Shown here: positions 1 to 64,000 of the stretch, in pieces
How the letters are laid out: each line of letters opens with the position of its first letter
Numbering within the stretch: position 1 is the stretch's first letter
The notes under the pieces: generated by a model
Told to the model about the DNA's origin: nothing
What the model saw: only the letters and a program-made list of their open reading frames with translations
Database searches by the model: none
Origin: Vibrio harveyi NBRC 15634 = ATCC 14126 = KCTC 12724
Lineage (GTDB): Bacteria > Pseudomonadota > Gammaproteobacteria > Enterobacterales > Vibrionaceae
NCBI RefSeq assembly: GCF_001591145.1
Contig: NZ_BCUF01000005.1
Span: 1 to 64,000, forward strand
Length of the DNA: 64,000 bases
Direction of reading: 5' to 3'
Made by a program: the position numbers and the translations under genes

Positions 1-132
1 TCTCAGATTATATTGAGTTTATTCATTGTTTTATGGTTTGCAGCAAGCGGTAAGTAGGTTCTTAGTCTCGCCTTGGCTCGCTAGAATGACACAACTTTTC
101 TTATCTCTTTGGCTGGAATAGTTCCTCTGCGT

Positions 133-169
133 CATTCCCGATAGCGACGAAGGAGCACAGTCGGGAATG
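133..169. repeat. Palindromic intergenic repeat
   Basis: Perfect 9-base arms (CATTCCCGA and TCGGGAATG) enclose a 19-base centre. There is no T-run, so it is not an obvious terminator. CATTCCC-type inverted repeats are dispersed through many Vibrio genomes; that this is one of them is inference from the motif. The rest of 1-202 shows no gene. Confidence 0.4.
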
Positions 170-202
170 TCGATTCTAATCTCTCGCTTCTTGCCTCTTT
201 TT

Positions 203-655
203 TCACTCCAAATGATGCGTACTGCCCACGGTGCCTTCCAAGTCTAAAATCGACTGGCGGACGTGGTCTGGAATCGCGGCTTTTACATTGTTCTTAAAAT
301 CAAACATCACACCAGTAGCGGTCGCGATGGTCGCAATCTTGCCCCACTTCTTACTCAGCACTTGGTATTCCATCGTGATGCGATCTTCTTGCATGTCGAT
401 TACGCGTGAGCCAATCAAAAGCGTATCTGGAAACGTAACGGGTAGCTTATAGCGACATTGGGTTTCACTTAGAACCGGACCGATGTTAGATGTCTGCAAA
501 TCTACCAACAGATTAATCTTGTTGAAGTAGTCCAAACGCGCAGTTTCGAAGTAACGAAAATACACCGCATTATTGACGTGTTGCAGGGCATCCATCTCTC
601 CCCAGGCGACTTTGATTTCCGTAATCACTGGGAATTCTTTTAATAACGTATCCAT
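203..655 (-). CDS. Acyl-CoA thioesterase, 4HBT hotdog family
   Basis: A 150-residue protein of the YbgC/4HBT type. It carries the family signature W-x-x-MD-x-x-x-HVNN-x-x-Y-x-x-Y-x-E at residues 18-37, with Asp22 in the position of the catalytic acid of 4-hydroxybenzoyl-CoA thioesterase. Length and single-domain build are normal for a hotdog protein. It is expected to hydrolyse a short or medium acyl-CoA in the cytoplasm; the true substrate cannot be read. It stands alone, divergent from the ferredoxin-NADP reductase gene across about 210 bases. Confidence 0.85.
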   Translation of the reverse strand: MDTLLKEFPVITEIKVAWGEMDALQHVNNAVYFRYFETARLDYFNKINLLVDLQTSNIGPVLSETQCRYKLPVTFPDTLLIGSRVIDMQEDRITMEYQVLSKKWGKIATIATATGVMFDFKNNVKAAIPDHVRQSILDLEGTVGSTHHLE

Positions 656-864
656 TACTCATGTTCCTTTTTCATCGACGTTGCCGCAATTTGCTAAGCG
701 ACTTATCACTTTGAGTATTTATTCTAGATGGAACTGATTAAGATGTAATAAAATTGTATGTAAAATGTGAAATGAATTAGATGCTTATTTTTGTAAACTA
801 AAAACTTTACATAGTCAGTTGTGAGGCGTAGGTTTAAGTAAGCGTAACCAAAAGGAGATGTCCA

Positions 865-1629
865 ATGACAGAACTGAAAGGTTTCAATCTTGCCAAAGTA
901 GAAAAACGAATCGACTGGACAGGTGAGCTGTTCAGTTTACGAGTTTCCGGTGCGCCTCTCTCCTTCAAAGCCGGACAATTTACCAAACTCGCCTTGCTCG
1001 ACGAACAGGGCAATCCCATTAGCCGTGCATACTCGGTGGTGAATGCGCCCAGTGAACAGTTCGAGTGGCTCGAATTCTTAGTCGTCGCGAACCCTGAAGG
1101 GCAACTGACGCCAAGGCTGCAACAGCTTCAAACTGGCGATAGCATTTATGTTGGTGAAACGGCTCATGGCGATCTTATCCACGATACCATTCCCAAACAC
1201 GCAAACGATCTATGGCTGCTTTCAACGGGGACAGGCATTGGTCCATTTCTCTCTTTGTTAGACGACATCAATCTACTTCCACACAGCGACCACATTGTGC
1301 TGGTGCATGGTGTGCGTTACGAAAGAGATTTAGTTTACAAATACCTGATTGAGCAGCTCCAACAGCGATATGAAGGTCGTCTGCGTTATGTGCCGATTGT
1401 CAGCCGTGAGAGTATTCCGGGTAAGCTTCAAGGCCGCATTCCAGAGTTGATTGCGTCGGGAGAGCTTGTTAATCGTGCTGACTTGCCGTTTTCTAAACAA
1501 AGCAGTTTTGTGATGATGTGTGGTAACCCAGAGATGATCAAAGATACCTCTCCAGTACTGCAAGGTTTAGGCTTAGAGAAGTATCGTGCCCGAACAGGTG
1601 GCAATATCATTTACGAGAGATATTGGTAA
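865..1629 (+). CDS. fpr: Ferredoxin/flavodoxin-NADP+ reductase
   Basis: A 254-residue FAD enzyme exchanging electrons between NADPH and ferredoxin or flavodoxin. The FAD motif RAYSVVN is at 54-60, the nicotinamide motif STGTGIGPF at 120-128, the second NADP motif MCGNPEMI at 218-225, and the protein ends in YERYW, the C-terminal aromatic end of bacterial Fpr. Length matches E. coli Fpr. The start is preceded by AAGGAGA. The 210-base upstream gap is AT-rich; no SoxS box was recognised with confidence. Confidence 0.93.
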   Translation: MTELKGFNLAKVEKRIDWTGELFSLRVSGAPLSFKAGQFTKLALLDEQGNPISRAYSVVNAPSEQFEWLEFLVVANPEGQLTPRLQQLQTGDSIYVGETAHGDLIHDTIPKHANDLWLLSTGTGIGPFLSLLDDINLLPHSDHIVLVHGVRYERDLVYKYLIEQLQQRYEGRLRYVPIVSRESIPGKLQGRIPELIASGELVNRADLPFSKQSSFVMMCGNPEMIKDTSPVLQGLGLEKYRARTGGNIIYERYW

Positions 1630-1747
1630 GGTTTGATTGATATTTAACCATCTCAGTTCTGAGAGAGGGTCACAAATATGGCTTCTCACAATTGAGCGCC
1701 TTACAACCCATCCCTAGAATGCATCAGCTTGCATTTCAGGGGGAAGT

Positions 1748-2191
1748 ATGTGGTGCTCAATTGCCGATAGAAGGCGAAGATTTATTGGTGGTTTCATCGA
1801 TCTGATGATCGTGACTGGTTTAGTGCTTACAATCGCCTTGACCATCAATTCTGTTGTAAATGGCTTCGAACTTTCTTTGAGTGAAAACCTTCAATTAGTT
1901 AAGGACACAAAAGCAAGCTACGTGCTAACTATTCCTATGTTGATGATGGCGAATTGGAATTTTCTCCGTGAGGGGCAAACTGTTGGGATGCGTTTGGTTA
2001 GGATCAAAGTGGTGATGAAGAACGGTCACGACACGACGAAAGTGACCACGTCTTTACGATTGTGTATGAGCTATTTGATTGAAATGCTTATCCCGTTTAC
2101 ACCATTGGTCAACCTTGCTCTATTTTTATTTCACCCTGAGCGTCGTTTGTTGCACGATTTGCTTTCAGGTACCAAAGTGGTGAATTGTTAA
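1748..2191 (+). CDS. RDD family membrane protein
   Basis: A 147-residue integral membrane protein. An Arg-rich start leads into RRFIGGFIDLMI, the R..R/D..D signature of RDD proteins, then a hydrophobic segment at about 17-37 and others near 60-70 and 105-125. The conserved G-Q-T-x-G-x-x-x-x-x-I-K-V block and a C-terminal R-x-L-x-D-x-L-S-G-T-x-V block are present. A GGGGGAAGT ribosome site precedes the ATG. RDD proteins have been linked to ion or compatible-solute exchange in a few cases; the role here is unknown. Confidence 0.8.
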   Translation: MWCSIADRRRRFIGGFIDLMIVTGLVLTIALTINSVVNGFELSLSENLQLVKDTKASYVLTIPMLMMANWNFLREGQTVGMRLVRIKVVMKNGHDTTKVTTSLRLCMSYLIEMLIPFTPLVNLALFLFHPERRLLHDLLSGTKVVNC

Positions 2192-2317
2192 CTCAACTGC
2201 TGATTTGACGTTGAATGATCAGTTTCATGCAGAGTTGCGATCGAATCGTCTTTCCATATCTTTCTTCCTACGACTACACTTACTTCAAACATAAATTCAA
2301 TCGCTTAGGACTCAAGG

Positions 2318-3154
2318 ATGATGAACAAAGCTGGTTGGACAGTGTGCCTCGCTACTCTCATTTCTTCCGGCGTTGTTGCTGGAGAGTGGGAGATTGAAGC
2401 GGGGGGATTTTTCTCTCGCACTGACACCAAACTTAACGCCTACGACCCTTACCTCGACCAAATACGTACCATTGATTTCGAATCTGATCTCGATTTGAAA
2501 GAGTTTACCGTGCTGCCTTATGTTGAGGTGGAGTATTACTTCAATAAAAAACATAGCGTGTATCTTGATTGGCGTAGTTTGCACCGTGAGGCAACCCGCA
2601 CAGCGGTAACCAAACCTTTTGAAATTACCGTTGATGGCACCACTTATGCGGTTCAAGCTGGCTCTAAGCTGACCACAGAACTGAACATTGATATTGCACG
2701 CCTAGGTTACGGTTATCAGTTTTACACCAGTGATAAATGGGCGGTGGATGTATTGGCGGGGCTGCACGTGATGTGGCTGTCATTAGGTTTAGATGGCAAG
2801 CTTGGCGCAAAAGTGAGTGGGGTGGATGAAATTCCAGTAATGTTTGTTGATGATGCGGTTTTAAATGATGTTACTGCCCCTTTGCCTGATTTGGGGATTC
2901 GAGCAGAGTATTCACTGACGCAAGACTGGATTTTAAAAAGCCACGCACAGGTGTTCTATTTAGCTGTGGATGATATAGAAGGCTATTTGTTTGAGGTGGA
3001 CATTGGCGCAAAGTACTTCTTTACCGACCAATTCAGCATGACGGGTTCATTTAACTATTACGAAGTAGGGGTTGATTACGAAAGCGACAATTCTGCGCTC
3101 GATGTTACCTACCGATTCTATGGTCCAATGCTGACCATGGCGTACAAATTCTGA
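2318..3154 (+). CDS. Outer-membrane beta-barrel protein, unknown role
   Basis: A 278-residue protein with a short signal peptide (residues 1-21, cleavage likely after VVA). The mature part alternates polar and hydrophobic residues in beta-strand fashion, is rich in aromatic residues and ends in a terminal Phe (MAYKF), the C-terminal signal of outer-membrane barrels recognised by the BAM machinery. Alternating strands such as VEVEYYF and GYGYQFY suggest roughly 8-12 strands. No close family was recognised. It is a single gene, closed by a bidirectional terminator at 3158-3190. Confidence 0.65.
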   Translation: MMNKAGWTVCLATLISSGVVAGEWEIEAGGFFSRTDTKLNAYDPYLDQIRTIDFESDLDLKEFTVLPYVEVEYYFNKKHSVYLDWRSLHREATRTAVTKPFEITVDGTTYAVQAGSKLTTELNIDIARLGYGYQFYTSDKWAVDVLAGLHVMWLSLGLDGKLGAKVSGVDEIPVMFVDDAVLNDVTAPLPDLGIRAEYSLTQDWILKSHAQVFYLAVDDIEGYLFEVDIGAKYFFTDQFSMTGSFNYYEVGVDYESDNSALDVTYRFYGPMLTMAYKF

Positions 3155-3157
3155 ATT

Positions 3158-3190
3158 AAAAAAGCCACACAGGAGTGTGGCTTTTTGTAT
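3158..3190. terminator. Bidirectional intrinsic terminator
   Basis: The arms AAAGCCACAC and GTGTGGCTTT with an AGGA loop are flanked by A-run and T-run. It lies between two convergent genes ending at 3154 (+) and 3218 (-) and can serve both. Confidence 0.85.
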
Positions 3191-3217
3191 TGAATATTTC
3201 GTCTACCAGACAACGAG

Positions 3218-3889
3218 CTATTGCTTGTTGATATAGTCTTTAAAGCGCGCTTGTGTCTCAGCGTCTGCTTTTTGGTACCAGAAGTGCAGCATTTCTTCAG
3301 CCGTTGAATCTGCTTTCATCGTCGCAGGCTTAGTTTGCTTCATGTCTGATGGAATTGCTGCTGGAAGCGTTACAGGCTGAACGACCGCTGCAGTTGCAAC
3401 GCCGATTGCCGCTACACCGCCTGCTTTATTGTAGTCTTCCACTTCGCGAACGTAGTCACGACCAATTTGCATACCTGGTTTGATTAGCTTGTCTTGCTCT
3501 ACCGCAATTGCATTGCCTGAAGCATCAACCAGTTTCCAATCTAGGTCTTTGATTCTTTCTTCTGCTTGGCGAAGATCACGGTATTCAGGAAGCTGGAACG
3601 CTAGCTCAGCATCGGTTGCGTCGAAACGAGCTACGATAACGTCACTCTCAACACTTAGGCGATCATTGCCTTGGCTGAAGTAAGGTGCGTAGCGGAAAAC
3701 AACTTGGTTTACACCGTCAGGCAGAGTGAATGATCTTTCAGAAGCAAAAAAGCCACCAGATAGTTTTACTTTTTCACCGTTAGCCGCATAGATTGAAACG
3801 TCGTCAGGAACGGTTACCGTCACATCCGCGAATGCCATGCCACTCATTGCCAAAGCAAGCGCGCAAGTTAAAGGCTTGATCAATTTCAT
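3218..3889 (-). CDS. YccT/DUF2057 family periplasmic protein
   Basis: A 223-residue exported protein. The ATG at 3889 was chosen over an upstream ATG at 3913 because it opens directly into a signal peptide (MKLIKPLTC...AMSGMAFA) and has TAGGA upstream. The mature N-terminus (DVTVTVPDDVSIYAANG) and the later FRYAPYF...NDRLSVESDVIVARF block resemble the UPF0319/DUF2057 family of E. coli YccT, a periplasmic protein reported to affect curli production. It is monocistronic, between a shared terminator and the permease operon. Confidence 0.7.
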   Translation of the reverse strand: MKLIKPLTCALALAMSGMAFADVTVTVPDDVSIYAANGEKVKLSGGFFASERSFTLPDGVNQVVFRYAPYFSQGNDRLSVESDVIVARFDATDAELAFQLPEYRDLRQAEERIKDLDWKLVDASGNAIAVEQDKLIKPGMQIGRDYVREVEDYNKAGGVAAIGVATAAVVQPVTLPAAIPSDMKQTKPATMKADSTAEEMLHFWYQKADAETQARFKDYINKQ

Positions 3890-4039
3890 TGTTTTTATCC
3901 TAAGCACTGTCATTAGTGGTCATCGAGATTGCATTGTTCATTGTCTGATTGCAACTCTCGAATGTTAGAAGATTGAAAATTTAACAAGAACGTCATTTTA
4001 ATCTGATTCCAAGCGATGAAACTGTGAGCTAAATAGCTC

Positions 4040-4063
4040 AAACCGCTGCAAAGACAGCGGTTT
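4040..4063 (-). terminator. Terminator of the efflux/channel/permease operon
   Basis: Perfect 9-base arms AAACCGCTG and CAGCGGTTT with a 6-base loop lie 20 bases past the permease stop codon. The T-tract is short, and a second small palindrome (GAGCTAAATAGCTC, 4026-4039) follows. Confidence 0.6.
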
Positions 4064-4082
4064 GTTTCAAATGCTTGCAAGG

Positions 4083-5228
4083 TTAGATACCAGCGCCGTG
4101 ACCAGATTCCGCTTGCGACGCTTCTTTCTCTTCGATGACCGCTTCTTCTTGCTGTTGTGCTTTCTCTATGCTCAACCACCATACGAATAGCTCATACCAA
4201 ATCGCTAGGATAACGGCACCTAAGAACAGACCAACGATGCCGTAGAAGAGCATGCCGCCAATGGCACCAAGAAGAATCACAGGCATCGGTACATCAACAC
4301 CGCGTCCCATTAGCATCGGTTTGAACAGGTTCTCTGACAATGCCGCAACCACAACCCACACAGTGAACATAGTCGCAGTGCTGGTGTCTTGGGTCATGTA
4401 CATGTAGCCAATTACAGGCAGTACGGCAAGCAGTGCGGGAAGCTGTGCGATACACAGGATCATCAGAATAAGTGTGAGTAGACCTGCAGCAGGTACGCCG
4501 AAGATGAAGAAACCTGCACCAATCAATAGCGCTTGAATCGCAGCGACACCAACCACGCCAAGCAACACACTCTTAATGGTTGCGGCGATAAGTGTTGTCC
4601 AGCTCTTGGCGTTGTCGCCAGCGGTGCGAACGGCAATGGTGCTAAGACCTGATGCCAAGGACTCTGAGTAAGTCATAAAGCCAGCAGCAATCGCAAGCGA
4701 TAGGATAGAAAGAAGCAGACTACCCAAAGCACCGCCTACCATGCCAAGTAGAGACGTTAAGCCTGACTTGATTTGTGGCATAAAGGTTTGAATTGCTTTC
4801 TCTAAGTTTGTCGCGAACAGCGTCCATACTTCGTAAAGCTTGTCACCGACAAGTGGCCAATCAGCAACAGAAGGTTTTGGACCAGGGATTTTGATGTCGC
4901 CATTTTGCAATACTTCTAGTGCGTGCGTTGCGCCATCAACAATGGAGCCTGATACCATCACTAGAGGCGTGACCAGTAGGGCGATACCCAACAACGCAAT
5001 TGTCGTTGCAGCGAGACCTCGTTTACCACCGTACACTCTTTCTAGTTTTTTACAGATTGGCATCAATGCAACCGCGATGATCGCACCCCAAATCACAGGA
5101 AGAATGAAAGGTTTGATAATGTCATACGTAAACATCAGCAAGACTAAGATCAAGCCGATACGTATCGCAGATTCCACCATATTACTGATGAAAATCTTAC
5201 TCTCTGTTTTTTCCGATTGTTTATCCAT
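4083..5228 (-). CDS. AI-2E family transporter (PerM-like permease)
   Basis: A 381-residue polytopic protein. An early hydrophobic block (about 20-60) carries the P-x-x-x-x-x-I-x-x-A-L-x-P pattern of the family, a long soluble stretch follows (about 100-150), then a membrane cluster with PMPVILLGAIGG-x-x-FYGIVGLFLGAVILAI near 315-345. The C-terminus is charged (Glu/Gln-rich). Family members include the proposed AI-2 exporter TqsA, but most transport unknown substrates, so AI-2 should not be assumed. The gene overlaps the channel gene upstream by 8 bases and ends the minus-strand operon that starts with the FUSC pump. Confidence 0.8.
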   Translation of the reverse strand: MDKQSEKTESKIFISNMVESAIRIGLILVLLMFTYDIIKPFILPVIWGAIIAVALMPICKKLERVYGGKRGLAATTIALLGIALLVTPLVMVSGSIVDGATHALEVLQNGDIKIPGPKPSVADWPLVGDKLYEVWTLFATNLEKAIQTFMPQIKSGLTSLLGMVGGALGSLLLSILSLAIAAGFMTYSESLASGLSTIAVRTAGDNAKSWTTLIAATIKSVLLGVVGVAAIQALLIGAGFFIFGVPAAGLLTLILMILCIAQLPALLAVLPVIGYMYMTQDTSTATMFTVWVVVAALSENLFKPMLMGRGVDVPMPVILLGAIGGMLFYGIVGLFLGAVILAIWYELFVWWLSIEKAQQQEEAVIEEKEASQAESGHGAGI

Positions 5229-5907
5229 TTTTGTTTACCTGATGTTCAATGTTGGAACTGACGAGACTTGAAACAACAATCGCCATATAAAACACGCCTA
5301 CAATGGCCTCTAAATACACAACGACTTGTGCCAATGGTGTTAGAGGGCTGATGTCGCCGTAACCTAACGTGGTTAAGGTGACGAAACTGAAATACGCTGC
5401 ATTAGAGAAGTTCTGACCCCAAGAGATGGCTTCCATCCCGGTGAATGAGTTTGGAGAGAACTCAAGAAGGATGAGATAGGCAATTGCCCACATCAGTCCC
5501 AGCAGCAAAAATAGGGCAACCGAACCAATGACTTTGTTGGTGTTCACATGCCCAGTGAACAGAATCTGTCTTGCGATGGATTTGAATGTCCCGAAGAAGA
5601 AGGCGAAGGTGAGGGCGAGCATCACCACGTCCATTTCTTTGATACCGAGAGCGGCTTTAATACCAATCACCAATACCCAAGTACCGAGCAAGGTATAAAG
5701 AAAACGTGACCAGTTTTTGTCAAAGCGTAAGCTCGCCATACAGACGATAAAAGTGATGATGGTGAACCCTTGTAACAGGTGTTCCATCGCTCCTTCTCCT
5801 ACAACCTGTACAAACGCACCGCCAATTAAGAGCCCGATTAACGCTAGGGTCAGATAGAAGAAGTTATTTTCTTCATTGATGTTTTTGAGTTTTTTTCCGA
5901 TAGCCAT
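5221..5907 (-). CDS. Potassium channel family protein (2TM pore domain)
   Basis: A 228-residue membrane protein. Four hydrophobic segments (about 17-35, 45-60, 72-88, 95-108) precede a pore module: a helix at 128-150, the selectivity filter TTLGYGD at 179-185 and a final helix at about 193-215. TxGYGD is diagnostic for K+ channels (PF07885). No RCK/TrkA-N cytoplasmic domain follows, so gating would have to come from the membrane part or a partner. It overlaps the following permease gene by 8 bases, implying co-translation. Confidence 0.8.
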   Translation of the reverse strand: MAIGKKLKNINEENNFFYLTLALIGLLIGGAFVQVVGEGAMEHLLQGFTIITFIVCMASLRFDKNWSRFLYTLLGTWVLVIGIKAALGIKEMDVVMLALTFAFFFGTFKSIARQILFTGHVNTNKVIGSVALFLLLGLMWAIAYLILLEFSPNSFTGMEAISWGQNFSNAAYFSFVTLTTLGYGDISPLTPLAQVVVYLEAIVGVFYMAIVVSSLVSSNIEHQVNKNG

Positions 5908-5926
5908 GGTTATGTCTGTTTAACTC

Positions 5927-6814
5927 CTATTCTTGCTCTTGTGATGAGTCCTTCATCACCATGATGGAAGCAGAAAGACCAAAGCGTAGGTCGACGCCTT
6001 CTGGTAATTCATGCAATGACACGCGAACGGGAATGCGTTGGGCTAAGCGAATCCACTGGAATACAGGGTTCACATTAGGGAGAAGGTTGTAGCCAACGGT
6101 GCCGTCTTTAGGGGCGATACCCCAACCGATGGAATCCACCGTAGCGTCGATAGGTGTGTCTGGGTGAGACATCAAGGTGACACGAGCTTCATTGCCCGGA
6201 GCAATTTGAGCCAATTGGTTTTCGCGGAAGAAGCCAAAGACCCAGAAGCTGTTTTTGTCGATAAGTGCCACTAACGGCTGGTTTGCAACCGCTTGTGTAC
6301 CGTCACGGATATCTAGGTTCGATACAAAGCCATCAACCGATGCGTACACTTTGGTGTAACCAAGGTTCAGGCGCGCAGACTTAAGCTGTTCTTCTGCTGA
6401 TTTGATTTGCAGTAACGATTCTTCGTAGGTGATTTCGCGACGAATGAGATCTTTGTGAGAAACTGCGCCTCGGTCTTTGGCTCGGATGTCTTTTAAACGA
6501 TCGTATTCGATCTTTTTACCGCGTGAACTGACGATGGCTTTCTCTAACGCCACTTCTGCTTGTGATAGGGCAACGTCGTAAGTGGTTGGATCGATCTCAA
6601 ACAGCAGATCGCCTTTCTTCACTTCTTGGTTGTCCATCACGGCAACATGAACGATAGGACCAGATACACGAGGTGCAACCTTGATAACGTTCGCACGTAC
6701 CTGACCATCGCGGGTCCATGGGTTATTAAAATACTCTTCGAACTTCTGATAGCCGAACCACGCCGCGCCACCAAGAATGACAAGATTGAGTGCAATAACG
6801 AGTAGTTTTTTCAT
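5927..6814 (-). CDS. HlyD-family membrane fusion protein, AaeA-like
   Basis: A 295-residue periplasmic adaptor. A single N-terminal membrane anchor is followed by the PWTRDGQVRANVIKVAPRVSG start of the barrel-sandwich domain, a short helical hairpin (about 75-150) and the second half-motif V-x-A-x-V-D-G-F-V-S. The ATG at 6814 is preferred to the in-frame GTG at 6826 because it has AGG at a usable distance and no obvious ribosome site serves the GTG. It matches AaeA of aromatic-acid efflux systems. It sits between the DUF1656 gene and the channel gene. Confidence 0.85.
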   Translation of the reverse strand: MKKLLVIALNLVILGGAAWFGYQKFEEYFNNPWTRDGQVRANVIKVAPRVSGPIVHVAVMDNQEVKKGDLLFEIDPTTYDVALSQAEVALEKAIVSSRGKKIEYDRLKDIRAKDRGAVSHKDLIRREITYEESLLQIKSAEEQLKSARLNLGYTKVYASVDGFVSNLDIRDGTQAVANQPLVALIDKNSFWVFGFFRENQLAQIAPGNEARVTLMSHPDTPIDATVDSIGWGIAPKDGTVGYNLLPNVNPVFQWIRLAQRIPVRVSLHELPEGVDLRFGLSASIMVMKDSSQEQE

Positions 6815-6826
6815 CTTGTTGGGCAC

Positions 6827-7030
6827 CTAAAACTGTATATAAAAACTGTCGATGGCCACCACGTAAAACACCATGATGGCAATGAATGTCAGAGACGGAA
6901 ATGCAATGAAGCGTGACAAGCGTGTCTTGTTCAAGATGATCACCGTTATCCATGTGGCAGTGACGGCAAGAATCAGCACCAGTAACAAGGGAGAAAAGTA
7001 AACGTCCCCCCAAGAGAGTTCGTGTGGCAT
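6827..7030 (-). CDS. DUF1656 small membrane protein, AaeX-like
   Basis: A 67-residue protein with two hydrophobic helices (about 13-33 and 44-62), starting MPHELSWGDVYFSPLL, the DUF1656/AaeX pattern. Such proteins accompany AaeA/AaeB-type pumps; their function is not established. The start codon overlaps the stop of the outer-membrane factor gene by one base (TAATG), and its stop abuts the adaptor gene, so translation is probably coupled. Confidence 0.85.
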   Translation of the reverse strand: MPHELSWGDVYFSPLLLVLILAVTATWITVIILNKTRLSRFIAFPSLTFIAIMVFYVVAIDSFYIQF

Positions 7031-8715
7031 TACTGCACCTCCCCATCTTGCTCGGAACTATTTTTCTGGGTACTTAGTTGCTCGGCACTGTCTGCTTGCG
7101 CTTTGTCTGAAGATGGCTCGATGCGAATTGGTGGCAGAACACGTTCTTCTTCATCCAGCAAACCATCCCAATCGCTGCGGTCTTGCATCTGTTTAGCGAC
7201 GGTTTCAGATAAAAATGGTTTACCTGTTTGAGCCTCCCATCCACCGCCGAGCGCTTTGTAAAGTGCCACAACTTGGTTTGCGACGTTACCTTTGATGGTG
7301 GCGTAGCTGTCTTCTGCGCGAGTCATCTTTTCTACTGAATTCAGAAGACGCTCAAAGGAAATCTGACCGTTTTCGTACTGCGTCATCGATATATTGAACG
7401 CGCGAATCGACGAATTGACCGATTGCAGACGCAGCGATTTTTGCTCCAAATACAAGTCATAAGCTTCCAGTGCATTAGTCACTTCATTAACCGCTTGCAG
7501 CACCTTCTTGTTGTAGTTGGTCAGCGTTTCTTGAAACTTCGCATCTTCAAATCGAATGTTGTTTTTCACTCGTCCGTATTGGAAGATATTCCAACTGAAC
7601 GTTGGACCTACCACCATGGTTAACGAGTCACTGAAACTGAAGCTGCTGCCATCTGGAACCGTGCTATCGATACCTATAGAGCCGAACAGAGAGAAGCTTG
7701 GGTACAAGGCTGTTTCGGCAACGCCAATCTGAGCACTCTGAGCACGAGCTTGCATTTCTGATACTTGAAGATCAGGTCGGCGCATCACCAAATTTGCATC
7801 CACTTTGTTATCCAGTAGAGGTGGGCGAGGTACGATGGAGCGTTCGTCGTTGCCTGATAGTGCGGGTTTTCTGCCTGAGGATTTAAACTGGTTTTCGTAA
7901 TCCGCCATCCGCTGAGCAAAGCCATCAGATTGCAACAGCTTTTCAACGTCTTCTGGCAGCACACCCAACAGCAATGCTAATGCAGTGCGCGACTGCTTCA
8001 TTGCAATTTCAAGCGAAGGTTGCGCCGCTTTAGTATTGAAGAGCTGGTTTTTCGCTTGCTGAACGTCGAGCTCGGTTACGTTACCAGAATCAAATTGCAC
8101 CTGAGTAATATTCACTACGCGCTCTTGGATCTCGATGTTTCGACGAGAGAGTAAAATACGCTCTTGAAACGTGCGGTAGTTGATGTAGTTGCGTGCCACT
8201 TCCGCAGTGATGGTCACCATGATGTCGTGGTAAGACGCAATCGACGCATAGTAGCCAGCTTCAGCAGATTCAATGCCACGCGCGTATTTGCCCCAGATGT
8301 CCATTTCCCACCCTGCATCAAATGACAGTGCGGCGTTATTTACACCTTGGTCGTTCACATAAGCTCTGGCTAAGTTACCGGAGACAGTTTGCACTTGTGG
8401 GTATTGCAATCCTGTGGAGATGCCCAATAGCGAACGTGCTTGGACTATGCGCAAACCCGCCGCCTCAAGATCGAGGTTTTGTTGGCTCGCCATCTCAACC
8501 AGTTGGTTCAGTGTTGGATCGTTGAACTGCTGCCACCACTGCTGCAGTTTTTGCTCGGATTGCTGTGTGTCATGCGCCGCTTTTTCTAATGACCAATCAC
8601 TTGGCAAGGCGGTTTGCTCTGGATGGACGTAATCCGGACCCAAAGTCGTACACGCACTCAATCCGAGTACAGAGAGTATGGCGAGGCTAGGTTTAGTTAG
8701 TTTTAGAAGCATCAT
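7030..8715 (-). CDS. NodT-family outer-membrane efflux lipoprotein
   Basis: A 561-residue TolC-like outer-membrane factor. The signal peptide ends in a lipobox LSAC (Cys about 22). Two OEP repeats follow, with the typical WWQQFNDPTLNQLV opening and the ARNYINYRTFQERI and NYNKKVLQAVNEVTNAL helices. The C-terminal 50 residues are an acidic, Ser/Gln-rich tail beyond the usual family end. It provides the exit duct for the FUSC/HlyD pump encoded around it. GGTGAGGAT precedes the ATG. Confidence 0.9.
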   Translation of the reverse strand: MMLLKLTKPSLAILSVLGLSACTTLGPDYVHPEQTALPSDWSLEKAAHDTQQSEQKLQQWWQQFNDPTLNQLVEMASQQNLDLEAAGLRIVQARSLLGISTGLQYPQVQTVSGNLARAYVNDQGVNNAALSFDAGWEMDIWGKYARGIESAEAGYYASIASYHDIMVTITAEVARNYINYRTFQERILLSRRNIEIQERVVNITQVQFDSGNVTELDVQQAKNQLFNTKAAQPSLEIAMKQSRTALALLLGVLPEDVEKLLQSDGFAQRMADYENQFKSSGRKPALSGNDERSIVPRPPLLDNKVDANLVMRRPDLQVSEMQARAQSAQIGVAETALYPSFSLFGSIGIDSTVPDGSSFSFSDSLTMVVGPTFSWNIFQYGRVKNNIRFEDAKFQETLTNYNKKVLQAVNEVTNALEAYDLYLEQKSLRLQSVNSSIRAFNISMTQYENGQISFERLLNSVEKMTRAEDSYATIKGNVANQVVALYKALGGGWEAQTGKPFLSETVAKQMQDRSDWDGLLDEEERVLPPIRIEPSSDKAQADSAEQLSTQKNSSEQDGEVQ

Positions 8716-8725
8716 ATCCTCACCT

Positions 8726-10900
8726 TTAAAACCGCTTCTGACGTAAGTTCACCCAATCGATATCCTCGTAGGTTTGCTTGCATTGGTTTATTGCTTCGAA
8801 CACGTTCCGTTTTAAATTCAGCAAGATATAAAAACCGGCTATCTCTGAATAAGCGTAGTCAGATAAATCCAACTCACTAAAGAATTCTTCCAGTTTATTT
8901 TCAAAGGATTGGTAATCTTGGCTGTATTGTTCGAACACAGAATTGAGCTCGTCGGTCGTCTGATGGCTTGCTAGTGCGCCAGCCATCAGAGGTAATATGG
9001 AATCGGTATGCTTGCCGCGTAACTGTTTGATAAGTCGGTTACTTAACAGCTTTTGTTCGGCAGCAATCAAAATGTTGACGTGGTTACTTAGGGCATTGCA
9101 TGACTTGCTGAATGCGCCGATGGTCTCTGGCGGCGTTTTATCAAATAACTTGTGGTTGATCTTTGAGCCCCAAACCATCAGTTTTTTGGAAGAGACGTTT
9201 AGTGTCACCAAATGCAAAGAACGTTTCAGCTTTTTAAAAGAGGACTCAGATTGTTGGTGATAGCTAGCAAATAGGTCACCAACATGCCTGAAATACCGCT
9301 CTTTCAGCGTTAAGAACAAATGCTCTGGACGTGAACTGAAAGGGAAGTAATGAGCGAAAATGATCATGAACACCACCATGTAGAACAAGGTCATGATCGT
9401 CATTAGGATGCCAAAGTGATAGGTCATATTGTTGTCGAGACCGAGCACGAACAAGCCAATCATATAGAAGATGGTCACCGGTCCTTTGAATAGATAGAAA
9501 CCGATAAAGGTATAGATAAAGATGAACAAGCCCAGTTCGGCACCTAGCTCTAAACCCGGCAAAATAAAGACGTACGAAGGCACTGCAAATAGGAAGCCAA
9601 ACGTAAACAAAATCAGCAACATGAATGGGTGAACAGGTACAAACGACAGCAGTGACATAAAGATGGTTGAGAAGGTAACAAACGAGTAGCCACCTGGCGG
9701 GTTGAAATAAATCCAAATTAACCCTGCCACCCAGTAGGTGGTGAAGGTTTTCACTGCGGTTTTGAAGTTCTCAGCATCCCACCAAAGGAACTTACTCTTC
9801 TGCTTCGGCAATTCTTGCTTAAACGACACATTGTTGGTCACAGAATCAATACAGCTAATGCTCTCAGCTAAGCGAGACAAGCTTTGGTGCATGAGTTTAA
9901 GTAAGTGACCAAGTGTGAGTGCTGAGCCTTTCACAAGGTGAGACGCGTCTGCCAGCGCCGCTTGGTTGTATTCGATGTTTAATTCTTGAGCTCGGTAAGC
10001 CGCTCCCTCGTTGGCCCACATCTCTTGACTGATCTTGAACAGTTGTTGGATTTCTTGAGTCGCTTGATCAAAGTTGTTGATACAGCTTCGGTCTTGCTGG
10101 TGGCTAAAGTGACTATGTGCAGCCACGCTAAGCTCTTGAGTGATTTGCTTATTGAAGTGGACCGCGAGTTGCCACTCTTTCATATAGGCCGAGACATCAC
10201 TGCACTCGACGCTGACGGTTGCAAAGCGTTGTTCTAGCGCGTTTTGTGCGGCGAATACTTTTTCTAACAACTCATCGATGGTTGGTGACGGTGCTTCATC
10301 GTTTTCAGTCGCTTCCACATTGGTGACCACATCCTGTTGTAGCGCTGTTTTTTGTTCGAAGTTTTGCAAAATGGCATTAAACAACGCTTGTTGAGCTTGA
10401 TTCAGTTGCTCAATGAGCTGACGCAGATTTTGCTCTGTCTTGGTCGGCCATAGGAATGTGCCCACTAAGGTGTAAAGCACTACACCAAAGATCGTCATGT
10501 ACGCGCGATCAACGCCATACATGAATGCGCCTTCTGCATCTCCACCATTCGACATCATTAAGACCATTACGCCAGTTAAGGCAAGTAAGGTCGGGTCTTT
10601 TTGGTACGCGTTGCGGAAATAGAAAATAAAGGAAACAACGACAGAAACGCTGAGCATATACAGCAAGCGATCTTGGGCAAACATGCCGACAAGCAACAAA
10701 CCGATTACCGCACCTACTAAAGTACCCAGCACACGCAATGTGCCTTTGGCGAGAGACTCACGTCGACTACCGGTAGAAGCGATTAACATGACTGTCGTAG
10801 CCGCGGTAGATGCTTGCGGCCAACCCATTGCAAACGGGATCAGATAAGCCAGAGTTAGGCTAAGCGCTACTTTTGTGGCGAATTTGATTTTCTCGTTCAT
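8726..10900 (-). CDS. FUSC-family efflux pump subunit, AaeB-like
   Basis: A 724-residue inner-membrane protein with the FUSC architecture: an N-terminal membrane bundle (about 8-165), a long soluble helical region (about 170-350), a second membrane bundle (about 375-520, including IFMSLLSFVPVHPFML) and a C-terminal soluble helical domain. Relatives AaeB and YccS are aromatic-acid or peptidoglycan-associated exporters. It is first in a six-gene minus-strand operon with outer-membrane factor, DUF1656, adaptor, K+ channel and AI-2E permease. No dedicated regulator is adjacent, unlike E. coli aaeR. Confidence 0.88.
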   Translation of the reverse strand: MNEKIKFATKVALSLTLAYLIPFAMGWPQASTAATTVMLIASTGSRRESLAKGTLRVLGTLVGAVIGLLLVGMFAQDRLLYMLSVSVVVSFIFYFRNAYQKDPTLLALTGVMVLMMSNGGDAEGAFMYGVDRAYMTIFGVVLYTLVGTFLWPTKTEQNLRQLIEQLNQAQQALFNAILQNFEQKTALQQDVVTNVEATENDEAPSPTIDELLEKVFAAQNALEQRFATVSVECSDVSAYMKEWQLAVHFNKQITQELSVAAHSHFSHQQDRSCINNFDQATQEIQQLFKISQEMWANEGAAYRAQELNIEYNQAALADASHLVKGSALTLGHLLKLMHQSLSRLAESISCIDSVTNNVSFKQELPKQKSKFLWWDAENFKTAVKTFTTYWVAGLIWIYFNPPGGYSFVTFSTIFMSLLSFVPVHPFMLLILFTFGFLFAVPSYVFILPGLELGAELGLFIFIYTFIGFYLFKGPVTIFYMIGLFVLGLDNNMTYHFGILMTIMTLFYMVVFMIIFAHYFPFSSRPEHLFLTLKERYFRHVGDLFASYHQQSESSFKKLKRSLHLVTLNVSSKKLMVWGSKINHKLFDKTPPETIGAFSKSCNALSNHVNILIAAEQKLLSNRLIKQLRGKHTDSILPLMAGALASHQTTDELNSVFEQYSQDYQSFENKLEEFFSELDLSDYAYSEIAGFYILLNLKRNVFEAINQCKQTYEDIDWVNLRQKRF

Positions 10901-11292
10901 AGTGTCAACGTTAGCTCAGGCTTATGCTTGTAAGTGGATGAATTTATTCAATCAATAATCAGAATTTCGTTCTGAAAAAATTGCGGACGCGGAATATAGC
11001 GATTGAAATGAAGAGGTTTGTAAATCCTTTGTCAAAACCCAATCGGACTGAAAAGCCTAAATCGTTCTTCGAGCCCCGTTGCTCATAGCGTGGGAGGAAA
11101 AACGACCAAGAAAACGTTTAACTAGAAAGTCTCATTACTGATACAGTTTTGCAGGAATTATCAAACCAAATTTCTATTCAAGGCTCATCGCCAGCATGTT
11201 AGGTCTTGCTCACTTCCAAATTATTGTGAAAACAAGTGCCTAACAAAAAGCATAGATGATGAGGAATAAGTTGAGAGGGAAGTTTTTGTTTT
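10901..11292. other. 392-base intergenic region upstream of the efflux operon
   Basis: No coding sequence is supported here. The only clear structure is an inverted repeat at 10959-10975 (arms TCAGAA and TTCTGA around TTTCG), 59 bases before the FUSC start, placed to be an operator or part of the promoter. The remainder is AT-rich without a convincing terminator. Confidence 0.5.
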
Positions 11293-12162
11293 TTACTGGC
11301 TTGTAGATGTGGTTTTGGATTTTTGGGAGCGAGATAAAAAGACCAATGCAATGCCGCCAAGAATGATAGCACTGGTTATTAACGAATGTAGGGTCAGGGC
11401 TTCACCTAACAATATGCTACCTAAAATCAGAGCGATGGCAGGAACAGAAAGCTGGCTAACCGCTGCTTGTAACAGAGATAACTTTTGCATTACCTGATAC
11501 CAAAGTACATAACCAAAACCTGAGGCGATGGCACCCGATGCAATGGCTAATAATGTACCTTTTAAGGTTACTTGAATTGAATCTAATAACAGTGGGGAAA
11601 GTAAGAGTCCTAAGATGGAAGCGGTAATGAACCCCCAAGTAATCCCACTGCTCGGAGTTGGGGCGTGTTTACCTAGAGCGGTGAAGCCTGCCCAGCAGAC
11701 ACCGGAAAGTACCATCAATACAGCAGACCAGACATCTGGTCGAGTTGCCGATGGCAGCATGAGCCAAGCAAACCCCGCTAACGACACCGCAATGCCTAAC
11801 ACTTCGAGCGATTTAAAGCGCTGCCCTTGCCACCAATAAAGGGCGAGTAAGGTCAGCTGTACAGCACCAAAAAGTAACAAGGCTCCGGTTCCAGCTGCTA
11901 GTTTTATATAGGCGTAAGAAAACAGGGCGGCATATCCAAATAAGGCTACTCCTGCAAACAGACTGAATTTGGTTGTCGGTAGCTGGCTGCGAAAGTTTCC
12001 TCTCAGAAGTAGGATGGCAACTAAGGTGACTGCACCAGAGAGTAAACGGATAAGGGTGAAGCTGCCCGCGTCTATGAGACCTGCTGCTAATGCTAAGCGA
12101 CACAGCAGTGAATTGGCAGCAAACGCCAACATAGCAATCGCGGTCAGTAAAAATGTCGACAT
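11293..12162 (-). CDS. DMT-superfamily exporter (two EamA domains)
   Basis: A 289-residue protein with about ten hydrophobic helices in two homologous EamA halves (about 3-130 and 140-280). The first half has the typical FAANSLLCRLAL and FTLIRLLSGAV blocks and the second SGVCWAGFTALGK. It is probably an inner-membrane metabolite or drug exporter of unknown substrate. The start has AAGGA upstream. It stands alone, divergent from the PTPS-like gene. Confidence 0.85.
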   Translation of the reverse strand: MSTFLLTAIAMLAFAANSLLCRLALAAGLIDAGSFTLIRLLSGAVTLVAILLLRGNFRSQLPTTKFSLFAGVALFGYAALFSYAYIKLAAGTGALLLFGAVQLTLLALYWWQGQRFKSLEVLGIAVSLAGFAWLMLPSATRPDVWSAVLMVLSGVCWAGFTALGKHAPTPSSGITWGFITASILGLLLSPLLLDSIQVTLKGTLLAIASGAIASGFGYVLWYQVMQKLSLLQAAVSQLSVPAIALILGSILLGEALTLHSLITSAIILGGIALVFLSRSQKSKTTSTSQ

Positions 12163-12307
12163 TCCTTATCCTCAATCCTAAGCAAGATACGCAGTGTAGC
12201 GCAAACATAAGAAGCTAATTAGTTGATAAAGTGATTAGTTATAGCTGAAAACGCACACTCATGGTGCATTGAGATATCGAAGTCTTGCCAAATTGAGTGA
12301 AAATAGT

Positions 12308-12328
12308 AATTGTTATAACATAACAATT
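12308..12328. promoter_or_regulatory. Perfect 21-base palindrome upstream of the PTPS-like gene
   Basis: Arms AATTGTTAT and ATAACAATT flank an AAC centre, 35 bases before the TTG start at 12364. It is a candidate operator for a dimeric regulator and could overlap the promoter. No regulator is encoded adjacently. Confidence 0.5.
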
Positions 12329-12363
12329 TGGTTCGGTAATAAATACAGAATGAGGAATTCGGG

Positions 12364-13242
12364 TTGAATCTATTTGTTAATGATCTCACGGTTATTGATG
12401 CATCGTACTTGTGTGAAAAACGAGGCATGGTCGGCGAGAGCTGGATTCTGGATGTCGTAATGCATGGCGATCTCAATGAGATGAGCATGGTGCTGGATTT
12501 CTCGAAAGTGAAGAAGCAAATCAAACAATTGGTCGATCAATATGTTGATCACCGTTTGCTTGTTCCCGTAAATAATGACGCGGTGGAAACCACAAGTATT
12601 CAATCAGGCTATTCCCAAGTCGACCTTATGCGTGGTGAAAAGGGCATTCATCTACATTGTCCGGATGAAGCCTTTTGCTTTGTTGATGCTAAAGAAATCT
12701 CAATAGAAAGCGTGACGAAACACATTCACCATGTTCTACAAGGTCATCTACCGAGCAATGTGGCATCGATTGATGTGACCTTGCGTCATGAAAAACTCGA
12801 TGGCGCTTACTATCACTACACCCACGGTTTAAAAAAACATGATGGTAATTGTCAGCGTATCGCACACGGACATCGTTCACCGATCCAAATCCTAGTGGAT
12901 GGGCAGCGTGATATCGAACGCGAGCACGCTTTTGCACAGCGTTGGCAAGATATCTATCTCGCCTCCATCGAAGACTTAGTTGAAGTTGAGCATTTAGAGT
13001 TGAGTGAACACGCTAATGGCAGCAGTAGCGATACCCACTTTGGCTTTCGTTACACCACGTCTCAAGGGGACTTCCAGTTAGCGATTGCACACAGTGAAAC
13101 CGAAGTGCTGAACACGGATACAACGGTGGAACTGCTTGCCGTATTTATCGCTAATGAAATTGCTCCTTCATTAAATGAGGGGCAGTCACTGCAAATTATC
13201 GCCTATGAAGGTGTGGGAAAAGGAGCGATGGCGTTTCGCTAA
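12364..13242 (+). CDS. Double-domain 6-carboxytetrahydropterin synthase-like protein
   Basis: A 292-residue protein starting at TTG, with GAGG upstream. Two tandem PTPS/QueD-like units are visible. Unit 1 (about 1-125) keeps VLDFSKVK (43-50) and DHRLL (62-66), but the places where zinc histidines belong read ASY and GESW. Unit 2 (about 135-292) has the zinc/catalytic cluster YTHG (152-155), C163 and HGH (168-170), with Glu282 near the end. Ordinary QueD is about 120 residues with all these in one unit. It may form one composite active site. The aspartoacylase gene follows after 61 bases. Confidence 0.7.
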   Translation: MNLFVNDLTVIDASYLCEKRGMVGESWILDVVMHGDLNEMSMVLDFSKVKKQIKQLVDQYVDHRLLVPVNNDAVETTSIQSGYSQVDLMRGEKGIHLHCPDEAFCFVDAKEISIESVTKHIHHVLQGHLPSNVASIDVTLRHEKLDGAYYHYTHGLKKHDGNCQRIAHGHRSPIQILVDGQRDIEREHAFAQRWQDIYLASIEDLVEVEHLELSEHANGSSSDTHFGFRYTTSQGDFQLAIAHSETEVLNTDTTVELLAVFIANEIAPSLNEGQSLQIIAYEGVGKGAMAFR

Positions 13243-13303
13243 GAGGGCGCTGCTCAATCTCAATTAAAACTCACTTTTACTCAATATTTGGAATATCACT
13301 TTT

Positions 13304-14179
13304 ATGGACAAACTTAATCGTGTTCTGCTCGTGGCAGGTACGCATGGTAACGAGCTTTCTGGTATTTATCTTCAAAAGCTCATCAAAGATCGCCTCTATG
13401 TTGCCGACCGTTCGACGTTCAATACTCAGTGTGTGCTTGGCAACCCTGAAGCGGTAAAGCAAAACGTTCGTTATGTGGAGACCGATCTCAACCGTGAATT
13501 TGCCTTGGCGAATCAATCATCGCCTGCGACTCAGCAAGAAACTGAAATCGCGCAGCAATTCACGCAAGTACATGCTCACCAAGAGAATCAATTGATCATC
13601 GATCTGCACAACACCACCAGTAACATGGGTGCGACCTTGATTTTGGTTTCTAATGACGTGTTCTATCGCAAGATGGGGGCGTATGTGAAGCAACGCATGC
13701 CAGAAGCCAACATCTTGTTTGAAGACAGAAAAGCGTGGGATGACCAACCTTATTTGTGCACCACCGGGCAGCATGGCGTGATGATCGAAGTTGGAGCTCA
13801 AGCACATGGTTCACTGAAGTACGACACTCTAGAGCTAATGAAGAAGATGCTGACCATGGTATTGGATTACCTTGAACAGCATAACCTTGATCGTGTTGGT
13901 GAGTTGAACGACTACGACGCGTATTTTTACACCGAAGAAGTGATGATCCCTGTCGACCACGATGGTATGCGTGTCGCGACAGTACATCCTATGATCTGTG
14001 GACGAGATTTCGAGGTAGTCAAACCGGGCGAACCATTACTCGCGACCTTCTTTGGCTACGATATTTTCTGGGAAGGCAAACAGGATATCTATCCGCATTT
14101 CATTAACGAGAGTGCGTACAGCAAAGCCAATATCGCTATGGCACTTGCTGAGAAAAAATGCGTTCGCACGAGTGATTGA
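13304..14179 (+). CDS. Aspartoacylase, AspA/AstE metallo-carboxypeptidase fold
   Basis: A 291-residue zinc hydrolase expected to release acetate from N-acetylaspartate or a related N-acyl amino acid. GTHGNE (12-17) supplies zinc ligands His14 and Glu17; GNPEA (46-50), DLNR (61-64), DLHNT (His102, third zinc ligand) and MIEVGAQAHG with Glu162 as general acid/base follow, in family order. Length is close to mammalian aspartoacylase, longer than a minimal zinc domain. It probably shares a transcript with the PTPS-like gene; why they pair is unknown. Confidence 0.85.
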   Translation: MDKLNRVLLVAGTHGNELSGIYLQKLIKDRLYVADRSTFNTQCVLGNPEAVKQNVRYVETDLNREFALANQSSPATQQETEIAQQFTQVHAHQENQLIIDLHNTTSNMGATLILVSNDVFYRKMGAYVKQRMPEANILFEDRKAWDDQPYLCTTGQHGVMIEVGAQAHGSLKYDTLELMKKMLTMVLDYLEQHNLDRVGELNDYDAYFYTEEVMIPVDHDGMRVATVHPMICGRDFEVVKPGEPLLATFFGYDIFWEGKQDIYPHFINESAYSKANIAMALAEKKCVRTSD

Positions 14180-14187
14180 AACCGAGC

Positions 14188-15105
14188 TTAGCTTGAATGT
14201 TCGCCCTCAATTCTGAACTGTTTGTAGTGTTCTTCGAATCGGTCGCTTATCCAGTCCATAAGCATTTTGACTCTTGGTAGTTGATATTTGACTGGCGGAC
14301 AGACGAGCGAAAGTAAGGTTTTTTCTGACCATTCCGGGAGCACCTCGATAAGTCTTCCGGATGCCAAATCAGCATGGCAGTACACATCGGTTAGTCGCGT
14401 TACCCCTAGTCCAGAAACCGCCGCGTGCCGCATGGTCCTGCCAGTAGCCGCTTTAATACCTTGCCCTACATTGATAATGCGCTGCTCTTTGTGATTTTTC
14501 ATAATCCAATGATCAACACTGCCATGAATCAAAGGCAAGGCTTTAAGATCTTCTGGGACGAGGATGTTCGGGTGTCGTTCCAGAAAATCTGGACTTGCGA
14601 CATAGTGCGTGCGAAGTGTGGTGAGTCGGCGCGCGATGAGAGTGGAGTCTGGCATTTCGCCGACACGGAGGACTAAGTCGTAGCTATCTTCAATAAGATT
14701 AACGCGATGTTTTGAGAAATCGAGCTCTACTTCTACGTTCGGGTAGGCGGATTGAAAACTCATCACCAATGGTGCAATGAGCTCTTCGCCAATCGGTCCT
14801 CCGACAGAATTCATGTGGATCCGACCCTTAATTTCGCTGGTGGTTTGCTGTGCCCACTCTGCGGCGGCATCCAGTTGTAGCATTGCTTCTTTGCACTTGC
14901 GAAAGTAGCCATCGCCAATTTCAGTAAGGCGAAGCTGACGTGTGGTTCTATAAAGCAATTGAACACCTAGCGAGGACTCTAATTCACTTACGAGCTGACT
15001 CACGTTTGCCTTTGATGCGCCCATCGCTTCGGCTGCGGAGGTAAAGCTTCCACATTCCGCCACATAAATAAACGCTCGAATACCTCGCCAAGATAGATTG
15101 TTCAT
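14188..15105 (-). CDS. LysR-family transcriptional regulator
   Basis: A 305-residue regulator: N-terminal winged helix (about 4-63, FTSAAEAMGASKANVSQLVSELE as recognition region) and a C-terminal periplasmic-binding-like effector domain (about 90-295). It is of the CrgA/DsdC-like type that begins RAFIYVAECGSF. It is divergent from the dienelactone-hydrolase-like gene across 139 bases and convergent with aspartoacylase (8-base gap). The divergent hydrolase is the likely target. Ligand unknown. Confidence 0.88.
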   Translation of the reverse strand: MNNLSWRGIRAFIYVAECGSFTSAAEAMGASKANVSQLVSELESSLGVQLLYRTTRQLRLTEIGDGYFRKCKEAMLQLDAAAEWAQQTTSEIKGRIHMNSVGGPIGEELIAPLVMSFQSAYPNVEVELDFSKHRVNLIEDSYDLVLRVGEMPDSTLIARRLTTLRTHYVASPDFLERHPNILVPEDLKALPLIHGSVDHWIMKNHKEQRIINVGQGIKAATGRTMRHAAVSGLGVTRLTDVYCHADLASGRLIEVLPEWSEKTLLSLVCPPVKYQLPRVKMLMDWISDRFEEHYKQFRIEGEHSS

Positions 15106-15244
15106 GTAAACCTAACAGTGTTTTCATAATGCCTATATATATCTGAATAATAGCGCTCCTTATACTGGTTTAAAAGAGAGGAGCAGAGTACAAATGTTTG
15201 TGAATGCTCGTCTCTATCGTCTAAAAAACCGTTAACCATAGAGA

Positions 15245-16144
15245 GTGAATCGAGTGACAGTAACAAGATATGAAGCTTCATTTTTCAGCAATGGCAACCG
15301 ACTTGCAGCGGAAATTCATCGTCCATCTGTAGTGGAGAATCCTTTACCCGCGGTTTTGATTGCAGCGCCACAGGCGGGTGTGAAAGAGCAGACGGTAAGA
15401 ATCTACGCCGAGAAAATTGCTGCCAAGGGATTTGTGGTATTAACGTTTGACCATGCCAGTTTTGGCGCGAGTGAAGGTGCACCAAGATTTCATGAGAACC
15501 CATACAGTAAAGCGGAAGATTGCCGCAATGGGGTCACTTATTTACGTTCTTTAACGTATGTGAACAACGAGCAAATCCATGGGTTAGGTGTTTGTTCTGG
15601 CGGCGGGTATTTAGCTCATGCCGTTGCGACAGATCGACGCGTAAAATCACTTGCGACTGTGAGTGCTTACTTTGACCACCGAGGTTTTTATCACAACGTA
15701 ATTGGTCGAGAGGGTTTGTTAGATTTACTGCTTAAAGGTAATGAAGCGAGAGAACGTTATCTTGCTACTGGGCAGATTGATTTTCTGCCTCATGCACCAA
15801 CTGAAGACAGTGAGGAAATGCCACGTCTGTTTAGAGAGTTCTACCAGTACTACATGACAGAGCGCGGAGCAAAAGGTTTATACGAAAGCAAGTTTTTGCC
15901 TTGGTCTTATGAGACGTTGGCTAACTTTTCTGCGTTGGATATTGCTGCAAACCTGACACCGACACCACTGCTGATGATTGTCGGTACAGAAGCGGATTCC
16001 GCATACGAAAGTGAGCAAATGTTTGATGCGGCTTCGCAGCCTAAACAATTGATTAGAATTGAAGGTGCGAATCACATTGGGCTCTATGACGAAGACGAAT
16101 ACGTTGATCAAGCTGTTGAGCAGATCATTGAGTTTTTTAGCTAA
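15245..16144 (+). CDS. Alpha/beta hydrolase, dienelactone-hydrolase-like
   Basis: A 299-residue cytoplasmic alpha/beta hydrolase. The nucleophile elbow reads HGLGVCSGGGY, so the nucleophile is Cys117 rather than Ser, as in dienelactone hydrolase. The acid is probably Asp in IVGTEADSAYES and the base His in EGANHIGLYD near the C-terminus. The GTG at 15245 is given; a second in-frame GTG at 15254 has the better-spaced AGAGAG and may be the real start. Divergent LysR at 14188-15105. Substrate unknown. Confidence 0.75.
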   Translation: MNRVTVTRYEASFFSNGNRLAAEIHRPSVVENPLPAVLIAAPQAGVKEQTVRIYAEKIAAKGFVVLTFDHASFGASEGAPRFHENPYSKAEDCRNGVTYLRSLTYVNNEQIHGLGVCSGGGYLAHAVATDRRVKSLATVSAYFDHRGFYHNVIGREGLLDLLLKGNEARERYLATGQIDFLPHAPTEDSEEMPRLFREFYQYYMTERGAKGLYESKFLPWSYETLANFSALDIAANLTPTPLLMIVGTEADSAYESEQMFDAASQPKQLIRIEGANHIGLYDEDEYVDQAVEQIIEFFS

Positions 16145-16160
16145 TCACACCATTAGAAGA

Positions 16161-16187
16161 AAAAGGGGCGAGAATATCGCCCCTTTT
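16161..16187. terminator. Bidirectional intrinsic terminator
   Basis: Perfect 11-base arms AAAAGGGGCGA and TCGCCCCTTTT with a 5-base loop lie between convergent genes ending at 16144 (+) and 16192 (-). Confidence 0.9.
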
Positions 16188-16191
16188 GCTA

Positions 16192-17172
16192 TTAATCGAT
16201 GTCACTGGAACAACCATAAAGTGACTTAATGGTATTTCGTAACCACACCAGTTTTGGGTTGTACGCATTACGTTTGTGCCAAATCATGGTGAACGGGATC
16301 AGCAGTTTATCTTGTTGAGTTTGTTCCAATGGAATGGGTAGGCACATCAAATCTGGATGCAGCTTCTTGGTGTAACTTTCACAGTATTGCGGTGCGGTGG
16401 TCAGCATATTGTGGTGTGGCTGTGCGGCCATAAATAGAGACTGCTCAAAGCTCGACATGGTTAAGCCAATTGAGCGCTGTAAGCCCAGTTCACTCAATAC
16501 TTCATCCAATGCCCATGTTTCACTCTTTTCCCAAACAATATTGATGTGTTGATAGCTCAAAAAGGTCTCAAGATTCCATTCCTGCTTCAAAGCAGGGTGA
16601 TCTTTGTGCAGGTACACCATAGGTAGGTCTGAGAACAGCACTTCAAAATCGAGGAAGTAAGGGAGCAGGTCGAGTGACTCTTTCGAGCGGGGATGGCTCT
16701 CTCTTCCGGTAAAGCCGATGTCTGCTTCTCCACGCACAATCGCATCGAGTGAATCATAATCCCAATTACTGGTTTTGACTTTAGCATCCGGGTAACGCTG
16801 GTGGATTGCGATAAGAAGCTCATCAAGAATCGTCAGCACTAACGGGGATTCAATGGTCAGATCAAAGCGTACGCCTTTTGGTGCTATATCGCTGCGTTTT
16901 TCCGCAATTTGGCTGCCAATTTGTAGCCATTCCGCCAGATCTTGCTCCATGCTTTGCGCTAATGGAGTCGGTGCTAATCCTTTTGGTGTTTTCACAAACA
17001 GAGGATCATCAAACCAGTCACGAAGCTTATTAAGCGATTTACTTACCGTTGACGGCGTGACGTTTAATTTCTTCGACGCTTTGGAAACACTCTGCTCTTG
17101 CAGCAGCAATTGCAGAGTGAACAATAAGTTGAGATCAAGACGGGCTAGTGATTTCTTCATAGTGGCTTTCAT
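16192..17172 (-). CDS. LysR-family transcriptional regulator (cotranscribed with mdtL)
   Basis: A 326-residue LysR protein. The helix-turn-helix is at about 22-62 ([24 protein letters not shown]), followed by the [18 protein letters not shown] linker typical of LeuO/NodD-like members and the effector domain. The start at 17172 overlaps the mdtL 3' end by 38 bases; an in-frame ATG at 17160 shortens the overlap and reads [13 protein letters not shown], the usual LysR opening. Being downstream of mdtL on one transcript, it may control that pump. Confidence 0.85.
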
Positions 17173-18325
17173 GAGCAGGCTTAGGAATAAATAGTATTAG
17201 AGCCAAGCTGATTACGCCACCTATTGCTAAGATAAACACCAACATATTCAGCGCATTAACGCCAATCAATCCCATGAACCAGATGTAGATCGCAGAGCAA
17301 CACACTTGAGCGATGCCCAGCAATGAGCTTGCTACACCTGCACGTTGAGAGAATGGGCTGAGCGCTTGACTCATGGCCACGCCAAAGCCAATCGAGAAGC
17401 CAGCGCAAATCAGCCCAAATCCGAATAAGTAAAATGGGATTCCCCATTGATCTAGATGCGCAAAACCAATCACCATCGCAGCACTGACAAGCACGGTTTG
17501 CGACGTCAGCATCAGTGTACGTTGTTTAAAGTAAGACAAAGCCAATGGCGCAGAAAAAGAGGTGAGCATGCTGACTAATGCCGTGCCTGCCATGACAGAA
17601 GAATAGCCACCACGATCAAAACCAAGTTCGCCCATCACCAGCATTGGAGAGACATTCACGTAGGTAAGAATGGTGGCAACGCCAATGGCAGTAATGATGA
17701 GTCGGCTAATAAAAAAGCGCTCACAGAAGGTTTCTTGGTTAGAAGCTGAAGCGGCGCTTTGTTGTGGTATTACGTTAGGTTTTGATTCTTTGAGCACCAA
17801 GGTTGAAAGCAAACAAACCACCACACCCATGCCTGCCATTGTGGTGAACAGGCTTGGCCAAGGGAATTTGAGCATAATGAGATGGCCAACAACGGGGGCG
17901 ATGACAGGAATGATGCAGGTAATGCCGTTGAGTATAGATAGTACCTTCGCGCGACGTTTGTCATCCAACGTGTCGCGAAGAATGGCAAAAGCAACCACAT
18001 AGCAAGAGCCAGCTCCAATACCTTGGGTAAATCGAGCAATTAAAAACGCCTCGGACTGCTCAGCCATGCTACCAAGTAGTGATGCTGCAATGAAGATCGC
18101 AGCGCCAACCATAGCAACAGGTTTTCGACCAATGGAGTCGGCGATCTTTCCTGCAAACAACATAGTCGTTGCCATACCGGCAAGGTAGATAGAGAACGCA
18201 ATGTGTAACTGTGATTCACTGGCGTTTAAATCCGCGGCAATTTGAGGCAAACCTACAAGGTAAAGATCAATCGCGGTAGGATAGAGTAATACAAGGGAAA
18301 AACTACAAAGCAAAAAACGGAACAT
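17135..18325 (-). CDS. mdtL: Multidrug efflux MFS transporter MdtL
   Basis: A 396-residue, 12-helix drug:H+ antiporter of the Bcr/CflA group. The N-terminus ([19 protein letters not shown], then [21 protein letters not shown]) and the block [21 protein letters not shown] closely follow E. coli MdtL as remembered. MFS motif A appears as [13 protein letters not shown]. The ribosome site GTGAGG is inside the 3' arm of a hairpin (18331-18351). The downstream LysR gene overlaps its end. Confidence 0.9.
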
Positions 18326-18330
18326 GGCAA

Positions 18331-18351
18331 CCTCACTAACAATTGGTGAGG
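18331..18351 (-). promoter_or_regulatory. Hairpin/operator covering the mdtL ribosome site
   Basis: In the mdtL direction the arms CCTCAC and GTGAGG flank CAATTGTTA, and GTGAGG is itself the Shine-Dalgarno sequence 5 bases before ATG. It could hold the ribosome site in a stem or, as DNA, be a TCA-N9-TGA site for the cotranscribed LysR. Confidence 0.5.
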
Positions 18352-18457
18352 ATCATAATGTGTGAAACGTTTGCCTGCGAGTGGGAATTGCGACCGTAGG
18401 TATTTCCATTTACGACATACCCTGTATAAATCGAACGTAAATTCAACAAGGATGACC

Positions 18458-18928
18458 ATGATTACTATTGAAAAGTATATGCCATGTCGACACGCGCAAA
18501 CCATTGAGCTGCAAGTCTTGGAAGATCAAGCTCAGTTTACGGTTGAGAATATTGGTCAGCGATTGGAAAGTCTTAAACCGACAGAGCTGCCTCATTTGAT
18601 CCTTGAAGATGATCGTGTGGTCGGGTTCTTTTTATTTGATGCTGCGTACAGTGAAGATTATGACTTTTGCCCTCAAAGAAGTTTAGGTGTTCGCTCATTA
18701 CTGGTGGATCATCGCCATCAAGGCAAAGGTATTGCGAAGCAAGCCATTGGTTTGTTTAGGGACTTTGTTAAGTTGCACTATCCAACATTTGAATTTCTCT
18801 ACCTAACGGCTAATTGTCGAAACGTCCCCGCCTATCAGTGTTACCTAAAGGCGGGTTTTGAAGATACTAATGAGCTTTATCATGGTGGACCAGTTGGACC
18901 TCAGCACATCATGCGACAGGAATTGTAA
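18458..18928 (+). CDS. GNAT-family N-acetyltransferase
   Basis: A protein of about 156 residues from the ATG at 18458, chosen because AAGGA lies just upstream; upstream in-frame codons have no ribosome site. The acetyl-CoA loop is VDHRHQGKGIAKQAI (Q-x-x-G-x-G/A), followed by LTANCRNVPAYQCYLKAGFE, the motif-B region. An acetyltransferase of unknown acceptor. Divergent from mdtL across about 130 bases. Confidence 0.85.
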   Translation: MITIEKYMPCRHAQTIELQVLEDQAQFTVENIGQRLESLKPTELPHLILEDDRVVGFFLFDAAYSEDYDFCPQRSLGVRSLLVDHRHQGKGIAKQAIGLFRDFVKLHYPTFEFLYLTANCRNVPAYQCYLKAGFEDTNELYHGGPVGPQHIMRQEL

Positions 18929-19019
18929 AGAAGAACAAAGCAATAGATTGTACCTACTAAAATTTTGCAATAAATTTGATGCAACTGAATGAATAACCAC
19001 GAACTCTCAAGGACGATAT

Positions 19020-19478
19020 GTGAAAATTGAAGTCGACAATTTAGAAAGAACAGCCGTAATCGCATTACTAGAAGAACATCTACAAGACATGTATGCCACA
19101 TCGCCGCCAGAGAGTGTGCATGCGTTAGATTTAGCTAAGCTCAAAGCGCCAGAAGTGACATTTTGGACCGGATGGAAGGATGAGCAACTGCTTGGGTGTG
19201 CAGCGATTAAAGAGCTGGATGATCAACATGCTGAGCTTAAATCCATGCGCACCACGCCAGCGGCAAGAAACCAAGGTGTGGCGTCTCAATTATTGATTCA
19301 TGTGATTGAGCAAGCGAAGCAAAAAGGTTTGCAGCGCTTAAGTTTAGAAACTGGCTCGATGGAATTTTTTAAACCTGCGCGCCTGTTGTATGAAAAGCAT
19401 GGCTTTGTGTATTGCGATCCGTTTGGTGACTACGAACTCGATCCAAATAGCCAGTTTATGACCCTAGAATTGAGCTAG
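19020..19478 (+). CDS. GNAT-family N-acetyltransferase
   Basis: A 152-residue protein starting at GTG with AAGGA upstream. The acetyl-CoA motif A is LKSMRTTPAARNQGVASQLL, motif B LETGSMEFFKPARLLYEKHGF, resembling the YsnE/PA-type GNAT group. Acceptor unknown. A small inverted repeat (ACCCTAG/CTAGGGT, 19461-19481) straddles the stop codon and may help termination. Confidence 0.85.
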   Translation: MKIEVDNLERTAVIALLEEHLQDMYATSPPESVHALDLAKLKAPEVTFWTGWKDEQLLGCAAIKELDDQHAELKSMRTTPAARNQGVASQLLIHVIEQAKQKGLQRLSLETGSMEFFKPARLLYEKHGFVYCDPFGDYELDPNSQFMTLELS

Positions 19479-19504
19479 GGTCATTGATTGATAGTGAGTT
19501 GAAA

Positions 19505-20017
19505 TTAGAAGTTCAAATTGAAATTGATGGTTGGCGACAAGAGGTTTGAACGTTCGTCAGCCAATCGCTTTCTCTTCTCTTTTAAGCGTTTAGCGTTGTC
19601 TTTATCTGGGTTGTTATCCAGTTGATTATCGATGATAGAAATTTCATTATCGATCTCTTGGATGCGCTGTTGGCGTTGGTACTCTTGATGACCTAACTGA
19701 TAGTTTTCAATGAACTGTTTATTGCTACACACACCATAATATTCTTTCCCTTCAATACCGACGGTATAGCCATTGTCTGGTGAGCAGTAAAGAATCGTGC
19801 CTTTATCAAAGCCTTCTTTCCACTGTTTTTGATCTGGAGTGACACCCGCTTCACCACAGTCTTCAGCGTAGCTGTTAATGATGCTCGGATTGTTACCTTC
19901 CTGCCCATCTTTGTAGCCTACTCTGTACCAGTCTGCTGTCTTACACTCATCTGGAGACATGCTGGCGCAACCAGAGAGCAAAGTGAGTACTGCTAGGGGG
20001 ATTAGCGCTCTTTTCAT
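19505..20017 (-). CDS. DUF2799 lipoprotein
   Basis: A 170-residue predicted lipoprotein with lipobox LSGC (Cys17). Conserved DUF2799 features are DECKTADWYRVGYKDGQEG, W-K-E-GFDKG, and C-x-x-x-NGY-x-x-G with Y-x-x-x-C-S, so several paired cysteines lie in the mature part. The C-terminus (about 120-160) is a charged coiled-coil-like helix. Function unknown; periplasmic/outer-membrane placement expected. Confidence 0.75.
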   Translation of the reverse strand: MKRALIPLAVLTLLSGCASMSPDECKTADWYRVGYKDGQEGNNPSIINSYAEDCGEAGVTPDQKQWKEGFDKGTILYCSPDNGYTVGIEGKEYYGVCSNKQFIENYQLGHQEYQRQQRIQEIDNEISIIDNQLDNNPDKDNAKRLKEKRKRLADERSNLLSPTINFNLNF

Positions 20018-20044
20018 CAGTTACTGTCCTTTAAACAAAATCGA

Positions 20045-20086
20045 ATTGATATGGTTGAGTGTAAAATGAACACTGTTCATATCAAT
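20045..20086. promoter_or_regulatory. Nested palindromes upstream of the DUF2799 gene
   Basis: Outer arms ATTGATATG (20045-20053) and CATATCAAT (20078-20086) surround an inner palindrome ATGAACACTGTTCAT (20066-20080) sharing the last bases. It is 28-69 bases upstream of the minus-strand start and could be an operator or mRNA structure. No binding protein is suggested by context. Confidence 0.4.
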
Positions 20087-20278
20087 AGTTGAAATCATTG
20101 TATTCGCAATTGTAGTGAGTCATCAGTATCAGTGATAAGTTCAATTCGCTGAATGAATTCGAGTTTGATTAATATTGTTCACGGATTTTGCCTTTGTTGT
20201 ATCAATTCGATAGCCTTTGCATCAAAGTAGACACGCAACAACGACATTAAGATAAATATAGTCAATGAGGTTTAGACA

Positions 20279-20989
20279 TTGAGTGACCAATCAACCGTTG
20301 TCATTATCGAGGATGAATCTGCTATTGCCGACAACTTGATTCATGTATTGGAGATGGATGGCTACCACGTAGAGTGGTTTGCAACGGCAGGAGAAGGTTT
20401 CGCTTTTTTGCAGCACAATACCGCGGCTTTGCTTGTATTGGATGTTGGCTTGCCAGACGGCAACGGATTTGAGCTTTGCAAAGCTATCCGTGAGTTTTCT
20501 GATATTCCAATTATCTTTCTCACCGCAAGAAGCGATGAAATTGACCGTGTAGTGGGCTTGGAGATTGGCGCGGATGATTACGTGACTAAGCCATTTAGTC
20601 CGCGTGAAATGTTGGCGCGCATCAAGTTACGAATCAAATCCAAAGCACCGATGGTGGAACATAAACCAGAGCCTGCGGCTGTTCCAGAAAAACCTCAATT
20701 GCACCATGATTTGGTTGCGCAAAACTTCGACTACGGTGTTGGCGGGCAAATGCTTGGGTTAACTGCGGTGGAGTTTAAGATTCTCGATAAACTGATTTCT
20801 GTCTCTTCCAATGTATTGAGCCGAGAGCAGCTCATGGTCGCTGCAGACATGGCGCCAGAGGCTGCATATGAGCGTAATATCGATACCCATATCAAAGCGA
20901 TTCGCCATAAGTTGAAGCCGTTTGAGATGTCTGAACGCATCTGTACCAAACGTGGCTTTGGTTACTTTTACTGCATTAAAGGTGAATGA
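20279..20989 (+). CDS. creB: Two-component response regulator CreB
   Basis: A 236-residue OmpR-type regulator starting at TTG. Receiver: acidic pair E11/D12, phospho-acceptor Asp55 in VLDVGLPDG, Thr82 and Lys104 in VTKPFSPREML. An Ala/Pro/Lys linker (about 120-140) leads to the winged helix (about 145-235). It is paired by ATGA overlap with creC, and creD follows, matching the E. coli creBCD order that responds to carbon metabolism and cell-wall stress. Confidence 0.88.
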   Translation: MSDQSTVVIIEDESAIADNLIHVLEMDGYHVEWFATAGEGFAFLQHNTAALLVLDVGLPDGNGFELCKAIREFSDIPIIFLTARSDEIDRVVGLEIGADDYVTKPFSPREMLARIKLRIKSKAPMVEHKPEPAAVPEKPQLHHDLVAQNFDYGVGGQMLGLTAVEFKILDKLISVSSNVLSREQLMVAADMAPEAAYERNIDTHIKAIRHKLKPFEMSERICTKRGFGYFYCIKGE

Positions 20990-22431
20990 TGAATCGCTGG
21001 CCGAAGATCCCACTTGGACTCAGACTGTTTTTTCTCTACTTCATCTTAGTCGGAATGACGGCTTACATGGTGAGCAAAACTGTCGTCCAAGAACTTAAGC
21101 CAACCGTGCGTCAAACCACCGAAGAGACGCTGGTGGATATGGCGAACTTGCTCGCGGTATTGGCAGAAGAGGACGTTGCAAACGGAAAGTTGTCTGAGAG
21201 TCGCTTCTCCAAACTATTAGCGGCTTATGGGCAGCGAGAACCTCAAGCGCGCATTTGGGAAATTGGCAAAAAAGCGATTAACCATCGAATTTACATCACC
21301 GATAAACAAGGGATTGTGATTGCGGATTCTTGGCAGCAAGACGTAGGCAAAGACTACTCGCAATGGAACGATGTTTATCTCACGTTGCGCGGTCAATACG
21401 GTGCGCGCAGTACCATCGAAGACCCGAAAGATCCGCTCTCAACCGTTATGCACGTTGCTGCGCCCATTTACCACAAAGGCGAAATCATTGGCAGCGTGAC
21501 GGTGGCAAAATCCAATCGCTCAGTACAACCCTTCATCGATCTGTCTAAACGCAATGTGTTGTTTTGGATGGTGTGGATGAGTGGTTTAGTGCTTTTGGCA
21601 GGGGCATTGTTTGCTTGGCGAATTCACTCGGCACTGAACAAGCTAGAAGACTACGCGACCAAAATGGGTGAAGGTGAAAAGGTCTCTAAGCCGACATTTC
21701 GTATCTTTTATGAGTACGGCACGCTAAGTGATGCATTAGAGAAAATGCGCAATCAGCTCGATGGTAAGCAGTATGTGGAAGAGTACGTACAGACGCTGAC
21801 TCATGAGCTGAAAAGCCCGTTATCAGCGATTAAAGGCGCGAGTGAAATATTGCAAATGCCGTTGCCTGAAGAAAAGGTCACGCGCTTTGCTGGCAACATT
21901 GAGCGAGAAAGCGATCGCATGCAGTCATTGATTGATAAGTTGTTAGAACTTGCTCGTCTTGAAAAGCGCCCTGAACTAGAACAAGTCGAAGCTATCTCGC
22001 TAAAACAAATGGTCAATGAAGTGGTTGCATCGGCGGATGCGCGCTTGAGTGCTAAGTCGGTCACTGCCAACATCCAAATTGATGACCATCTCTCCGTGCT
22101 TGGTGATGCCTTCTTACTGAAACAAGCCGTTTTTAACTTGATGGACAATGCGCTGGATTTTGTTGATTCGGAGGGATGCATTGAATGGAAAGCTGAGGTC
22201 GCGAAAGAGAAAATGTGCCTGTCGATTTTCAATTCAGGTCCTCACATTCCCGACTATGCAATGCCTCGTTTAACCGAACGCTTCTACTCCCTCGCTCGGG
22301 AAAATGGCGTTAAGAGCACTGGGCTTGGGCTGAATTTTGTTGAGCAAGTGACCAAGCTGCACAAAGGTAAGTTGCAAGTCGAAAACGTCGATTCTGGCGT
22401 GAAAGTGACCCTGATTTTACCAACTCCATAG
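20986..22431 (+). CDS. creC: Sensor histidine kinase CreC
   Basis: A 481-residue membrane kinase. Helices at about 13-30 and 190-210 bracket a periplasmic sensor (about 31-188) with a Cache/CreC-like segment HRIYITDKQGIVIADS. After a HAMP-like linker, H-box LTHELKSPLSAIKG carries phospho-His273; N-box (NLMDNALDF), and G-box (STGLGLNFVEQV) follow. Its ATG overlaps the creB stop by four bases. Confidence 0.9.
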   Translation: MMNRWPKIPLGLRLFFLYFILVGMTAYMVSKTVVQELKPTVRQTTEETLVDMANLLAVLAEEDVANGKLSESRFSKLLAAYGQREPQARIWEIGKKAINHRIYITDKQGIVIADSWQQDVGKDYSQWNDVYLTLRGQYGARSTIEDPKDPLSTVMHVAAPIYHKGEIIGSVTVAKSNRSVQPFIDLSKRNVLFWMVWMSGLVLLAGALFAWRIHSALNKLEDYATKMGEGEKVSKPTFRIFYEYGTLSDALEKMRNQLDGKQYVEEYVQTLTHELKSPLSAIKGASEILQMPLPEEKVTRFAGNIERESDRMQSLIDKLLELARLEKRPELEQVEAISLKQMVNEVVASADARLSAKSVTANIQIDDHLSVLGDAFLLKQAVFNLMDNALDFVDSEGCIEWKAEVAKEKMCLSIFNSGPHIPDYAMPRLTERFYSLARENGVKSTGLGLNFVEQVTKLHKGKLQVENVDSGVKVTLILPTP

Positions 22432-22454
22432 AAACTCCACATTAGCTCCATTCG

Positions 22455-22500
22455 TTCTCCAAATTGCTGATTTAGATTACTTCCATCAGCAAATGGAGAA
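22455..22500 (+). promoter_or_regulatory. Hairpin containing the creD ribosome site
   Basis: TTCTCCAAATTGCTGA (22455-22470) can pair with TCAGCAAATGGAGAA (22486-22500) as two 7-bp helices around a small internal loop. GGAGA in the 3' arm is the creD Shine-Dalgarno. It may reduce creD translation relative to creC. Confidence 0.5.
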
Positions 22501-22506
22501 TGAAAC

Positions 22507-23847
22507 ATGAAAAAGATCCTCAATAACCAACTCGGCACGAAGTTCGCCTTCGTGCTGTTTTTGTTTGTCTTACTGCAAATCCCGCTTTCAATGGTCACAG
22601 GGCTGATCTCAGAACGCTCATATCGCCAAGATGAAGTCAGAAACGACATCGCACGCAGCAGCAGCGGCGAGCAGCGCATCATTGGTCCATTCATCATGGT
22701 TAACTACACCGAAACCAGTTACCGAGATGACAAAGTACAGATTAAAGAGCGTCGTAAATTTCTTTTACCTAGCACTTTTGATATGAGCGCGAATCTGGAC
22801 AGTTTTGAAAAGTACCGAGGCATTTACCGCGCGCGTTTATACAAAGCACAAGTGGCACTGAAAGGCACTTTTGATGCAGACGATCTCGCGGCGTTGCAGG
22901 GGCTTGATATTGACAACATGAGCCTAGTCGTTGGCATTGAAGACAGCCGTGGATTGATTCGTTTGGATGACATGACCATGGCGAGCTCTGATATTGAAGT
23001 CGCACCGGGAACGGGGTTAAATAAGTTACCACAAGGCTTCCACAGTGATCTGACACTTGCAGACCTAAACCCAGCACAACCTTTGGCGTTCGATCTTAAC
23101 TTCTTGCTACAAGGGATGGGACAGCTTCAAGTCACACCAATCGGCAGTCAAACAACAGTTGAGCTCTCTTCTGCATGGGCGCATCCAAGCTTTATCGGTG
23201 ATTACTTACCAGTGTCGTCAGAGGTATCTGAAGATGGATTTAATGCACAGTGGGCGAGCAATAACTTCTCTACCAATATCGCGCAGCTGTTCCAAAGCTG
23301 TTTGTCATCGAATCACGCTTGTCACGAGCTTGAACAGCGACAAATGGGCGTAGATTTGATTGACCCCGTTGATCACTATTTGAAGTCTCACCGAGCCGTT
23401 AACTATTCACTGTTGGTTATCACATTAGTATTTGCGAGTTTCTTCTTACTGGAGCTGTTCCAAGCGCGTCCGGTGCACCCAGTGCAATACGGCTTTATTG
23501 GTCTGGCTTTAGCGCTTTTCTATCTATTGCTGATTTCGATGAGTGAACATCTGGGCTTTAACTGGGCGTATGTGGTGTCAGCAGTCGCATCGACGGGGCT
23601 TTTAAGTGTGTACGTGAGCGGTATGTTGAGCAACACCAAACACGGCGCGATATTCGGAGCGTGTTTGCTCACTCTCTACGGATTACTGTTTGGCTTGCTA
23701 CAAGCAGAAAGCTACGCATTGGTGATGGGGACATTACTGTGTTTCGCGATTTTGAGTTTCACTATGGTTATTACACGCAACATCGACTGGTACGCACGAA
23801 ATAAGAAAGCAGAAGAAAGTGCAAAGGCGAATCATGAAGACGTTTAA
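22507..23847 (+). CDS. creD: Cell envelope integrity protein CreD
   Basis: A 446-residue inner-membrane protein. One N-terminal helix (about 12-33), a large periplasmic domain (about 40-300) and a C-terminal bundle of five or six helices (about 303-430) give the CreD layout. The opening IPLSMVTGLISERSYRQDEVRNDIARS and the GPFIMVNY element are family-typical. In Enterobacteria and Aeromonas, creD is the main CreBC target and is linked to beta-lactam or envelope-stress phenotypes. Confidence 0.88.
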   Translation: MKKILNNQLGTKFAFVLFLFVLLQIPLSMVTGLISERSYRQDEVRNDIARSSSGEQRIIGPFIMVNYTETSYRDDKVQIKERRKFLLPSTFDMSANLDSFEKYRGIYRARLYKAQVALKGTFDADDLAALQGLDIDNMSLVVGIEDSRGLIRLDDMTMASSDIEVAPGTGLNKLPQGFHSDLTLADLNPAQPLAFDLNFLLQGMGQLQVTPIGSQTTVELSSAWAHPSFIGDYLPVSSEVSEDGFNAQWASNNFSTNIAQLFQSCLSSNHACHELEQRQMGVDLIDPVDHYLKSHRAVNYSLLVITLVFASFFLLELFQARPVHPVQYGFIGLALALFYLLLISMSEHLGFNWAYVVSAVASTGLLSVYVSGMLSNTKHGAIFGACLLTLYGLLFGLLQAESYALVMGTLLCFAILSFTMVITRNIDWYARNKKAEESAKANHEDV

Positions 23848-24262
23848 GCGAGCAGTTCTCACTGGGCAGCCAAGCGATATGGTGGAAGAGACGTCTGCTA
23901 TCCACCTGCGATTTTCTGCAAAAAATGGACTCAAAAGCTTGGTGTGTTTTATCGCATTGGTCGTTATTGCACTCTATGTTCGAGACAGCTTTATTCGTCC
24001 GACATTTGGTGATGTTCTCGTTGTGGTTTGGCTCTACTACTTTCTTGCAAGTATGTTCTCTATGCCCGTTAACTGGCTGGTTTCATTGGTGGTGTTGATT
24101 GCGTTCGCTGTTGAGTTAGGGCAATTGTTACAGGTCGCGGTTTGGCTTGGTATCGAATCTTCATCGCCTCTGGCTGTGATTTTGGGCGCCACATTTGATT
24201 GGAAAGATCTGCTGGCTTACTGTATCGGAGGTCTACTGTGTTGGTGGATGGAAAAGAAATGA
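23834..24262 (+). CDS. DUF2809 membrane protein
   Basis: A 142-residue protein from the ATG at 23834 (AAAGGCG upstream), overlapping the creD end by 14 bases. Helices are near 22-43, 46-64, 70-95 and 120-137. The segment AVELGQLLQ and the closing LGATFDWKDLLAYCIGG are the DUF2809 signature. Function unknown; translation coupling makes it a likely CreBC regulon member. Confidence 0.75.
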   Translation: MKTFKRAVLTGQPSDMVEETSAIHLRFSAKNGLKSLVCFIALVVIALYVRDSFIRPTFGDVLVVVWLYYFLASMFSMPVNWLVSLVVLIAFAVELGQLLQVAVWLGIESSSPLAVILGATFDWKDLLAYCIGGLLCWWMEKK

Positions 24263-24393
24263 AAACCGAGATGAGAGCCATTGTGCTACCAAACCGACTC
24301 CGCCATTCCAAACGAGGTATTCGTAAGAGGCTCAAAATCAGTTTACTCAAACGCGTGTACCTTTGGTCACTGACCAATAGAGAACTGCTGTAA
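24259..24393 (+). CDS. Possible small basic protein (44 codons)
   Basis: An ATG overlaps the DUF2809 stop (ATGA) and opens 44 codons rich in Arg, Lys and Leu. GGAAAAG lies upstream. Overlap geometry favours translation, but no family is recognised and it could be chance. It ends before the hairpin at 24425. Confidence 0.3.
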   Translation: MKTEMRAIVLPNRLRHSKRGIRKRLKISLLKRVYLWSLTNRELL

Positions 24394-24414
24394 ACCTCGC
24401 CTCTTTATATGAAA

Positions 24415-24463
24415 TACAAAAAGAGAATCTTAACTCACCGGCGCACAGGGTGAGTTAAGATTC
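24415..24463 (-). terminator. Strong hairpin terminator of the aldolase gene
   Basis: Perfect 15-base arms (GAATCTTAACTCACC and its complement) with a 9-base loop are followed, on the minus strand, by TCTCTTTTTG. It serves the fsa gene; in the plus direction it lacks a T-run but may protect the cre transcript. Confidence 0.85.
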
Positions 24464-24501
24464 CCTTACTATTGACTAAGATATTGAGTTCTTACTTTTA
24501 A

Positions 24502-25176
24502 TTAGCTTTCAAATGAAAGTTTATCGCCGAACGTCTCTTTCCAGTCTTTATCGAACTGCTCAACCGCAGGTTTTACTGCTGGGTGAGCGAACATTTGTGC
24601 CGCCACATCGGTTGGCAATGTAATGGCTTCGATGCCTAGCTTCATCACTTCCATCGCTTGTTGAGTGTTCTTGAAGCTGGCTGCCAAAATCTTCGCTGGT
24701 AGTTGGTTTTGATCGAGCAACAATTGAAGATCAGCGACCACTTCAACACCGTTGCCGTTCATCGCATCAATGCGGTTTACGTAAGGTGCTAGGTAGTCAG
24801 CACCGCACAGTGCCGCTAGGAAACCTTGTTGAGCTGAATAGATAGCAGTAGCAAGAACCTGAATTCCCTCTTTTTTCATTAGCTTAATTGCAGCTAAGCC
24901 TGTTTCTGTTGCTGGCACTTTTACCACCATATCGTAAGGCAATTCATTCAATTGGCGTGCTTCTGCCACCATGCCTTCGACGGTTGAGCTCACGACTTGA
25001 GCGTGAAAGCGAGGTGTACCGCCAAGTGCTTCTTGCATGTCTGCTAGGGTTTCATTCAGTCCCTGTTTTGACTTCGCCAAAATGCTTGGGTTTGTCGTCA
25101 CGCCTTTTAGCGGTAGGCACTGGTTAAAGCGTTTTACTTCTGCCACATCAGCAGTATCTAAATAAAGTTCAATCAT
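24502..25176 (-). CDS. fsa: Fructose-6-phosphate aldolase / transaldolase-like, FSA type
   Basis: A 224-residue class I aldolase. The ATG at 25176 (AAGGTAG upstream) gives the family start MIELYLDTADV; codons further upstream are not expected. GVTTNPSIL (25-33) and the Schiff-base Lys86 in VVKVPATETG match E. coli FsaA Lys85. FSA enzymes cleave fructose-6-P-like ketoses to glyceraldehyde-3-P plus dihydroxyacetone or hydroxyacetone. Divergent from a glycyl-radical enzyme operon with a shared FNR box, which argues for a joint anaerobic pathway. Confidence 0.88.
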   Translation of the reverse strand: MIELYLDTADVAEVKRFNQCLPLKGVTTNPSILAKSKQGLNETLADMQEALGGTPRFHAQVVSSTVEGMVAEARQLNELPYDMVVKVPATETGLAAIKLMKKEGIQVLATAIYSAQQGFLAALCGADYLAPYVNRIDAMNGNGVEVVADLQLLLDQNQLPAKILAASFKNTQQAMEVMKLGIEAITLPTDVAAQMFAHPAVKPAVEQFDKDWKETFGDKLSFES

Positions 25177-25218
25177 GGTTTCTACCTTAAACAAAATCTT
25201 CGTTTTGATGATGGGATC

Positions 25219-25224
25219 ACTATA
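25219..25224 (-). promoter_or_regulatory. Inferred -10 element of the fsa promoter
   Basis: TATAGT on the minus strand. A start point 7 bases downstream (about 25212) would put the FNR box centre at -41.5, the class II activator position, and leave a leader of about 36 bases. Confidence 0.55.
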
Positions 25225-25246
25225 GATCTGACAATCGAACGAGATC

Positions 25247-25260
25247 TTGATTTTGATCAA
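25247..25260. promoter_or_regulatory. FNR box between fsa and the glycyl-radical operon
   Basis: TTGATTTTGATCAA matches the FNR consensus TTGAT-N4-ATCAA at every defined position. Its centre (25253.5) is 41.5 bases from the inferred fsa start point and about 38.5 from a start point implied by the plus-strand TATAAT. FNR activates such promoters without oxygen, which suits a glycyl-radical enzyme. Confidence 0.8.
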
Positions 25261-25279
25261 TTGAAATTTCATTTGAAAC

Positions 25280-25285
25280 TATAAT
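25280..25285 (+). promoter_or_regulatory. Inferred -10 element of the activase/GRE operon
   Basis: Consensus TATAAT on the plus strand, 146 bases before the activase start. No good -35 is present; the FNR box lies where an activator would replace it. Confidence 0.5.
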
Positions 25286-25430
25286 AATTTCATTAAATGA
25301 AGGCTAAGTGAAACTTGTAAAGGCTCAAATGAAGCTTTCAGTTCGAACAAAGAAAAGCCGCTGATAAGACTTAACCAGCAAGAAACGGATTAAGTACACA
25401 GCGGTAGCACAGACCAAGAGGCAAGCAGAG

Positions 25431-26372
25431 ATGTATTTCAATATCCAACGATTCTCTACCCATGATGGCGATGGCATTCGTTCCATTCTTTTTCTTAAAG
25501 GATGCAGCTTGTCTTGCCCTTGGTGTCAAAACCCAGAAAGCCGCAGCGAAAAGCATTCACTGTTGTTTGATCAGCGAAGCTGCATGGAAGATTGCCAGCT
25601 GTGCGTTTCTGCGTATCAAGCCACAACTCAAATCACGGCGGGTAGTGAAACGGTGAGCGATGGTATTCAACGCATCGACAACCAGATCATCATCAATCGC
25701 AAAGCCATCAAAGAAGACCAACTGATCGCGCTGCGAAACGTCTGTCCTACGCAAGCACTGACCGTCTGCGGTGAAGAGGCAAAATCAGACATGCTGTTCG
25801 ACACCTTAATGAAAGACAAACCTTTCTATGACCAAAGCCAAGGTGGCGTGACCTTCTCCGGTGGTGAGCCACTAATGCAAGCGGATTTGGTGGCAGAACT
25901 CGCACAGCGTCTGCATGACAACCAAGTCTCGACTGCCATTGAATCGTGCATGCATGTGCCGTGGAAGAACGTCGAAAAAGCCGCGCCGCATATTGATTGC
26001 TGGTTGGCGGATTTAAAACATACCGACGAAGAGAAGTTTCTTAGCTGGGCGAAAGGTTCACTAAAACGCATCAAAGACAATTTCCGAAAACTGGCACCTA
26101 TCGCGAAACGCATTGTGATTCGCGTCCCCGTTGTGCCGGGGTTCAATGACACCATCGAAGAGTTGAAAGACATCATCGATTTTGCGGCTTCACTAGAAAG
26201 CTGCCAAGAACTTCACTTGCTGCCGTACCACACGCTCGGCATCAATAAATACCGTTTGCTCGATATGCCTTACGAGTGTTCTGACAAGCCATTAAACAAA
26301 CCAGAACTGCTAGAAAGCGCCATGCAATACGCAAGCGAAAACACCCAACTTAACGTGATTGTAAGAGGTTAA
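25431..26372 (+). CDS. Glycyl-radical enzyme activating protein (radical SAM)
   Basis: A 313-residue activase. The radical SAM cluster motif is C25-x3-C29-x2-C32 (GCSLSCPWC), after the typical QRFSTHDGDGIRS opening. An inserted ferredoxin-like segment carries C51-x3-C55-x2-C58 and CPTQAL (C105), as in PflC/YbiY-type activases. GGVTFSGGEPLMQ (SAM binding) follows. It installs the glycyl radical on the enzyme encoded two bases downstream. Confidence 0.92.
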   Translation: MYFNIQRFSTHDGDGIRSILFLKGCSLSCPWCQNPESRSEKHSLLFDQRSCMEDCQLCVSAYQATTQITAGSETVSDGIQRIDNQIIINRKAIKEDQLIALRNVCPTQALTVCGEEAKSDMLFDTLMKDKPFYDQSQGGVTFSGGEPLMQADLVAELAQRLHDNQVSTAIESCMHVPWKNVEKAAPHIDCWLADLKHTDEEKFLSWAKGSLKRIKDNFRKLAPIAKRIVIRVPVVPGFNDTIEELKDIIDFAASLESCQELHLLPYHTLGINKYRLLDMPYECSDKPLNKPELLESAMQYASENTQLNVIVRG

Positions 26373-26374
26373 CT

Positions 26375-28798
26375 ATGGACCTGAATTACCTTCCTGAGCG
26401 TATCAAAGCGCACAAATTGGCACTGGTAAATATCGTAACGCCACCTGTCTGTACCGAGCGTGCAGAGGCATACACTCGTGCTTATCAAGCAAACGAAGAC
26501 AAACCTGTAATTGTCCAACGTGCGCTAGCACTGCAAGAGCACTTGCGCACTCGTACGATTTGGATTAAACACGATGAGTTGATCGTCGGTAACCAAGCGA
26601 GCAAAGTACGCGCTGCGCCTATTTTCCCGGAATATACTGTACGTTGGATTGAAGCGGAAATTGATGAGCTAGCCGACCGTCCTGGTGCAGGCTTTGCGGT
26701 TACTGAAGAAGATAAGCAAAGCATCCACAGCATCACACCGTACTGGCGCGGTAAAACCGTTCAAGACCGTTGTTATGGCTTGTTTACTGATGAGCAGCAA
26801 GAAATCTTAGCCAGCACCATCATTAAAGCCGAAGGCAACATGACTTCGGGTGACGCACACCTAGCGGTGGATAACGAGAAAATCTTGAAGCTAGGCATGA
26901 ACGGCTTGCTAGAGGATGTTCGTCAGCACCGTGCTAACAATGATGTTTCGACCTTTGAAGGCTTGAAGAAAGAGCAGTTCTATAAATCAGTCGAAATCGT
27001 ACTGCTTGCGATTCAAGAACACATGGTGAGCTACGCTGAATTGGCGGCAAAAATGGCGTTAGAAGAGACGCGCCCGCTACGCAAAGCTGAGTTAGAAAGC
27101 ATTGCTGCAAACTGTCGTCATGTCGCGAGCCACGCGCCAGAAAACTTCTGGCAAGCACTGCAGTTGAGCTACTTTGTTCAGTTGATGCTACAAATCGAAT
27201 CGAACGGTCACTCGGTTTCTTTCGGTCGTATGGACCAGTTCCTCAACGAGTTTTATGTTCGTGATATCGAAAACGGCACAATTGAGAAAGACTTTGCATT
27301 AGAGCTTTTACAAAGCTGTTGGTTGAAGCTGCTTGAAGTAAACAAGATCCGCTCTGGTGCGCACTCGAAAGCATCGGCAGGTTCTCCGCTGTATCAAAAC
27401 GTGTGTATCGGTGGTCAGAAGTTGAATGAAAAGGGTGAGCCTGAAGACGCAGTGAATCCACTTTCTTGGGCGATTCTAGAATCTTGTGGTCAGTTACGTT
27501 CGACGCAACCTAACTTGAGTGTGCGTTACCATGAAGGTTTGAACCAAGAATTCCTGATGGGTTGTATCGAAGTGATTAAATGCGGCTTCGGTATGCCTGC
27601 GTTCAACAACGATGAGATTGTCATCCCTGAATTCATCAAGCTTGGCGTAGAGAAAGAAGACGCTTACAACTACGCCTCTATCGGCTGTATCGAGACGGCG
27701 GTTCCCGGCAAATGGGGTTACCGTTGTACGGGCATGAGCTTCATTAACTTCGCTCGTATCCTGCTCGCTTCATTGAACGAAGGTGTGGATGCAACAACGG
27801 GTAAAGCCTTCTTGCCGCACGATAAGTCATTAGCAAAAGGTAACTTTGAGAACTTTGAGCAAGTGACGGCTTCTTGGGCAGAGCAAATCCGCTACTACAC
27901 CCGTAAATCGATTGAGATTGATACGGTAGTCGACAGTGTGCTTGAACAGCAGGCACAAGACATCTTCTGTTCAACGCTGGTGGATGACTGTTTGGCTCGC
28001 GGTAAAACCGTGAAAGAAGGTGGCGCGAAATACGATTGGGTATCTGGCTTGCAAGTCGGTATCGCGAACTTGGGTAACAGCCTAGCAGCAATCAAACACC
28101 TTGTTTTCGATGACGCGCAGATTACTCAGCCTGAGCTAGCAAAAGCATTGGCAGAAGATTTCGACGGCATGGAGAACGAGCAACTTCGCCAACGTCTTAT
28201 CAACTTTGCACCAAAATACGGTAACGATGATGATGCGGTAGACCAACTACTGGCAGACGCGTACCAAGTTTACATTGATGAGCTAGAGCAGTTTGTTAAT
28301 ACGCGTCATGGGCGTGGTCCAATTGGCGGAGGTTATTACGCAGGTACTTCAAGTATCTCGGCAAACGTCCCATTCGGTGCTTCAACCATGGCAACGCCGG
28401 ACGGTCGTAAAGCGAAAACACCATTGGCAGAAGGTGCAAGCCCGTCGTCTGGCTCAGACCGTTTAGGTCCAACAGCGGTATACAACTCGGTCGGTAAGAT
28501 CCAAGCGAATAAGATCCTTGGTGGCGTGCTGCTTAACCAGAAGTTAAGCCCGGCGGCGGTTGAGTCTGAAGGGGATAAGCTCAAGCTCTCTATGCTGATT
28601 CGCACCTTTTTCAACCACCACAAAGGTTGGCACGTGCAATACAACATCGTCTCTCGTGAGACCTTGCTAGCTGCGAAGAAGAACCCGGAGCAATATCGTG
28701 ATCTTGTTGTGCGAGTTGCAGGCTACTCAGCCTTCTTCACCGCGCTATCACCAGATGCGCAAGACGACATCATCGCACGTACTGAGCACGAACTGTAA
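26375..28798 (+). CDS. Glycyl-radical enzyme, YbiW/PflD type
   Basis: An 807-residue PFL-like enzyme. Active-site Cys438 is in ASIGCIET, a C-x-E motif (Glu440) found in dehydratase or C-O lyase glycyl-radical enzymes; pyruvate formate-lyase has adjacent cysteines instead. The radical glycine is Gly783 in RVAGYSAFF, 24 residues from the end. Length fits E. coli YbiW (about 810). YbiW and PflD have been reported to open anhydrohexitol phosphates to 1-deoxyfructose-6-P, then cut by FsaA/FsaB. The neighbouring fsa makes that the leading hypothesis; the exact substrate is not shown. Confidence 0.88.
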   Translation: MDLNYLPERIKAHKLALVNIVTPPVCTERAEAYTRAYQANEDKPVIVQRALALQEHLRTRTIWIKHDELIVGNQASKVRAAPIFPEYTVRWIEAEIDELADRPGAGFAVTEEDKQSIHSITPYWRGKTVQDRCYGLFTDEQQEILASTIIKAEGNMTSGDAHLAVDNEKILKLGMNGLLEDVRQHRANNDVSTFEGLKKEQFYKSVEIVLLAIQEHMVSYAELAAKMALEETRPLRKAELESIAANCRHVASHAPENFWQALQLSYFVQLMLQIESNGHSVSFGRMDQFLNEFYVRDIENGTIEKDFALELLQSCWLKLLEVNKIRSGAHSKASAGSPLYQNVCIGGQKLNEKGEPEDAVNPLSWAILESCGQLRSTQPNLSVRYHEGLNQEFLMGCIEVIKCGFGMPAFNNDEIVIPEFIKLGVEKEDAYNYASIGCIETAVPGKWGYRCTGMSFINFARILLASLNEGVDATTGKAFLPHDKSLAKGNFENFEQVTASWAEQIRYYTRKSIEIDTVVDSVLEQQAQDIFCSTLVDDCLARGKTVKEGGAKYDWVSGLQVGIANLGNSLAAIKHLVFDDAQITQPELAKALAEDFDGMENEQLRQRLINFAPKYGNDDDAVDQLLADAYQVYIDELEQFVNTRHGRGPIGGGYYAGTSSISANVPFGASTMATPDGRKAKTPLAEGASPSSGSDRLGPTAVYNSVGKIQANKILGGVLLNQKLSPAAVESEGDKLKLSMLIRTFFNHHKGWHVQYNIVSRETLLAAKKNPEQYRDLVVRVAGYSAFFTALSPDAQDDIIARTEHEL

Positions 28799-28818
28799 GT
28801 ACACTGATTAAGTAAAAC

Positions 28819-28846
28819 AAAAGGCACCAATTGGTGCCTTTTTGCG
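28819..28846 (+). terminator. Intrinsic terminator of the glycyl-radical operon
   Basis: AAAAGGCACCAA is followed directly by its complement and a T-run, 20 bases past the stop. The same palindrome core recurs at 31596-31620. Confidence 0.9.
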
Positions 28847-28943
28847 TTTTGGTATGAGTTTATTTACCCATATGCTCGTGGCGTATTTTACCGCAAGATC
28901 TACTACACCCCTTACAGTGGAAGAAAGCTAACCAGTCTTAAGA

Positions 28944-29849
28944 TTAGCTTTCTTGTTGTTTGACGAATTGTCCCGGTGTCATGCCGAAATGGTTTTTGAA
29001 TGCTCGAGTAAAGTGGGACTGGTCATTAAAGCCAAGCTCGTGCGCCGTTAAAGCGATATTGACTGAGCCAGAAGAGAGCGCCACTCGTGCTTGCTCTAAA
29101 CGTTTATTCATCAGGTACTGATAAGGCGTTACGCCGATGAGCTTTTTGAACTCCCTCAGAAAGTAAAACTTACTGCAACCGAGCAAGTCTGCGAGATCAT
29201 CGACCGAGATGTTGTTGCCGATGTTTTCTTCGATGTATTGGTCAATCTTATCGACTTGGTGTTGGTCAAATTTAGAGGCTGCAAGCTGGTTGTTCTTAAG
29301 GTCAAAGTAGTTGGAGTAGTTTTGGATATAGTGGGTTGCTAGGAGTGAAACCAAGTTGTTGAGGTAGGTTTTGCCATTTCGTCCTTTGGCTTTCGCTTCC
29401 AACATAAACAGCTCAATGATGCCTTTGATGGTTTCATCCAACACGTTGTAGTTGTTCAAAAATTGCAGCTCAATTCCCTCTAAATTTAGCGGGCAGTGTG
29501 AGAAAAACTCTTGTTCTTCAATCGCCAAAATCACGAAGTAACAAGGCTCTGCCACATCATGGGTAAACGGGGTTTTAGGTGGATTAATCCAAATGTTGCC
29601 CGGGCTGGTTTTCAGATCGGCGAACGTGCCATCTTTTTCGACGCTCCAGTTCAAATCTTTTTCTAGTGCCAATGCAAAGTAGAAGTAAGGGGTGTAGACA
29701 TTCTTCGGGTAGAAATAAGGGGACGTGCCTTTTTCTACCAATACGCCCGACCAATCTAATCCATGGTTTGAAAACTCAATATCCAGCACGTCGCCACAGC
29801 TTGATAGCGCATTAGATTCAGAGTCATAAAACTTAAGCTCGGACTTCAT
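28944..29849 (-). CDS. AraC-family transcriptional regulator
   Basis: A 301-residue regulator from the ATG at 29849 (AAGGA upstream; an upstream ATG at 29873 lacks a site). An N-terminal cupin-like effector domain (about 15-175) precedes the double helix-turn-helix (about 200-298): ISVDDLADLLGCSKFYFLREFKKLIGVTPYQYL and the second motif HELGFNDQSHFTRAFKNHFGMTPGQF. It lies between the glycyl-radical operon (convergent) and a divergent secreted hydrolase; the hydrolase/NTF2 pair is the more likely target. Confidence 0.88.
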   Translation of the reverse strand: MKSELKFYDSESNALSSCGDVLDIEFSNHGLDWSGVLVEKGTSPYFYPKNVYTPYFYFALALEKDLNWSVEKDGTFADLKTSPGNIWINPPKTPFTHDVAEPCYFVILAIEEQEFFSHCPLNLEGIELQFLNNYNVLDETIKGIIELFMLEAKAKGRNGKTYLNNLVSLLATHYIQNYSNYFDLKNNQLAASKFDQHQVDKIDQYIEENIGNNISVDDLADLLGCSKFYFLREFKKLIGVTPYQYLMNKRLEQARVALSSGSVNIALTAHELGFNDQSHFTRAFKNHFGMTPGQFVKQQES

Positions 29850-30040
29850 TTTCTTTCCTTTGTACTCTTCCACTTGCTAGCTGAAATTAGCCGAGTTTTG
29901 CACATTTCGTCAACTCATTGAGGGGGCAATAAAGTACAAAAACTTGGGCAGGAATGTTCAATCTTCTCTCGCGGTGCAGCGCTAATCTATACCCAAGTTA
30001 GCCGGACAGCTCAGGCAAAATATAAGACAGAGAGGATGCC

Positions 30041-31015
30041 ATGTTTAAGAAATCGCTTTTACTACTATTAGGTAGTTTGCCGTTCACCACCTTTGCTCAC
30101 TCAGTTTCTGCAAATGACAACAACACGAACCTAGCTTTAGAGGACACCACCATGAAACACATCGAACTCAATACTCAAGTTGGTCAACTAGCTGCAAACC
30201 TTTACCTACCAAAAGGTGCGAAGAATGCCCCAGTTGTTATCGTGACGGGGGCGTGGACAACAGTGAAAGAGCAGATGCCGGCGGTTTATGCCCAAGCATT
30301 GGCAGAGCGAGATTACGCGGCATTGACGTTTGATTTCCGTGGTTGGGGTGAAAGCAGAGACCACGTGATGTACTTAGAAGACCCTGCACGTAAAACCGCA
30401 GACATTCGCGCAGTGATTGAAGCGATGAGTCAACTCGATGGCGTTGATGCATCACGCATCGGTGGTTTGGGTATCTGTGCATCGGCGGGTTACATGCTAG
30501 ATGCGGTTGCCGGTAATGACAAAGTAAAAGCCGCGGCAGTGGTTGCTCCTTGGCTGCACGATAAAGCGATGGCGACTGAAATTTATGGCGGCGAAGAAAG
30601 CGCGAAAAACCTACTTGCAGCAGCGGAAGAGGCAGCACATTCATCGACTCCGGTTTACATCGAAGCGGCAAGCACAACCAATGAGAGCGCATTGATGTTC
30701 CAAGCGCCTTACTACACGGAGACTGACCGCGGTTTGATTCCTGAATATGACAACCAATACAACGTTGCATCATGGGCTGGTTGGTTGAACTACGACGCTC
30801 AAGCAAGCGCAGCAACACAAGATAAACCAGTGCTAATGGTGGCATCTGAAGCCATGGCTCTGCCTGCTGGTGCGCATCGTTACATCGAGAATGCTGGTAG
30901 CAACGTTAACGCAGTATGGTTATACGACATCAATCAATTCGATTTCTATGACCAGTCAGAAGCGGTAAAACTGGCTGTCGATGAAGTTGTCGAGCATTTC
31001 GAAGCGAACCTATAA
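30041..31015 (+). CDS. Exported alpha/beta hydrolase, Cys-nucleophile type
   Basis: A 324-residue protein with a signal peptide (1-19, TTFA-H). The alpha/beta-hydrolase core starts near residue 60. The elbow GGLGICASAGY aligns with GLGVCSGGGY of the hydrolase at 15245, so Cys146 is the likely nucleophile, although Ser148 is two residues away. The C-terminal region lacks an obvious catalytic His in the usual G-x-x-H form (YDINQFDFYD instead), so activity is uncertain. Nine-base spacing to the NTF2-like gene suggests an operon. Confidence 0.75.
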   Translation: MFKKSLLLLLGSLPFTTFAHSVSANDNNTNLALEDTTMKHIELNTQVGQLAANLYLPKGAKNAPVVIVTGAWTTVKEQMPAVYAQALAERDYAALTFDFRGWGESRDHVMYLEDPARKTADIRAVIEAMSQLDGVDASRIGGLGICASAGYMLDAVAGNDKVKAAAVVAPWLHDKAMATEIYGGEESAKNLLAAAEEAAHSSTPVYIEAASTTNESALMFQAPYYTETDRGLIPEYDNQYNVASWAGWLNYDAQASAATQDKPVLMVASEAMALPAGAHRYIENAGSNVNAVWLYDINQFDFYDQSEAVKLAVDEVVEHFEANL

Positions 31016-31026
31016 GGAATCGTGTG

Positions 31027-31575
31027 ATGAAGCTTAAACAACTATGGTTGCTGTTTGTCGGAGTGATTGCCATGAATGTGAATGCTCAAACCATGTCTTT
31101 GGACGAAGCGAAAATTCGTAGCAACATTAACAGCTTCTCGGCTTTGGCAGACCAAGGCGCATTTGAATACTTAGGTCGATTGTTCGCTCCAGAATTGACG
31201 GTGGATTACACCACGCTGTTTGGCGGTGAAGCCCAACAAGTCAAACGCCAAGATTTAATGCAGCAGTGGGCGGGATTCTTGCCTGGGTTTGATGCGACAT
31301 TCCATGACTTGAGCAATCTGAACGTCTCTATTGATGGCGATAAGGCGAGTGCGACAGTGGATTTCACTGCAAGTCATTGGCTCGATGAAGAGGGTTTTTG
31401 GGCGGTTTCGGGTGAATACGAGTTTGGTTTGCAACGGGCGGGCGATAACTGGCAAATCACTTCAGTGACACTGAATCGAAAATCAGAACAAGGTAGCCGA
31501 AATATCTTGGCAGACGCGCCTAAGCATGCAGCGCAGAACTTAAAAGTGCGCGAAGCACTGAAAGTGACGTACTAA
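31027..31575 (+). CDS. Exported NTF2/SnoaL-like protein
   Basis: A 182-residue protein starting at ATG 31027 (AAGGA 8 bases upstream; GTG at 31024 is also possible). Signal peptide 1-20 (MNVNA-Q). The mature part has the SnoaL/NTF2 pattern: an alpha-helical opening with YLGRLFAPELTVDYTTLFGG, then VSIDGDKASATVDFTASHW and NWQITSVTLNRK strands. Such folds serve as small-molecule isomerases or binding cups. It is cotranscribed with the exported hydrolase. Confidence 0.75.
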   Translation: MKLKQLWLLFVGVIAMNVNAQTMSLDEAKIRSNINSFSALADQGAFEYLGRLFAPELTVDYTTLFGGEAQQVKRQDLMQQWAGFLPGFDATFHDLSNLNVSIDGDKASATVDFTASHWLDEEGFWAVSGEYEFGLQRAGDNWQITSVTLNRKSEQGSRNILADAPKHAAQNLKVREALKVTY

Positions 31576-31595
31576 TAAACGCGTCAGAGCGTCAC

Positions 31596-31620
31596 AAAGG
31601 CACCAATTGGTGCCTTTTTC
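31596..31620 (+). terminator. Intrinsic terminator after the NTF2-like gene
   Basis: AAAGGCACCAA and TTGGTGCCTTT plus a T-run; the core is identical to the terminator at 28819. Confidence 0.9.
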
Positions 31621-31716
31621 TATTTGAGCTGTATCGTGTTTAGTTGCATAACTGATTGATTAATTGAGTGGTTTCAATAGGGTGGGAGAAAATTAAAAAG
31701 AAGGGTAGAAGAACGG

Positions 31717-32046
31717 ATGTTTTTACTCATCGCAATACTTGCAGGGGTAGCGGCGTTAATTTGGTTTTATCGAGAAGGGCAAGTCATTGGCTTGAACCGG
31801 ATCCTCGGCATACTTTATTTTATTACTTACGCTGTGGTGTATTTGTACATTCCACCATTTCTCGAAATGGGGCATCAATACATTGGCAAAACTTACGAGT
31901 TGATCCCCATTGCCTGCCTTTATGGCATTTTGCACCCAGATCCTGAGGAAGCAACGACTGAACAGAAGGCGATAAGCTTTTTTTCATGGTGTGGCTTGCT
32001 CTTTATCAGCTGTTTCTTGTTGTATTTCAAAATGAATGTCTGGTGA
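31717..32046 (+). CDS. Small membrane protein, unknown
   Basis: A 109-residue protein with three hydrophobic helices (about 2-18, 28-45 and 85-105) and a short polar loop with HPDPEEATTEQK. No family was recognised. AGAAG lies upstream of the ATG. It is followed after 30 bases by the NUDIX gene and may share its transcript. Confidence 0.55.
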   Translation: MFLLIAILAGVAALIWFYREGQVIGLNRILGILYFITYAVVYLYIPPFLEMGHQYIGKTYELIPIACLYGILHPDPEEATTEQKAISFFSWCGLLFISCFLLYFKMNVW

Positions 32047-32076
32047 GAAACTAAACACTAAGTTCAAGGAAGATAA

Positions 32077-32541
32077 ATGAGTGCCAGTCACTACCTAAAA
32101 GAGCTACGCAGCAAAGTTGGTAATCAAGTATTAATGATCCCAGGTGTTGCTGCGGTGATCCTCAATCAAAACAACCAACTTCTGTTGCAAAAGAAATCTG
32201 ATGGCAGTTGGAGCTTACCAGCAGGCATGATTGAACCAGGTGAGTCACCTTCGCAAGCTGTGATTCGAGAAGTAAGAGAAGAAACCGGACTCGCGGTTGA
32301 AGTTGAACGTGTGCTCGGTGTTTTTGGTGGAGAGGGATTTGGTTTTGCTTATCCAAACGGAGACCAAGTTGAATACACAGTGATCATGTTTAAGTGTCAA
32401 CAAACAGGACAGTTTGCAGAAGACTTAGATGAGGAGACGATCGAGCTGGCTTGGTTCTCGAGATCAGATATGCCGACACTTGCTTTGCCTTATCCTCTTG
32501 AGTGCTTATTTGCAGAAAACATCGAGCCATTAGTTTCGTAA
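32077..32541 (+). CDS. NUDIX hydrolase
   Basis: A 154-residue protein. The Nudix box is complete at residues 50-72: G50, E56, R64-E65, E68-E69, G71-L72 (G-x5-E-x7-RE-U-x-EE-x-G-U). It should hydrolyse a nucleoside diphosphate linked to another moiety, with Mg2+. Substrate unknown. AAGGAAG precedes the start. Confidence 0.9.
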   Translation: MSASHYLKELRSKVGNQVLMIPGVAAVILNQNNQLLLQKKSDGSWSLPAGMIEPGESPSQAVIREVREETGLAVEVERVLGVFGGEGFGFAYPNGDQVEYTVIMFKCQQTGQFAEDLDEETIELAWFSRSDMPTLALPYPLECLFAENIEPLVS

Positions 32542-32685
32542 TAATCATCGAACTAGAATGTATTTATCCTGTTGATTTTGTGAGAAAGATTATTGAGGCA
32601 TTGAATGAAAACTGTCAGTATCCAACATTCGATGCTGATTATTCATTTGGCGTCATTGGTTGTTATTTATAAGCAGAGAAAAAAT

Positions 32686-33153
32686 ATGTTTAAAAAAGCT
32701 CTAGTTCTAGCTCTTCCTGTTGTATTAGCAGGTTGTTCCGCACCTAAATATACGGCTGAGCCGATTGCGCAGTCGAATCAAAGCAAAGAAATCACCATCG
32801 TAAAAGATAATGCGACAAGAGCAGTGTTCTTAGATTCTTTGCAAGAATGGTGCTTAGACACTGCGCGTAAATGTACAGTGGTCAGTGATGGCACTGCACC
32901 TAAGGCAGATGAACTGACGCTAACCTATGTGTCTCGCTGGAGTTGGGACTTTAGAACCTTTATTGCGGATGCAAAGATTAACGCTTATAAAAATGACCAG
33001 AAAGTTGGTCAAGTTGAATTTAAAGCACCAAACAATGGTAATTTGGACAAATTTGGTACAGATACCAAGCGTATCGAGTCGATGATTAAGATCTTATTTG
33101 GAGAGCAGACAATTAGCGATGCTCAACAGAAAATTAAATCTGGTGAAATCTAA
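32686..33153 (+). CDS. Small lipoprotein (Sbal_3080-like family)
   Basis: A 155-residue predicted lipoprotein from the ATG at 32686; the longer frame from 32605 is rejected because the signal peptide starts here. The lipobox is LAGC (Cys16). The mature region has two Cys (EWCLDTARKC) and a beta-rich segment LTLTYVSRWSWDFRTFIADAKINAY, reminiscent of Sbal_3080-type lipoproteins. Function unknown. Terminator at 33177. Confidence 0.65.
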   Translation: MFKKALVLALPVVLAGCSAPKYTAEPIAQSNQSKEITIVKDNATRAVFLDSLQEWCLDTARKCTVVSDGTAPKADELTLTYVSRWSWDFRTFIADAKINAYKNDQKVGQVEFKAPNNGNLDKFGTDTKRIESMIKILFGEQTISDAQQKIKSGEI

Positions 33154-33176
33154 ATACATAGCTTAAGAACATAATG

Positions 33177-33217
33177 AAAGCTCAAAAGTAATGTCCTTCT
33201 TTTGAGCTTTATTTTTT
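33177..33217 (+). terminator. Intrinsic terminator after the small lipoprotein gene
   Basis: Perfect 12-base arms AAAGCTCAAAAG and CTTTTGAGCTTT, 10-base loop, followed by ATTTTTTG. Confidence 0.9.
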
Positions 33218-33247
33218 GTGATATTTAAGCCTGAAAGATGGTGCTAT

Positions 33248-33739
33248 ATGGAAATAGTTAAAGCCAATCTCAGCCATTTTGAAGCGTTTGAGCAGTATGT
33301 TGAAAAGTGTGCTCTGGCGGGAATGGAAATGTACATCATCGCCCAAAGCGACAGTGAAGCGCTGCTGAAAAAACGAATTGGATACGCGAAAGACGAAGGT
33401 TTGCCGGAAGGTTGGACGCCGTCTTCGACATATTTCTGTATAGAGGAAGGAGTGATACTTGGTTCGATCCGGGTTCGTGATGGTAATAACGACTACCTTG
33501 AAAATGTGATTGGGCACATTGGTTACGAAACTGCGCCTGATGTTCAACGTAAAGGCATCGCCACATTTATGTTGAATTGGGTGAAAACCGAAATCATTAA
33601 GGACTTTGCTATCGTGACTTGTGATGTGAACAATACCGCATCAAGACGCGTGATCGAAAAAGCGGGTGGCGAGTTCCTCAATACATTCTATTCAGAGCAA
33701 GATAAATACGAAGTGCGCCGCTATCGATTGTCGGCATAG
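33248..33739 (+). CDS. GNAT-family N-acetyltransferase
   Basis: A 163-residue protein starting at 33248 (MEIVKANLSHFEAF, a typical GNAT opening). Motif A is GHIGYETAPDVQRKGIATFML, with R-K-G-I-A as the acetyl-CoA loop, then CDVNNTASRRVIEKAGGEF. It resembles predicted acetyltransferases of the YedL/YjcF-like group. Acceptor unknown. Confidence 0.85.
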   Translation: MEIVKANLSHFEAFEQYVEKCALAGMEMYIIAQSDSEALLKKRIGYAKDEGLPEGWTPSSTYFCIEEGVILGSIRVRDGNNDYLENVIGHIGYETAPDVQRKGIATFMLNWVKTEIIKDFAIVTCDVNNTASRRVIEKAGGEFLNTFYSEQDKYEVRRYRLSA

Positions 33740-33755
33740 TAAGCTCATTGAGATG

Positions 33756-33787
33756 AACAAACGCCCTCGTGATTAAGGGCGTTTGTT
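33756..33787. terminator. Bidirectional terminator between GNAT and cydX
   Basis: Arms AACAAACGCCCT and AGGGCGTTTGTT with an 8-base loop, between convergent genes ending at 33739 (+) and 33818 (-). Confidence 0.85.
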
Positions 33788-33817
33788 ATTGGGAATGCTC
33801 CGTTCTGAAGTGAGAGG

Positions 33818-33925
33818 TTAGAACTCTTCCTCTTCAAAGCGTCCTGTGTTTTCTAGCCATAAACCATTGATGACGCCAAAGGCGCAGGCGAGTAATACGC
33901 CAAGTACCCAACACATGTACCACAT
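33818..33925 (-). CDS. cydX: Cytochrome bd oxidase small subunit CydX
   Basis: A 35-residue protein found by direct reading. It opens MWYMCWVLGVLLACAFGVI, matching CydX (E. coli MWYFAWILGTLLACSFGVI), has one transmembrane helix (about 4-22) and an acidic tail GRFEEEEF. The start is 10 bases beyond cydB with AGGAGG upstream. CydX stabilises the heme site of CydAB in E. coli. It is a little shorter than the enterobacterial form. Confidence 0.92.
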   Translation of the reverse strand: MWYMCWVLGVLLACAFGVINGLWLENTGRFEEEEF

Positions 33926-33935
33926 ACTTGCCTCC

Positions 33936-35072
33936 TTAATAGAGTGATGAACTATTGCTGCGGATGTAGTTGTTATCCAAACGTCCGAACATTTTGTAAT
34001 AACACCATGCGGTGTAGCCCAAAATCACAGGAACAACGATGATGGCAACGATAGAAATGATGCCGAGCGTTTTCTCACTCGATGTCGCATCCCATAACGT
34101 TAAGCTGTGTGATGGGTTGATGCTTGATGGCATGATCATCGGGAACAAGGTGACGCCTGCGGTTAAGATGATGCAAGCGATCGCAATACTCGACATAGTG
34201 AACGCCACTCCAGCACGGCGAGAGACTGTTGCCCAAAAGCACACGAGTAAGCTGGTTACCGCAGTGAACGGAATCAGCCAAAGTTGTGGCATTTCGCTGA
34301 AGTTATGCAATAAGTCACCTGCAATACTCACCACTTGTTTGTTGAGTGGGTTTGAAATGCCATCTTTTAGCATCGCGCCGATGATGATGTAACCTGATTG
34401 CGATGCCGCAAACAAACCACCGAACATAAACAACATCATGGTTGCACCCGCACCCCACAACGTAATGTTTTGTGCTCGTGCACGTAGATCATGTTTTGTC
34501 TTCATTTGAAGGAAAGCAGCACCTTGCGTCACCACCATGGTCAAACTCACCAAGCCACACAGAATTGGGAATGGAGTGAGCAAGTCAAAGAACCCACCTT
34601 GATAATCGAGCATCAGCAAGTTGTTTAACTCGAACGGTACGCCAACCAACAAGTTACCGAAGCCAACCCCAAAGATAATCGGTGGAATCACACCACTGAT
34701 GAACAAGGCGACATCACACACATTGCGCCATTGCGGATTATCGATTTTAGCTCGGTAATCCATACCAATAGGGCGCAACCAAAGGGATGCGAGTACCAAG
34801 AGCATGGCAATATAGAATCCGGAGAACGCTGCGGCGTATACCAAGGGCCATATCGCGAAGATGGCACCGCCAGCGGTGATCAGCCAAACTTGGTTGCCGT
34901 CCCAGTGCGGCGCGATAGCGTTAAGCATTACGCGACGTTCTAGGTTCTTTTTCCCCATAACAGGGAGCAGCGCGGCTACCCCCATATCGAATCCGTCAGT
35001 GATGGTAAAACCAATCAACAGCACACCAACGATCGCCCAAGTAAATAGGCGTAGGTTTTCGTAATCAAACAT
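33936..35072 (-). CDS. cydB: Cytochrome bd ubiquinol oxidase subunit II
   Basis: A 378-residue, roughly eight- or nine-helix subunit, matching E. coli CydB in length. FDYENLRLFTWAIVGVLLIGFTITDGFDMG is the family start (Asp29 region), with LNAIAPHWDGNQVWLITAGGAIFA conserved after it. It partners CydA in the quinol:O2 oxidase that contains heme b and d and no copper. The gap to cydA is 9 bases, to cydX 10. Confidence 0.95.
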   Translation of the reverse strand: MFDYENLRLFTWAIVGVLLIGFTITDGFDMGVAALLPVMGKKNLERRVMLNAIAPHWDGNQVWLITAGGAIFAIWPLVYAAAFSGFYIAMLLVLASLWLRPIGMDYRAKIDNPQWRNVCDVALFISGVIPPIIFGVGFGNLLVGVPFELNNLLMLDYQGGFFDLLTPFPILCGLVSLTMVVTQGAAFLQMKTKHDLRARAQNITLWGAGATMMLFMFGGLFAASQSGYIIIGAMLKDGISNPLNKQVVSIAGDLLHNFSEMPQLWLIPFTAVTSLLVCFWATVSRRAGVAFTMSSIAIACIILTAGVTLFPMIMPSSINPSHSLTLWDATSSEKTLGIISIVAIIVVPVILGYTAWCYYKMFGRLDNNYIRSNSSSLY

Positions 35073-35081
35073 AGTGCCTCC

Positions 35082-36677
35082 TTAGTGCTGATCAATCAGT
35101 TTGAATGTGTCGGATTGTTTGTCTTTTTTGTTGTTTTCTTCGTGGTGATAGCGACCCGTTTTAAGCACGCTTGGTCCACGTTTGGCAAACTTCACCATCA
35201 AGAACATTTCTACAATCAAGAACGCTGTGTAGAGTACATAAACAAAGCCGAGCGAAATCCAAATGTCACTTGGTGCGAGGTTAGATACCGCCATATTGAC
35301 CGGAAGTACCTCACCAATTGCCCATGGTTGACGTCCGTATTCGGCAACGAACCAACCTGCTTCACAAGCTATAAAAGGCAATGGAATCGCCCATAGTGCC
35401 GCTCTCAATAACCAAGGGCTCGAACCCAATTTTCTGCGGCAGACTTGGACGAAAGACAAACCGATAATGGAGAACATTAATACCCCACACGCCACCATGA
35501 TTCGGAAGCTCCAGAACAGTGGTGCCACTTGAGGAATCGTATCTTGCGCCGCTTGCTTGATTTGGCTTTCAGTCGCATCGGTGACGTTCTCGGTGTATTT
35601 CTTCAAGAGCAGACCGTAGCCGAGGTCTTTCTTCATCTCATCGAATTGAGCGATGTTTTCAGGGCTGTCGTTACCTGCGCGAAGTTCCTCTAGCATGCCG
35701 TAAGCTTGGATACCATCGCGGATACGATCTTCGTTCTGCGCCATCAGATCGCGTAAGCCCATCACAGGTTCATCCAGCGATCGAGTCGCGATGATCCCCA
35801 TTAGATATGGAATCTTAATGGCGTAGTCGGTTTCCATGGTTTCTTGGTTTGGTAAGCCAAATAGCGTGAACGAGGCGGGTGCTTCTTCGGTGTGCCATTC
35901 GGACTCAATTGCCGCGAGTTTTACCTGTTGCACGTCACCAAGCTCGTAACCTGATTCATCACCCAGCATCAATGTCGACACAATCGCCGCCATGCCAAAT
36001 GCGGACGCCACCGCAAACGAACGGCGAGCGAAAGAGATATCTCGGCCTTTGAGTAAGTAGTAAGCACTGATGCCCATCACAAACAAAGCACCTGTGGTGT
36101 AACCGGCAGCCACGGTATGAACGAACTTGACTTGCGTGACGGGGTTAAATACCACATCAGCAAAGTTGATCATTTCCATTCTCATGGTCTGGTAATTGAA
36201 CTCTGCGCCGACTGGATTTTGCATCCAGCCATTCGCCATCAAAATCCACAACCCAGAGAAGTTAGAACCTAGCGCTGTCAGCCAAGTGACCGACAAGTGT
36301 TGGCGTTTTGACAATCGATCCCAACCGAAGAAGAACATGCCGACTAAGGTGGATTCGAGGAAGAAGGCAATCAAGGCTTCGATGGCAAGCGGTGCCCCGA
36401 AAATATCGCCCACATAGTGAGAGTAATACGCCCAGTTGGTACCAAATTGAAACTCCATGGTAAGACCGGTCGCCACGCCCACGGCAAAGTTAATCCCGAA
36501 TAACTTACCCCAGAACTTGGTCATGTCCTTGTAGATGGTTTTCCCCGTCATGACGTACAAAGACTCCATAACAGCCAGCAAGAAAGACAAACCTATGGTC
36601 AGTGGGACGAATATAAAGTGATAGAGTGCGGTACTAGCGAACTGAAACCGCGACAGATCAACGACATCTGCAAACAT
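35082..36677 (-). CDS. cydA: Cytochrome bd ubiquinol oxidase subunit I
   Basis: A 531-residue subunit of long Q-loop type. His20 in [14 protein letters not shown] corresponds to E. coli His19 (heme ligand); the second heme His is in [23 protein letters not shown] begins the Q-loop, and [12 protein letters not shown] is present. It reduces O2 with high affinity and needs no copper. AAGGAGT is the ribosome site, with a stable hairpin just upstream. It follows the RiPP operon's DoxX gene by 89 bases on the same strand. Confidence 0.96.
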
Positions 36678-36688
36678 AAGGACTCCTT

Positions 36689-36708
36689 CCCGCTACCAGA
36701 GTAGCGGG
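36689..36708 (-). promoter_or_regulatory. Hairpin before the cydA ribosome site
   Basis: Perfect 8-base arms CCCGCTAC and GTAGCGGG with a 4-base loop sit 11 bases from the cydA start. No T-run follows, so it is more likely an mRNA processing or stability element between doxX and cydA than a terminator. Confidence 0.5.
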
Positions 36709-36766
36709 TTAGATAAGGTTATTATTAGTCTGTTTAATTAAGCGTTAAAGCTTGGGTGCACTTGAA

Positions 36767-37366
36767 TTACGCCTTTGCTGGTATGCGAGAGAAAGGTTTT
36801 CTCAACCAGTAATCCAAGCTTACATAGCGACCACCGCCGTAGAAGAACAGCACCAGCAACATCACAAAGTAGGTGGCTGCGAACTCCATACCGTTGTTGA
36901 GCATTACTGGGTCGCCCAATTCGGTGATGTAGTTGTATCGACCTGGGAAGTTGGTTGCTAACCATTCAATAAAGCCGTTCAAACGTACCGTTGCTTCCAT
37001 GCCGCTGGTGGCGATGGCATCCCAACCGTGTTTCCAGTGCACCATTGCGCTCGCAACGCTCATCAAGAAAATCATCGGAATCGACATCACTCGAGTAAAC
37101 AAACCCAAAGCGATACAAATACAGCCAAGCACTTCCGTACCTGCGGCAAGAAACGCTAACAACTCGGGAAATGGTAAGTTCAAACCTCCATCTGCGGTGG
37201 ACGCGCCAAACCACGCGACGGTGCCAGAGAAGCCCAGCACCTTAGAGCGAGCGCCAACGAAAATGACCGGAATGAGGTAGAGACGAATCGCAAGCAACGC
37301 TAAGTAATCGTATCTTTTGCATTTCTCGACGAGACCGTCGAACCAATTGAGGGCTGACTTAATCAT
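36767..37366 (-). CDS. DoxX-family membrane protein (HvfD-like)
   Basis: A 199-residue protein with four helices (about 20-38, 68-88, 92-112 and 150-172). RLYLIPVIFVGARSKVLG and the FPELLAFLAAGTEVLGCICIALGLFTR block are typical of DoxX proteins. DoxX members close many DUF692/DUF2063 operons and correspond to HvfD. It overlaps the DUF2063 gene by 4 bases (ATGA-type), so it is translationally coupled. A quinone- or redox-linked role is possible but unproven. Confidence 0.85.
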   Translation of the reverse strand: MIKSALNWFDGLVEKCKRYDYLALLAIRLYLIPVIFVGARSKVLGFSGTVAWFGASTADGGLNLPFPELLAFLAAGTEVLGCICIALGLFTRVMSIPMIFLMSVASAMVHWKHGWDAIATSGMEATVRLNGFIEWLATNFPGRYNYITELGDPVMLNNGMEFAATYFVMLLVLFFYGGGRYVSLDYWLRKPFSRIPAKA

Positions 37367-38094
37367 AATTTTTCTCCTGAAGGGCGGACGCTGACGAGTC
37401 CTAGTTCACTGAAGTGTTGAGCCCACTCCATGAAACTGAATCTGGCGAGTTGCTGAGCAATCATTTGTTGTAGTTGCGCCAGAGTCAGGTTTGGTTGCTG
37501 TTGTAATAGCTGAATCAATGCGACATCCACTTCTCTGAGCTTTTGCGATATCACATGATGTTGTGAGTTCCGAAACACGCCATAAAACACAGGGTGACGC
37601 CTGTCAGTTAGGAAAGTCACGGAGTCTTGATGCAGCAAGAAAGGCACTTCTAGCAGCCTTAATGTTGGGTTGAGTTGCAGCACTTGGTTCTCTTCTAGTA
37701 TCGGATTCGATGAAGAAGTGAATGCCGCGACTAAGGTGTCAATTTCTACATTGAACGCCACCCATTCATATTCCAACAACGCCATCTGATCGGCAGAAAT
37801 AGAGCTAGAGTCTTGATGCACTTTCTGCTGCAAAAATTGAACAAACTCGGTGGCAATATGATGAAACTCAGGCTCGGATGCGCCATGCATCACCACAAAG
37901 TCATCCACCATGCGCTCAAGTTGTTCATCAGCGAACTGCGAAGAAAATAGAGGGAACGTATTCGCAACGACACCCAAGATGTTGTCGCGGATAAATTCGC
38001 TATATCGACACAGCGCATGCTGATTCATAGGCGTGCGAATTAGAGCCGTTAGGGACTCGGTTTGCGCGCGCATTTTGCTCGGAGGATTAAGCAT
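37363..38094 (-). CDS. DUF2063 RiPP-maturation partner (HvfC/BufC-like)
   Basis: A 243-residue protein from the ATG at 38094, which overlaps the DUF692 stop by 8 bases; the longer frame only mirrors DUF692. The N-terminal helical DUF2063 domain (about 10-110) has YSEFIRDNILGVVANTFPLFSSQF; the C-terminal part (about 140-240) is winged-helix-like and ends LARFSFMEWAQHFSELGLV. These proteins form heterodimers with DUF692 enzymes and present the precursor peptide. Confidence 0.85.
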   Translation of the reverse strand: MLNPPSKMRAQTESLTALIRTPMNQHALCRYSEFIRDNILGVVANTFPLFSSQFADEQLERMVDDFVVMHGASEPEFHHIATEFVQFLQQKVHQDSSSISADQMALLEYEWVAFNVEIDTLVAAFTSSSNPILEENQVLQLNPTLRLLEVPFLLHQDSVTFLTDRRHPVFYGVFRNSQHHVISQKLREVDVALIQLLQQQPNLTLAQLQQMIAQQLARFSFMEWAQHFSELGLVSVRPSGEKL

Positions 38095-38953
38095 TGAGCA
38101 CCTCCTTACATAAAACTTCGAGGGTTTGGCTGAAATCCAAGATCTCGCCATGAATGCTGCGAAGCTCTTCAGCCAGAACAAGCAGCGACGGCACATTGTG
38201 GTCGCGCTCAAGAAGCAAAGGCTTGCTACCATGCACCGAGTAGGTGTAACGAGCCAGATCAATCACTTCATCAGGCACTGGTTTACCATGGGTATCGAGC
38301 AAGAAGTCATCACGCTCTTTCAGGTGACCCGCAATGTGGTAATAACGAATCGCGTCGCTTGGTAAAGTGCTCAGCATGTCGTACGGGCAGAAATGATGAT
38401 TTCGGCTGTTGACGAACACATTGTTGATGTCGATAAGCAGCTCACATCCACTTCGGTCACTCACTTCAGCGATGAACTCGTCCTCTGGTATTTCATGTCC
38501 GTAATCGTGGTAGTAAGAGATATTCTCTAACGCCAATGGACGCTGAATAATGTCTTGCACGCGTTGAATGCGTTCGACCAAATACGGAATGTTCTCTTTA
38601 TGTCGAGGGATCGGAAGCAGTTCATACAAATAGCCCTGATTGTCTCTAGAGAAACTCAGATGTTCGCTATAGATGTCGATATTAAATTCATCGAGAAAGC
38701 GTGCGACGTCTCGTACAAAAGACTCGTTTAACGGTTGGCAATCACCAATCGATAAGCTCAAGCCATGAGCGACAAGCGGATAATATTTCGCAATGTCTTG
38801 CAGCTGTTCACGTTTCAAGCCGCCAATATTCATCCAGTTTTCCGGTGCTAATTCGAGGAAATCGATATCTGGGTGCTCGGGCAACTGACACAGCAAATCA
38901 ACGTGTTCGCTGCGCAGCCCAATCCCTTTTGATGTATCGGTTATTGTCCGCAT
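38087..38953 (-). CDS. DUF692 multinuclear iron enzyme (HvfB/BufB-like)
   Basis: A 288-residue TIM-barrel enzyme. Iron-ligand motifs visible in order: ELAPENW (about 35-41), VAHGLSLSIG (62-71), SEHLSF (95-100), ALENISYY (140-147), LIDINNVFVN (about 172-181), YYHIAGH and LERDHNVP. DUF692 (MbnB, TglH, HvfB) enzymes oxidise cysteines of precursor peptides to oxazolone/thioamide or 5-thiooxazole groups. It overlaps the precursor gene by 13 bases. Most likely it modifies the adjacent Cys-rich peptide. Confidence 0.92.
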   Translation of the reverse strand: MRTITDTSKGIGLRSEHVDLLCQLPEHPDIDFLELAPENWMNIGGLKREQLQDIAKYYPLVAHGLSLSIGDCQPLNESFVRDVARFLDEFNIDIYSEHLSFSRDNQGYLYELLPIPRHKENIPYLVERIQRVQDIIQRPLALENISYYHDYGHEIPEDEFIAEVSDRSGCELLIDINNVFVNSRNHHFCPYDMLSTLPSDAIRYYHIAGHLKERDDFLLDTHGKPVPDEVIDLARYTYSVHGSKPLLLERDHNVPSLLVLAEELRSIHGEILDFSQTLEVLCKEVLNA

Positions 38954-39255
38954 ACGCCACCTGTTACTTTGCTTTTGGTGAGTTTGATGGTTTCTTCTGA
39001 AGGGTTAATACCTTCGCCAGTCACGCCACATTTGCCGTCACGAGCGCGTACCAAGCGACCTTGTGGATCGTTCTTTAGTTCTTGTTTCTCAAAGCGTTTC
39101 TCTGTACCACATTTACCAGCCGCACACTTACCGCCATGTTGAGAGCTGGATTGAGCCTCTACGGGAGCTTCTGTGGGTGCATCGGCAAACGCCATGCCTG
39201 AGTTCAAAGTAATGACAGACGTCATCGCGATAGATAGAGCAAGTTTATTGTTCAT
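38941..39255 (-). CDS. Cys-rich RiPP precursor, HvfA/bufferin-like
   Basis: A 104-residue exported peptide. Signal peptide 1-24 (GMAFA-D), an acidic Pro/Ala/Gln spacer (25-40), then four cysteines: GGKC44, AGKCG (47-50, C49), DGKCG (73-77, C76) and GVCG (C102). The G-K-C-G units match the EGKCG repeats of HvfA-type precursors. They are spread further apart than in typical tandem repeats. Expected product: a copper-binding, DUF692-modified periplasmic peptide. It overlaps the MBL gene upstream by 11 bases. Confidence 0.8.
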   Translation of the reverse strand: MNNKLALSIAMTSVITLNSGMAFADAPTEAPVEAQSSSQHGGKCAAGKCGTEKRFEKQELKNDPQGRLVRARDGKCGVTGEGINPSEETIKLTKSKVTGGVCGQ

Positions 39256-40201
39256 GAGACATCTCCTTCGCTGCGCTCATTGGGTAGCTAGATAAATCGT
39301 GACCAGCAATAACTTGACCGTGGTAGTACTCTTTAACGATCTTGATGGAAGCTGGTTTGAGTTTTAGACCTAAGCCCATCCAGTGGTTAAGCACCAAAAG
39401 TTTTGGATTCACTTCTGCGGCGATCTTGCCGACAACCGATGGCTTAGCGTGCATAAACGATGAGACTTCGTCGGCTTCTTCATGAATAGCTAATGGCATC
39501 AATAAGATGTCTGCACCTTTAGCGAAGTCGATGAAGTCAGGGTTACTGCCGTTTTGGTCAGCGGAAATCACCATCACGCCTTCGGCACTTTCGATTCGAA
39601 AAGCGAGACAAGGAACGTCGCCGTGTGGGATACCCAGTGCGTAAATGGTTAACCCATCTTGCTCGTACACCTTGGTGCCTTGGGAAGTTTTGTATGGCAC
39701 ATCGGTAATGGTGACAGGGAACAAGCCATCGCTGCCATCAAACAAACCGTTCAGATATGCGTACGCGCCTTCATCACCGTCGAAAAGCGCTTTCATGTAA
39801 CCAGTCAAGCTAGGAAATGCAGAGCCCGCTTCTGGACCCGCGATATCGAGAGGATCTTCACGATCAAAGAAGTATCCCCCTTTTAGCAGGGCTGGAACGT
39901 CGGCAACGTGGTCGGTGTGAAAGTGACTTAAACCAAGGAAATCTAAGTCTTCCAGTTTGCCGCCCGCCTGCCCAAAACGCAGATAGACACCACCACCGGC
40001 ATCGATCATCACGCGTGATTTTCCTTTCCACCAAACCAGTTCACCAGACGAGGCACGAAGGTCATCAGAGATTGGTCCGCCAGAACCAAGAAGTTGCAAA
40101 GTAAAATCTTTGTCTAGCGGTTCGAGAGAGAGTGCGTAACTGTTGGCGGCTCCGAGAGATAACCCCAGAGCCAGCACTAACGCTTTTAAAGGCTGTTTCA
40201 T
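39245..40201 (-). CDS. Periplasmic metallo-beta-lactamase-fold hydrolase
   Basis: A 318-residue protein with a signal peptide (1-23, SYA-L). The dinuclear metal motif HFHTDH is at 93-98; further candidate ligands are His in GIPHGD, Asp in ISADQNG and His in IAGHDLSS. It is thus a complete MBL fold, arylsulfatase/lactonase-like rather than a penicillin-active type. It is first in the RiPP operon and its stop overlaps the precursor start, unusual company for HvfABCD genes. Possible roles are ester/lactone hydrolysis or peptide trimming in the periplasm. Confidence 0.82.
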   Translation of the reverse strand: MKQPLKALVLALGLSLGAANSYALSLEPLDKDFTLQLLGSGGPISDDLRASSGELVWWKGKSRVMIDAGGGVYLRFGQAGGKLEDLDFLGLSHFHTDHVADVPALLKGGYFFDREDPLDIAGPEAGSAFPSLTGYMKALFDGDEGAYAYLNGLFDGSDGLFPVTITDVPYKTSQGTKVYEQDGLTIYALGIPHGDVPCLAFRIESAEGVMVISADQNGSNPDFIDFAKGADILLMPLAIHEEADEVSSFMHAKPSVVGKIAAEVNPKLLVLNHWMGLGLKLKPASIKIVKEYYHGQVIAGHDLSSYPMSAAKEMSHEQ

Positions 40202-40547
40202 ATCAAATACCTATGAGTTTGATTTTTCTTATTTATTTCCTTTGGGTGAGCATCCAAAGAAGTGTTGAAGAGGCAGGAAAAACGATTTGTTTTTGATGTC
40301 CGTCAAAGCACGGGAATAAGATATCCAATATGAATGGTTAATTATATCTAGTAATTTTAAAGTTTCGTTCAGGTAAATTGAACGTTATTAGTTTGAGCTG
40401 AACAAGCATCGGAATGTAAAAAGGCACCGTGAAAGGTGCCTTTTATTTGTGTTTTGTAAGAACAATCAGGGCATGCATTGTCGCTTTACAATGAAACCGA
40501 TAAGCTGTTTGGCACCTTGCCAAAATCGCAATGTTAGGAAGCGCATC
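40202..40547. other. 346-base divergent region between RiPP operon and phzF
   Basis: Contains an inverted repeat at 40240-40259 (CTTTGG/CCAAAG) near the RiPP operon start, a terminator at 40419-40448 pointing towards phzF with no gene before it, a TACAAT -10-like element at 40486-40491 and a small hairpin TTGGC/GCCAA near 40508. No coding sequence is supported. Confidence 0.5.
40419..40448 (+). terminator. Orphan intrinsic terminator upstream of phzF
   Basis: Arms AAAAGGCACC and GGTGCCTTTT, 6-base loop, then ATTT. Both flanking genes point away from or begin after it, so it must end a noncoding transcript or attenuate phzF. Confidence 0.75.
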
Positions 40548-41348
40548 ATGGATCTCGATATCTACCAAGTGGACTCTTTCACCACCGAACCTTTTAAAGG
40601 AAACCCTGCCGGAGTTTGCCTTTCACAAGAACCTTTACCAGAAGCATTGATGTTCTCTATCGCTGAAGAAATGGCGGTATCAGAAACCGCTTTTCTCTGT
40701 TTGAAAGACATGCGACTGCGTTGGTTCACACCTAAAGTCGAAGTGGCGCTATGCGGTCATGGCACATTAGCTACAGCGCAAATCTTAAAAGAACAAGGAT
40801 TAGCAAAGGTTGGCGATACCATTGCCTTTCAAACCCTCTCAGGTGAGTTACATGCAAAAGTAAACCAGTCGACGATTGAGCTCGATTTTCCTGCTACTCA
40901 GTTTGAAATGGATGTTGAACAAGACATCGCATTGCTAGCAGGACTTGGATTGAAAGCAAAGCAAGTGGTTTCTTATGCTCAATTTGACAGCAAAGGCTTT
41001 ATTGAAGTCGACAATGAAAAAACCGTGTTGGAACTCGAGCCTAACTTTGACGCATTAAAGAACATTCAAGGGCGTGGTGTGGTGGTAACTGCTCAATCGA
41101 ATTCTCCGGATCTCGACTTTATCTCGCGCTACTTCGCCCCCTGGGTGGGCGTGAATGAAGATCCTGTCACAGGCTCAGCCCACTGCGCACTGACTCAGTT
41201 TTGGTCGCAAAAACTCGGTCAAAATCAGTTCCGCGCTTATCAAGCCTCAGCCCGCGGTGGACATTTACAAACCGAACTGTTAGAGAACGGACGCATTAAA
41301 CTGATTGGCTCCGCAAAGACGGTAATCAGCGGAAAACTAAAGGTATAA
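40548..41348 (+). CDS. PhzF-family isomerase/epimerase
   Basis: A 266-residue protein from the ATG at 40548 (TTAGGAAG upstream). The diaminopimelate-epimerase-like fold shows IYQVDSFTTEPFKGNPAGVCL and the catalytic Glu in MAVSETAFL (about residue 46). ALCGHGTLA and DPVTGSAHCAL are the paired Gly-rich motifs of the two half-domains. PhzF homologues isomerise small acids; only some act in phenazine synthesis, and no other phenazine gene is present. It is followed by a glyoxalase-fold gene after 4 bases. Confidence 0.88.
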   Translation: MDLDIYQVDSFTTEPFKGNPAGVCLSQEPLPEALMFSIAEEMAVSETAFLCLKDMRLRWFTPKVEVALCGHGTLATAQILKEQGLAKVGDTIAFQTLSGELHAKVNQSTIELDFPATQFEMDVEQDIALLAGLGLKAKQVVSYAQFDSKGFIEVDNEKTVLELEPNFDALKNIQGRGVVVTAQSNSPDLDFISRYFAPWVGVNEDPVTGSAHCALTQFWSQKLGQNQFRAYQASARGGHLQTELLENGRIKLIGSAKTVISGKLKV

Positions 41349-41352
41349 CGCG

Positions 41353-41772
41353 ATGAAACAATCCATTATCCATATTGCTTTGGTCGTAAAAGATTACGAT
41401 GAAGCGATAGACTTTTATGTGAATAAGCTGAAGTTTGAGCTGATGGAAGATACGTACCAACCAGAGCAAGATAAGCGCTGGGTTGTGGTTTCTCCACCGG
41501 GTTCTAATGGTGTGACATTATTGCTAGCCAAAGCGTCTAAGCCAGAGCAGCATGACTTCATCGGTAATCAAACTGGTGGACGGGTATTCCTATTCTTGAA
41601 CACCGATGACTTCTGGCGCGACTACAACCGAATGGTAGAGCTGGGCATTCAGTTTGTTCGCCCGCCAACGGAGCAGGACTACGGCACAGTCGCTGTATTT
41701 GAAGATCTCTATGGCAACCTGTGGGACTTACTAGAGATGAGTCCAAGCCACCCAATGGCTTCGCGTTCATAG
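41353..41772 (+). CDS. VOC/glyoxalase-fold protein
   Basis: A 139-residue vicinal-oxygen-chelate protein. HIALVVKDYDEAIDFYVNKLKFEL supplies the first metal His, the second half has VAVFEDLYGNLWDLLE with the C-terminal Glu. It resembles bleomycin-resistance/glyoxalase-like enzymes of unknown substrate. It is cotranscribed with phzF and closed by a terminator at 41795. Confidence 0.85.
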   Translation: MKQSIIHIALVVKDYDEAIDFYVNKLKFELMEDTYQPEQDKRWVVVSPPGSNGVTLLLAKASKPEQHDFIGNQTGGRVFLFLNTDDFWRDYNRMVELGIQFVRPPTEQDYGTVAVFEDLYGNLWDLLEMSPSHPMASRS

Positions 41773-41794
41773 ATTCATACTAATTGATATTAAC

Positions 41795-41819
41795 AGCGTC
41801 TTTCGGGACGCTTTTTTGT
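41795..41819 (+). terminator. Intrinsic terminator after the VOC gene
   Basis: Arms AGCGTC and GACGCT, 6-base loop TTTCGG, then a TTTTTTG run. Confidence 0.88.
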
Positions 41820-41998
41820 TTTGGGCATTTGCCCCTTCCGTTTCTTCCCAATGTGCTTCACTTTGCTTATCAGCTTAATTCTCAAATTGATAATGGCATT
41901 TTAGTCAATATAACTTGTTGTTTTTAAATAAGGTGTTTTCGGCATCATATTTGCGTTAACCCTCTACGACCAACGATTCAGTTGATGAGGGGAATAAT

Positions 41999-43672
41999 AT
42001 GAAAGCAGGGAAACTTATTGCGCTAACCAGTTGTTGCGTATCGATGTCCGGATACGCACTCACTACCAGTGATTTATCGTTCGAATCAGGCAGCGACAAT
42101 TCAAATTACACCATCAAGGGTAAACCACTTGAGACCATTTCTATTGCGGATACTTTGCCTCAAGATACCCTGACGAATGTCTATTCGATGCTGCCAGAAG
42201 GTACTTACGTCAATACCGCATTTATCGCGCCGGACCGTTATTCTAATATCGACATCGATGATGAACTCAACGGTGCGGATTATGCGACAGCGTCTGTCAC
42301 TTTTTTAAACGAAGGGGCTGGGTATCGTAATTCTCTCGGGTATTTTGTTTATGACACTGACAACCCGCCAGCAAGCAAAGACGATATTGTCACTCATATG
42401 GTTATCTTCCCGAACGCATCCAAAGCGCCTGATGGGGATATGCAAGAAGGGGACACGATTGAACTTGATGTTCAACTGACCGCAGGACAAACCTTAGCTT
42501 TCTTTGTTATTCCAAATGGTTGGAGTGCAAGTACTTACAATAACATTCCGTATCTTGGTCCCTGGAATACGCCTTTCTACAGTCTATCCAGCTTGAATCC
42601 AGAAACGACCGCTAATTACCGTCGCCACAATGTCGCGTTCTTGGATACTGAGAACGAATTTTTAGTGCTTGGTTTTGAAGACATTCGCCGCCCAAGTGGT
42701 GATAACGACTTCAACGATTTGATCTTTACTGTGGATATTTCACCTTTCTCTGCGGTAGATGGCGTGAATACCGATGGCACGACCGACTCGAAATACGAAG
42801 TCTTGGTTCAAGAAAATGATCCGGAAGTCACAGTGACATCAGTTTACCCAAGCTCTGATACTTACGCGACGATGGCGTTCGAAGATCGCTGGCCGTTAAT
42901 GGGTGACTACGACTTCAACGATGTGGTGTGGCGCTATCGTGTAACCGAACTTTTGAATGGTCAACGTGAATTAAAGACCATTACCGTCGATTACACCCTG
43001 CAAGCCATGGGAGCAGGCTATTCCAATGGTTTTGCCGTGAATCTCCCTAATGTGGATTCGTCCAACGTAGCATCAGTAACGGTGACCAAAAATGGTCAAG
43101 CGGTGGAACATACGGTGCTTCAATCTGGCAGTGAAACAGTGTTGGTGGTATCTGAGAACTTAAGAGCGGAACTGGATGCACTCGGCGTTTTGACATCAGG
43201 TTGTACTTATTATCGTACTCAGAGCAATTGTTTGAATCAGCAAGCGACCGATATTCTCAGCTACCAAATGGTGGTTGAACTGACCACGCCAGTCGCACGA
43301 GACCAAGTCGGCTACCCGCCTTATGACTCATTCATCTTTGCGGCAGAAGGCACGTACCACGGTGACTTTGTCGCAACCTTCCCGGGGATGACGTGGCAAA
43401 CCCACCTTAAGTCGTTTTCTGGCACAAGCGAGATGAATAACGCTTTGTACAACTTGCATGACGATGACACGGGCGGTTCAGAATACTTCCTAACCAGTAA
43501 CAATATGCCTTGGGCAATCAACATTCGTGATGAATGGGATCACCCAACCGAGAATACTGACATCAGTCACGCCTACACAGGATTCCCAACATGGGTAACC
43601 AGCAGTGGCGAAACGGATACTGATTGGTACAAGACGGCAGCCAGCGGCAAAGCTATCTCAGCAACGGAATAA
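41999..43672 (+). CDS. LruC-domain secreted protein
   Basis: A 557-residue protein with a signal peptide (1-20, GYA-L). Two Asp/Asn-rich repeats stand out: GDNDFNDLIFTV (about 237-248, DUF4114-like) and GDYDFNDVVWRYRV (about 302-315), the latter introducing an LruC domain (about 275-550). Such domains are common in calcium-binding, surface or exported proteins of Vibrio and Bacteroidetes; function is not established. GAGGGGAATAAT precedes the start. A poly-Gly lipoprotein gene follows after 13 bases. Confidence 0.8.
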   Translation: MKAGKLIALTSCCVSMSGYALTTSDLSFESGSDNSNYTIKGKPLETISIADTLPQDTLTNVYSMLPEGTYVNTAFIAPDRYSNIDIDDELNGADYATASVTFLNEGAGYRNSLGYFVYDTDNPPASKDDIVTHMVIFPNASKAPDGDMQEGDTIELDVQLTAGQTLAFFVIPNGWSASTYNNIPYLGPWNTPFYSLSSLNPETTANYRRHNVAFLDTENEFLVLGFEDIRRPSGDNDFNDLIFTVDISPFSAVDGVNTDGTTDSKYEVLVQENDPEVTVTSVYPSSDTYATMAFEDRWPLMGDYDFNDVVWRYRVTELLNGQRELKTITVDYTLQAMGAGYSNGFAVNLPNVDSSNVASVTVTKNGQAVEHTVLQSGSETVLVVSENLRAELDALGVLTSGCTYYRTQSNCLNQQATDILSYQMVVELTTPVARDQVGYPPYDSFIFAAEGTYHGDFVATFPGMTWQTHLKSFSGTSEMNNALYNLHDDDTGGSEYFLTSNNMPWAINIRDEWDHPTENTDISHAYTGFPTWVTSSGETDTDWYKTAASGKAISATE

Positions 43673-43685
43673 CAAGGAGCATCAC

Positions 43686-44144
43686 ATGAATACTTCGACA
43701 AAACTACTGACCATCATGTTTGCTTCAACCTTAGTCGCTGCTTGTGGAGGCGGGGGCGGCGGAGGTGGCGGTTCTTCTACGCCAGCACCAACACCTGTTG
43801 CTGACGAGGTTGATGATACGCAAGACATTGTGGCGCAGCGCGACTTTTCTTTTGATATTGGTGAGACGATTACTCTGTCCATGAACTACCAAGGCTCTGC
43901 TGATGGTGCATTACACCTCTATACTAAAGCGGCATTTACCACTGAGAATGGGGATGTGATCGCGGACCCTATGTCACGGATCACAACAGTCTACCCAACG
44001 CGAACCAGCCAGGTTGAGTTGGAGGTGAATGGTAATTGGACCAAGTTGTACGCACAATGGGTGCCAATGAGCGCTGGTGAATCTGAGAAGAACTGGGTGA
44101 TTTCGCTGAACCAATCCAACAACAATTACCATCTCGATTTTTAA
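43686..44144 (+). CDS. Poly-glycine-linker lipoprotein, LruC partner
   Basis: A 152-residue lipoprotein from the ATG at 43686 (AAGGAG upstream). Lipobox VAAC (Cys20) is followed at once by nine Gly, then a Ser/Thr/Pro linker and a single beta-rich domain (about 50-152), with DFSFDIGETITLSMNYQG and W-T-K-L-Y-A-Q-W-V-P. The linker would hold the domain away from the membrane. No family recognised. The pairing with the LruC gene suggests a surface complex. Terminator at 44164. Confidence 0.65.
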   Translation: MNTSTKLLTIMFASTLVAACGGGGGGGGGSSTPAPTPVADEVDDTQDIVAQRDFSFDIGETITLSMNYQGSADGALHLYTKAAFTTENGDVIADPMSRITTVYPTRTSQVELEVNGNWTKLYAQWVPMSAGESEKNWVISLNQSNNNYHLDF

Positions 44145-44163
44145 TCCAAGATATTGTCAGTAA

Positions 44164-44196
44164 GCAAAGCGTGGCGAAAGTTGCGCTTTGTTTTTG
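44164..44196 (+). terminator. Terminator of the LruC/lipoprotein operon
   Basis: CAAAGCG and CGCTTTG with a 12-base loop, then TTTTTG. Confidence 0.8.
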
Positions 44197-44219
44197 ATAA
44201 AAATCCTTCGCAACATTAG

Positions 44220-44235
44220 CGTGATCTATATCACC
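44220..44235. promoter_or_regulatory. CRP-like palindrome upstream of ybiT
   Basis: CGTGATCTATATCACC contains the CRP core GTGA-N6-TCAC, 116 bases before the ybiT start. The outermost T/A positions of the consensus are missing. Confidence 0.45.
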
Positions 44236-44350
44236 TATTGAACGAATCAGATAGAATGGCGTCCACTTTCAATATGCCCTTTTCTAACCGTATCTCGAAA
44301 GTGATTTAACAACTTGTTATTTAAAAGAAATTTCCTTCGAGGACGCCGCT

Positions 44351-45955
44351 ATCATTAGTACAAACAATATCACCATGCAATTTGGTGCCGAGCCACTGTT
44401 CGAAAATATCTCTGCTAAATTTGGCAACGGCAACCGTTATGGTCTGATTGGCGCAAACGGCTGTGGTAAGTCGACATTTATGAAAATCCTGAGCGGAGCA
44501 TTAGCGCCAAGCTCGGGCAACGTTTCTATTACTCCGGGGCTGAAACTGGGCGTATTGAGCCAAGATCAGTTTGCGTTCGAGCAATACAGTGTGATTGATG
44601 CTGTGATCATGGGCGACCGCAAGCTCTGGGAAGTGAAGCAGGAACGTGACCGCATCTATTCATTACCTGAAATGAGTGAAGAAGACGGCATGAAAGTCGC
44701 TGAGCTGGAAAGCGAATTCGCAGAAATGGACGGCTACACAGCAGAAAGCCGTGCTGGCGATATTTTGCTTCAAGCGGGTATTGAAGAAGAGCTGCATTTT
44801 GGTTTGATGCAACAAGTTGCTCCGGGCTGGAAACTGCGTGTGCTTTTGGCGCAAGCTCTGTTTGCTAACCCAGATATTTTGCTGCTCGACGAACCAACCA
44901 ACAACTTGGATATTCACACCATCAACTGGCTGGCGGAAGAGCTGAACCAACGTAAGTGTACGATGATCATCATCTCGCACGACCGTCACTTCTTAAACTC
45001 TGTGTGTACTCACATGGCAGATATCGATTACGGCGAACTGCGTATTTACCCTGGCAACTATGAATACTTCCTTGAAGCATCTGGTCTTCGTCGTGAACAG
45101 TTATTGGCTTCCAACGCGAAGAAAACCGCTGAAATCAATGAACTTCAAGAATTCGTAAACCGTTTTGGTGCGAATGCATCGAAAGCAAAACAAGCCAGCT
45201 CTCGCGCTAAGAAGATGGAAAAAATCCAACTCGACGAAGTGAAAGCAAGTAGCCGTGTTAGCCCATCGATTGATTTCGGTGAGGGCAAAAAACTGCATCG
45301 TTTAGCATTGGAACTGCAAGACCTTGGGCACTCGTTTGGTGATGAGTTGTTGTTTGAAAAAGGCAACTTGTTACTTGAAGCGGGCACTCGCCTTGCGATC
45401 ATCGGTGAAAACGGTGTGGGTAAAACGACCTTGCTACGTTGCCTAGTGAACGAACTAGAGCAAACTCAGGGCGTAGTAAAATGGTCTGAAAACGCTTCGA
45501 TTGGTTACTGCCCACAGGACAGTAGCGCGGACTTCGATAATGATCTGACCATCTTTGAGTGGATCTCACAATGGCGTACCGTGAAGCACAATGACCTAAT
45601 GGTGCGTGGCATTCTAGGTCGCTTGCTGTTCACCGCTGACGATGCCAACAAAAAAGCGAAAAACTGCTCGGGTGGTGAGAAGAACCGCCTGCTGTTTGGT
45701 AAGCTAATGATGCAAGACATCAACGTTTTGGTTATGGATGAGCCAACCAACCACATGGATATGGAAGCAATTGAAGCGTTAAACAGCGCGTTAAAAGACT
45801 ACACTGGCACTTTGATCTTCGTTAGTCATGACCGTGAGTTTGTATCGTCATTGGCGACTTCAATCATTGATGTAAAAGACAAACAGTTGGTGAGTTTCCA
45901 AGGTACATTTGAAGAGTACATGGCACACCAACAAAAGGTGCTTAGCGCTGCGTAA
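44351..45955 (+). CDS. ybiT: ABC-F ATPase YbiT
   Basis: A translation factor-like ABC-F protein (about 534 residues) with two ATPase domains: Walker [10 protein letters not shown] and GENGVGKTT, Walker B/DEPTNNLD and DEPTNHMD, degenerate first signature VAPGWKLR and second CSGGEKNR, as in E. coli YbiT. E. coli YbiT starts eight residues before the conserved TMQFG. The matching position here is ATC at 44351 (ATC-ATT-AGT), with GAGGA exactly 7 bases upstream, whereas the first ATG (44375) has no ribosome site. A noncanonical AUC start is therefore proposed. It probably binds ribosomes at the E-site. Confidence 0.85.
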
Positions 45956-46105
45956 CCAAGCGCCGATCATCGTGAATAATTGGACGTAAAGATCGTCTTT
46001 GAGACGAAGAAAACAACAGATTATTCGCAATAATGATTTAATCTAAACCTAATAGAGGTAAGGTGGTGAGTACAACGCTCGCCACCCACAATTAAGGAGC
46101 CGTTC

Positions 46106-46552
46106 ATGAGCCATGAATTTATGACCGACGAAGAACGTATTGAACTGCAGAAGAACAACCCTCTGCATGGTCTTAAATTAGAAGACATGTTGCAGCAGCT
46201 TGTTGACCATTACGGTTGGGAAATCCTCGACACAGCAATGCGTATGAACTGTTTCAACACCAAGCCAAGTATTGCGAGCAGTGTTAAGTACCTGAAGAAA
46301 ACAGAATGGGCTCGCGAGCGTGTAGAGAACTTTTACCTATACCGCTACAAGCGCATGCCAAAGGCATCTGAATACGAGTACAACCTGCCACCACGCGCAC
46401 GTACTTTCCGTCATGGATTGGAGCCACGTGAACCAATGGAGCTGACGGTAGAATCGATTCTGGCTTCACAAGCAAAGGCTGCGTCTGCGCACAAAGAGCG
46501 TTCAGCAAAGCAACGCTCAGATCGTGCTCGCTTTAATAACCGCCGTCGATAA
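46106..46552 (+). CDS. VF530 family protein (DUF2132) with basic tail
   Basis: A 148-residue protein. Residues 15-85 match VF530: [25 protein letters not shown], then [30 protein letters not shown]. The remaining 60 residues, ending in an Arg/Lys/Ser-rich tail, extend beyond the usual small domain. A DNA-binding role has been proposed for the V. fischeri prototype. GGAGCC precedes ATG. Confidence 0.85.
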
Positions 46553-46610
46553 ACTTTCAATTCTCTTGTTCTGTAGGCTTGATATCTAAGAGCAAGGATG
46601 ATTTTGATGA

Positions 46611-46641
46611 AAAGCCAAACTATCCAGTTTGGCTTTTTTAT
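46611..46641 (+). terminator. Bidirectional terminator between VF530 and LysR genes
   Basis: AAAGCCAAAC and GTTTGGCTTT with a 6-base loop, then TTTTATTG; convergent genes end at 46552 and 46669. Confidence 0.9.
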
Positions 46642-46668
46642 TGTATTTTCTTTGGCTAAACCTCGTTA

Positions 46669-47619
46669 TCAAGACCCTAGCTTGATAATCGAAGAGTACA
46701 TCTGCTGCGGGTCTGACTGACGGCTGAATCGCGCTTGGAAGCTCTCCACCACATAATCAATAAAGGCTCGTAACTTTTGCGATTGCTCTTTGTGGTAAGG
46801 GTAAACGATATACAGCGCGTGCTTTTCCATCTGCCATTCAGGAGTAATTTCAACCAATTCACCTGAAGTTAATTGAGGCTCAACAAAGAAGTCTGGCAAC
46901 AACGCAACCCCATGTCCGGCACATGCCGCTTGGGTGAGCGCCAAACCACTGTTGACAGTGTAAACACTCGCAGGCAGATCAACTTCCAATACCTCACTGC
47001 CATTTTGAAATGTCCAACGGCGAGACGTTGAAGAGAGGCTATAGCTAAGTAGGCGATGGTTTATAACGTCACGTGGAGATTGAAACGGCTGCGACTCTTC
47101 AAGGTATTGAGGGGAAGCGCAAAGTACACGGCGGATATCCAATAGTTTACGCGAGCGTAGGCTAGAGTTACCCAATTCGCCTCCGCCACGAATGGCAATA
47201 TCAACCCCTTGCTCAATCAAATCAATATGTTCATCACTCATCACCACTTCGATGGATAGCTCTGGATGCAGCTTCATAAACTCACAGATGATGGGATTCA
47301 GCTCAATCAACCCTAATGACATCGGCATACTGATTTTGAGTGTGCCCTTTAATGTGTGGGAAGACTCAATCACCGAGCGGTCTGCGTTGTTGAGTGCATC
47401 GATAACCTGACACACTTGCTGATAATAGAGCTGACCATTATCGGTAATGTGCAAGTTACGCGTCGTGCGGTTAATCAAAGGGCTTTTCAAATAGCTCTCT
47501 AGTTCATTGATGTTCTTACTTATTGCGGCTTTTGAGAGATTTAAATCTTCTGCTGCCGCGACGAAGCTACCTAGCTCCACCACTCGACGAAATACGGTTA
47601 ATGCTCTGATCTTATCCAC
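46669..47619 (-). CDS. LysR-family transcriptional regulator
   Basis: A 316-residue CrgA-type LysR protein: IRALTVFRRVVELGSFVAAAEDLNLSKAAISKNINELE forms the helix-turn-helix (about 4-43), with RTTRNLHITDNG as hinge entry and an effector domain from about 90. It is divergent from an NAD(P)H-dependent FMN reductase gene, with a LysR-type palindrome between them; it probably controls that reductase and the following glutathionyl-hydroquinone reductase. Confidence 0.9.
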   Translation of the reverse strand: MDKIRALTVFRRVVELGSFVAAAEDLNLSKAAISKNINELESYLKSPLINRTTRNLHITDNGQLYYQQVCQVIDALNNADRSVIESSHTLKGTLKISMPMSLGLIELNPIICEFMKLHPELSIEVVMSDEHIDLIEQGVDIAIRGGGELGNSSLRSRKLLDIRRVLCASPQYLEESQPFQSPRDVINHRLLSYSLSSTSRRWTFQNGSEVLEVDLPASVYTVNSGLALTQAACAGHGVALLPDFFVEPQLTSGELVEITPEWQMEKHALYIVYPYHKEQSQKLRAFIDYVVESFQARFSRQSDPQQMYSSIIKLGS

Positions 47620-47644
47620 GCATTAGTTTCCTCATGTTTTTATT

Positions 47645-47661
47645 GTTCACTAATGGTGAAC
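47645..47661. promoter_or_regulatory. LysR-type operator between LysR and FMN reductase
   Basis: GTTCAC-N5-GTGAAC, containing TTCAC-N5-GTGAA, lies 26 bases upstream of the LysR start. Its symmetry fits the LysR T-N11-A rule, and a second partial copy (TTCACTGGTG) follows at about 47689. Confidence 0.6.
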
Positions 47662-47768
47662 TATATAGCCACTATTATAGTGTTTATTCACTGGTGGGAG
47701 TTAATTAATATCACCTCATTCACTGAGTGCCCGACATAAGTAGGGGCAAACGTAATTAGGATTCCACT

Positions 47769-48308
47769 ATGAAAAAGATTGTCGCATTTACTGGTAGCAA
47801 CAACAGCCAATCAATCCACAGCCTTTTAGTTCAAGCGTTGGCAAACCAAGCTAAACAAACAGAAGTAAACACCATTGACCTAAATGACTTTGAATTGCCA
47901 ATGTACGGCTTGGACGTTGAAGGTCAGGGCATCCCAGAAAACGCACACAAACTGCGTGCAACGTTAAACGAATACGATGCGATCATCATTGCATCACCAG
48001 AGCACAACGGCTCAATGCCAGCATTCCTGAAAAATGCGATTGATTGGCTATCGCGTGTTGCACCCCAAGGTACGTCTTTCTTTGGTGACACCAAGAAACC
48101 GGTTCTGCTAGTGAGCACATCTCCAGGTGCAAACGGCGGCGCAACTAACATCAAAACCATGGCTGAGTTGATGCCGTGGTGGGGTGGCGATGTAAAAGGC
48201 ACATACAGCCTAGGCGGCTTCTACGACAAGTTCCAAGATGGCAAATTTGATGCTGCGACCTCAGCGGAACTGAGTGAGCTAATGATGTCTTTCGAGAAGT
48301 CTCTGTAA
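47769..48308 (+). CDS. NAD(P)H-dependent FMN reductase
   Basis: A 179-residue flavodoxin-like enzyme. FTGSNNSQSIH (7-17) is the FMN phosphate loop, ASPEHNGSMPAFLKNAIDWLSR (about 75-96) the flavin-binding signature shared with ChrR/YieF quinone reductases, and STSPGANGG a later loop. It probably reduces quinones or free FMN. The next gene encodes a glutathionyl-hydroquinone reductase, so a quinone-detoxifying pair under LysR control is plausible. Confidence 0.88.
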   Translation: MKKIVAFTGSNNSQSIHSLLVQALANQAKQTEVNTIDLNDFELPMYGLDVEGQGIPENAHKLRATLNEYDAIIIASPEHNGSMPAFLKNAIDWLSRVAPQGTSFFGDTKKPVLLVSTSPGANGGATNIKTMAELMPWWGGDVKGTYSLGGFYDKFQDGKFDAATSAELSELMMSFEKSL

Positions 48309-48371
48309 GTTATCTATACTCGCATAAGTAGTGATTCATCAGGGTAGCTAATCAAGAAAGGTAGGTAAGGT

Positions 48372-49256
48372 ATGGCGGTATTAGAACAAGGCGTTTGGTA
48401 TCCAAACAAAGACGCAAGTGAGCTGACAGCAGAAGATCAATTCGCGTTACCAAGTCAGATCGAAGCGGATCGCTATCACTTGTATATGTCGTTGGCTTGT
48501 CCATTTGCCCATCGCCCTTACCTAGTGATCAATTACCTTGGCTTGGATGAGGTCATTTCCATATCTTCCGTTGCAGCAAAGCGTTACAGCAATGGTTGGG
48601 AGTTTGATGGTGCACATCCTGATCCTCTATACCGCGCGGATAATCTAGCGGCGTTGTATGTGAAAGCGAAAAGCGATTACACCGGACGCGTAACCGTCCC
48701 TCTACTGTGGGATAAGCAAAACCATGCGATTGTGGGCAATGATTCAGCCGCAATGGCAATGGACCTCGCTACGAATTGGCTACCTTTGGCAAAACATCCG
48801 GTGGAGTTGGTACCAGCCGTATTGCGTGAAGAGATCGAAAGCCTAAATCGATGGCTTCACAGCAATGTGAATGGCAAGGTATATCAACTCGGCTTTGCAA
48901 CCACGCAAGCGCAATATGACCAAGCGAGTGAAACCTTGTTTGATGCGCTAGAGCAGCTGGATAAGCGTTTGGGGCAGTCGCGCTACTTGCATGGTGAAGA
49001 CGTTACCCTATCAGACTTGTTCTTGCTGCCAACGTTAGTGCGCTTCGAGGCGGTGTATGAAGTGCACTTCAAAGCCAACAAAAAGCCCCTAAAGGCGCAC
49101 CAAAACTTGTATCGTTACATGCTGGATTTGGTTGTCGATGAACGCATTCGCAGCACAATCGATATTGATTACATGAAGCTGCATTACTTCTTCTCGCACA
49201 AGCACATCAACCCAAATGGGATTGTGCCCGCAGGACCTGAGATTGAGTGGATCTAA
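48372..49256 (+). CDS. Glutathionyl-hydroquinone reductase (Xi-class GST)
   Basis: A 294-residue protein, somewhat shorter than E. coli YqjG (about 328). The catalytic Cys43 is in LACPFAHRP (the usual family form is CPWAHR). NDSAAM replaces the NES glutathione motif, and the C-terminal HYFFSHKHINPNGIVPAGP is diagnostic of the class. It reduces glutathionyl-hydroquinones. It follows the FMN reductase by 63 bases. Confidence 0.9.
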   Translation: MAVLEQGVWYPNKDASELTAEDQFALPSQIEADRYHLYMSLACPFAHRPYLVINYLGLDEVISISSVAAKRYSNGWEFDGAHPDPLYRADNLAALYVKAKSDYTGRVTVPLLWDKQNHAIVGNDSAAMAMDLATNWLPLAKHPVELVPAVLREEIESLNRWLHSNVNGKVYQLGFATTQAQYDQASETLFDALEQLDKRLGQSRYLHGEDVTLSDLFLLPTLVRFEAVYEVHFKANKKPLKAHQNLYRYMLDLVVDERIRSTIDIDYMKLHYFFSHKHINPNGIVPAGPEIEWI

Positions 49257-49272
49257 TTTGAATCTAATAAAG

Positions 49273-49303
49273 AAAGCCGGAGATTACCTCCGGCTTTGTT
49301 TTT
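49273..49303. terminator. Bidirectional terminator between GST and ABC-F genes
   Basis: AAAGCCGGAG and CTCCGGCTTT with a 5-base loop, then GTTTTTA. Confidence 0.9.
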
Positions 49304-51038
49304 ATAGCTGCGCCGTAATTTCCTCTATCTCTTGCTGCCACTGCTTTTGCATCGCTGGTTTTTGATGTTTGGGTTTTCGCTCCAAATCGGCTTCCAGCAA
49401 GCTTTCCAGTTCCAACAGTCTTTCCAGCACTTGCTCTTCGGATTGCTCATCAGGCGCGGTGTTTGTTTCCATCGACATTACTTCATTGCAATGATGCGAG
49501 ATGGCTGATTTCGGTGCTGTATCAGTTACGCGTTGATACACATCTTCCGCGATTAAATACTCCGTCAGTAAGCCATTTTCAATAAACCAGAATCGATTAC
49601 AGCTTTGCTCTATCAGGCTTCGGTCGTGACTCACCAATAAGGCGGCACCTTCGAAGTTTTGCAGAGTTTCAATCAGCTCTTCTTTGCCTTCCATATCCAA
49701 ATGGTTGGTCGGTTCATCTAAAAACAACATGTGGTAACGAGCGAGGGTTAAGCCGACAAACAGCAGCCTTGCTCGTTCTCCACCACTTAGACTGATGACT
49801 TTCTGCTCGTGTCTTGCGTACTCAAATCCTGCACCAATTAGCGAACGTTTTGCCTGTTCACTGCTGATGCTGGCAAACGACTGCAACGCATCCGTGATGG
49901 ATTGATGATCGTCGAGTTGCTTTAGGGATTGATCGTAGTAACCCAAGCGACAGCGATCGTGGAAAGTCACACTCTCATGTTGGTTGCCTAGGTCATTTTG
50001 GAATGCTTCATACTGACGATAAAGCAGATTCAACAAAGTCGATTTACCGCAACCATTACTGCCTAGAACGGCAATTCGGTCGCCACTTTTCACGCGCATT
50101 TCTGCCATATCAAACAAGTGATAATCACTGTCTGGTGGCATTACCGAGAAAGGCAAAATCTCTAACAGTCGATTTGCTGGCATTGACTCACCTTGAAGTT
50201 GTAGCGCCCACGGTGTGCCTTCTGTCAGTTCGGTTTGTTCTTCCTCTAAACGTTCTTTGCGCGCAAACATCGTCTTGGCTTTTCGAGCAAGATCTTCGTT
50301 GTCGTAGACTTTGCCCCAAGTGGCTAAACGCTTGGCGCTTTTTTCGATTCGGTCGATCTCTTTCTGCTCGTTGGCATGGCGAAGTTGATCGGTTTCATCT
50401 TTCTCTTTCAATGCTTGTCTTGCTTGAGAACAAGGCAGAGAGAAATGACGCAGAGATCGATCTCGCATGACCCAAGTGGTGTTGGTGACGCGATCGAGTA
50501 AGGTTTGATCGTGAGATACCAATACGAATGAGCCTTTCCAGTTTGATAGGAATTGCTCTAACCAAAGGAGCGATGGCAAGTCCAAGTGGTTGCTTGGTTC
50601 ATCCAGAAGCAGTAAGTCAGGTTGATGGATAATCGCACGAGCAAGCAGGAGTCGCATTTGCTGACCACCACTGCAATTCTCAACCGGCATGTGTCGTTCT
50701 GTGTTTGAAAATCCGAGTTCATCCAATAAGAGTTCGGCGCGCCAAATCTCATCATCGGATAAGGATTCCGCTAACGCATCTAAGACAGAATGTGTGCTTA
50801 AAGATTCAGGTAAATGTTGCTCAACATAACGCATCAAACATGAACTGGCTTTGGCAACCGTGCCTTGGCTTGGTTCAAATTGACCGCTAAGCAGTTTGAG
50901 TAGGGAGCTTTTACCACAGCCGTTATGACCGATAAGACCAATTTTGTCGCCACGATGAATCGTAAACGTTAGATCTTTGAAGATTGGTGTTGCTGTGTGA
51001 GAAAGGGTTAATGATTGTGCAGTTAAAAAAGTACTCAT
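49302..51038 (-). CDS. ABC-F ATPase with regulated leader
   Basis: A 578-residue protein without membrane helices. Two ABC domains: Walker A GHNGCGKSS and GSNGCGKST, signatures CSGGQQMR and LSGGERAR, Walker B LLLLDEPSNHLD and MLFLDEPTNHLD. Between them is a charged helical linker (about 205-260), the part that reaches the ribosome P-site or PTC in translational ABC-Fs, and a C-terminal coiled region (about 515-578). It belongs to no E. coli subgroup I can name. Its mRNA has a 26-codon leader ORF and alternative hairpins, as do antibiotic-responsive ABC-F genes. Confidence 0.85.
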   Translation of the reverse strand: MSTFLTAQSLTLSHTATPIFKDLTFTIHRGDKIGLIGHNGCGKSSLLKLLSGQFEPSQGTVAKASSCLMRYVEQHLPESLSTHSVLDALAESLSDDEIWRAELLLDELGFSNTERHMPVENCSGGQQMRLLLARAIIHQPDLLLLDEPSNHLDLPSLLWLEQFLSNWKGSFVLVSHDQTLLDRVTNTTWVMRDRSLRHFSLPCSQARQALKEKDETDQLRHANEQKEIDRIEKSAKRLATWGKVYDNEDLARKAKTMFARKERLEEEQTELTEGTPWALQLQGESMPANRLLEILPFSVMPPDSDYHLFDMAEMRVKSGDRIAVLGSNGCGKSTLLNLLYRQYEAFQNDLGNQHESVTFHDRCRLGYYDQSLKQLDDHQSITDALQSFASISSEQAKRSLIGAGFEYARHEQKVISLSGGERARLLFVGLTLARYHMLFLDEPTNHLDMEGKEELIETLQNFEGAALLVSHDRSLIEQSCNRFWFIENGLLTEYLIAEDVYQRVTDTAPKSAISHHCNEVMSMETNTAPDEQSEEQVLERLLELESLLEADLERKPKHQKPAMQKQWQQEIEEITAQL

Positions 51039-51162
51039 AGTGTTCTCAAGAATTTTGGGCGTAAGACGCCTTTGTCATAGCTGACAATAATTCTTCGAGC
51101 TTGAGGGAAAGTACTCGGGTGACGTGTTTTCGTCGAAAGGTAATTATTCGCTCAAGTCGAGA
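51039..51162 (-). promoter_or_regulatory. Structured leader RNA before the ABC-F gene
   Basis: In the minus-strand transcript CTTGAG (51151-51156), CTCAAG (51100-51105) and a second CTTGAG (51045-51050, overlapping the ribosome site) allow two exclusive pairings. AAGAATT (51089-51095) also matches AATTCTT (51048-51054). Two local hairpins lie between: TTGTCA/TGACAA (51072-51087) and GGCG/CGCC (51058-51070). The layout is that of an attenuator that can hide or free the ABC-F ribosome site. Confidence 0.6.
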
Positions 51163-51243
51163 TTATCGCAGCGCGAAATCTGAAACTCTTGAGCGGTCCT
51201 TCATGCCATAAAAACGTGGGTTGATTGAACACCACAAAGACAT
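51163..51243 (-). CDS. Leader peptide of the ABC-F gene (26 codons)
   Basis: A short open frame found by eye: an AAGGAGGAATTT ribosome site, the best in the area, then ATG and 26 codons (start MSLWCSINPRFYGMKDR) to TAA at 51163. The ABC-F start codon follows 124 bases later after mutually exclusive hairpins. Ribosome stalling on such a peptide typically switches antibiotic-resistance ABC-F and erm genes. No homologue was checked. Confidence 0.7.
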   Translation of the reverse strand: MSLWCSINPRFYGMKDRSRVSDFALR

Positions 51244-51271
51244 AAATTCCTCCTTAATTTCGTTGTAAGTG

Positions 51272-51322
51272 TTGCCACTTTTGGTTGATAGATGCGCTAG
51301 ATTCTAACCCTAAAAGTGGCAA
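51272..51322. repeat. 11-base inverted repeat upstream of the leader ORF
   Basis: TTGCCACTTTT (51272-51282) and AAAAGTGGCAA (51312-51322) are exact complements with a 29-base spacer. It lies between the DUF2000 stop (51379) and the leader ORF: an upstream stem of the leader RNA, or a weak terminator of DUF2000. Confidence 0.6.
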
Positions 51323-51378
51323 TGTACAGATAGCTTGATGAAAAAATGATGAGAGGATCACCAAGGTATCACGTGCTT

Positions 51379-51810
51379 TTAGCGGTATAAGCTGAACTTC
51401 TTGGTCAATTCTCGAAGAGTTTCAGTCTCGCCGAACAAACAAATACCCAAATACTCTAGCTCTGCTTCTGATGTGTTTTTGGTGGTTTGCTGTTGTATTT
51501 CAGAGCCACCTTCTACCATGGTGTGAGTAAAATCAGAGAAGGGGATACCTTTATCGAGTGCTTCTTGGCGAAGCTTTCTGATTTTGTTGGAGTTATCCGC
51601 TCTCAAGACGATAAACGGATAGTGCGAGATATTTGGATGAACATTGCCGTCGAGGTCGTGATAGTCGGTATAGACTGCGTCTCCATCAGAAAGTTGATCC
51701 GCAAGGCTTACACTCAAGTGTCCTAATACGTTAACGGCACGTCCCACCTCGACTTTTTTACTGATTACGGCAACAAATCGTTTTTGGTTTTCGTCGGGAA
51801 GTTGATTCAT
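51379..51810 (-). CDS. DUF2000 family protein
   Basis: A 143-residue protein. RFVAVISKKVEVGRAVNVLGHLSVSLA and the block YPFIVLRADNSNKIRKLRQEAL match DUF2000, a family with a peptidyl-tRNA-hydrolase-2-like fold. ALDKGIPFSDFTHTMVEGG completes it. Activity unknown. It lies upstream of, and on the same strand as, the ABC-F leader, at 135 bases; a translation-related link would be speculation. Confidence 0.75.
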   Translation of the reverse strand: MNQLPDENQKRFVAVISKKVEVGRAVNVLGHLSVSLADQLSDGDAVYTDYHDLDGNVHPNISHYPFIVLRADNSNKIRKLRQEALDKGIPFSDFTHTMVEGGSEIQQQTTKNTSEAELEYLGICLFGETETLRELTKKFSLYR

Positions 51811-52026
51811 GGAGGACCTCGTTTCTCTAATAATCTGGCTATTGTTTAACTGTCTCCATTGTATTTCCTCGCACGCGCAATTTTGTTTCTAACATTGTTG
51901 TCGGAAAGCCAAGTTTGCAATAAACGAATGATTTAATCGTTTTTCATGCAATAAGATTCCCCAGAGTTTGCAAATAGACAAGGCACCAACGGAAGGTCGG
52001 TGCCTAAGTAAATGATGAACTAAATT

Positions 52027-52265
52027 TTATTGTTTGTTTAGCTCTGCCGCGGTATCAACAAAGATGCCTTTGATGTCTTTCGCTTCACGCTCTGTTTGAC
52101 CACCGTGTTTTAGGAACGCATCGATGATCGCTGCGGTTTTCTGCTCTTTTGCGCGCTCTAAGAAGTAACGCAACTCTAGCTCTGCACCTGCGTCTTCATC
52201 TTTGATAGAGGTTGCGATGATCTCTTTGTACATTACGATGTCACGCACTTCTAATTGGCTAATCA
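52027..52265 (-). pseudogene. 3' remnant of an unidentified gene at a deletion junction
   Basis: An open frame of about 79 codons, ending GGQTEREAKDIKGIFVDTAAELNKQ, mostly helical and charged. No ribosome site precedes its internal ATG at 52233, and its upstream frame runs directly into reverse-complement LysR sequence. It therefore looks like the C-terminal end of a longer gene whose 5' part is gone. A free-standing 68-codon gene from 52233 cannot be excluded. Family not recognised. Confidence 0.45.
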
Positions 52266-52271
52266 CGCCCA

Positions 52272-52729
52272 ATGTTGCCGCCCCTGCGTTTTTAGAAAAG
52301 CATGGTGAGGTGAACAGTCTGGAGAAGTTGGAATCTTTACCCGCCACTATTTACGCCGCCCCAGGTTTGTTATTCGATAAATTCGGCTATCAAGATGAGC
52401 AAGGTAAACAACAGCATTTTCAGCTTAATGTCGCTTATAAAGTGAATGATGTGGAAATGTTGGCAAGAAGCGCTGCAGGAGGAAATACGCTTGCTGTGGT
52501 GACTGCACAAATGGTTCAAGACGAAATCAAACAAGGCAAGTTAGTGCCGATCATGACGCACTTGAATATTGATGATTTCGGCACCTTCTACGCCGTGTAT
52601 CCGCACCGAGATGCACCAATCAAAACCAAGTTGTTTATCGATACACTCAAATCCATTGTGGGAGAAGAGACGCCCATTTGGGAGAAGAACATCCCAAACT
52701 TCGACAAGATGTATGGGCAAGGGAAGTAG
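52272..52729 (+). pseudogene. Truncated LysR gene (effector domain only)
   Basis: About 150 codons encode only the second half of a LysR effector domain: VAAPAFLEKHGEVNSLEKLESLP is the usual 'vasPaYLxxhG' position near residue 150-170 of LysR proteins, followed by AGGNTLAVVTAQMVQDEIKQGKLVP and FYAVYPHRDAPIKTKLFIDTL. No helix-turn-helix and no ribosome site are present. The junction at about 52262-52275 abuts a minus-strand remnant, as expected if a deletion removed the shared promoter of two divergent genes. Confidence 0.7.
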
Positions 52730-52769
52730 AGCTATTAAGCGACTAGGCTTCACCATATTAACCTAGAAA

Positions 52770-52793
52770 AAAGAGGCTCGACGGAGCCTCTTT
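52770..52793. terminator. Bidirectional terminator
   Basis: AAAGAGGCTC and GAGCCTCTTT with a 4-base loop between the LysR remnant and the TetR gene. Confidence 0.85.
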
Positions 52794-52821
52794 CACGTTG
52801 ATTTTAAAGGCGAGTCTGAAT

Positions 52822-53367
52822 CTAAACTAAAATGCGATCAACTTGCTCAATAATAAACGCTTCTTCTAGTGCTTTACCTAACATCAACTGGTGGTTTAGC
52901 AGTCCAAGCATTAGGGTATAAAGTGATTCTTTGTGTTGTGCTGAAACGTAGTTTTCCAGCATCGTCATGTACTTTTGATTCGCTAGTAACATGCATGGAT
53001 CGGTAGCTACGTTTTCTTGCCCAATCACATCAATATAATCAGACACTAACTTCATCTCTTGGAAGAAACGCGGTGCCATCTGTTGGAAAATTAATACAAA
53101 GTTCTCTGCTTGTTGTTCAGGGCTAGCGCTTGTTGCGCTCGGTCTTCCTGCCAATATTTCTGCATCGAAGTTAACCATTGCCTCGGTAGCGGCTTTGAAC
53201 AGCTCATCTTTACTTTTGTAGTAGTGATAGACCGCACTTTTACTCATGCCAAGCTGTTCACAAAGCTGTCTCATCCCAAGATTTTTGTAGCCAAATTCAA
53301 GAAATATACCTGTTGCTTTTAGCGCTATTTCTTCTCGTTTTTTATCGTGATCGACGATTTTAGGCAT
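52822..53367 (-). CDS. TetR-family transcriptional repressor
   Basis: A 181-residue protein from the ATG at 53367 (AAAAGAGAAAAAT upstream). Helix-turn-helix at about 28-52: MRQLCEQLGMSKSAVYHYYKSKDELF, followed by a ligand-binding helical domain. It is divergent from the NAD(P)-binding protein gene, and an AGACC-N4-GGTCT palindrome sits between them, so it probably represses that gene and itself. Confidence 0.9.
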   Translation of the reverse strand: MPKIVDHDKKREEIALKATGIFLEFGYKNLGMRQLCEQLGMSKSAVYHYYKSKDELFKAATEAMVNFDAEILAGRPSATSASPEQQAENFVLIFQQMAPRFFQEMKLVSDYIDVIGQENVATDPCMLLANQKYMTMLENYVSAQHKESLYTLMLGLLNHQLMLGKALEEAFIIEQVDRILV

Positions 53368-53482
53368 ATTTTTCTCTTTTCGATGGTTAGCGTAATCACG
53401 GCAGTATATCACAAGATTCTTTTTTTAGACCAAGTGGGCAAGAAAGATCTTTACCTTGTGTTTGAATCGTACTAACTTAAAA

Positions 53483-53496
53483 AGACCGGTTGGTCT
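53483..53496. promoter_or_regulatory. TetR operator
   Basis: AGACCGGTTGGTCT: perfect 5-base arms AGACC/GGTCT around 4 bases, similar to the NemR-type box TAGACC-N4-GGTCTA. A partial second copy begins with AGACC at 53427-53431. Both lie between the divergent TetR and NAD(P)-binding genes. Confidence 0.7.
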
Positions 53497-53554
53497 AAAT
53501 AAAGACGAAGGGACTCTTTGTCTTGTTCCTCTACCAAGAATAGGAAACATCGAT

Positions 53555-54424
53555 ATGAAAACGCAGCCTCGAATTTTAATCGTCGGTTCAACGGGTTATT
53601 TAGGATCGAATATTGTTGAATTTCTCATGGCGCAGCACGCCGAGTTTAAAGCGTTGGCGAGAAACAAAACCAAGCTCCTTGCGATGGGCTTACAAGAGTC
53701 GCAGGCAGTAGAAGCTCAGGTGACTCACCCCGATGAGCTAAAAGGAGTTTGCGAGGGTGTGGACGTTGTTATCTCATGCTTGGGCATTACTCGTCAGCAA
53801 GATGGATTAGGTTATTTGGATGTCGACTACCAAGCAAACTTGAACTTACTCGAAGAAGCAGAACGAGCAGGTGTTGGTAAATTCATTTACATCTCTGCGT
53901 TCAATGCTCAGAAATATCCTCAAGTTCGTCTGCTAGAGGCGAAAGAGCGCTTTGCGGGTCGGCTTCTGCAATCAACAAAATTAACCCCTTGTGTGATTCG
54001 TCCGAATGGTTTTTTCTCTGATATTACCGAGGTGTACAACATGGCGAAATCGGGTCGAGTGTTTACTTTTGGCGATGGTGAAAACTTGCTTAACCCCATT
54101 CACGGAAAAGATTTGGCGAGATTTTGTGTTGAGGCTATCGATAGCACTGAAACGGAGATTAACGTAGGCGGACCGAATGTGTTTTCAGTGAACCAAATTG
54201 CTCAGCTTGCATTCAAATCTCAGAATAAGCCGGAGAAAAATACGCATTTGCCGGATTTGTTGCGCAGAGCTGCTCTCGTAATGGTCAGCCACCTACCAGA
54301 GAAGTGGGGCGGTCCTGCTGAGTTCTTCCTGACCATGTTAGGCGGTGACAATATCGCACCGACTTATGGTCATCATCGACTGGAAGACTACTTTCGCAAG
54401 CTCTCTGAAGAAGACAACATCTGA
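53555..54424 (+). CDS. NAD(P)H-binding atypical SDR protein
   Basis: A 289-residue protein from the ATG at 53555 (TAGGAAAC upstream). The dinucleotide loop GSTGYLG is at about 10-16, VVISCLGITRQQDGLGYLDVDY follows, and FIYISAFNAQKYPQV replaces the SDR YxxxK with a looser arrangement, as in NmrA/YwnB-like members. The C-terminus has a C-terminal helix pair. TetR control suggests induction by an electrophile or aromatic ligand; that is inference. Confidence 0.85.
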   Translation: MKTQPRILIVGSTGYLGSNIVEFLMAQHAEFKALARNKTKLLAMGLQESQAVEAQVTHPDELKGVCEGVDVVISCLGITRQQDGLGYLDVDYQANLNLLEEAERAGVGKFIYISAFNAQKYPQVRLLEAKERFAGRLLQSTKLTPCVIRPNGFFSDITEVYNMAKSGRVFTFGDGENLLNPIHGKDLARFCVEAIDSTETEINVGGPNVFSVNQIAQLAFKSQNKPEKNTHLPDLLRRAALVMVSHLPEKWGGPAEFFLTMLGGDNIAPTYGHHRLEDYFRKLSEEDNI

Positions 54425-54552
54425 ATCAATTCATCGATTTAAACGGGACTCCACCCAAGTACTCAACCATGACTTTGGTTAGAAAGGGGGAGGTCATGTG
54501 CTTCATTGTCGATAAAGTAAACAATATCTGAATCGTTAGCAGGGAGCACTTC

Positions 54553-55635
54553 ATGAACCAACGCCAATTACAGCAGCAAGCATTTGACTTAAGTGATCAA
54601 AACTTAATTGTCGGCAATGTGGATCAATGTCCATTGCCACCAGAAATCTTGGCGTTTACGACAGCGAACTCAGAGTATGTTGTCGAAACGTTTGAAAGTG
54701 GTTTGACGGCGCAGGTATTTCATATTCGTGTCGGCGGACGAGACTATACGCTCAAGAAAAAACGCCCACAGGCGAAAGTGCAGAACCCTGATGGTCAGTA
54801 CTCCTTTCTGAATGAAGTTCAACGTCGTCTTGATTTTCAAACTCAAAAAGACAATCCGAATTTAACTGAGGATTTTAAACATATTGTTGAGACTGTTTAT
54901 GCTGATTATCGTTTAGGAATCATTGTTTCAGATTGGATTGAAGGTTCGCCAATTCAAGCCCTAACTGAGGACTTATTAGGGCAGCTATTCTCGACTCTAT
55001 TTGTCTGTGAGCGAAGTGGGTTGTTTGAGTGGGATTTGTGTTCAGGGAACTTGCTGGTGGATAAACAAGGTCAGCTAAAGTTGTTCGATTTTGGTTATAT
55101 GTATCGGTTTGACCCTTTAAGAGAGTTCAACAGTAATGGTATGCATGACCCTATGTTTGATACTTGTGAGCGATTTGAAACGCGCTTCTTCTCTGGTTGG
55201 TTATTGGAGCAAAATTATTCCCGAAAAGAGGCAATGCAGCTATTCAAAAACGTTAAACAACAAGGCTTTAAGATGCTTGAATACAAGCGGGACTGGTTAG
55301 TTCAAAACTATGCCGTGCCAGAAATCGTAGAGCGAGTGCAAACGTCGATGGAAAAGATACAAACAGCGCTAAAATCTGATGCTGAGTTGGAACATCTTTT
55401 TACGCTTGAGATGTTTCGTTCGCATGTGCTCGATATTGAAGATGATTTGGATGGTAAGAGTTGCACGCCAACCACAATTAAACGTGTGCAGTTTGTTTTA
55501 GATATGCTGCAGCAACATTATGATTTGTTGGTTGAAGGAGGTGCGTTGTTTTATCAAAATGCCGCTAAGAGTAAAGCCGAACTGATTCAAACCTACCAAG
55601 AGAAACACGAATTGGTGCTGCAGTACCAACTTTAG
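54553..55635 (+). CDS. Protein-kinase-fold protein, unknown substrate
   Basis: A 360-residue cytoplasmic protein with a full set of kinase landmarks: Lys68-70 in YTLKKKRP (beta-3), Glu88 in FLNEVQRRL (helix C), hinge VSDWIEG, catalytic Asp161 and Asn166 in FEWDLCSGNLLVD (D-x4-N), and DFG at 179-181 (LKLFDFGYM). The Gly-rich loop is weak (ESGLTAQVF). The C-terminal third (about 230-360) is helical and not family-specific. It may be a kinase or phosphotransferase; no substrate gene is adjacent. Confidence 0.7.
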   Translation: MNQRQLQQQAFDLSDQNLIVGNVDQCPLPPEILAFTTANSEYVVETFESGLTAQVFHIRVGGRDYTLKKKRPQAKVQNPDGQYSFLNEVQRRLDFQTQKDNPNLTEDFKHIVETVYADYRLGIIVSDWIEGSPIQALTEDLLGQLFSTLFVCERSGLFEWDLCSGNLLVDKQGQLKLFDFGYMYRFDPLREFNSNGMHDPMFDTCERFETRFFSGWLLEQNYSRKEAMQLFKNVKQQGFKMLEYKRDWLVQNYAVPEIVERVQTSMEKIQTALKSDAELEHLFTLEMFRSHVLDIEDDLDGKSCTPTTIKRVQFVLDMLQQHYDLLVEGGALFYQNAAKSKAELIQTYQEKHELVLQYQL

Positions 55636-55655
55636 TTTTCGGTGTCGAGAAAACA

Positions 55656-55683
55656 AAAAAGCACACGAGAGGTGTGCTTTTCC
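55656..55683. terminator. Bidirectional terminator
   Basis: AAAAAGCACAC and GTGTGCTTTT with a 5-base loop between convergent kinase-fold and rhodanese genes. Confidence 0.88.
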
Positions 55684-55714
55684 ATTCCATAGTCTAGGCA
55701 GGTGCTAAGTGGCA

Positions 55715-56065
55715 TTACTTCGCTTGTTGCATCTCAGCCAAGCCACCCGCGTTATGAAGGTTGGTAAACCCTTGAGATTGTAGGTACTGATACGCTTGCC
55801 CTGAGCGATTGCCGCTGCGGCAGTAAAGCACGATTTGCGTATCTTTCTCGACATTAGCAAAGTGTTTATCCAACTCAGAAAGCGGAAAGTTAATCGCATT
55901 GTCCAAGTGACCATCGGCAAACTCTTGTGGTGTGCGCACATCGACAATCATTGCGCCTTGCTCAATCCATTGCCAACCCTGCACTGCACGTTCAGAAGCC
56001 AATACCGATGGCGCGCTGAAAGCTAAGCTCAAACAAGTGAATATGATCGGGAGTAGTTTTTTCAT
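55715..56065 (-). CDS. Periplasmic rhodanese (PspE-like)
   Basis: A 116-residue single-domain sulfurtransferase with a signal peptide (1-23, VLA-S). The active-site loop is C82-RSGNRS in VLYCRSGNRSGQ; IVDVRTPQEFADGHLDNAINFP is the family entry. Size and export match E. coli PspE. It transfers sulfane sulfur in the periplasm. Confidence 0.9.
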   Translation of the reverse strand: MKKLLPIIFTCLSLAFSAPSVLASERAVQGWQWIEQGAMIVDVRTPQEFADGHLDNAINFPLSELDKHFANVEKDTQIVLYCRSGNRSGQAYQYLQSQGFTNLHNAGGLAEMQQAK

Positions 56066-56173
56066 TGAGTTCCTTTCCTCAAGGTCAATTGCCCTAAACA
56101 GTCTTGACGAGGATTATACGTGTGATTATCAAACTTCGATGTGGCATTGGTCGAAATGTCGTAATTCAGTGTG

Positions 56174-56785
56174 TTATGACTTTAACCCTAGCATGGCACC
56201 AAACACCAATAATCCAGCGCCACAAGCTTGGTTCAACCTGTGTTTCACGTGCAGTAATAAACTCTGTAATCGAGGTGAGGTAAATAAGATGGCAACCATA
56301 GAAAACCAAATCCCGTGCAGCGCAATCATGTAGACTCCGTAGCCTAAAGCTAAGTGCTGCGATGCTGCATTCGGGTCGATGACTTGGCTAAAGATACTTA
56401 AGAAAAACAACATGGTTTTTGGGTTAAGTACGTTGCACAAAAAGCCTTGGAAAAAGAACTGCCAAATGGAGATGCTTTCTTGTGTTTCCCCCTCTATCTT
56501 CTGCTGAGAATCAGCCCCAAAAATCCCTTTCAATCCGAGATAGATCAGATAAGCCGCACCTAAGTAGCGAATCAAGCTGAACAACCATTCGTTCTGTGAA
56601 ATTAAGTAACTGATGCCAAGCAATGAATAGGTAATGTGCACCGAAATCGCAAGACTGATGCCCACGGCGCTCCAAATTCCGGCTTGTCTGCCCCTGTTGA
56701 GGCTGTTTCTAAGAACCAAGACAAAATCGGCTCCGGGACTGATAACGATGAGTATGCCTAATAAGGCAAGGCTGAAAAGCTCCAT
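56174..56785 (-). CDS. LysE/RhtB-family amino-acid exporter
   Basis: A 203-residue, six-helix exporter from the ATG at 56785 (ACAGGAAACACC upstream). ISPGADFVLVLRNSLNRGRQAG is the LysE signature (about 14-35), followed by GAAYLIYLGLKGI and FFQGFLCNVLNPKTMLFFLSIFSQ. RhtB relatives export homoserine, threonine or lysine. The divergent LysR gene is its probable regulator, 103 bases away. Confidence 0.9.
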   Translation of the reverse strand: MELFSLALLGILIVISPGADFVLVLRNSLNRGRQAGIWSAVGISLAISVHITYSLLGISYLISQNEWLFSLIRYLGAAYLIYLGLKGIFGADSQQKIEGETQESISIWQFFFQGFLCNVLNPKTMLFFLSIFSQVIDPNAASQHLALGYGVYMIALHGIWFSMVAILFTSPRLQSLLLHVKHRLNQACGAGLLVFGAMLGLKS

Positions 56786-56822
56786 GGTGTTTCCTGTTTC
56801 TTTGTTGTTATGAATGAGGCAA

Positions 56823-56851
56823 TTGTAGGTCGAGAGTTCGGAGACTATAAT
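56823..56851 (+). promoter_or_regulatory. Sigma-70 promoter of the divergent LysR gene
   Basis: TTGTAG (-35), a 17-base spacer and consensus TATAAT (-10), 37 bases before the LysR start codon. Confidence 0.65.
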
Positions 56852-56888
56852 CGAAACAAATTCCGCTAAGTGTGAGAAAAAGTCACAG

Positions 56889-57755
56889 ATGAGGCATCTT
56901 AAATCCTTCCATGTTTTCCATGTCGCAGCATCGTCTGCGAGTTTTAGTGAGGCAGCAAATAAGCTCAGTATTACGCATGGCGCAGTGAGTAAGCAGATCA
57001 AAGTGTTGGAGACCTATCTGGCTCAGCCTCTGTTCTACAAACAGGGGCGCAATATGCTGCTCACTAAAGAGGGTGAGATGCTGAAAAGCTATACCGAGCA
57101 AGCATTCCAAGCGTTGGAAACTGGCATGAACAAGCTGGTGCAGGAGAAGCACCAATACCTTGAAGTCTCTTGTGAGCCAACGTTAACCATGCGTTGGTTG
57201 ATGCCAAGGCTTTCCGCGTTTAATGATGGTTGTGACGCAGACGTTCGGCTTTCGACTGCGGGAGGACCTGTAACGCTCGGCTCGACAGGGCTTGCTATGG
57301 CAATTCGTCGAGATGACTTTGAGCCTTTGTATCACTACCCCAAAACCAAGCTGGTGGAAGAGTGGGTGGGTCCCGTGTTTTCACCTGAATACTGGCAGCA
57401 AGTGAAAAGTGATTTGAACTCTGTGAAGCTATTACACAGCCAAACTAGACCTGAAGCGTGGCAAGAATGGATGCAGCGCTCTGGTGAAGCGTCGATAAAC
57501 GGAAAGGCGGAACAGTCTTTCGCGCATTTCTATTTTTGCATTCAAGCTGCAGTCGACGGTTTAGGTGCGGCGATGGGCTCTTATCCTTTGGTGATGGACG
57601 ATCTCAAACGTGGCAACCTTGTCGCACCATTTGGTTTTGTGCCGTCAGGGCATGACTATGTCTTATTGACTCAAGACAAAGCACGTTCTGAACTGGAACA
57701 AAAATTTGTCCATTGGCTGCAAAACCAAATGGCGGAGTGTGTGCCTTGCACCTAA
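56889..57755 (+). CDS. LysR-family regulator, GcvA-like
   Basis: A 288-residue LysR protein: LKSFHVFHVAASSASFSEAANKLSITHGAVSKQIKVLE (about 4-42) is the GcvA-type helix-turn-helix, and EVSCEPTLTMRWLMPRL opens the effector domain. It is divergent from the LysE exporter, the classic ArgP/LysE-like arrangement in which the exported amino acid is the coinducer. Confidence 0.9.
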   Translation: MRHLKSFHVFHVAASSASFSEAANKLSITHGAVSKQIKVLETYLAQPLFYKQGRNMLLTKEGEMLKSYTEQAFQALETGMNKLVQEKHQYLEVSCEPTLTMRWLMPRLSAFNDGCDADVRLSTAGGPVTLGSTGLAMAIRRDDFEPLYHYPKTKLVEEWVGPVFSPEYWQQVKSDLNSVKLLHSQTRPEAWQEWMQRSGEASINGKAEQSFAHFYFCIQAAVDGLGAAMGSYPLVMDDLKRGNLVAPFGFVPSGHDYVLLTQDKARSELEQKFVHWLQNQMAECVPCT

Positions 57756-57836
57756 GAAACAAAGAGAGACCCTAGTCAGGGCGCGCTGAGTTACCTAGAG
57801 TGGTTGAATACGTGCTACATAATGGAAATTTAGGAA

Positions 57837-58202
57837 ATGGAAAACCTCAATATTGTTGAAATTAAATCTTTTGTTCCGGCGAAAGATTATGAGCTATCAA
57901 AGCGTTTTTATCAGGCGTTGGGTTTTGAGATGCCTTCGGATTTTGGTGGTGTGGCGTACTTCTTCAAGGGCAGTTGCTCATTCTTGCTGCAAGATTTTTA
58001 TGAGCCGAAACATTGCAATAATTTCATGATGCATTTGTTGGTGGAAGATGTTGTCAGCTGGCATGAACATGTTTCAAGTGTAGATTTGGAATCATTCGGA
58101 ACCAAGATGACGGAACTGATTGATCAACCTTGGAAGATGCGAGAGTTCTGTTTGCACGATCCTAGTGGCGTGCTGTGGCGCATTGGTCAGAACATCGATT
58201 GA
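57837..58202 (+). CDS. VOC/glyoxalase-fold protein
   Basis: A 121-residue protein. EIKSFVPAKDYELSKRFYQALGFEM and CLHDPSGVLWRIGQ are the two VOC half-site regions, but the first metal His of glyoxalase is replaced (EIKSFVPAKD), so metal catalysis is doubtful and a binding role is possible. Single gene with its own terminator. Confidence 0.8.
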   Translation: MENLNIVEIKSFVPAKDYELSKRFYQALGFEMPSDFGGVAYFFKGSCSFLLQDFYEPKHCNNFMMHLLVEDVVSWHEHVSSVDLESFGTKMTELIDQPWKMREFCLHDPSGVLWRIGQNID

Positions 58203-58215
58203 TTTGTGTATGAAA

Positions 58216-58243
58216 AAAGGTCAGCGCTTGCGAACTGACCTTT
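58216..58243. terminator. Bidirectional terminator
   Basis: AAAGGTCAG and CTGACCTTT with a 10-base loop between the VOC gene and the GH92 cluster. Confidence 0.82.
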
Positions 58244-58265
58244 GAAGAGGGAAGAGTGATAGGAC

Positions 58266-60746
58266 TTATTGAGGCGCTTTCATCGCTTCTGATTGATCGC
58301 CCGTCATCACGAAGTGCAACTCACCACCCGGTTTGAACTCGGAATGGTCGAAGAAGAAACCGTTATCCAAAGCTTTGCCATTGATGGTGACAGACTTGAT
58401 GTACATGTTGTCATCGGCGTTGTTCTCTGTGGTGATGGTGAACGTGCCGCCTTTCACCGGAATCACGGCTTTGTCGAATAGCGGACGACCCACAGTGTAA
58501 ATAGGTTCTGCTGCGTTCACTTGGTAGAAGCCTAATGCAGACATTACATACCAAGCGGACATTGCGCCCACGTCTTCGTTACCAATGACGCCTTCTGGCG
58601 CAGCAAAGTACATGTCATCAAGAATGTGGTCGACGACTTGTTGTGTCTTCCATGGTTCTGCTGTCCAGTTGAATAGGTAAGGAATGTGGTGCGAAGGCTC
58701 GTTACCAAACGCAACTTGACCAATCAAACCAGACATATCCGGTGTTTCTGTACCTTGGCTTTCTGCGGTGAAGGTGGCTTCTAGGTTTTTCTGGAACTCA
58801 GCATCGCCACCCATGATGGTTTTTAAGCCCGCGATGTCATGCGGCACAAACCAAGTCCACTGCCACGCGTTACCTTCGGTGTAGTTGCCTGTCTTGTGTT
58901 CTGTGCCGTATGGGTCGAATGGCGTCATGAAGGTTTCATCAATCATCACTGGGCGCATAAAGCCCGTCACGCCATGTTCTGCGTATTCCGTTGGGTTGTA
59001 ATCGAAGTATTTTTTGTAGCCTTTTGAGCGTTCAAGGTATTGCTCTTCCGCTTGAGTATCACCGGCTGCTTTGGCGATTTGCGCGATAGCCCAATCGTAG
59101 AACGCGTTTTCCAGACCGTAAGAAACAGACTCAACCGTGTAGTCTTCAAATACTGGTTCACCATCTACACGTTGGATAGCTGGCGTGAAGCCGTTTTTCT
59201 CAATGTAATCGATGTGCTTGGTTAAAGTGCGATCCAATACGCCTTGATCCCAATCGGCTTGCAATGCAGGGTAGTTCTCGTAAGTTGAAGAGTCGATCGC
59301 GGCTTTCAGTGCCAGCTCTTTCTCTTGCTGAGTAAACTCTTCTGGGAATTTGGTCATCGCATCCGCAATCACTGCTACCGCTGGGTAGCCGACCATGGTG
59401 CCTGTCTCGTCACCTAAGTGTTCCCACTTTGGCAGCAAGCCGCTTTCAGTGTACTTCTGAACTAGGTTCTTCGCGTATTGCACCGCGCGGGTTGGCTCTG
59501 TGATGGTTTTTAGTGGGTGTAATGCACGTTGGGTATCCCATAGAGAGTAAACCGAGAAGTTTGGCTGTTCTTCCGTTGCTTGACCGTAAGCGATGGAGTA
59601 TTCCCCTTCGCCTTCACGAATCGAGCCTTTGCCCATGCCACGGAATCGACCATCCACGTCTTGATGCACCATCGGCGCAATCTTGGTGTGGTAAAGCGCA
59701 GTGTAGAAGATCTCTTTCTGATCTTCTGTGCCCCCTTCGATAGAGAAGTTGAGTGCTTTTGCCCATTTCTCACGTGCGTTGTTGCGCGCAGTATCGAAAG
59801 AGACATTCGCTTCGGCATCGTAGTTGTTTTCTGCGCCTTGTGAGTCAACCGCAGATAACGCCACTTGCGCGTTCAACTCTTGTGAACCTTCATCTTCAAA
59901 TTCGATGTAGGCAGTGACGTCCGCTTTGACACGCTTAACTGGATTACCTTGGTCATCGTAAATCAATTCAGAAACGTGCTCTGCCGTTAGGCCGTCAACA
60001 GGCTTACCATTAGCAAGGATGTAGACGTCTTTGATCTTCTTATCGAAAGTCGAATAGAAGAAGATTTTTTGGTTTTTCGCCCAACCAGAGAAGTGCGCTG
60101 CGTCGCGCTCGCCCGTGATGGTATGACCGTCTTCGCTCACCGTCAGTTTGTTGCGCAGAGAGGTCGAGCCCCAGTCACTGTTAAGGATGGAGTTGAGGTC
60201 AATCTTCAGACGTTGTGGTTGACCTTGTGGGTAGGTGTAACGATGGAAGCCGACACGTTCAGAAGCTGTAAGCTCAGCTTTGATACCGTTCTCAGCAATC
60301 TTCACAGAGTAGTAACCCGCTTCTGCCACTTCTGAGGTTTTGTCCATCTTGACCGAAATCGCTTCGCGGTAGTCGTCGCTGTCTTCGATGTATTTAGCTT
60401 TATCTTCGGTAAACGGCAGGAACAGAATGTCACCTAAACCGCCCATGCCCGTGCCAGAAAGGTGAGTGTGGGAGAAGCCAAATAGAGTCTTTTTATCGAA
60501 GTGGTAACCTGATGAAGAGTGCCAGCCGATCAGCTCGGTATCTGGAGACAGTTGCACCATGCCTTCTGGCACAACGGGACCCGGGAAGGTGTGTCCGTTA
60601 AAGCCGGTACCAATGAATGGGTCGACGTATTTTAGGTTGGAAGTATCGACGCTTGGTGAGGTGTTATCGTCGTCATCGTTGCAGCCAGCCAAACCAATAA
60701 CACTTGCAATCACTGCGGTGGCGATAGCGGTTTTCGTAAAGTTCAT
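58266..60746 (-). CDS. GH92 alpha-mannosidase lipoprotein 1
   Basis: An 826-residue lipoprotein, lipobox LAGC (Cys22) with Asn at +2, then a DDDD stretch. GH92 features: YVDPFIGTGFNGHTFPGPVVPEGMVQLSPDT opening the N-domain, FGFSHTHLSGTG, the (alpha/alpha)6 barrel, TEGNAWQWTWFVPHD with the likely catalytic acid, GNEPSHHIPYLFNW (calcium/substrate), and GNEDVGAMSAWYVMSALGFYQV with the likely base. Such enzymes are Ca2+-dependent, exo-acting alpha-mannosidases. It is the last of three tandem minus-strand paralogues. Confidence 0.92.
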   Translation of the reverse strand: MNFTKTAIATAVIASVIGLAGCNDDDDNTSPSVDTSNLKYVDPFIGTGFNGHTFPGPVVPEGMVQLSPDTELIGWHSSSGYHFDKKTLFGFSHTHLSGTGMGGLGDILFLPFTEDKAKYIEDSDDYREAISVKMDKTSEVAEAGYYSVKIAENGIKAELTASERVGFHRYTYPQGQPQRLKIDLNSILNSDWGSTSLRNKLTVSEDGHTITGERDAAHFSGWAKNQKIFFYSTFDKKIKDVYILANGKPVDGLTAEHVSELIYDDQGNPVKRVKADVTAYIEFEDEGSQELNAQVALSAVDSQGAENNYDAEANVSFDTARNNAREKWAKALNFSIEGGTEDQKEIFYTALYHTKIAPMVHQDVDGRFRGMGKGSIREGEGEYSIAYGQATEEQPNFSVYSLWDTQRALHPLKTITEPTRAVQYAKNLVQKYTESGLLPKWEHLGDETGTMVGYPAVAVIADAMTKFPEEFTQQEKELALKAAIDSSTYENYPALQADWDQGVLDRTLTKHIDYIEKNGFTPAIQRVDGEPVFEDYTVESVSYGLENAFYDWAIAQIAKAAGDTQAEEQYLERSKGYKKYFDYNPTEYAEHGVTGFMRPVMIDETFMTPFDPYGTEHKTGNYTEGNAWQWTWFVPHDIAGLKTIMGGDAEFQKNLEATFTAESQGTETPDMSGLIGQVAFGNEPSHHIPYLFNWTAEPWKTQQVVDHILDDMYFAAPEGVIGNEDVGAMSAWYVMSALGFYQVNAAEPIYTVGRPLFDKAVIPVKGGTFTITTENNADDNMYIKSVTINGKALDNGFFFDHSEFKPGGELHFVMTGDQSEAMKAPQ

Positions 60747-60835
60747 AATCTTGATTCCTTAGGCAGGAAGCGCGTCACTTCCTGCCACTGAGTTAATCTA
60801 TCTGCTTATTCTTTAAACACGAGTTACATAAAACG

Positions 60836-63292
60836 TTACTGAGCTTGAAGCGCTTCTTGCTTGTCACCCGTCATGACGAAGTGAAGCTCGCCGCCCGCTT
60901 TGATTTCGCTGTGTTTGAAGGTGAAGTTGGCATCCAGCGGTTTGCCGTTGATGGTTACGGACTTCACGTACTTGTTGTGTGGGCTGTTGTTGTCTGCGAT
61001 GACTGTGAACTCGCCGCCTTCCACTGGAATGGTGATTTCATCAAACATAGGGCGACCGATGGTGTAGACCGGATCCGCAGGCGTCACTTGGTAGAAGCCC
61101 ATTGCCGACATCAAGTACCAAGAGCTCATCTGACCCACGTCTTCGTTACCAATCAAACCAGTTGGCTCGCTGGTGTACATCTCTGACATGATGCGGTCTA
61201 GATACTCCTGCGCTTTCCATGGCTCATCCGTTAGCGCATATAGGTAAGGAATGTGGTGCGATGGCTCGTTACCGTGCATGTACTGACCGATATAACCCGT
61301 TAGGTCTGGCAGCTCTTCACCTGTGTTTGAAGAACGTGCATTAAATAGCTCGTCCAAATCTTCACGGAAGGCTTTCTCTGGCGTGGTGTCTTTGCCTTGC
61401 GCCAAGTCTGCTTGGTAGATTTCTTGTTTCAGACGGTTGAAATCGTGCATTGGTTGGAACTTCCATTGCCACGCGTTTCCTTCGGTGTAGGCAAACTCGT
61501 CCACGTAGTAAGGGTCGAATGGTAGCAGCGGGCATTTCTCTTTCATCACACCTGTGCCTTCTGGCCACTCAACCATTTCACACTCATCCAAACGATCTTC
61601 ATCAATCGGTTGGTTGAACTCCAAAGGCGGTTTGTTTGGTGATGAACTCAGCGGGTGGTTTTTCGGACGTAAGAAGCCCGTCTCTGCATCCCAATGGTTG
61701 AGCCAGTTGTCGGCACGAGTCATAAACTCTTCTTGCAGTTTTACATCGCCAGCCATGCGCGCGATTTCTGCCATTGCCCAGTCGCCATAAGCAAACTCAA
61801 GCGTGTAAGAGGCACTGTTCCAGTAACCGTGATGAACAAAGCCGTTTTCTTCGTACACCTTCACTTGCACAACGTTTGCTGCGCCGATGTTGTTGTCTTC
61901 CGTCCAATCTGGGAATTCAGACGCCTCGTGGTAACGCACCGTAAACTCAGCCGCTTCTTTGGCAAGTTGTGGGTCGATGTCTAAACCTTTCGCCATCGCG
62001 TCAGCAATGATAGAAACCGCAGGGAAGCCGATCATTGTGCCAGTGTAATGGCTGTGCAGTTCCCATTTCGGCAAGATGCCACCGTCTTCGTATTTACGAA
62101 TCAGGTCGTTGGCAAATTCTTCGGCACGTTCTGGGTCGATGATGGTTTTCAGTGGGTGCGCAGCGCGGAAGGTATCCCACATGGAGTACACAGAGTAGTT
62201 TGGTGTGTCGCCCGCGTCTTTTTGAATGCGAGTACGCATCGCTGGGTATTGACCGTCGACATCTTGGAAAATCATTGGCGCGATAGAGGCGTGGTAAAGC
62301 GCGGTGTAGAAGATCTCTTTCTGATCTTCCGTGCCGCCAGATACCATCATGCGGCTAAGCTCTTGGTGCCATGCATCGTTGGCTTGAGCACGCGCAGTAT
62401 CAAATGACGCGTCTTTCGCTTCTGCTTCTAGGTTTTTCTCCGCTCCTTCTGTGCCTGTTGGTGACAAGCCTACCTGGATTTCTAGCGGTGTTGATGATGG
62501 TGCGAATTCTAGGTAAGCGATGGTTTTCACTGCGTCGATGTTGTCGTTGTTTACATCGATTTCCGTTTCTGCGCCGTCAACTAAAGCAATGGCTTTGACG
62601 ATAGGTTGGTTGAAGGTGGCGTAGAAGTACACGTGTTGGTTGTTCGCCCAACCGTTCGAGCTACGTAAACCGCGAATGGTGTAAGCGTCGATGAACTCCA
62701 AATCACCCTTCATGGTGCGGTTGTTGAAGTGACCTTTATTGAGAGTGTGGTCTAAATCGACCTTGATGTGTGGCGTAGTGCCTTCTTTGAAGGTGTAGCG
62801 GTGGAAGCCAACACGTTGCGTGGTAGTTAGCTCAGCTTTGATTTCGCCTTTGTTCAGTTCAACCGCGTAGTAGCCCGCTTCTGCGGTTTCGTTGTCTTTA
62901 TCGAAGGTGTTGAAAACGGCGTTTTCTTTCTTGGTGAAAGGCAGAACTAAGATGTCACCAAGGTCGGTAATGCCTGTGCCAGAAAGGTGAGTGTGGGAAA
63001 AACCATACACTGGGATTTCAGTCAGCTTGCCGTGGTCGAAGTAACCGGCAGCAGAGCCCCAGCCTTCCATTTCGGTATCAGGAGAAAGTTGCACCAAACC
63101 GTAAGGCACAACCGCCCCAGGGAAGGTGTGACCATCTGCGCCTGTACCAATCAATGGATTGACGTATTGAGTTAGTGTGGTGTCGAGGGATGGAGTACCA
63201 GACTTGCTGTTGTCGTCATCACTGTTACAACCAGCAAGACCAAACATGGCAGCGAGAATAGCGGTAGAGATAAGGGTTCTTTTTAGTTTCAT
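60836..63292 (-). CDS. GH92 alpha-mannosidase lipoprotein 2
   Basis: An 818-residue paralogue, lipobox LAGC (Cys22, Asn at +2) followed by SDDDNS. It keeps all family blocks: YVNPLIGTGADGHTFPGAVVPYGLVQLSPDTEMEGW, FSHTHLSGTGITDLGDI, TEGNAWQWKF, GNEPSHHIPYLYALTDEPWK and GNEDVGQMSSWYLMSAMGFYQV. An insert of about 35 residues with extra Cys (LDECEMVEWPEGTGVMKEKCPL, about 560-595) is absent from paralogue 1, suggesting a different linkage preference. Both flanks are GH92 genes. Confidence 0.92.
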   Translation of the reverse strand: MKLKRTLISTAILAAMFGLAGCNSDDDNSKSGTPSLDTTLTQYVNPLIGTGADGHTFPGAVVPYGLVQLSPDTEMEGWGSAAGYFDHGKLTEIPVYGFSHTHLSGTGITDLGDILVLPFTKKENAVFNTFDKDNETAEAGYYAVELNKGEIKAELTTTQRVGFHRYTFKEGTTPHIKVDLDHTLNKGHFNNRTMKGDLEFIDAYTIRGLRSSNGWANNQHVYFYATFNQPIVKAIALVDGAETEIDVNNDNIDAVKTIAYLEFAPSSTPLEIQVGLSPTGTEGAEKNLEAEAKDASFDTARAQANDAWHQELSRMMVSGGTEDQKEIFYTALYHASIAPMIFQDVDGQYPAMRTRIQKDAGDTPNYSVYSMWDTFRAAHPLKTIIDPERAEEFANDLIRKYEDGGILPKWELHSHYTGTMIGFPAVSIIADAMAKGLDIDPQLAKEAAEFTVRYHEASEFPDWTEDNNIGAANVVQVKVYEENGFVHHGYWNSASYTLEFAYGDWAMAEIARMAGDVKLQEEFMTRADNWLNHWDAETGFLRPKNHPLSSSPNKPPLEFNQPIDEDRLDECEMVEWPEGTGVMKEKCPLLPFDPYYVDEFAYTEGNAWQWKFQPMHDFNRLKQEIYQADLAQGKDTTPEKAFREDLDELFNARSSNTGEELPDLTGYIGQYMHGNEPSHHIPYLYALTDEPWKAQEYLDRIMSEMYTSEPTGLIGNEDVGQMSSWYLMSAMGFYQVTPADPVYTIGRPMFDEITIPVEGGEFTVIADNNSPHNKYVKSVTINGKPLDANFTFKHSEIKAGGELHFVMTGDKQEALQAQ

Positions 63293-63436
63293 TTTTATGG
63301 TTCCACAGAAGTGAAGGTTCTACAGAAAATAAGGGGCGAGGGTGTACCCCTTTATCCCCGCCCCACTTGACGTTGCAACGATGTCGCCTAGTTACAACGC
63401 CAAGTAGTTTGGGGGTGTTATTTGAGTGGGTGTCAG

Positions 63437-64000
63437 CTACAGCGCTTTCATCGCTTCAGATTTGTCTGAAGTCATGACGAAATGCAGTTCACCACCGTCT
63501 TTCAAATCGCTGTGCGCGAAGCTGAAGTTGTCACTCAATTGTTTGCCGTTGATGGTCACCGACTTCACGTAGATGCTCTCTTGGCTGTTGTTTTCTGAGG
63601 TGATGGTGAATTTACCGTCCGCCACTGGAATCACGGCTTTGTCGAACAGAGGACGACCGATGGTGTAACTTGCTTCGCCCGGTGTGACTTGGTAGAAGCC
63701 CAATGCAGACATCACGTACCAGGCCGACATCTGACCGACGTCTTCGTTACCAATCAGACCTTCATGCGTTGGGTGGTAGAACTCGTTCATCGCTTGGTCG
63801 ACGATTTCTTGTGTCTTCCAAGGCTCTGCCGTCCAGTTGTAGAGGTAAGGCACGTGGTGATCAGGCTCGTTACCCATCACGAACTGACCGATGTAGCCAG
63901 ACATGTCGTGTGATTGGCTCGTATCAGCGTTGGAGTCCGCATTAAACAGCGCATTCAAGTTGGCTAAGAATGCCGCTTTGCCTTGTTCGGTTACGTCTTC
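63437..64000 (-). CDS. GH92 alpha-mannosidase 3, C-terminal part
   Basis: Partial: the reading frame remains open to the window edge, and the TTG at 63958 is internal, not a start. The 188 codons cover the end of the barrel: GYIGQFVMGNEPDHHVPYLYNWTAEPWKTQ, GNEDVGQMSAWYVMSALGFYQV, TIGRPLFDKAVIPV and ELHFVMTSDKSEAMKAL. It is closer to paralogue 1 than to paralogue 2 in these blocks. The 144 bases before paralogue 2 hold GC-rich imperfect stems, possibly a terminator. Confidence 0.9.
   Translation of the reverse strand, partial: EDVTEQGKAAFLANLNALFNADSNADTSQSHDMSGYIGQFVMGNEPDHHVPYLYNWTAEPWKTQEIVDQAMNEFYHPTHEGLIGNEDVGQMSAWYVMSALGFYQVTPGEASYTIGRPLFDKAVIPVADGKFTITSENNSQESIYVKSVTINGKQLSDNFSFAHSDLKDGGELHFVMTSDKSEAMKAL

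Follow-up and report, generated by a model that had tools for sequence, protein, structure and literature searches.

A conserved leader peptide and alternative RNA pairings precede a probable PAF1 ABC-F gene in Vibrio harveyi

The ABC-F gene and its leader

The window, that is, the whole stretch of 64,000 nucleotides that was analysed, carries on its minus strand a gene (49302..51038) for an ABC-F ATPase of 578 amino acids, probably of subfamily PAF1. It is preceded on the same strand by a leader ORF of 26 codons, MSLWCSINPRFYGMKDRSRVSDFALR (51163..51243), which starts with the ATG at 51243, ends with the TAA at 51165-51163 and leaves 124 nt between its stop and the ATG of the ABC-F gene at 51038. 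The leader, recognised from its relatives and from pN/pS, has a ribosome site, AAGGAGG (51255-51249, minus strand), which is evident in the sequence and of the kind by which the leaders of relatives were picked. An earlier sequence-only reading had described a ribosome site and a 26-codon frame ending 124 nt before the ABC-F start, and both were confirmed; the leader appears to be a translated ORF with a ribosome site of its own.

A small hairpin, AAGTG-GCAA-CACTT (51280-51267, minus strand), lies directly upstream of the leader ribosome site, and look-alikes occur in some relatives, for example GAAAATG-TTCG-CATTTTC at locus L003. Further upstream, an inverted repeat, GCCACTTTT/AAAAGTGGC (51320-51312 and 51282-51274, minus strand), was found near a weak promoter-like site (51328-51301, minus strand; one found vs 1.3 expected). 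The window encodes a second ABC-F protein (44375-45955, plus strand), which scored 941 bits vs a cut-off of 762 with NCBIfam PRK15064, which we take to be a YbiT-like ABC-F family.

None of the 25 best NCBIfam families reached its cut-off with the protein encoded behind the leader, the general ribosome-protection model NF000355 scoring 346 vs a cut-off of 380. Of 14 relatives, at least one (E 1.4e-134) lies above this cut-off by comparison with paralog scores, but NF000355 does not discriminate resistance ABC-Fs, because paralogs from the same genome, YheS-like and YbiT-like, also exceed its cut-off. Both a sequence search of solved structures and a fold search that used a structure predicted by AlphaFold2 (pLDDT 83.7) placed the protein among ABC-Fs; each ranked VmlR2 and PoxtA alongside EttA, YbiT and YheS, so that both searches were undecided. 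PAF1 is described as a resistance ABC-F predicted from phylogeny and patchy distribution, occurring in Vibrio, Enterobacter, Klebsiella and other genera, not in Escherichia, and patchily within genera (Murina et al. 2019). The range and patchiness of the gene studied here match this description: a relative (E up to 1e-100) is present in 69 of 227 genomes of the window's genus, and Enterobacter and Klebsiella carry it; a Klebsiella copy used as megablast query, which reaches matches down to about 85% identity, found none among 5,426 E. coli genomes. Judged by range and patchiness, the ABC-F gene probably belongs to this predicted resistance subfamily. The words uORF and leader are absent from the main text of Murina et al. 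2019, and a literature search for PAF1 with ABCF returned nothing beyond that paper.

Distribution of the leader

A leader of 24-31 codons ending in Leu-Arg-stop was found at 132 of 141 ABC-F loci with at least 40% identity from gamma- and betaproteobacteria. The leaders were chosen at each locus by the strength and position of the ribosome site alone, and Leu-Arg-stop was not required; the 141 loci are not 141 independent cases, because some come from near relatives. The other nine comprise a leader ending in Leu-Gln (L171), shifted or truncated leaders (L065, L071, L099, L120) and loci with none (L114, L116, L122, L207). Three of the latter (L114, L116, L122) are Pseudovibrio loci, alphaproteobacterial relatives with 42-45% identity and without a recognisable leader. 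Among 47 ABC-Fs below 40% identity (L121, L123-L166, L208, L209) none has the Leu-Arg-stop end or the TGCGATAA element, and a few have a chance ORF of leader size. These counts exclude a leader frame that is not conserved in relatives; the framing of the gene as a Vibrio ABC-F in the sequence-only reading does not hold, since the leader spans gamma- and betaproteobacteria and is not a peculiarity of Vibrio.

The best 80 loci in a scan of named genomes include Marinomonas, Parendozoicomonas, Enterobacter, Klebsiella, Buttiauxella, Erwinia, Pantoea, Rahnella, Yersinia, Xenorhabdus, Aeromonas, Shewanella, Alcaligenes, Burkholderia, Janthinobacterium and Pseudovibrio. At E up to 1e-150 and with an alignment, the ABC-F was found in 47 of 394 genomes of the order and in 12 of 398 genomes of the phylum. 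The gene is also contained in 38 PLSDB records, several of which are chromosome-sized. One leader-ABC-F unit, with a leader ending in Val-Arg, lies on a 50-kb plasmid of Morganella morganii, p48659_1 (L244).

In a tree of 64 proteins the leader is confined to one clade of 44 rows (support 98/96), of which 39 have the leader, two are frameshifted and three, from Pseudovibrio, are without it. The nesting of Xenorhabdus and Marinomonas copies among those of the window's genus suggests that leader and gene were transferred together. A covariance model of the RNA matched 70 of the 227 genus genomes, namely the 69 with the ABC-F gene and one more (G144), and gave two matches in a genome with two ABC-F copies (G146). 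The window's own genome was the sole match among 369 genomes of the class, and the element is therefore patchy. Neither scan, both made with stricter filters, gave a match in front of a different gene. It looks as though many bacteria of the sea, the gut and the soil carry the same switch ahead of this gene.

The two leader-ABC-F units of G146 (L065, L072) are both matched by the RNA model, one having a broken leader frame and the other an intact one. In G144 (L211/L240) the leader element precedes a frameshifted ABC-F, possibly owing to decay or an assembly error.

Selection on the leader peptide

The ratio pN/pS was computed on 39 pairs, each sequence being used once. Over codons 2-16 it was 0.40 (95% 0.32-0.50) in the leader frame vs 0.97 and 1.12 in the other frames, and over codons 9-13 it was 0.25 (95% 0.14-0.37) vs 2.12 and 1.44. 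Codons 17-20 gave 1.42 and codons 21-23 gave 1.04, both with wide intervals. Codons 9-13 (51205..51219, minus strand), which read PRFYG in the window, carry the conserved motif [A/P/S][R/H]x[F/Y][G/S]: among 108 distinct leaders, Ala, Pro or Ser stands at codon 9 in 100 and Phe or Tyr at codon 12 in 96, and Arg or His at codon 10 and Gly or Ser at codon 13 occur in 86 each; these residues are mostly spelled by several synonymous codons. The frame-specific ratios and residue counts indicate that this peptide motif is kept by selection, and that the codons beyond 16 are governed by RNA pairing.

RNA elements and alternative helices

Four alternating elements were found, in RNA sense CTCAAG (51193-51188), CTTGAG (51156-51151), CTCAAG (51105-51100) and CTTGAG (51050-51045). 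Three of them, all 3' of the leader, had been noted before and are present; the fourth, the CTCAAG at 51193-51188, lies inside the leader and had been missed. Element 1, CGCTCAAGAGTT (51184..51195, minus strand, as are all that follow), corresponds to codons 17-20 and pairs either with element 2, CTTGAGCGAA (51147..51156), or with element 4, AATTCTTGAG (51045..51054), the ribosome-site region of the ABC-F gene. The end of the leader, GCTGCGATAAT (51162..51172), which takes in the end of codon 24, codons 25-26, the stop and the next base, pairs with element 3c, ATTATTGTCAGC (51080..51091), in a helix referred to here as X. Element 2 may also pair, through GAGCGAA and around one mismatch, with element 3a, TTCCCTC (51103..51109). 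These assignments come from pair counts and from a partner-swap test. Element 3b, AAGAATT (51089..51095), pairs with AATTCTT of element 4 (51054-51048) in 70.4% of cells and was likewise put to the partner-swap test; the 7-bp match to the ribosome-site region in the sequence-only reading was taken to be this pairing. The two local stems of that reading were located too, as hairpin P2, TTGTCA/TGACAA (51072..51087), with 92.8% of cells paired, and hairpin P3, GGCGT/ACGCC (51058..51070), known from the window fold and relatives' sequences, with 52% of cells paired in MAFFT columns that do not hold its register. The alternative hairpins that had been proposed are therefore present in their elements, but the main locks, between codons 18-20 and the ABC-F site and between the leader end and the downstream element, were missing from that proposal. 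Predicted folding of the RNA from 51300 to 51018 is more favourable than that of its shuffles (z -3.1), of which 1 in 200 folds equally well.

In helix X the leader end, GCUGCGAUAAY, is matched by RUUAUYG(U)CAGC 70 nt downstream, usually with one bulged base; 821 of 834 cells are paired in 76 sequences, and 98.9% of cells in a 41-sequence alignment. Where the Leu codon is TTG, it is matched by CAAC in 11 of 13 loci, the other two keeping CAGC via G-U, and CTG accompanies CAGC in most of the remaining loci; the 3c pattern was unrecognised in three of 133 loci. Among the 76 sequences, the base that follows the leader stop contributes a C-G pair in 40, a U-A pair in 28 and a U-G pair in 6. A UAG stop is used by 16 of 133 leaders, including those of L110 and L112 (Aeromonas) and L203, and a UGA stop by L192, where it faces UCAUCG and is counted as the sole G-C at that pair; in these leaders compensation or G-U pairs preserve helix X. 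The copy on the Morganella plasmid has Val-Arg in place of Leu-Arg and, judged from its sequence, retains the pairing. Such compensatory changes, which link a coding sequence and its stop codon to a distant RNA element, are unusually readable.

The pairing of elements 1 and 4 joins CUCAAGAGUU with AAUUCUUGAG in the window, GCUCUUGC with GCAAGAGC in Burkholderia (L108) and Aeromonas (L110), and CUCAGG with CCUGAG in Rahnella (L117). It holds in 611 of 751 cells in the 76 sequences, an alignment in which the betaproteobacterial element 4 is misaligned, and it is weak in L115, L178, L191 and L103. Pairing was counted in 560 of 607 cells for 1:2, in 399 of 429 for 2:3a and in 357 of 507 for 3b:4.

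Taken together, 1:4, X and 2:3a are paired in 93.1% of cells in 41 sequences, and sliding the partners out of register lowers this pairing from 93% to 35-52%. Double changes occur at 11 of the 23 pairs, amounting to 46 cells vs 12.0 in shuffles (0 of 500 as many, kinship being ignored). In the partner-swap test on the same 41 sequences, which also ignores kinship, 1:4, 1:2, X, 2:3a and 3bc:4 each gave 0 of 5000 permutations, with the own partner of 1:2 above the row median in just 22 of 41. The controls 1:3a (1889), 3a:4 (2257) and leader end:3a (3286 of 5000) were no different from permutations; leader end:4 gave 336, and 2:4 was low as well, with 13 of 5000. A tree-aware search over all column pairs of a first set of 59 sequences found no pair with E < 0.05 (best E 0.8). 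The pairings that would hide the ABC-F ribosome site, 1:4 and 3bc:4, appear to be conserved.

A search of the window against Rfam 15 found no family at gathering score, and a permissive search gave just two sub-threshold matches, both on the opposite strand. Such a conserved structure might act through a protein, a small RNA or a metabolite, the leader merely keeping ribosomes on the RNA; in favour of this, both the leader end and 3c are more conserved in primary sequence than pairing alone needs. We regard this as very improbable: no Rfam family matches at gathering score, and the frame-specific selection on codons 2-16 and the motif at codons 9-13 indicate translation of a particular peptide.

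Predicted folding with a ribosome on the leader

Folds were computed with an assumed ribosome footprint kept unpaired, which extends 14 nt upstream and 15 nt downstream of the first base of the P site; pseudoknots and kinetics are ignored by this procedure. Over 76 sequences the accessibility of the ABC-F site was 0.25 without a ribosome, 0.26 with the P site at codon 12 and 0.35 at codon 13; it rose to 0.42-0.44 at codons 14-19, was 0.40-0.41 at codons 20-22 and fell to 0.35 at codon 23 and to 0.29, 0.27 and 0.24 at codons 24, 25 and 26. The most open position lies within codons 13-22 for 62 of the 76 sequences, and the predicted opening starts at codon 13, the end of the peptide motif. As the ribosome moves from codon 12 to codon 14, 1:4 pairing drops from 6.8 to 0.2 pairs. 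Pairing of region 3 with element 4 amounts to 7.8 pairs without a ribosome, decreases slightly to 6.2-7.0 at codons 13-19 and reaches 12.3 at codon 24.

Dinucleotide-shuffled sequences gave a flat accessibility of 0.42-0.43, from which the gain at codon 16 differs with p 3e-18 (kinship ignored), and the opened level merely equals that of shuffled sequence. From this comparison, natural sequences are predicted to be unusually closed except with a ribosome mid-leader. The effect is small for 28-codon leaders, rising from 0.34 to 0.42 at the most. In the window sequence, opening of the ribosome site is accompanied by stronger pairing of the ABC-F start codon itself (0.47 to 0.07). On average the folds thus predict a dependence on position: the ABC-F site would be exposed when a ribosome halts at about codons 13-22, and would remain closed when the ribosome is absent or has reached the stop codon.

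The nearly invariant end of the leader was first read as a site of termination arrest, similar to MsrDL or TnaC, that would open the gene. Leu-Arg-stop at 132 of 141 loci would fit such an arrest, and MsrDL provides a precedent of a halt at a UAA stop (PMC10314930). However, the conservation of the leader end is accounted for by its pairing with 3c, which withstands synonymous as well as non-synonymous changes, being kept with TTG/CAAC, with Gln in L171, with UGA in L192 and with Val-Arg in L244, and the folds with a ribosome at codons 24-26 stay shut; this reading was given up for these reasons and is considered unlikely.

Proposed mechanism and comparison with known systems

The ABC-F gene is probably controlled by a ribosome-operated translation attenuator of the ermC/toiL kind. 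In the resting RNA, element 1 would pair with element 4, enclosing the nested helix X and 2:3a, and a second shut fold might consist of the 1:2 hairpin plus 3:4. A ribosome that reaches the end of the leader would cover this end and element 2, upon which region 3 would pair with element 4, or 1:4 would re-form, and the site would stay shut. With a halt at about codons 13-22, the ribosome would cover element 1 and free element 4 from it; if the halt occurred no later than about codon 19, the leader end and element 2 would remain free for 3c and 3a. Such a mid-leader halt would also undo some of the pairing between element 4 and region 3, and ABC-F protein would then be produced. We infer a ribosome halt, for which the most likely cause is the nascent motif of codons 9-13 in concert with a drug or another stress that affects the ribosome, and which the ABC-F protein would relieve. 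The sequence comparison itself documents the leader, the selection specific to its frame, the helices and their coupling to the ABC-F gene. The conserved leader-peptide RNA switch is taken to be real. Conservation, selection specific to the frame, compensated changes and the predicted dependence of folding on position lend good support to the sequence-only reading, in which leader translation and alternative pairing control the ABC-F gene; its further suggestion of induction by a ribosome-targeting compound or translation stress may also apply.

In mechanism the switch appears closest to toiL-topAI and ermC. The ermC leader has alternating segments, which pair as 1:2, 3:4 and 2:3. A ribosome halted on this leader (ErmCL) is described as changing the RNA pairing so that the ribosome site of the gene is exposed (PMC10219788). 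The gene it controls encodes a methyltransferase and not an ABC-F protein, and, unlike in ermC, leader codons would here pair directly with the ribosome site of the gene and the stop-codon region would be part of the lock. In E. coli toiL, according to PMC12121999, sequence of the leader ORF pairs with the downstream ribosome site, which is unmasked by halted ribosomes. This pairing is shared with the ABC-F leader, and both systems occur in gammaproteobacteria, although the two are likened by mechanism alone. However, toiL controls a toxin-antitoxin operon and is reported to open on halts at various positions, including the start codon (PMC12121999), whereas the ABC-F leader is predicted to open for a mid-leader halt only and has the additional helices leader end:3c, 2:3a and 3b:4.

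The leaders of msrD (MsrDL; PMC10314930) and vmlR resemble the present one in controlling ARE ABC-F genes. For msrD, a leader of six residues with a halt at its own stop codon is described beside an intrinsic terminator (PMC10314930), vmlR is described with RNA polymerase pausing and both transcription and translation attenuation, and the ARE ABC-F leaders in PMC12421871 are presented as operating at the transcription level. As with msrD or vmlR, the leader studied here might decide whether a terminator or an antiterminator forms, but no terminator-like site was found on the minus strand between 50700 and 51400. From the leader stop to position +20 of the ABC-F gene, the longest T run is at most 4 in 49 of 76 relatives, checked for T runs alone, and 5-7 in the other 27, where it mostly falls within the P3 loop or the coding start in the examples inspected. 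Transcription attenuation therefore seems improbable, and Rho-dependent termination could, as proposed for topAI, be a consequence of repressed translation.

To our knowledge the motif [A/P/S][R/H]x[F/Y][G/S] is unlike known arrest motifs, and we know of no chloramphenicol-, macrolide- or apidaecin-type cause of the halt that fits clearly. Tentatively, and with somewhat less than even confidence, the leader may be a new and widespread sensor, in which this motif responds to a natural compound that inhibits the ribosome at its exit tunnel or catalytic centre, and operates a double-locked, position-gated switch that serves PAF1 in gamma- and betaproteobacteria and moves together with the PAF1 gene. 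If so, the leader itself would reveal the unknown drug against which PAF1 acts. A leader that apparently senses halted ribosomes before a probable PAF1 gene is independent evidence for the resistance role of PAF1, and makes this predicted role testable, as leader reporters could reveal the halting compound. It would also represent a translation attenuator common to gamma- and betaproteobacteria. A literature search by title and start of the abstract, with subscription papers and preprints outside its scope, found no description of this leader.
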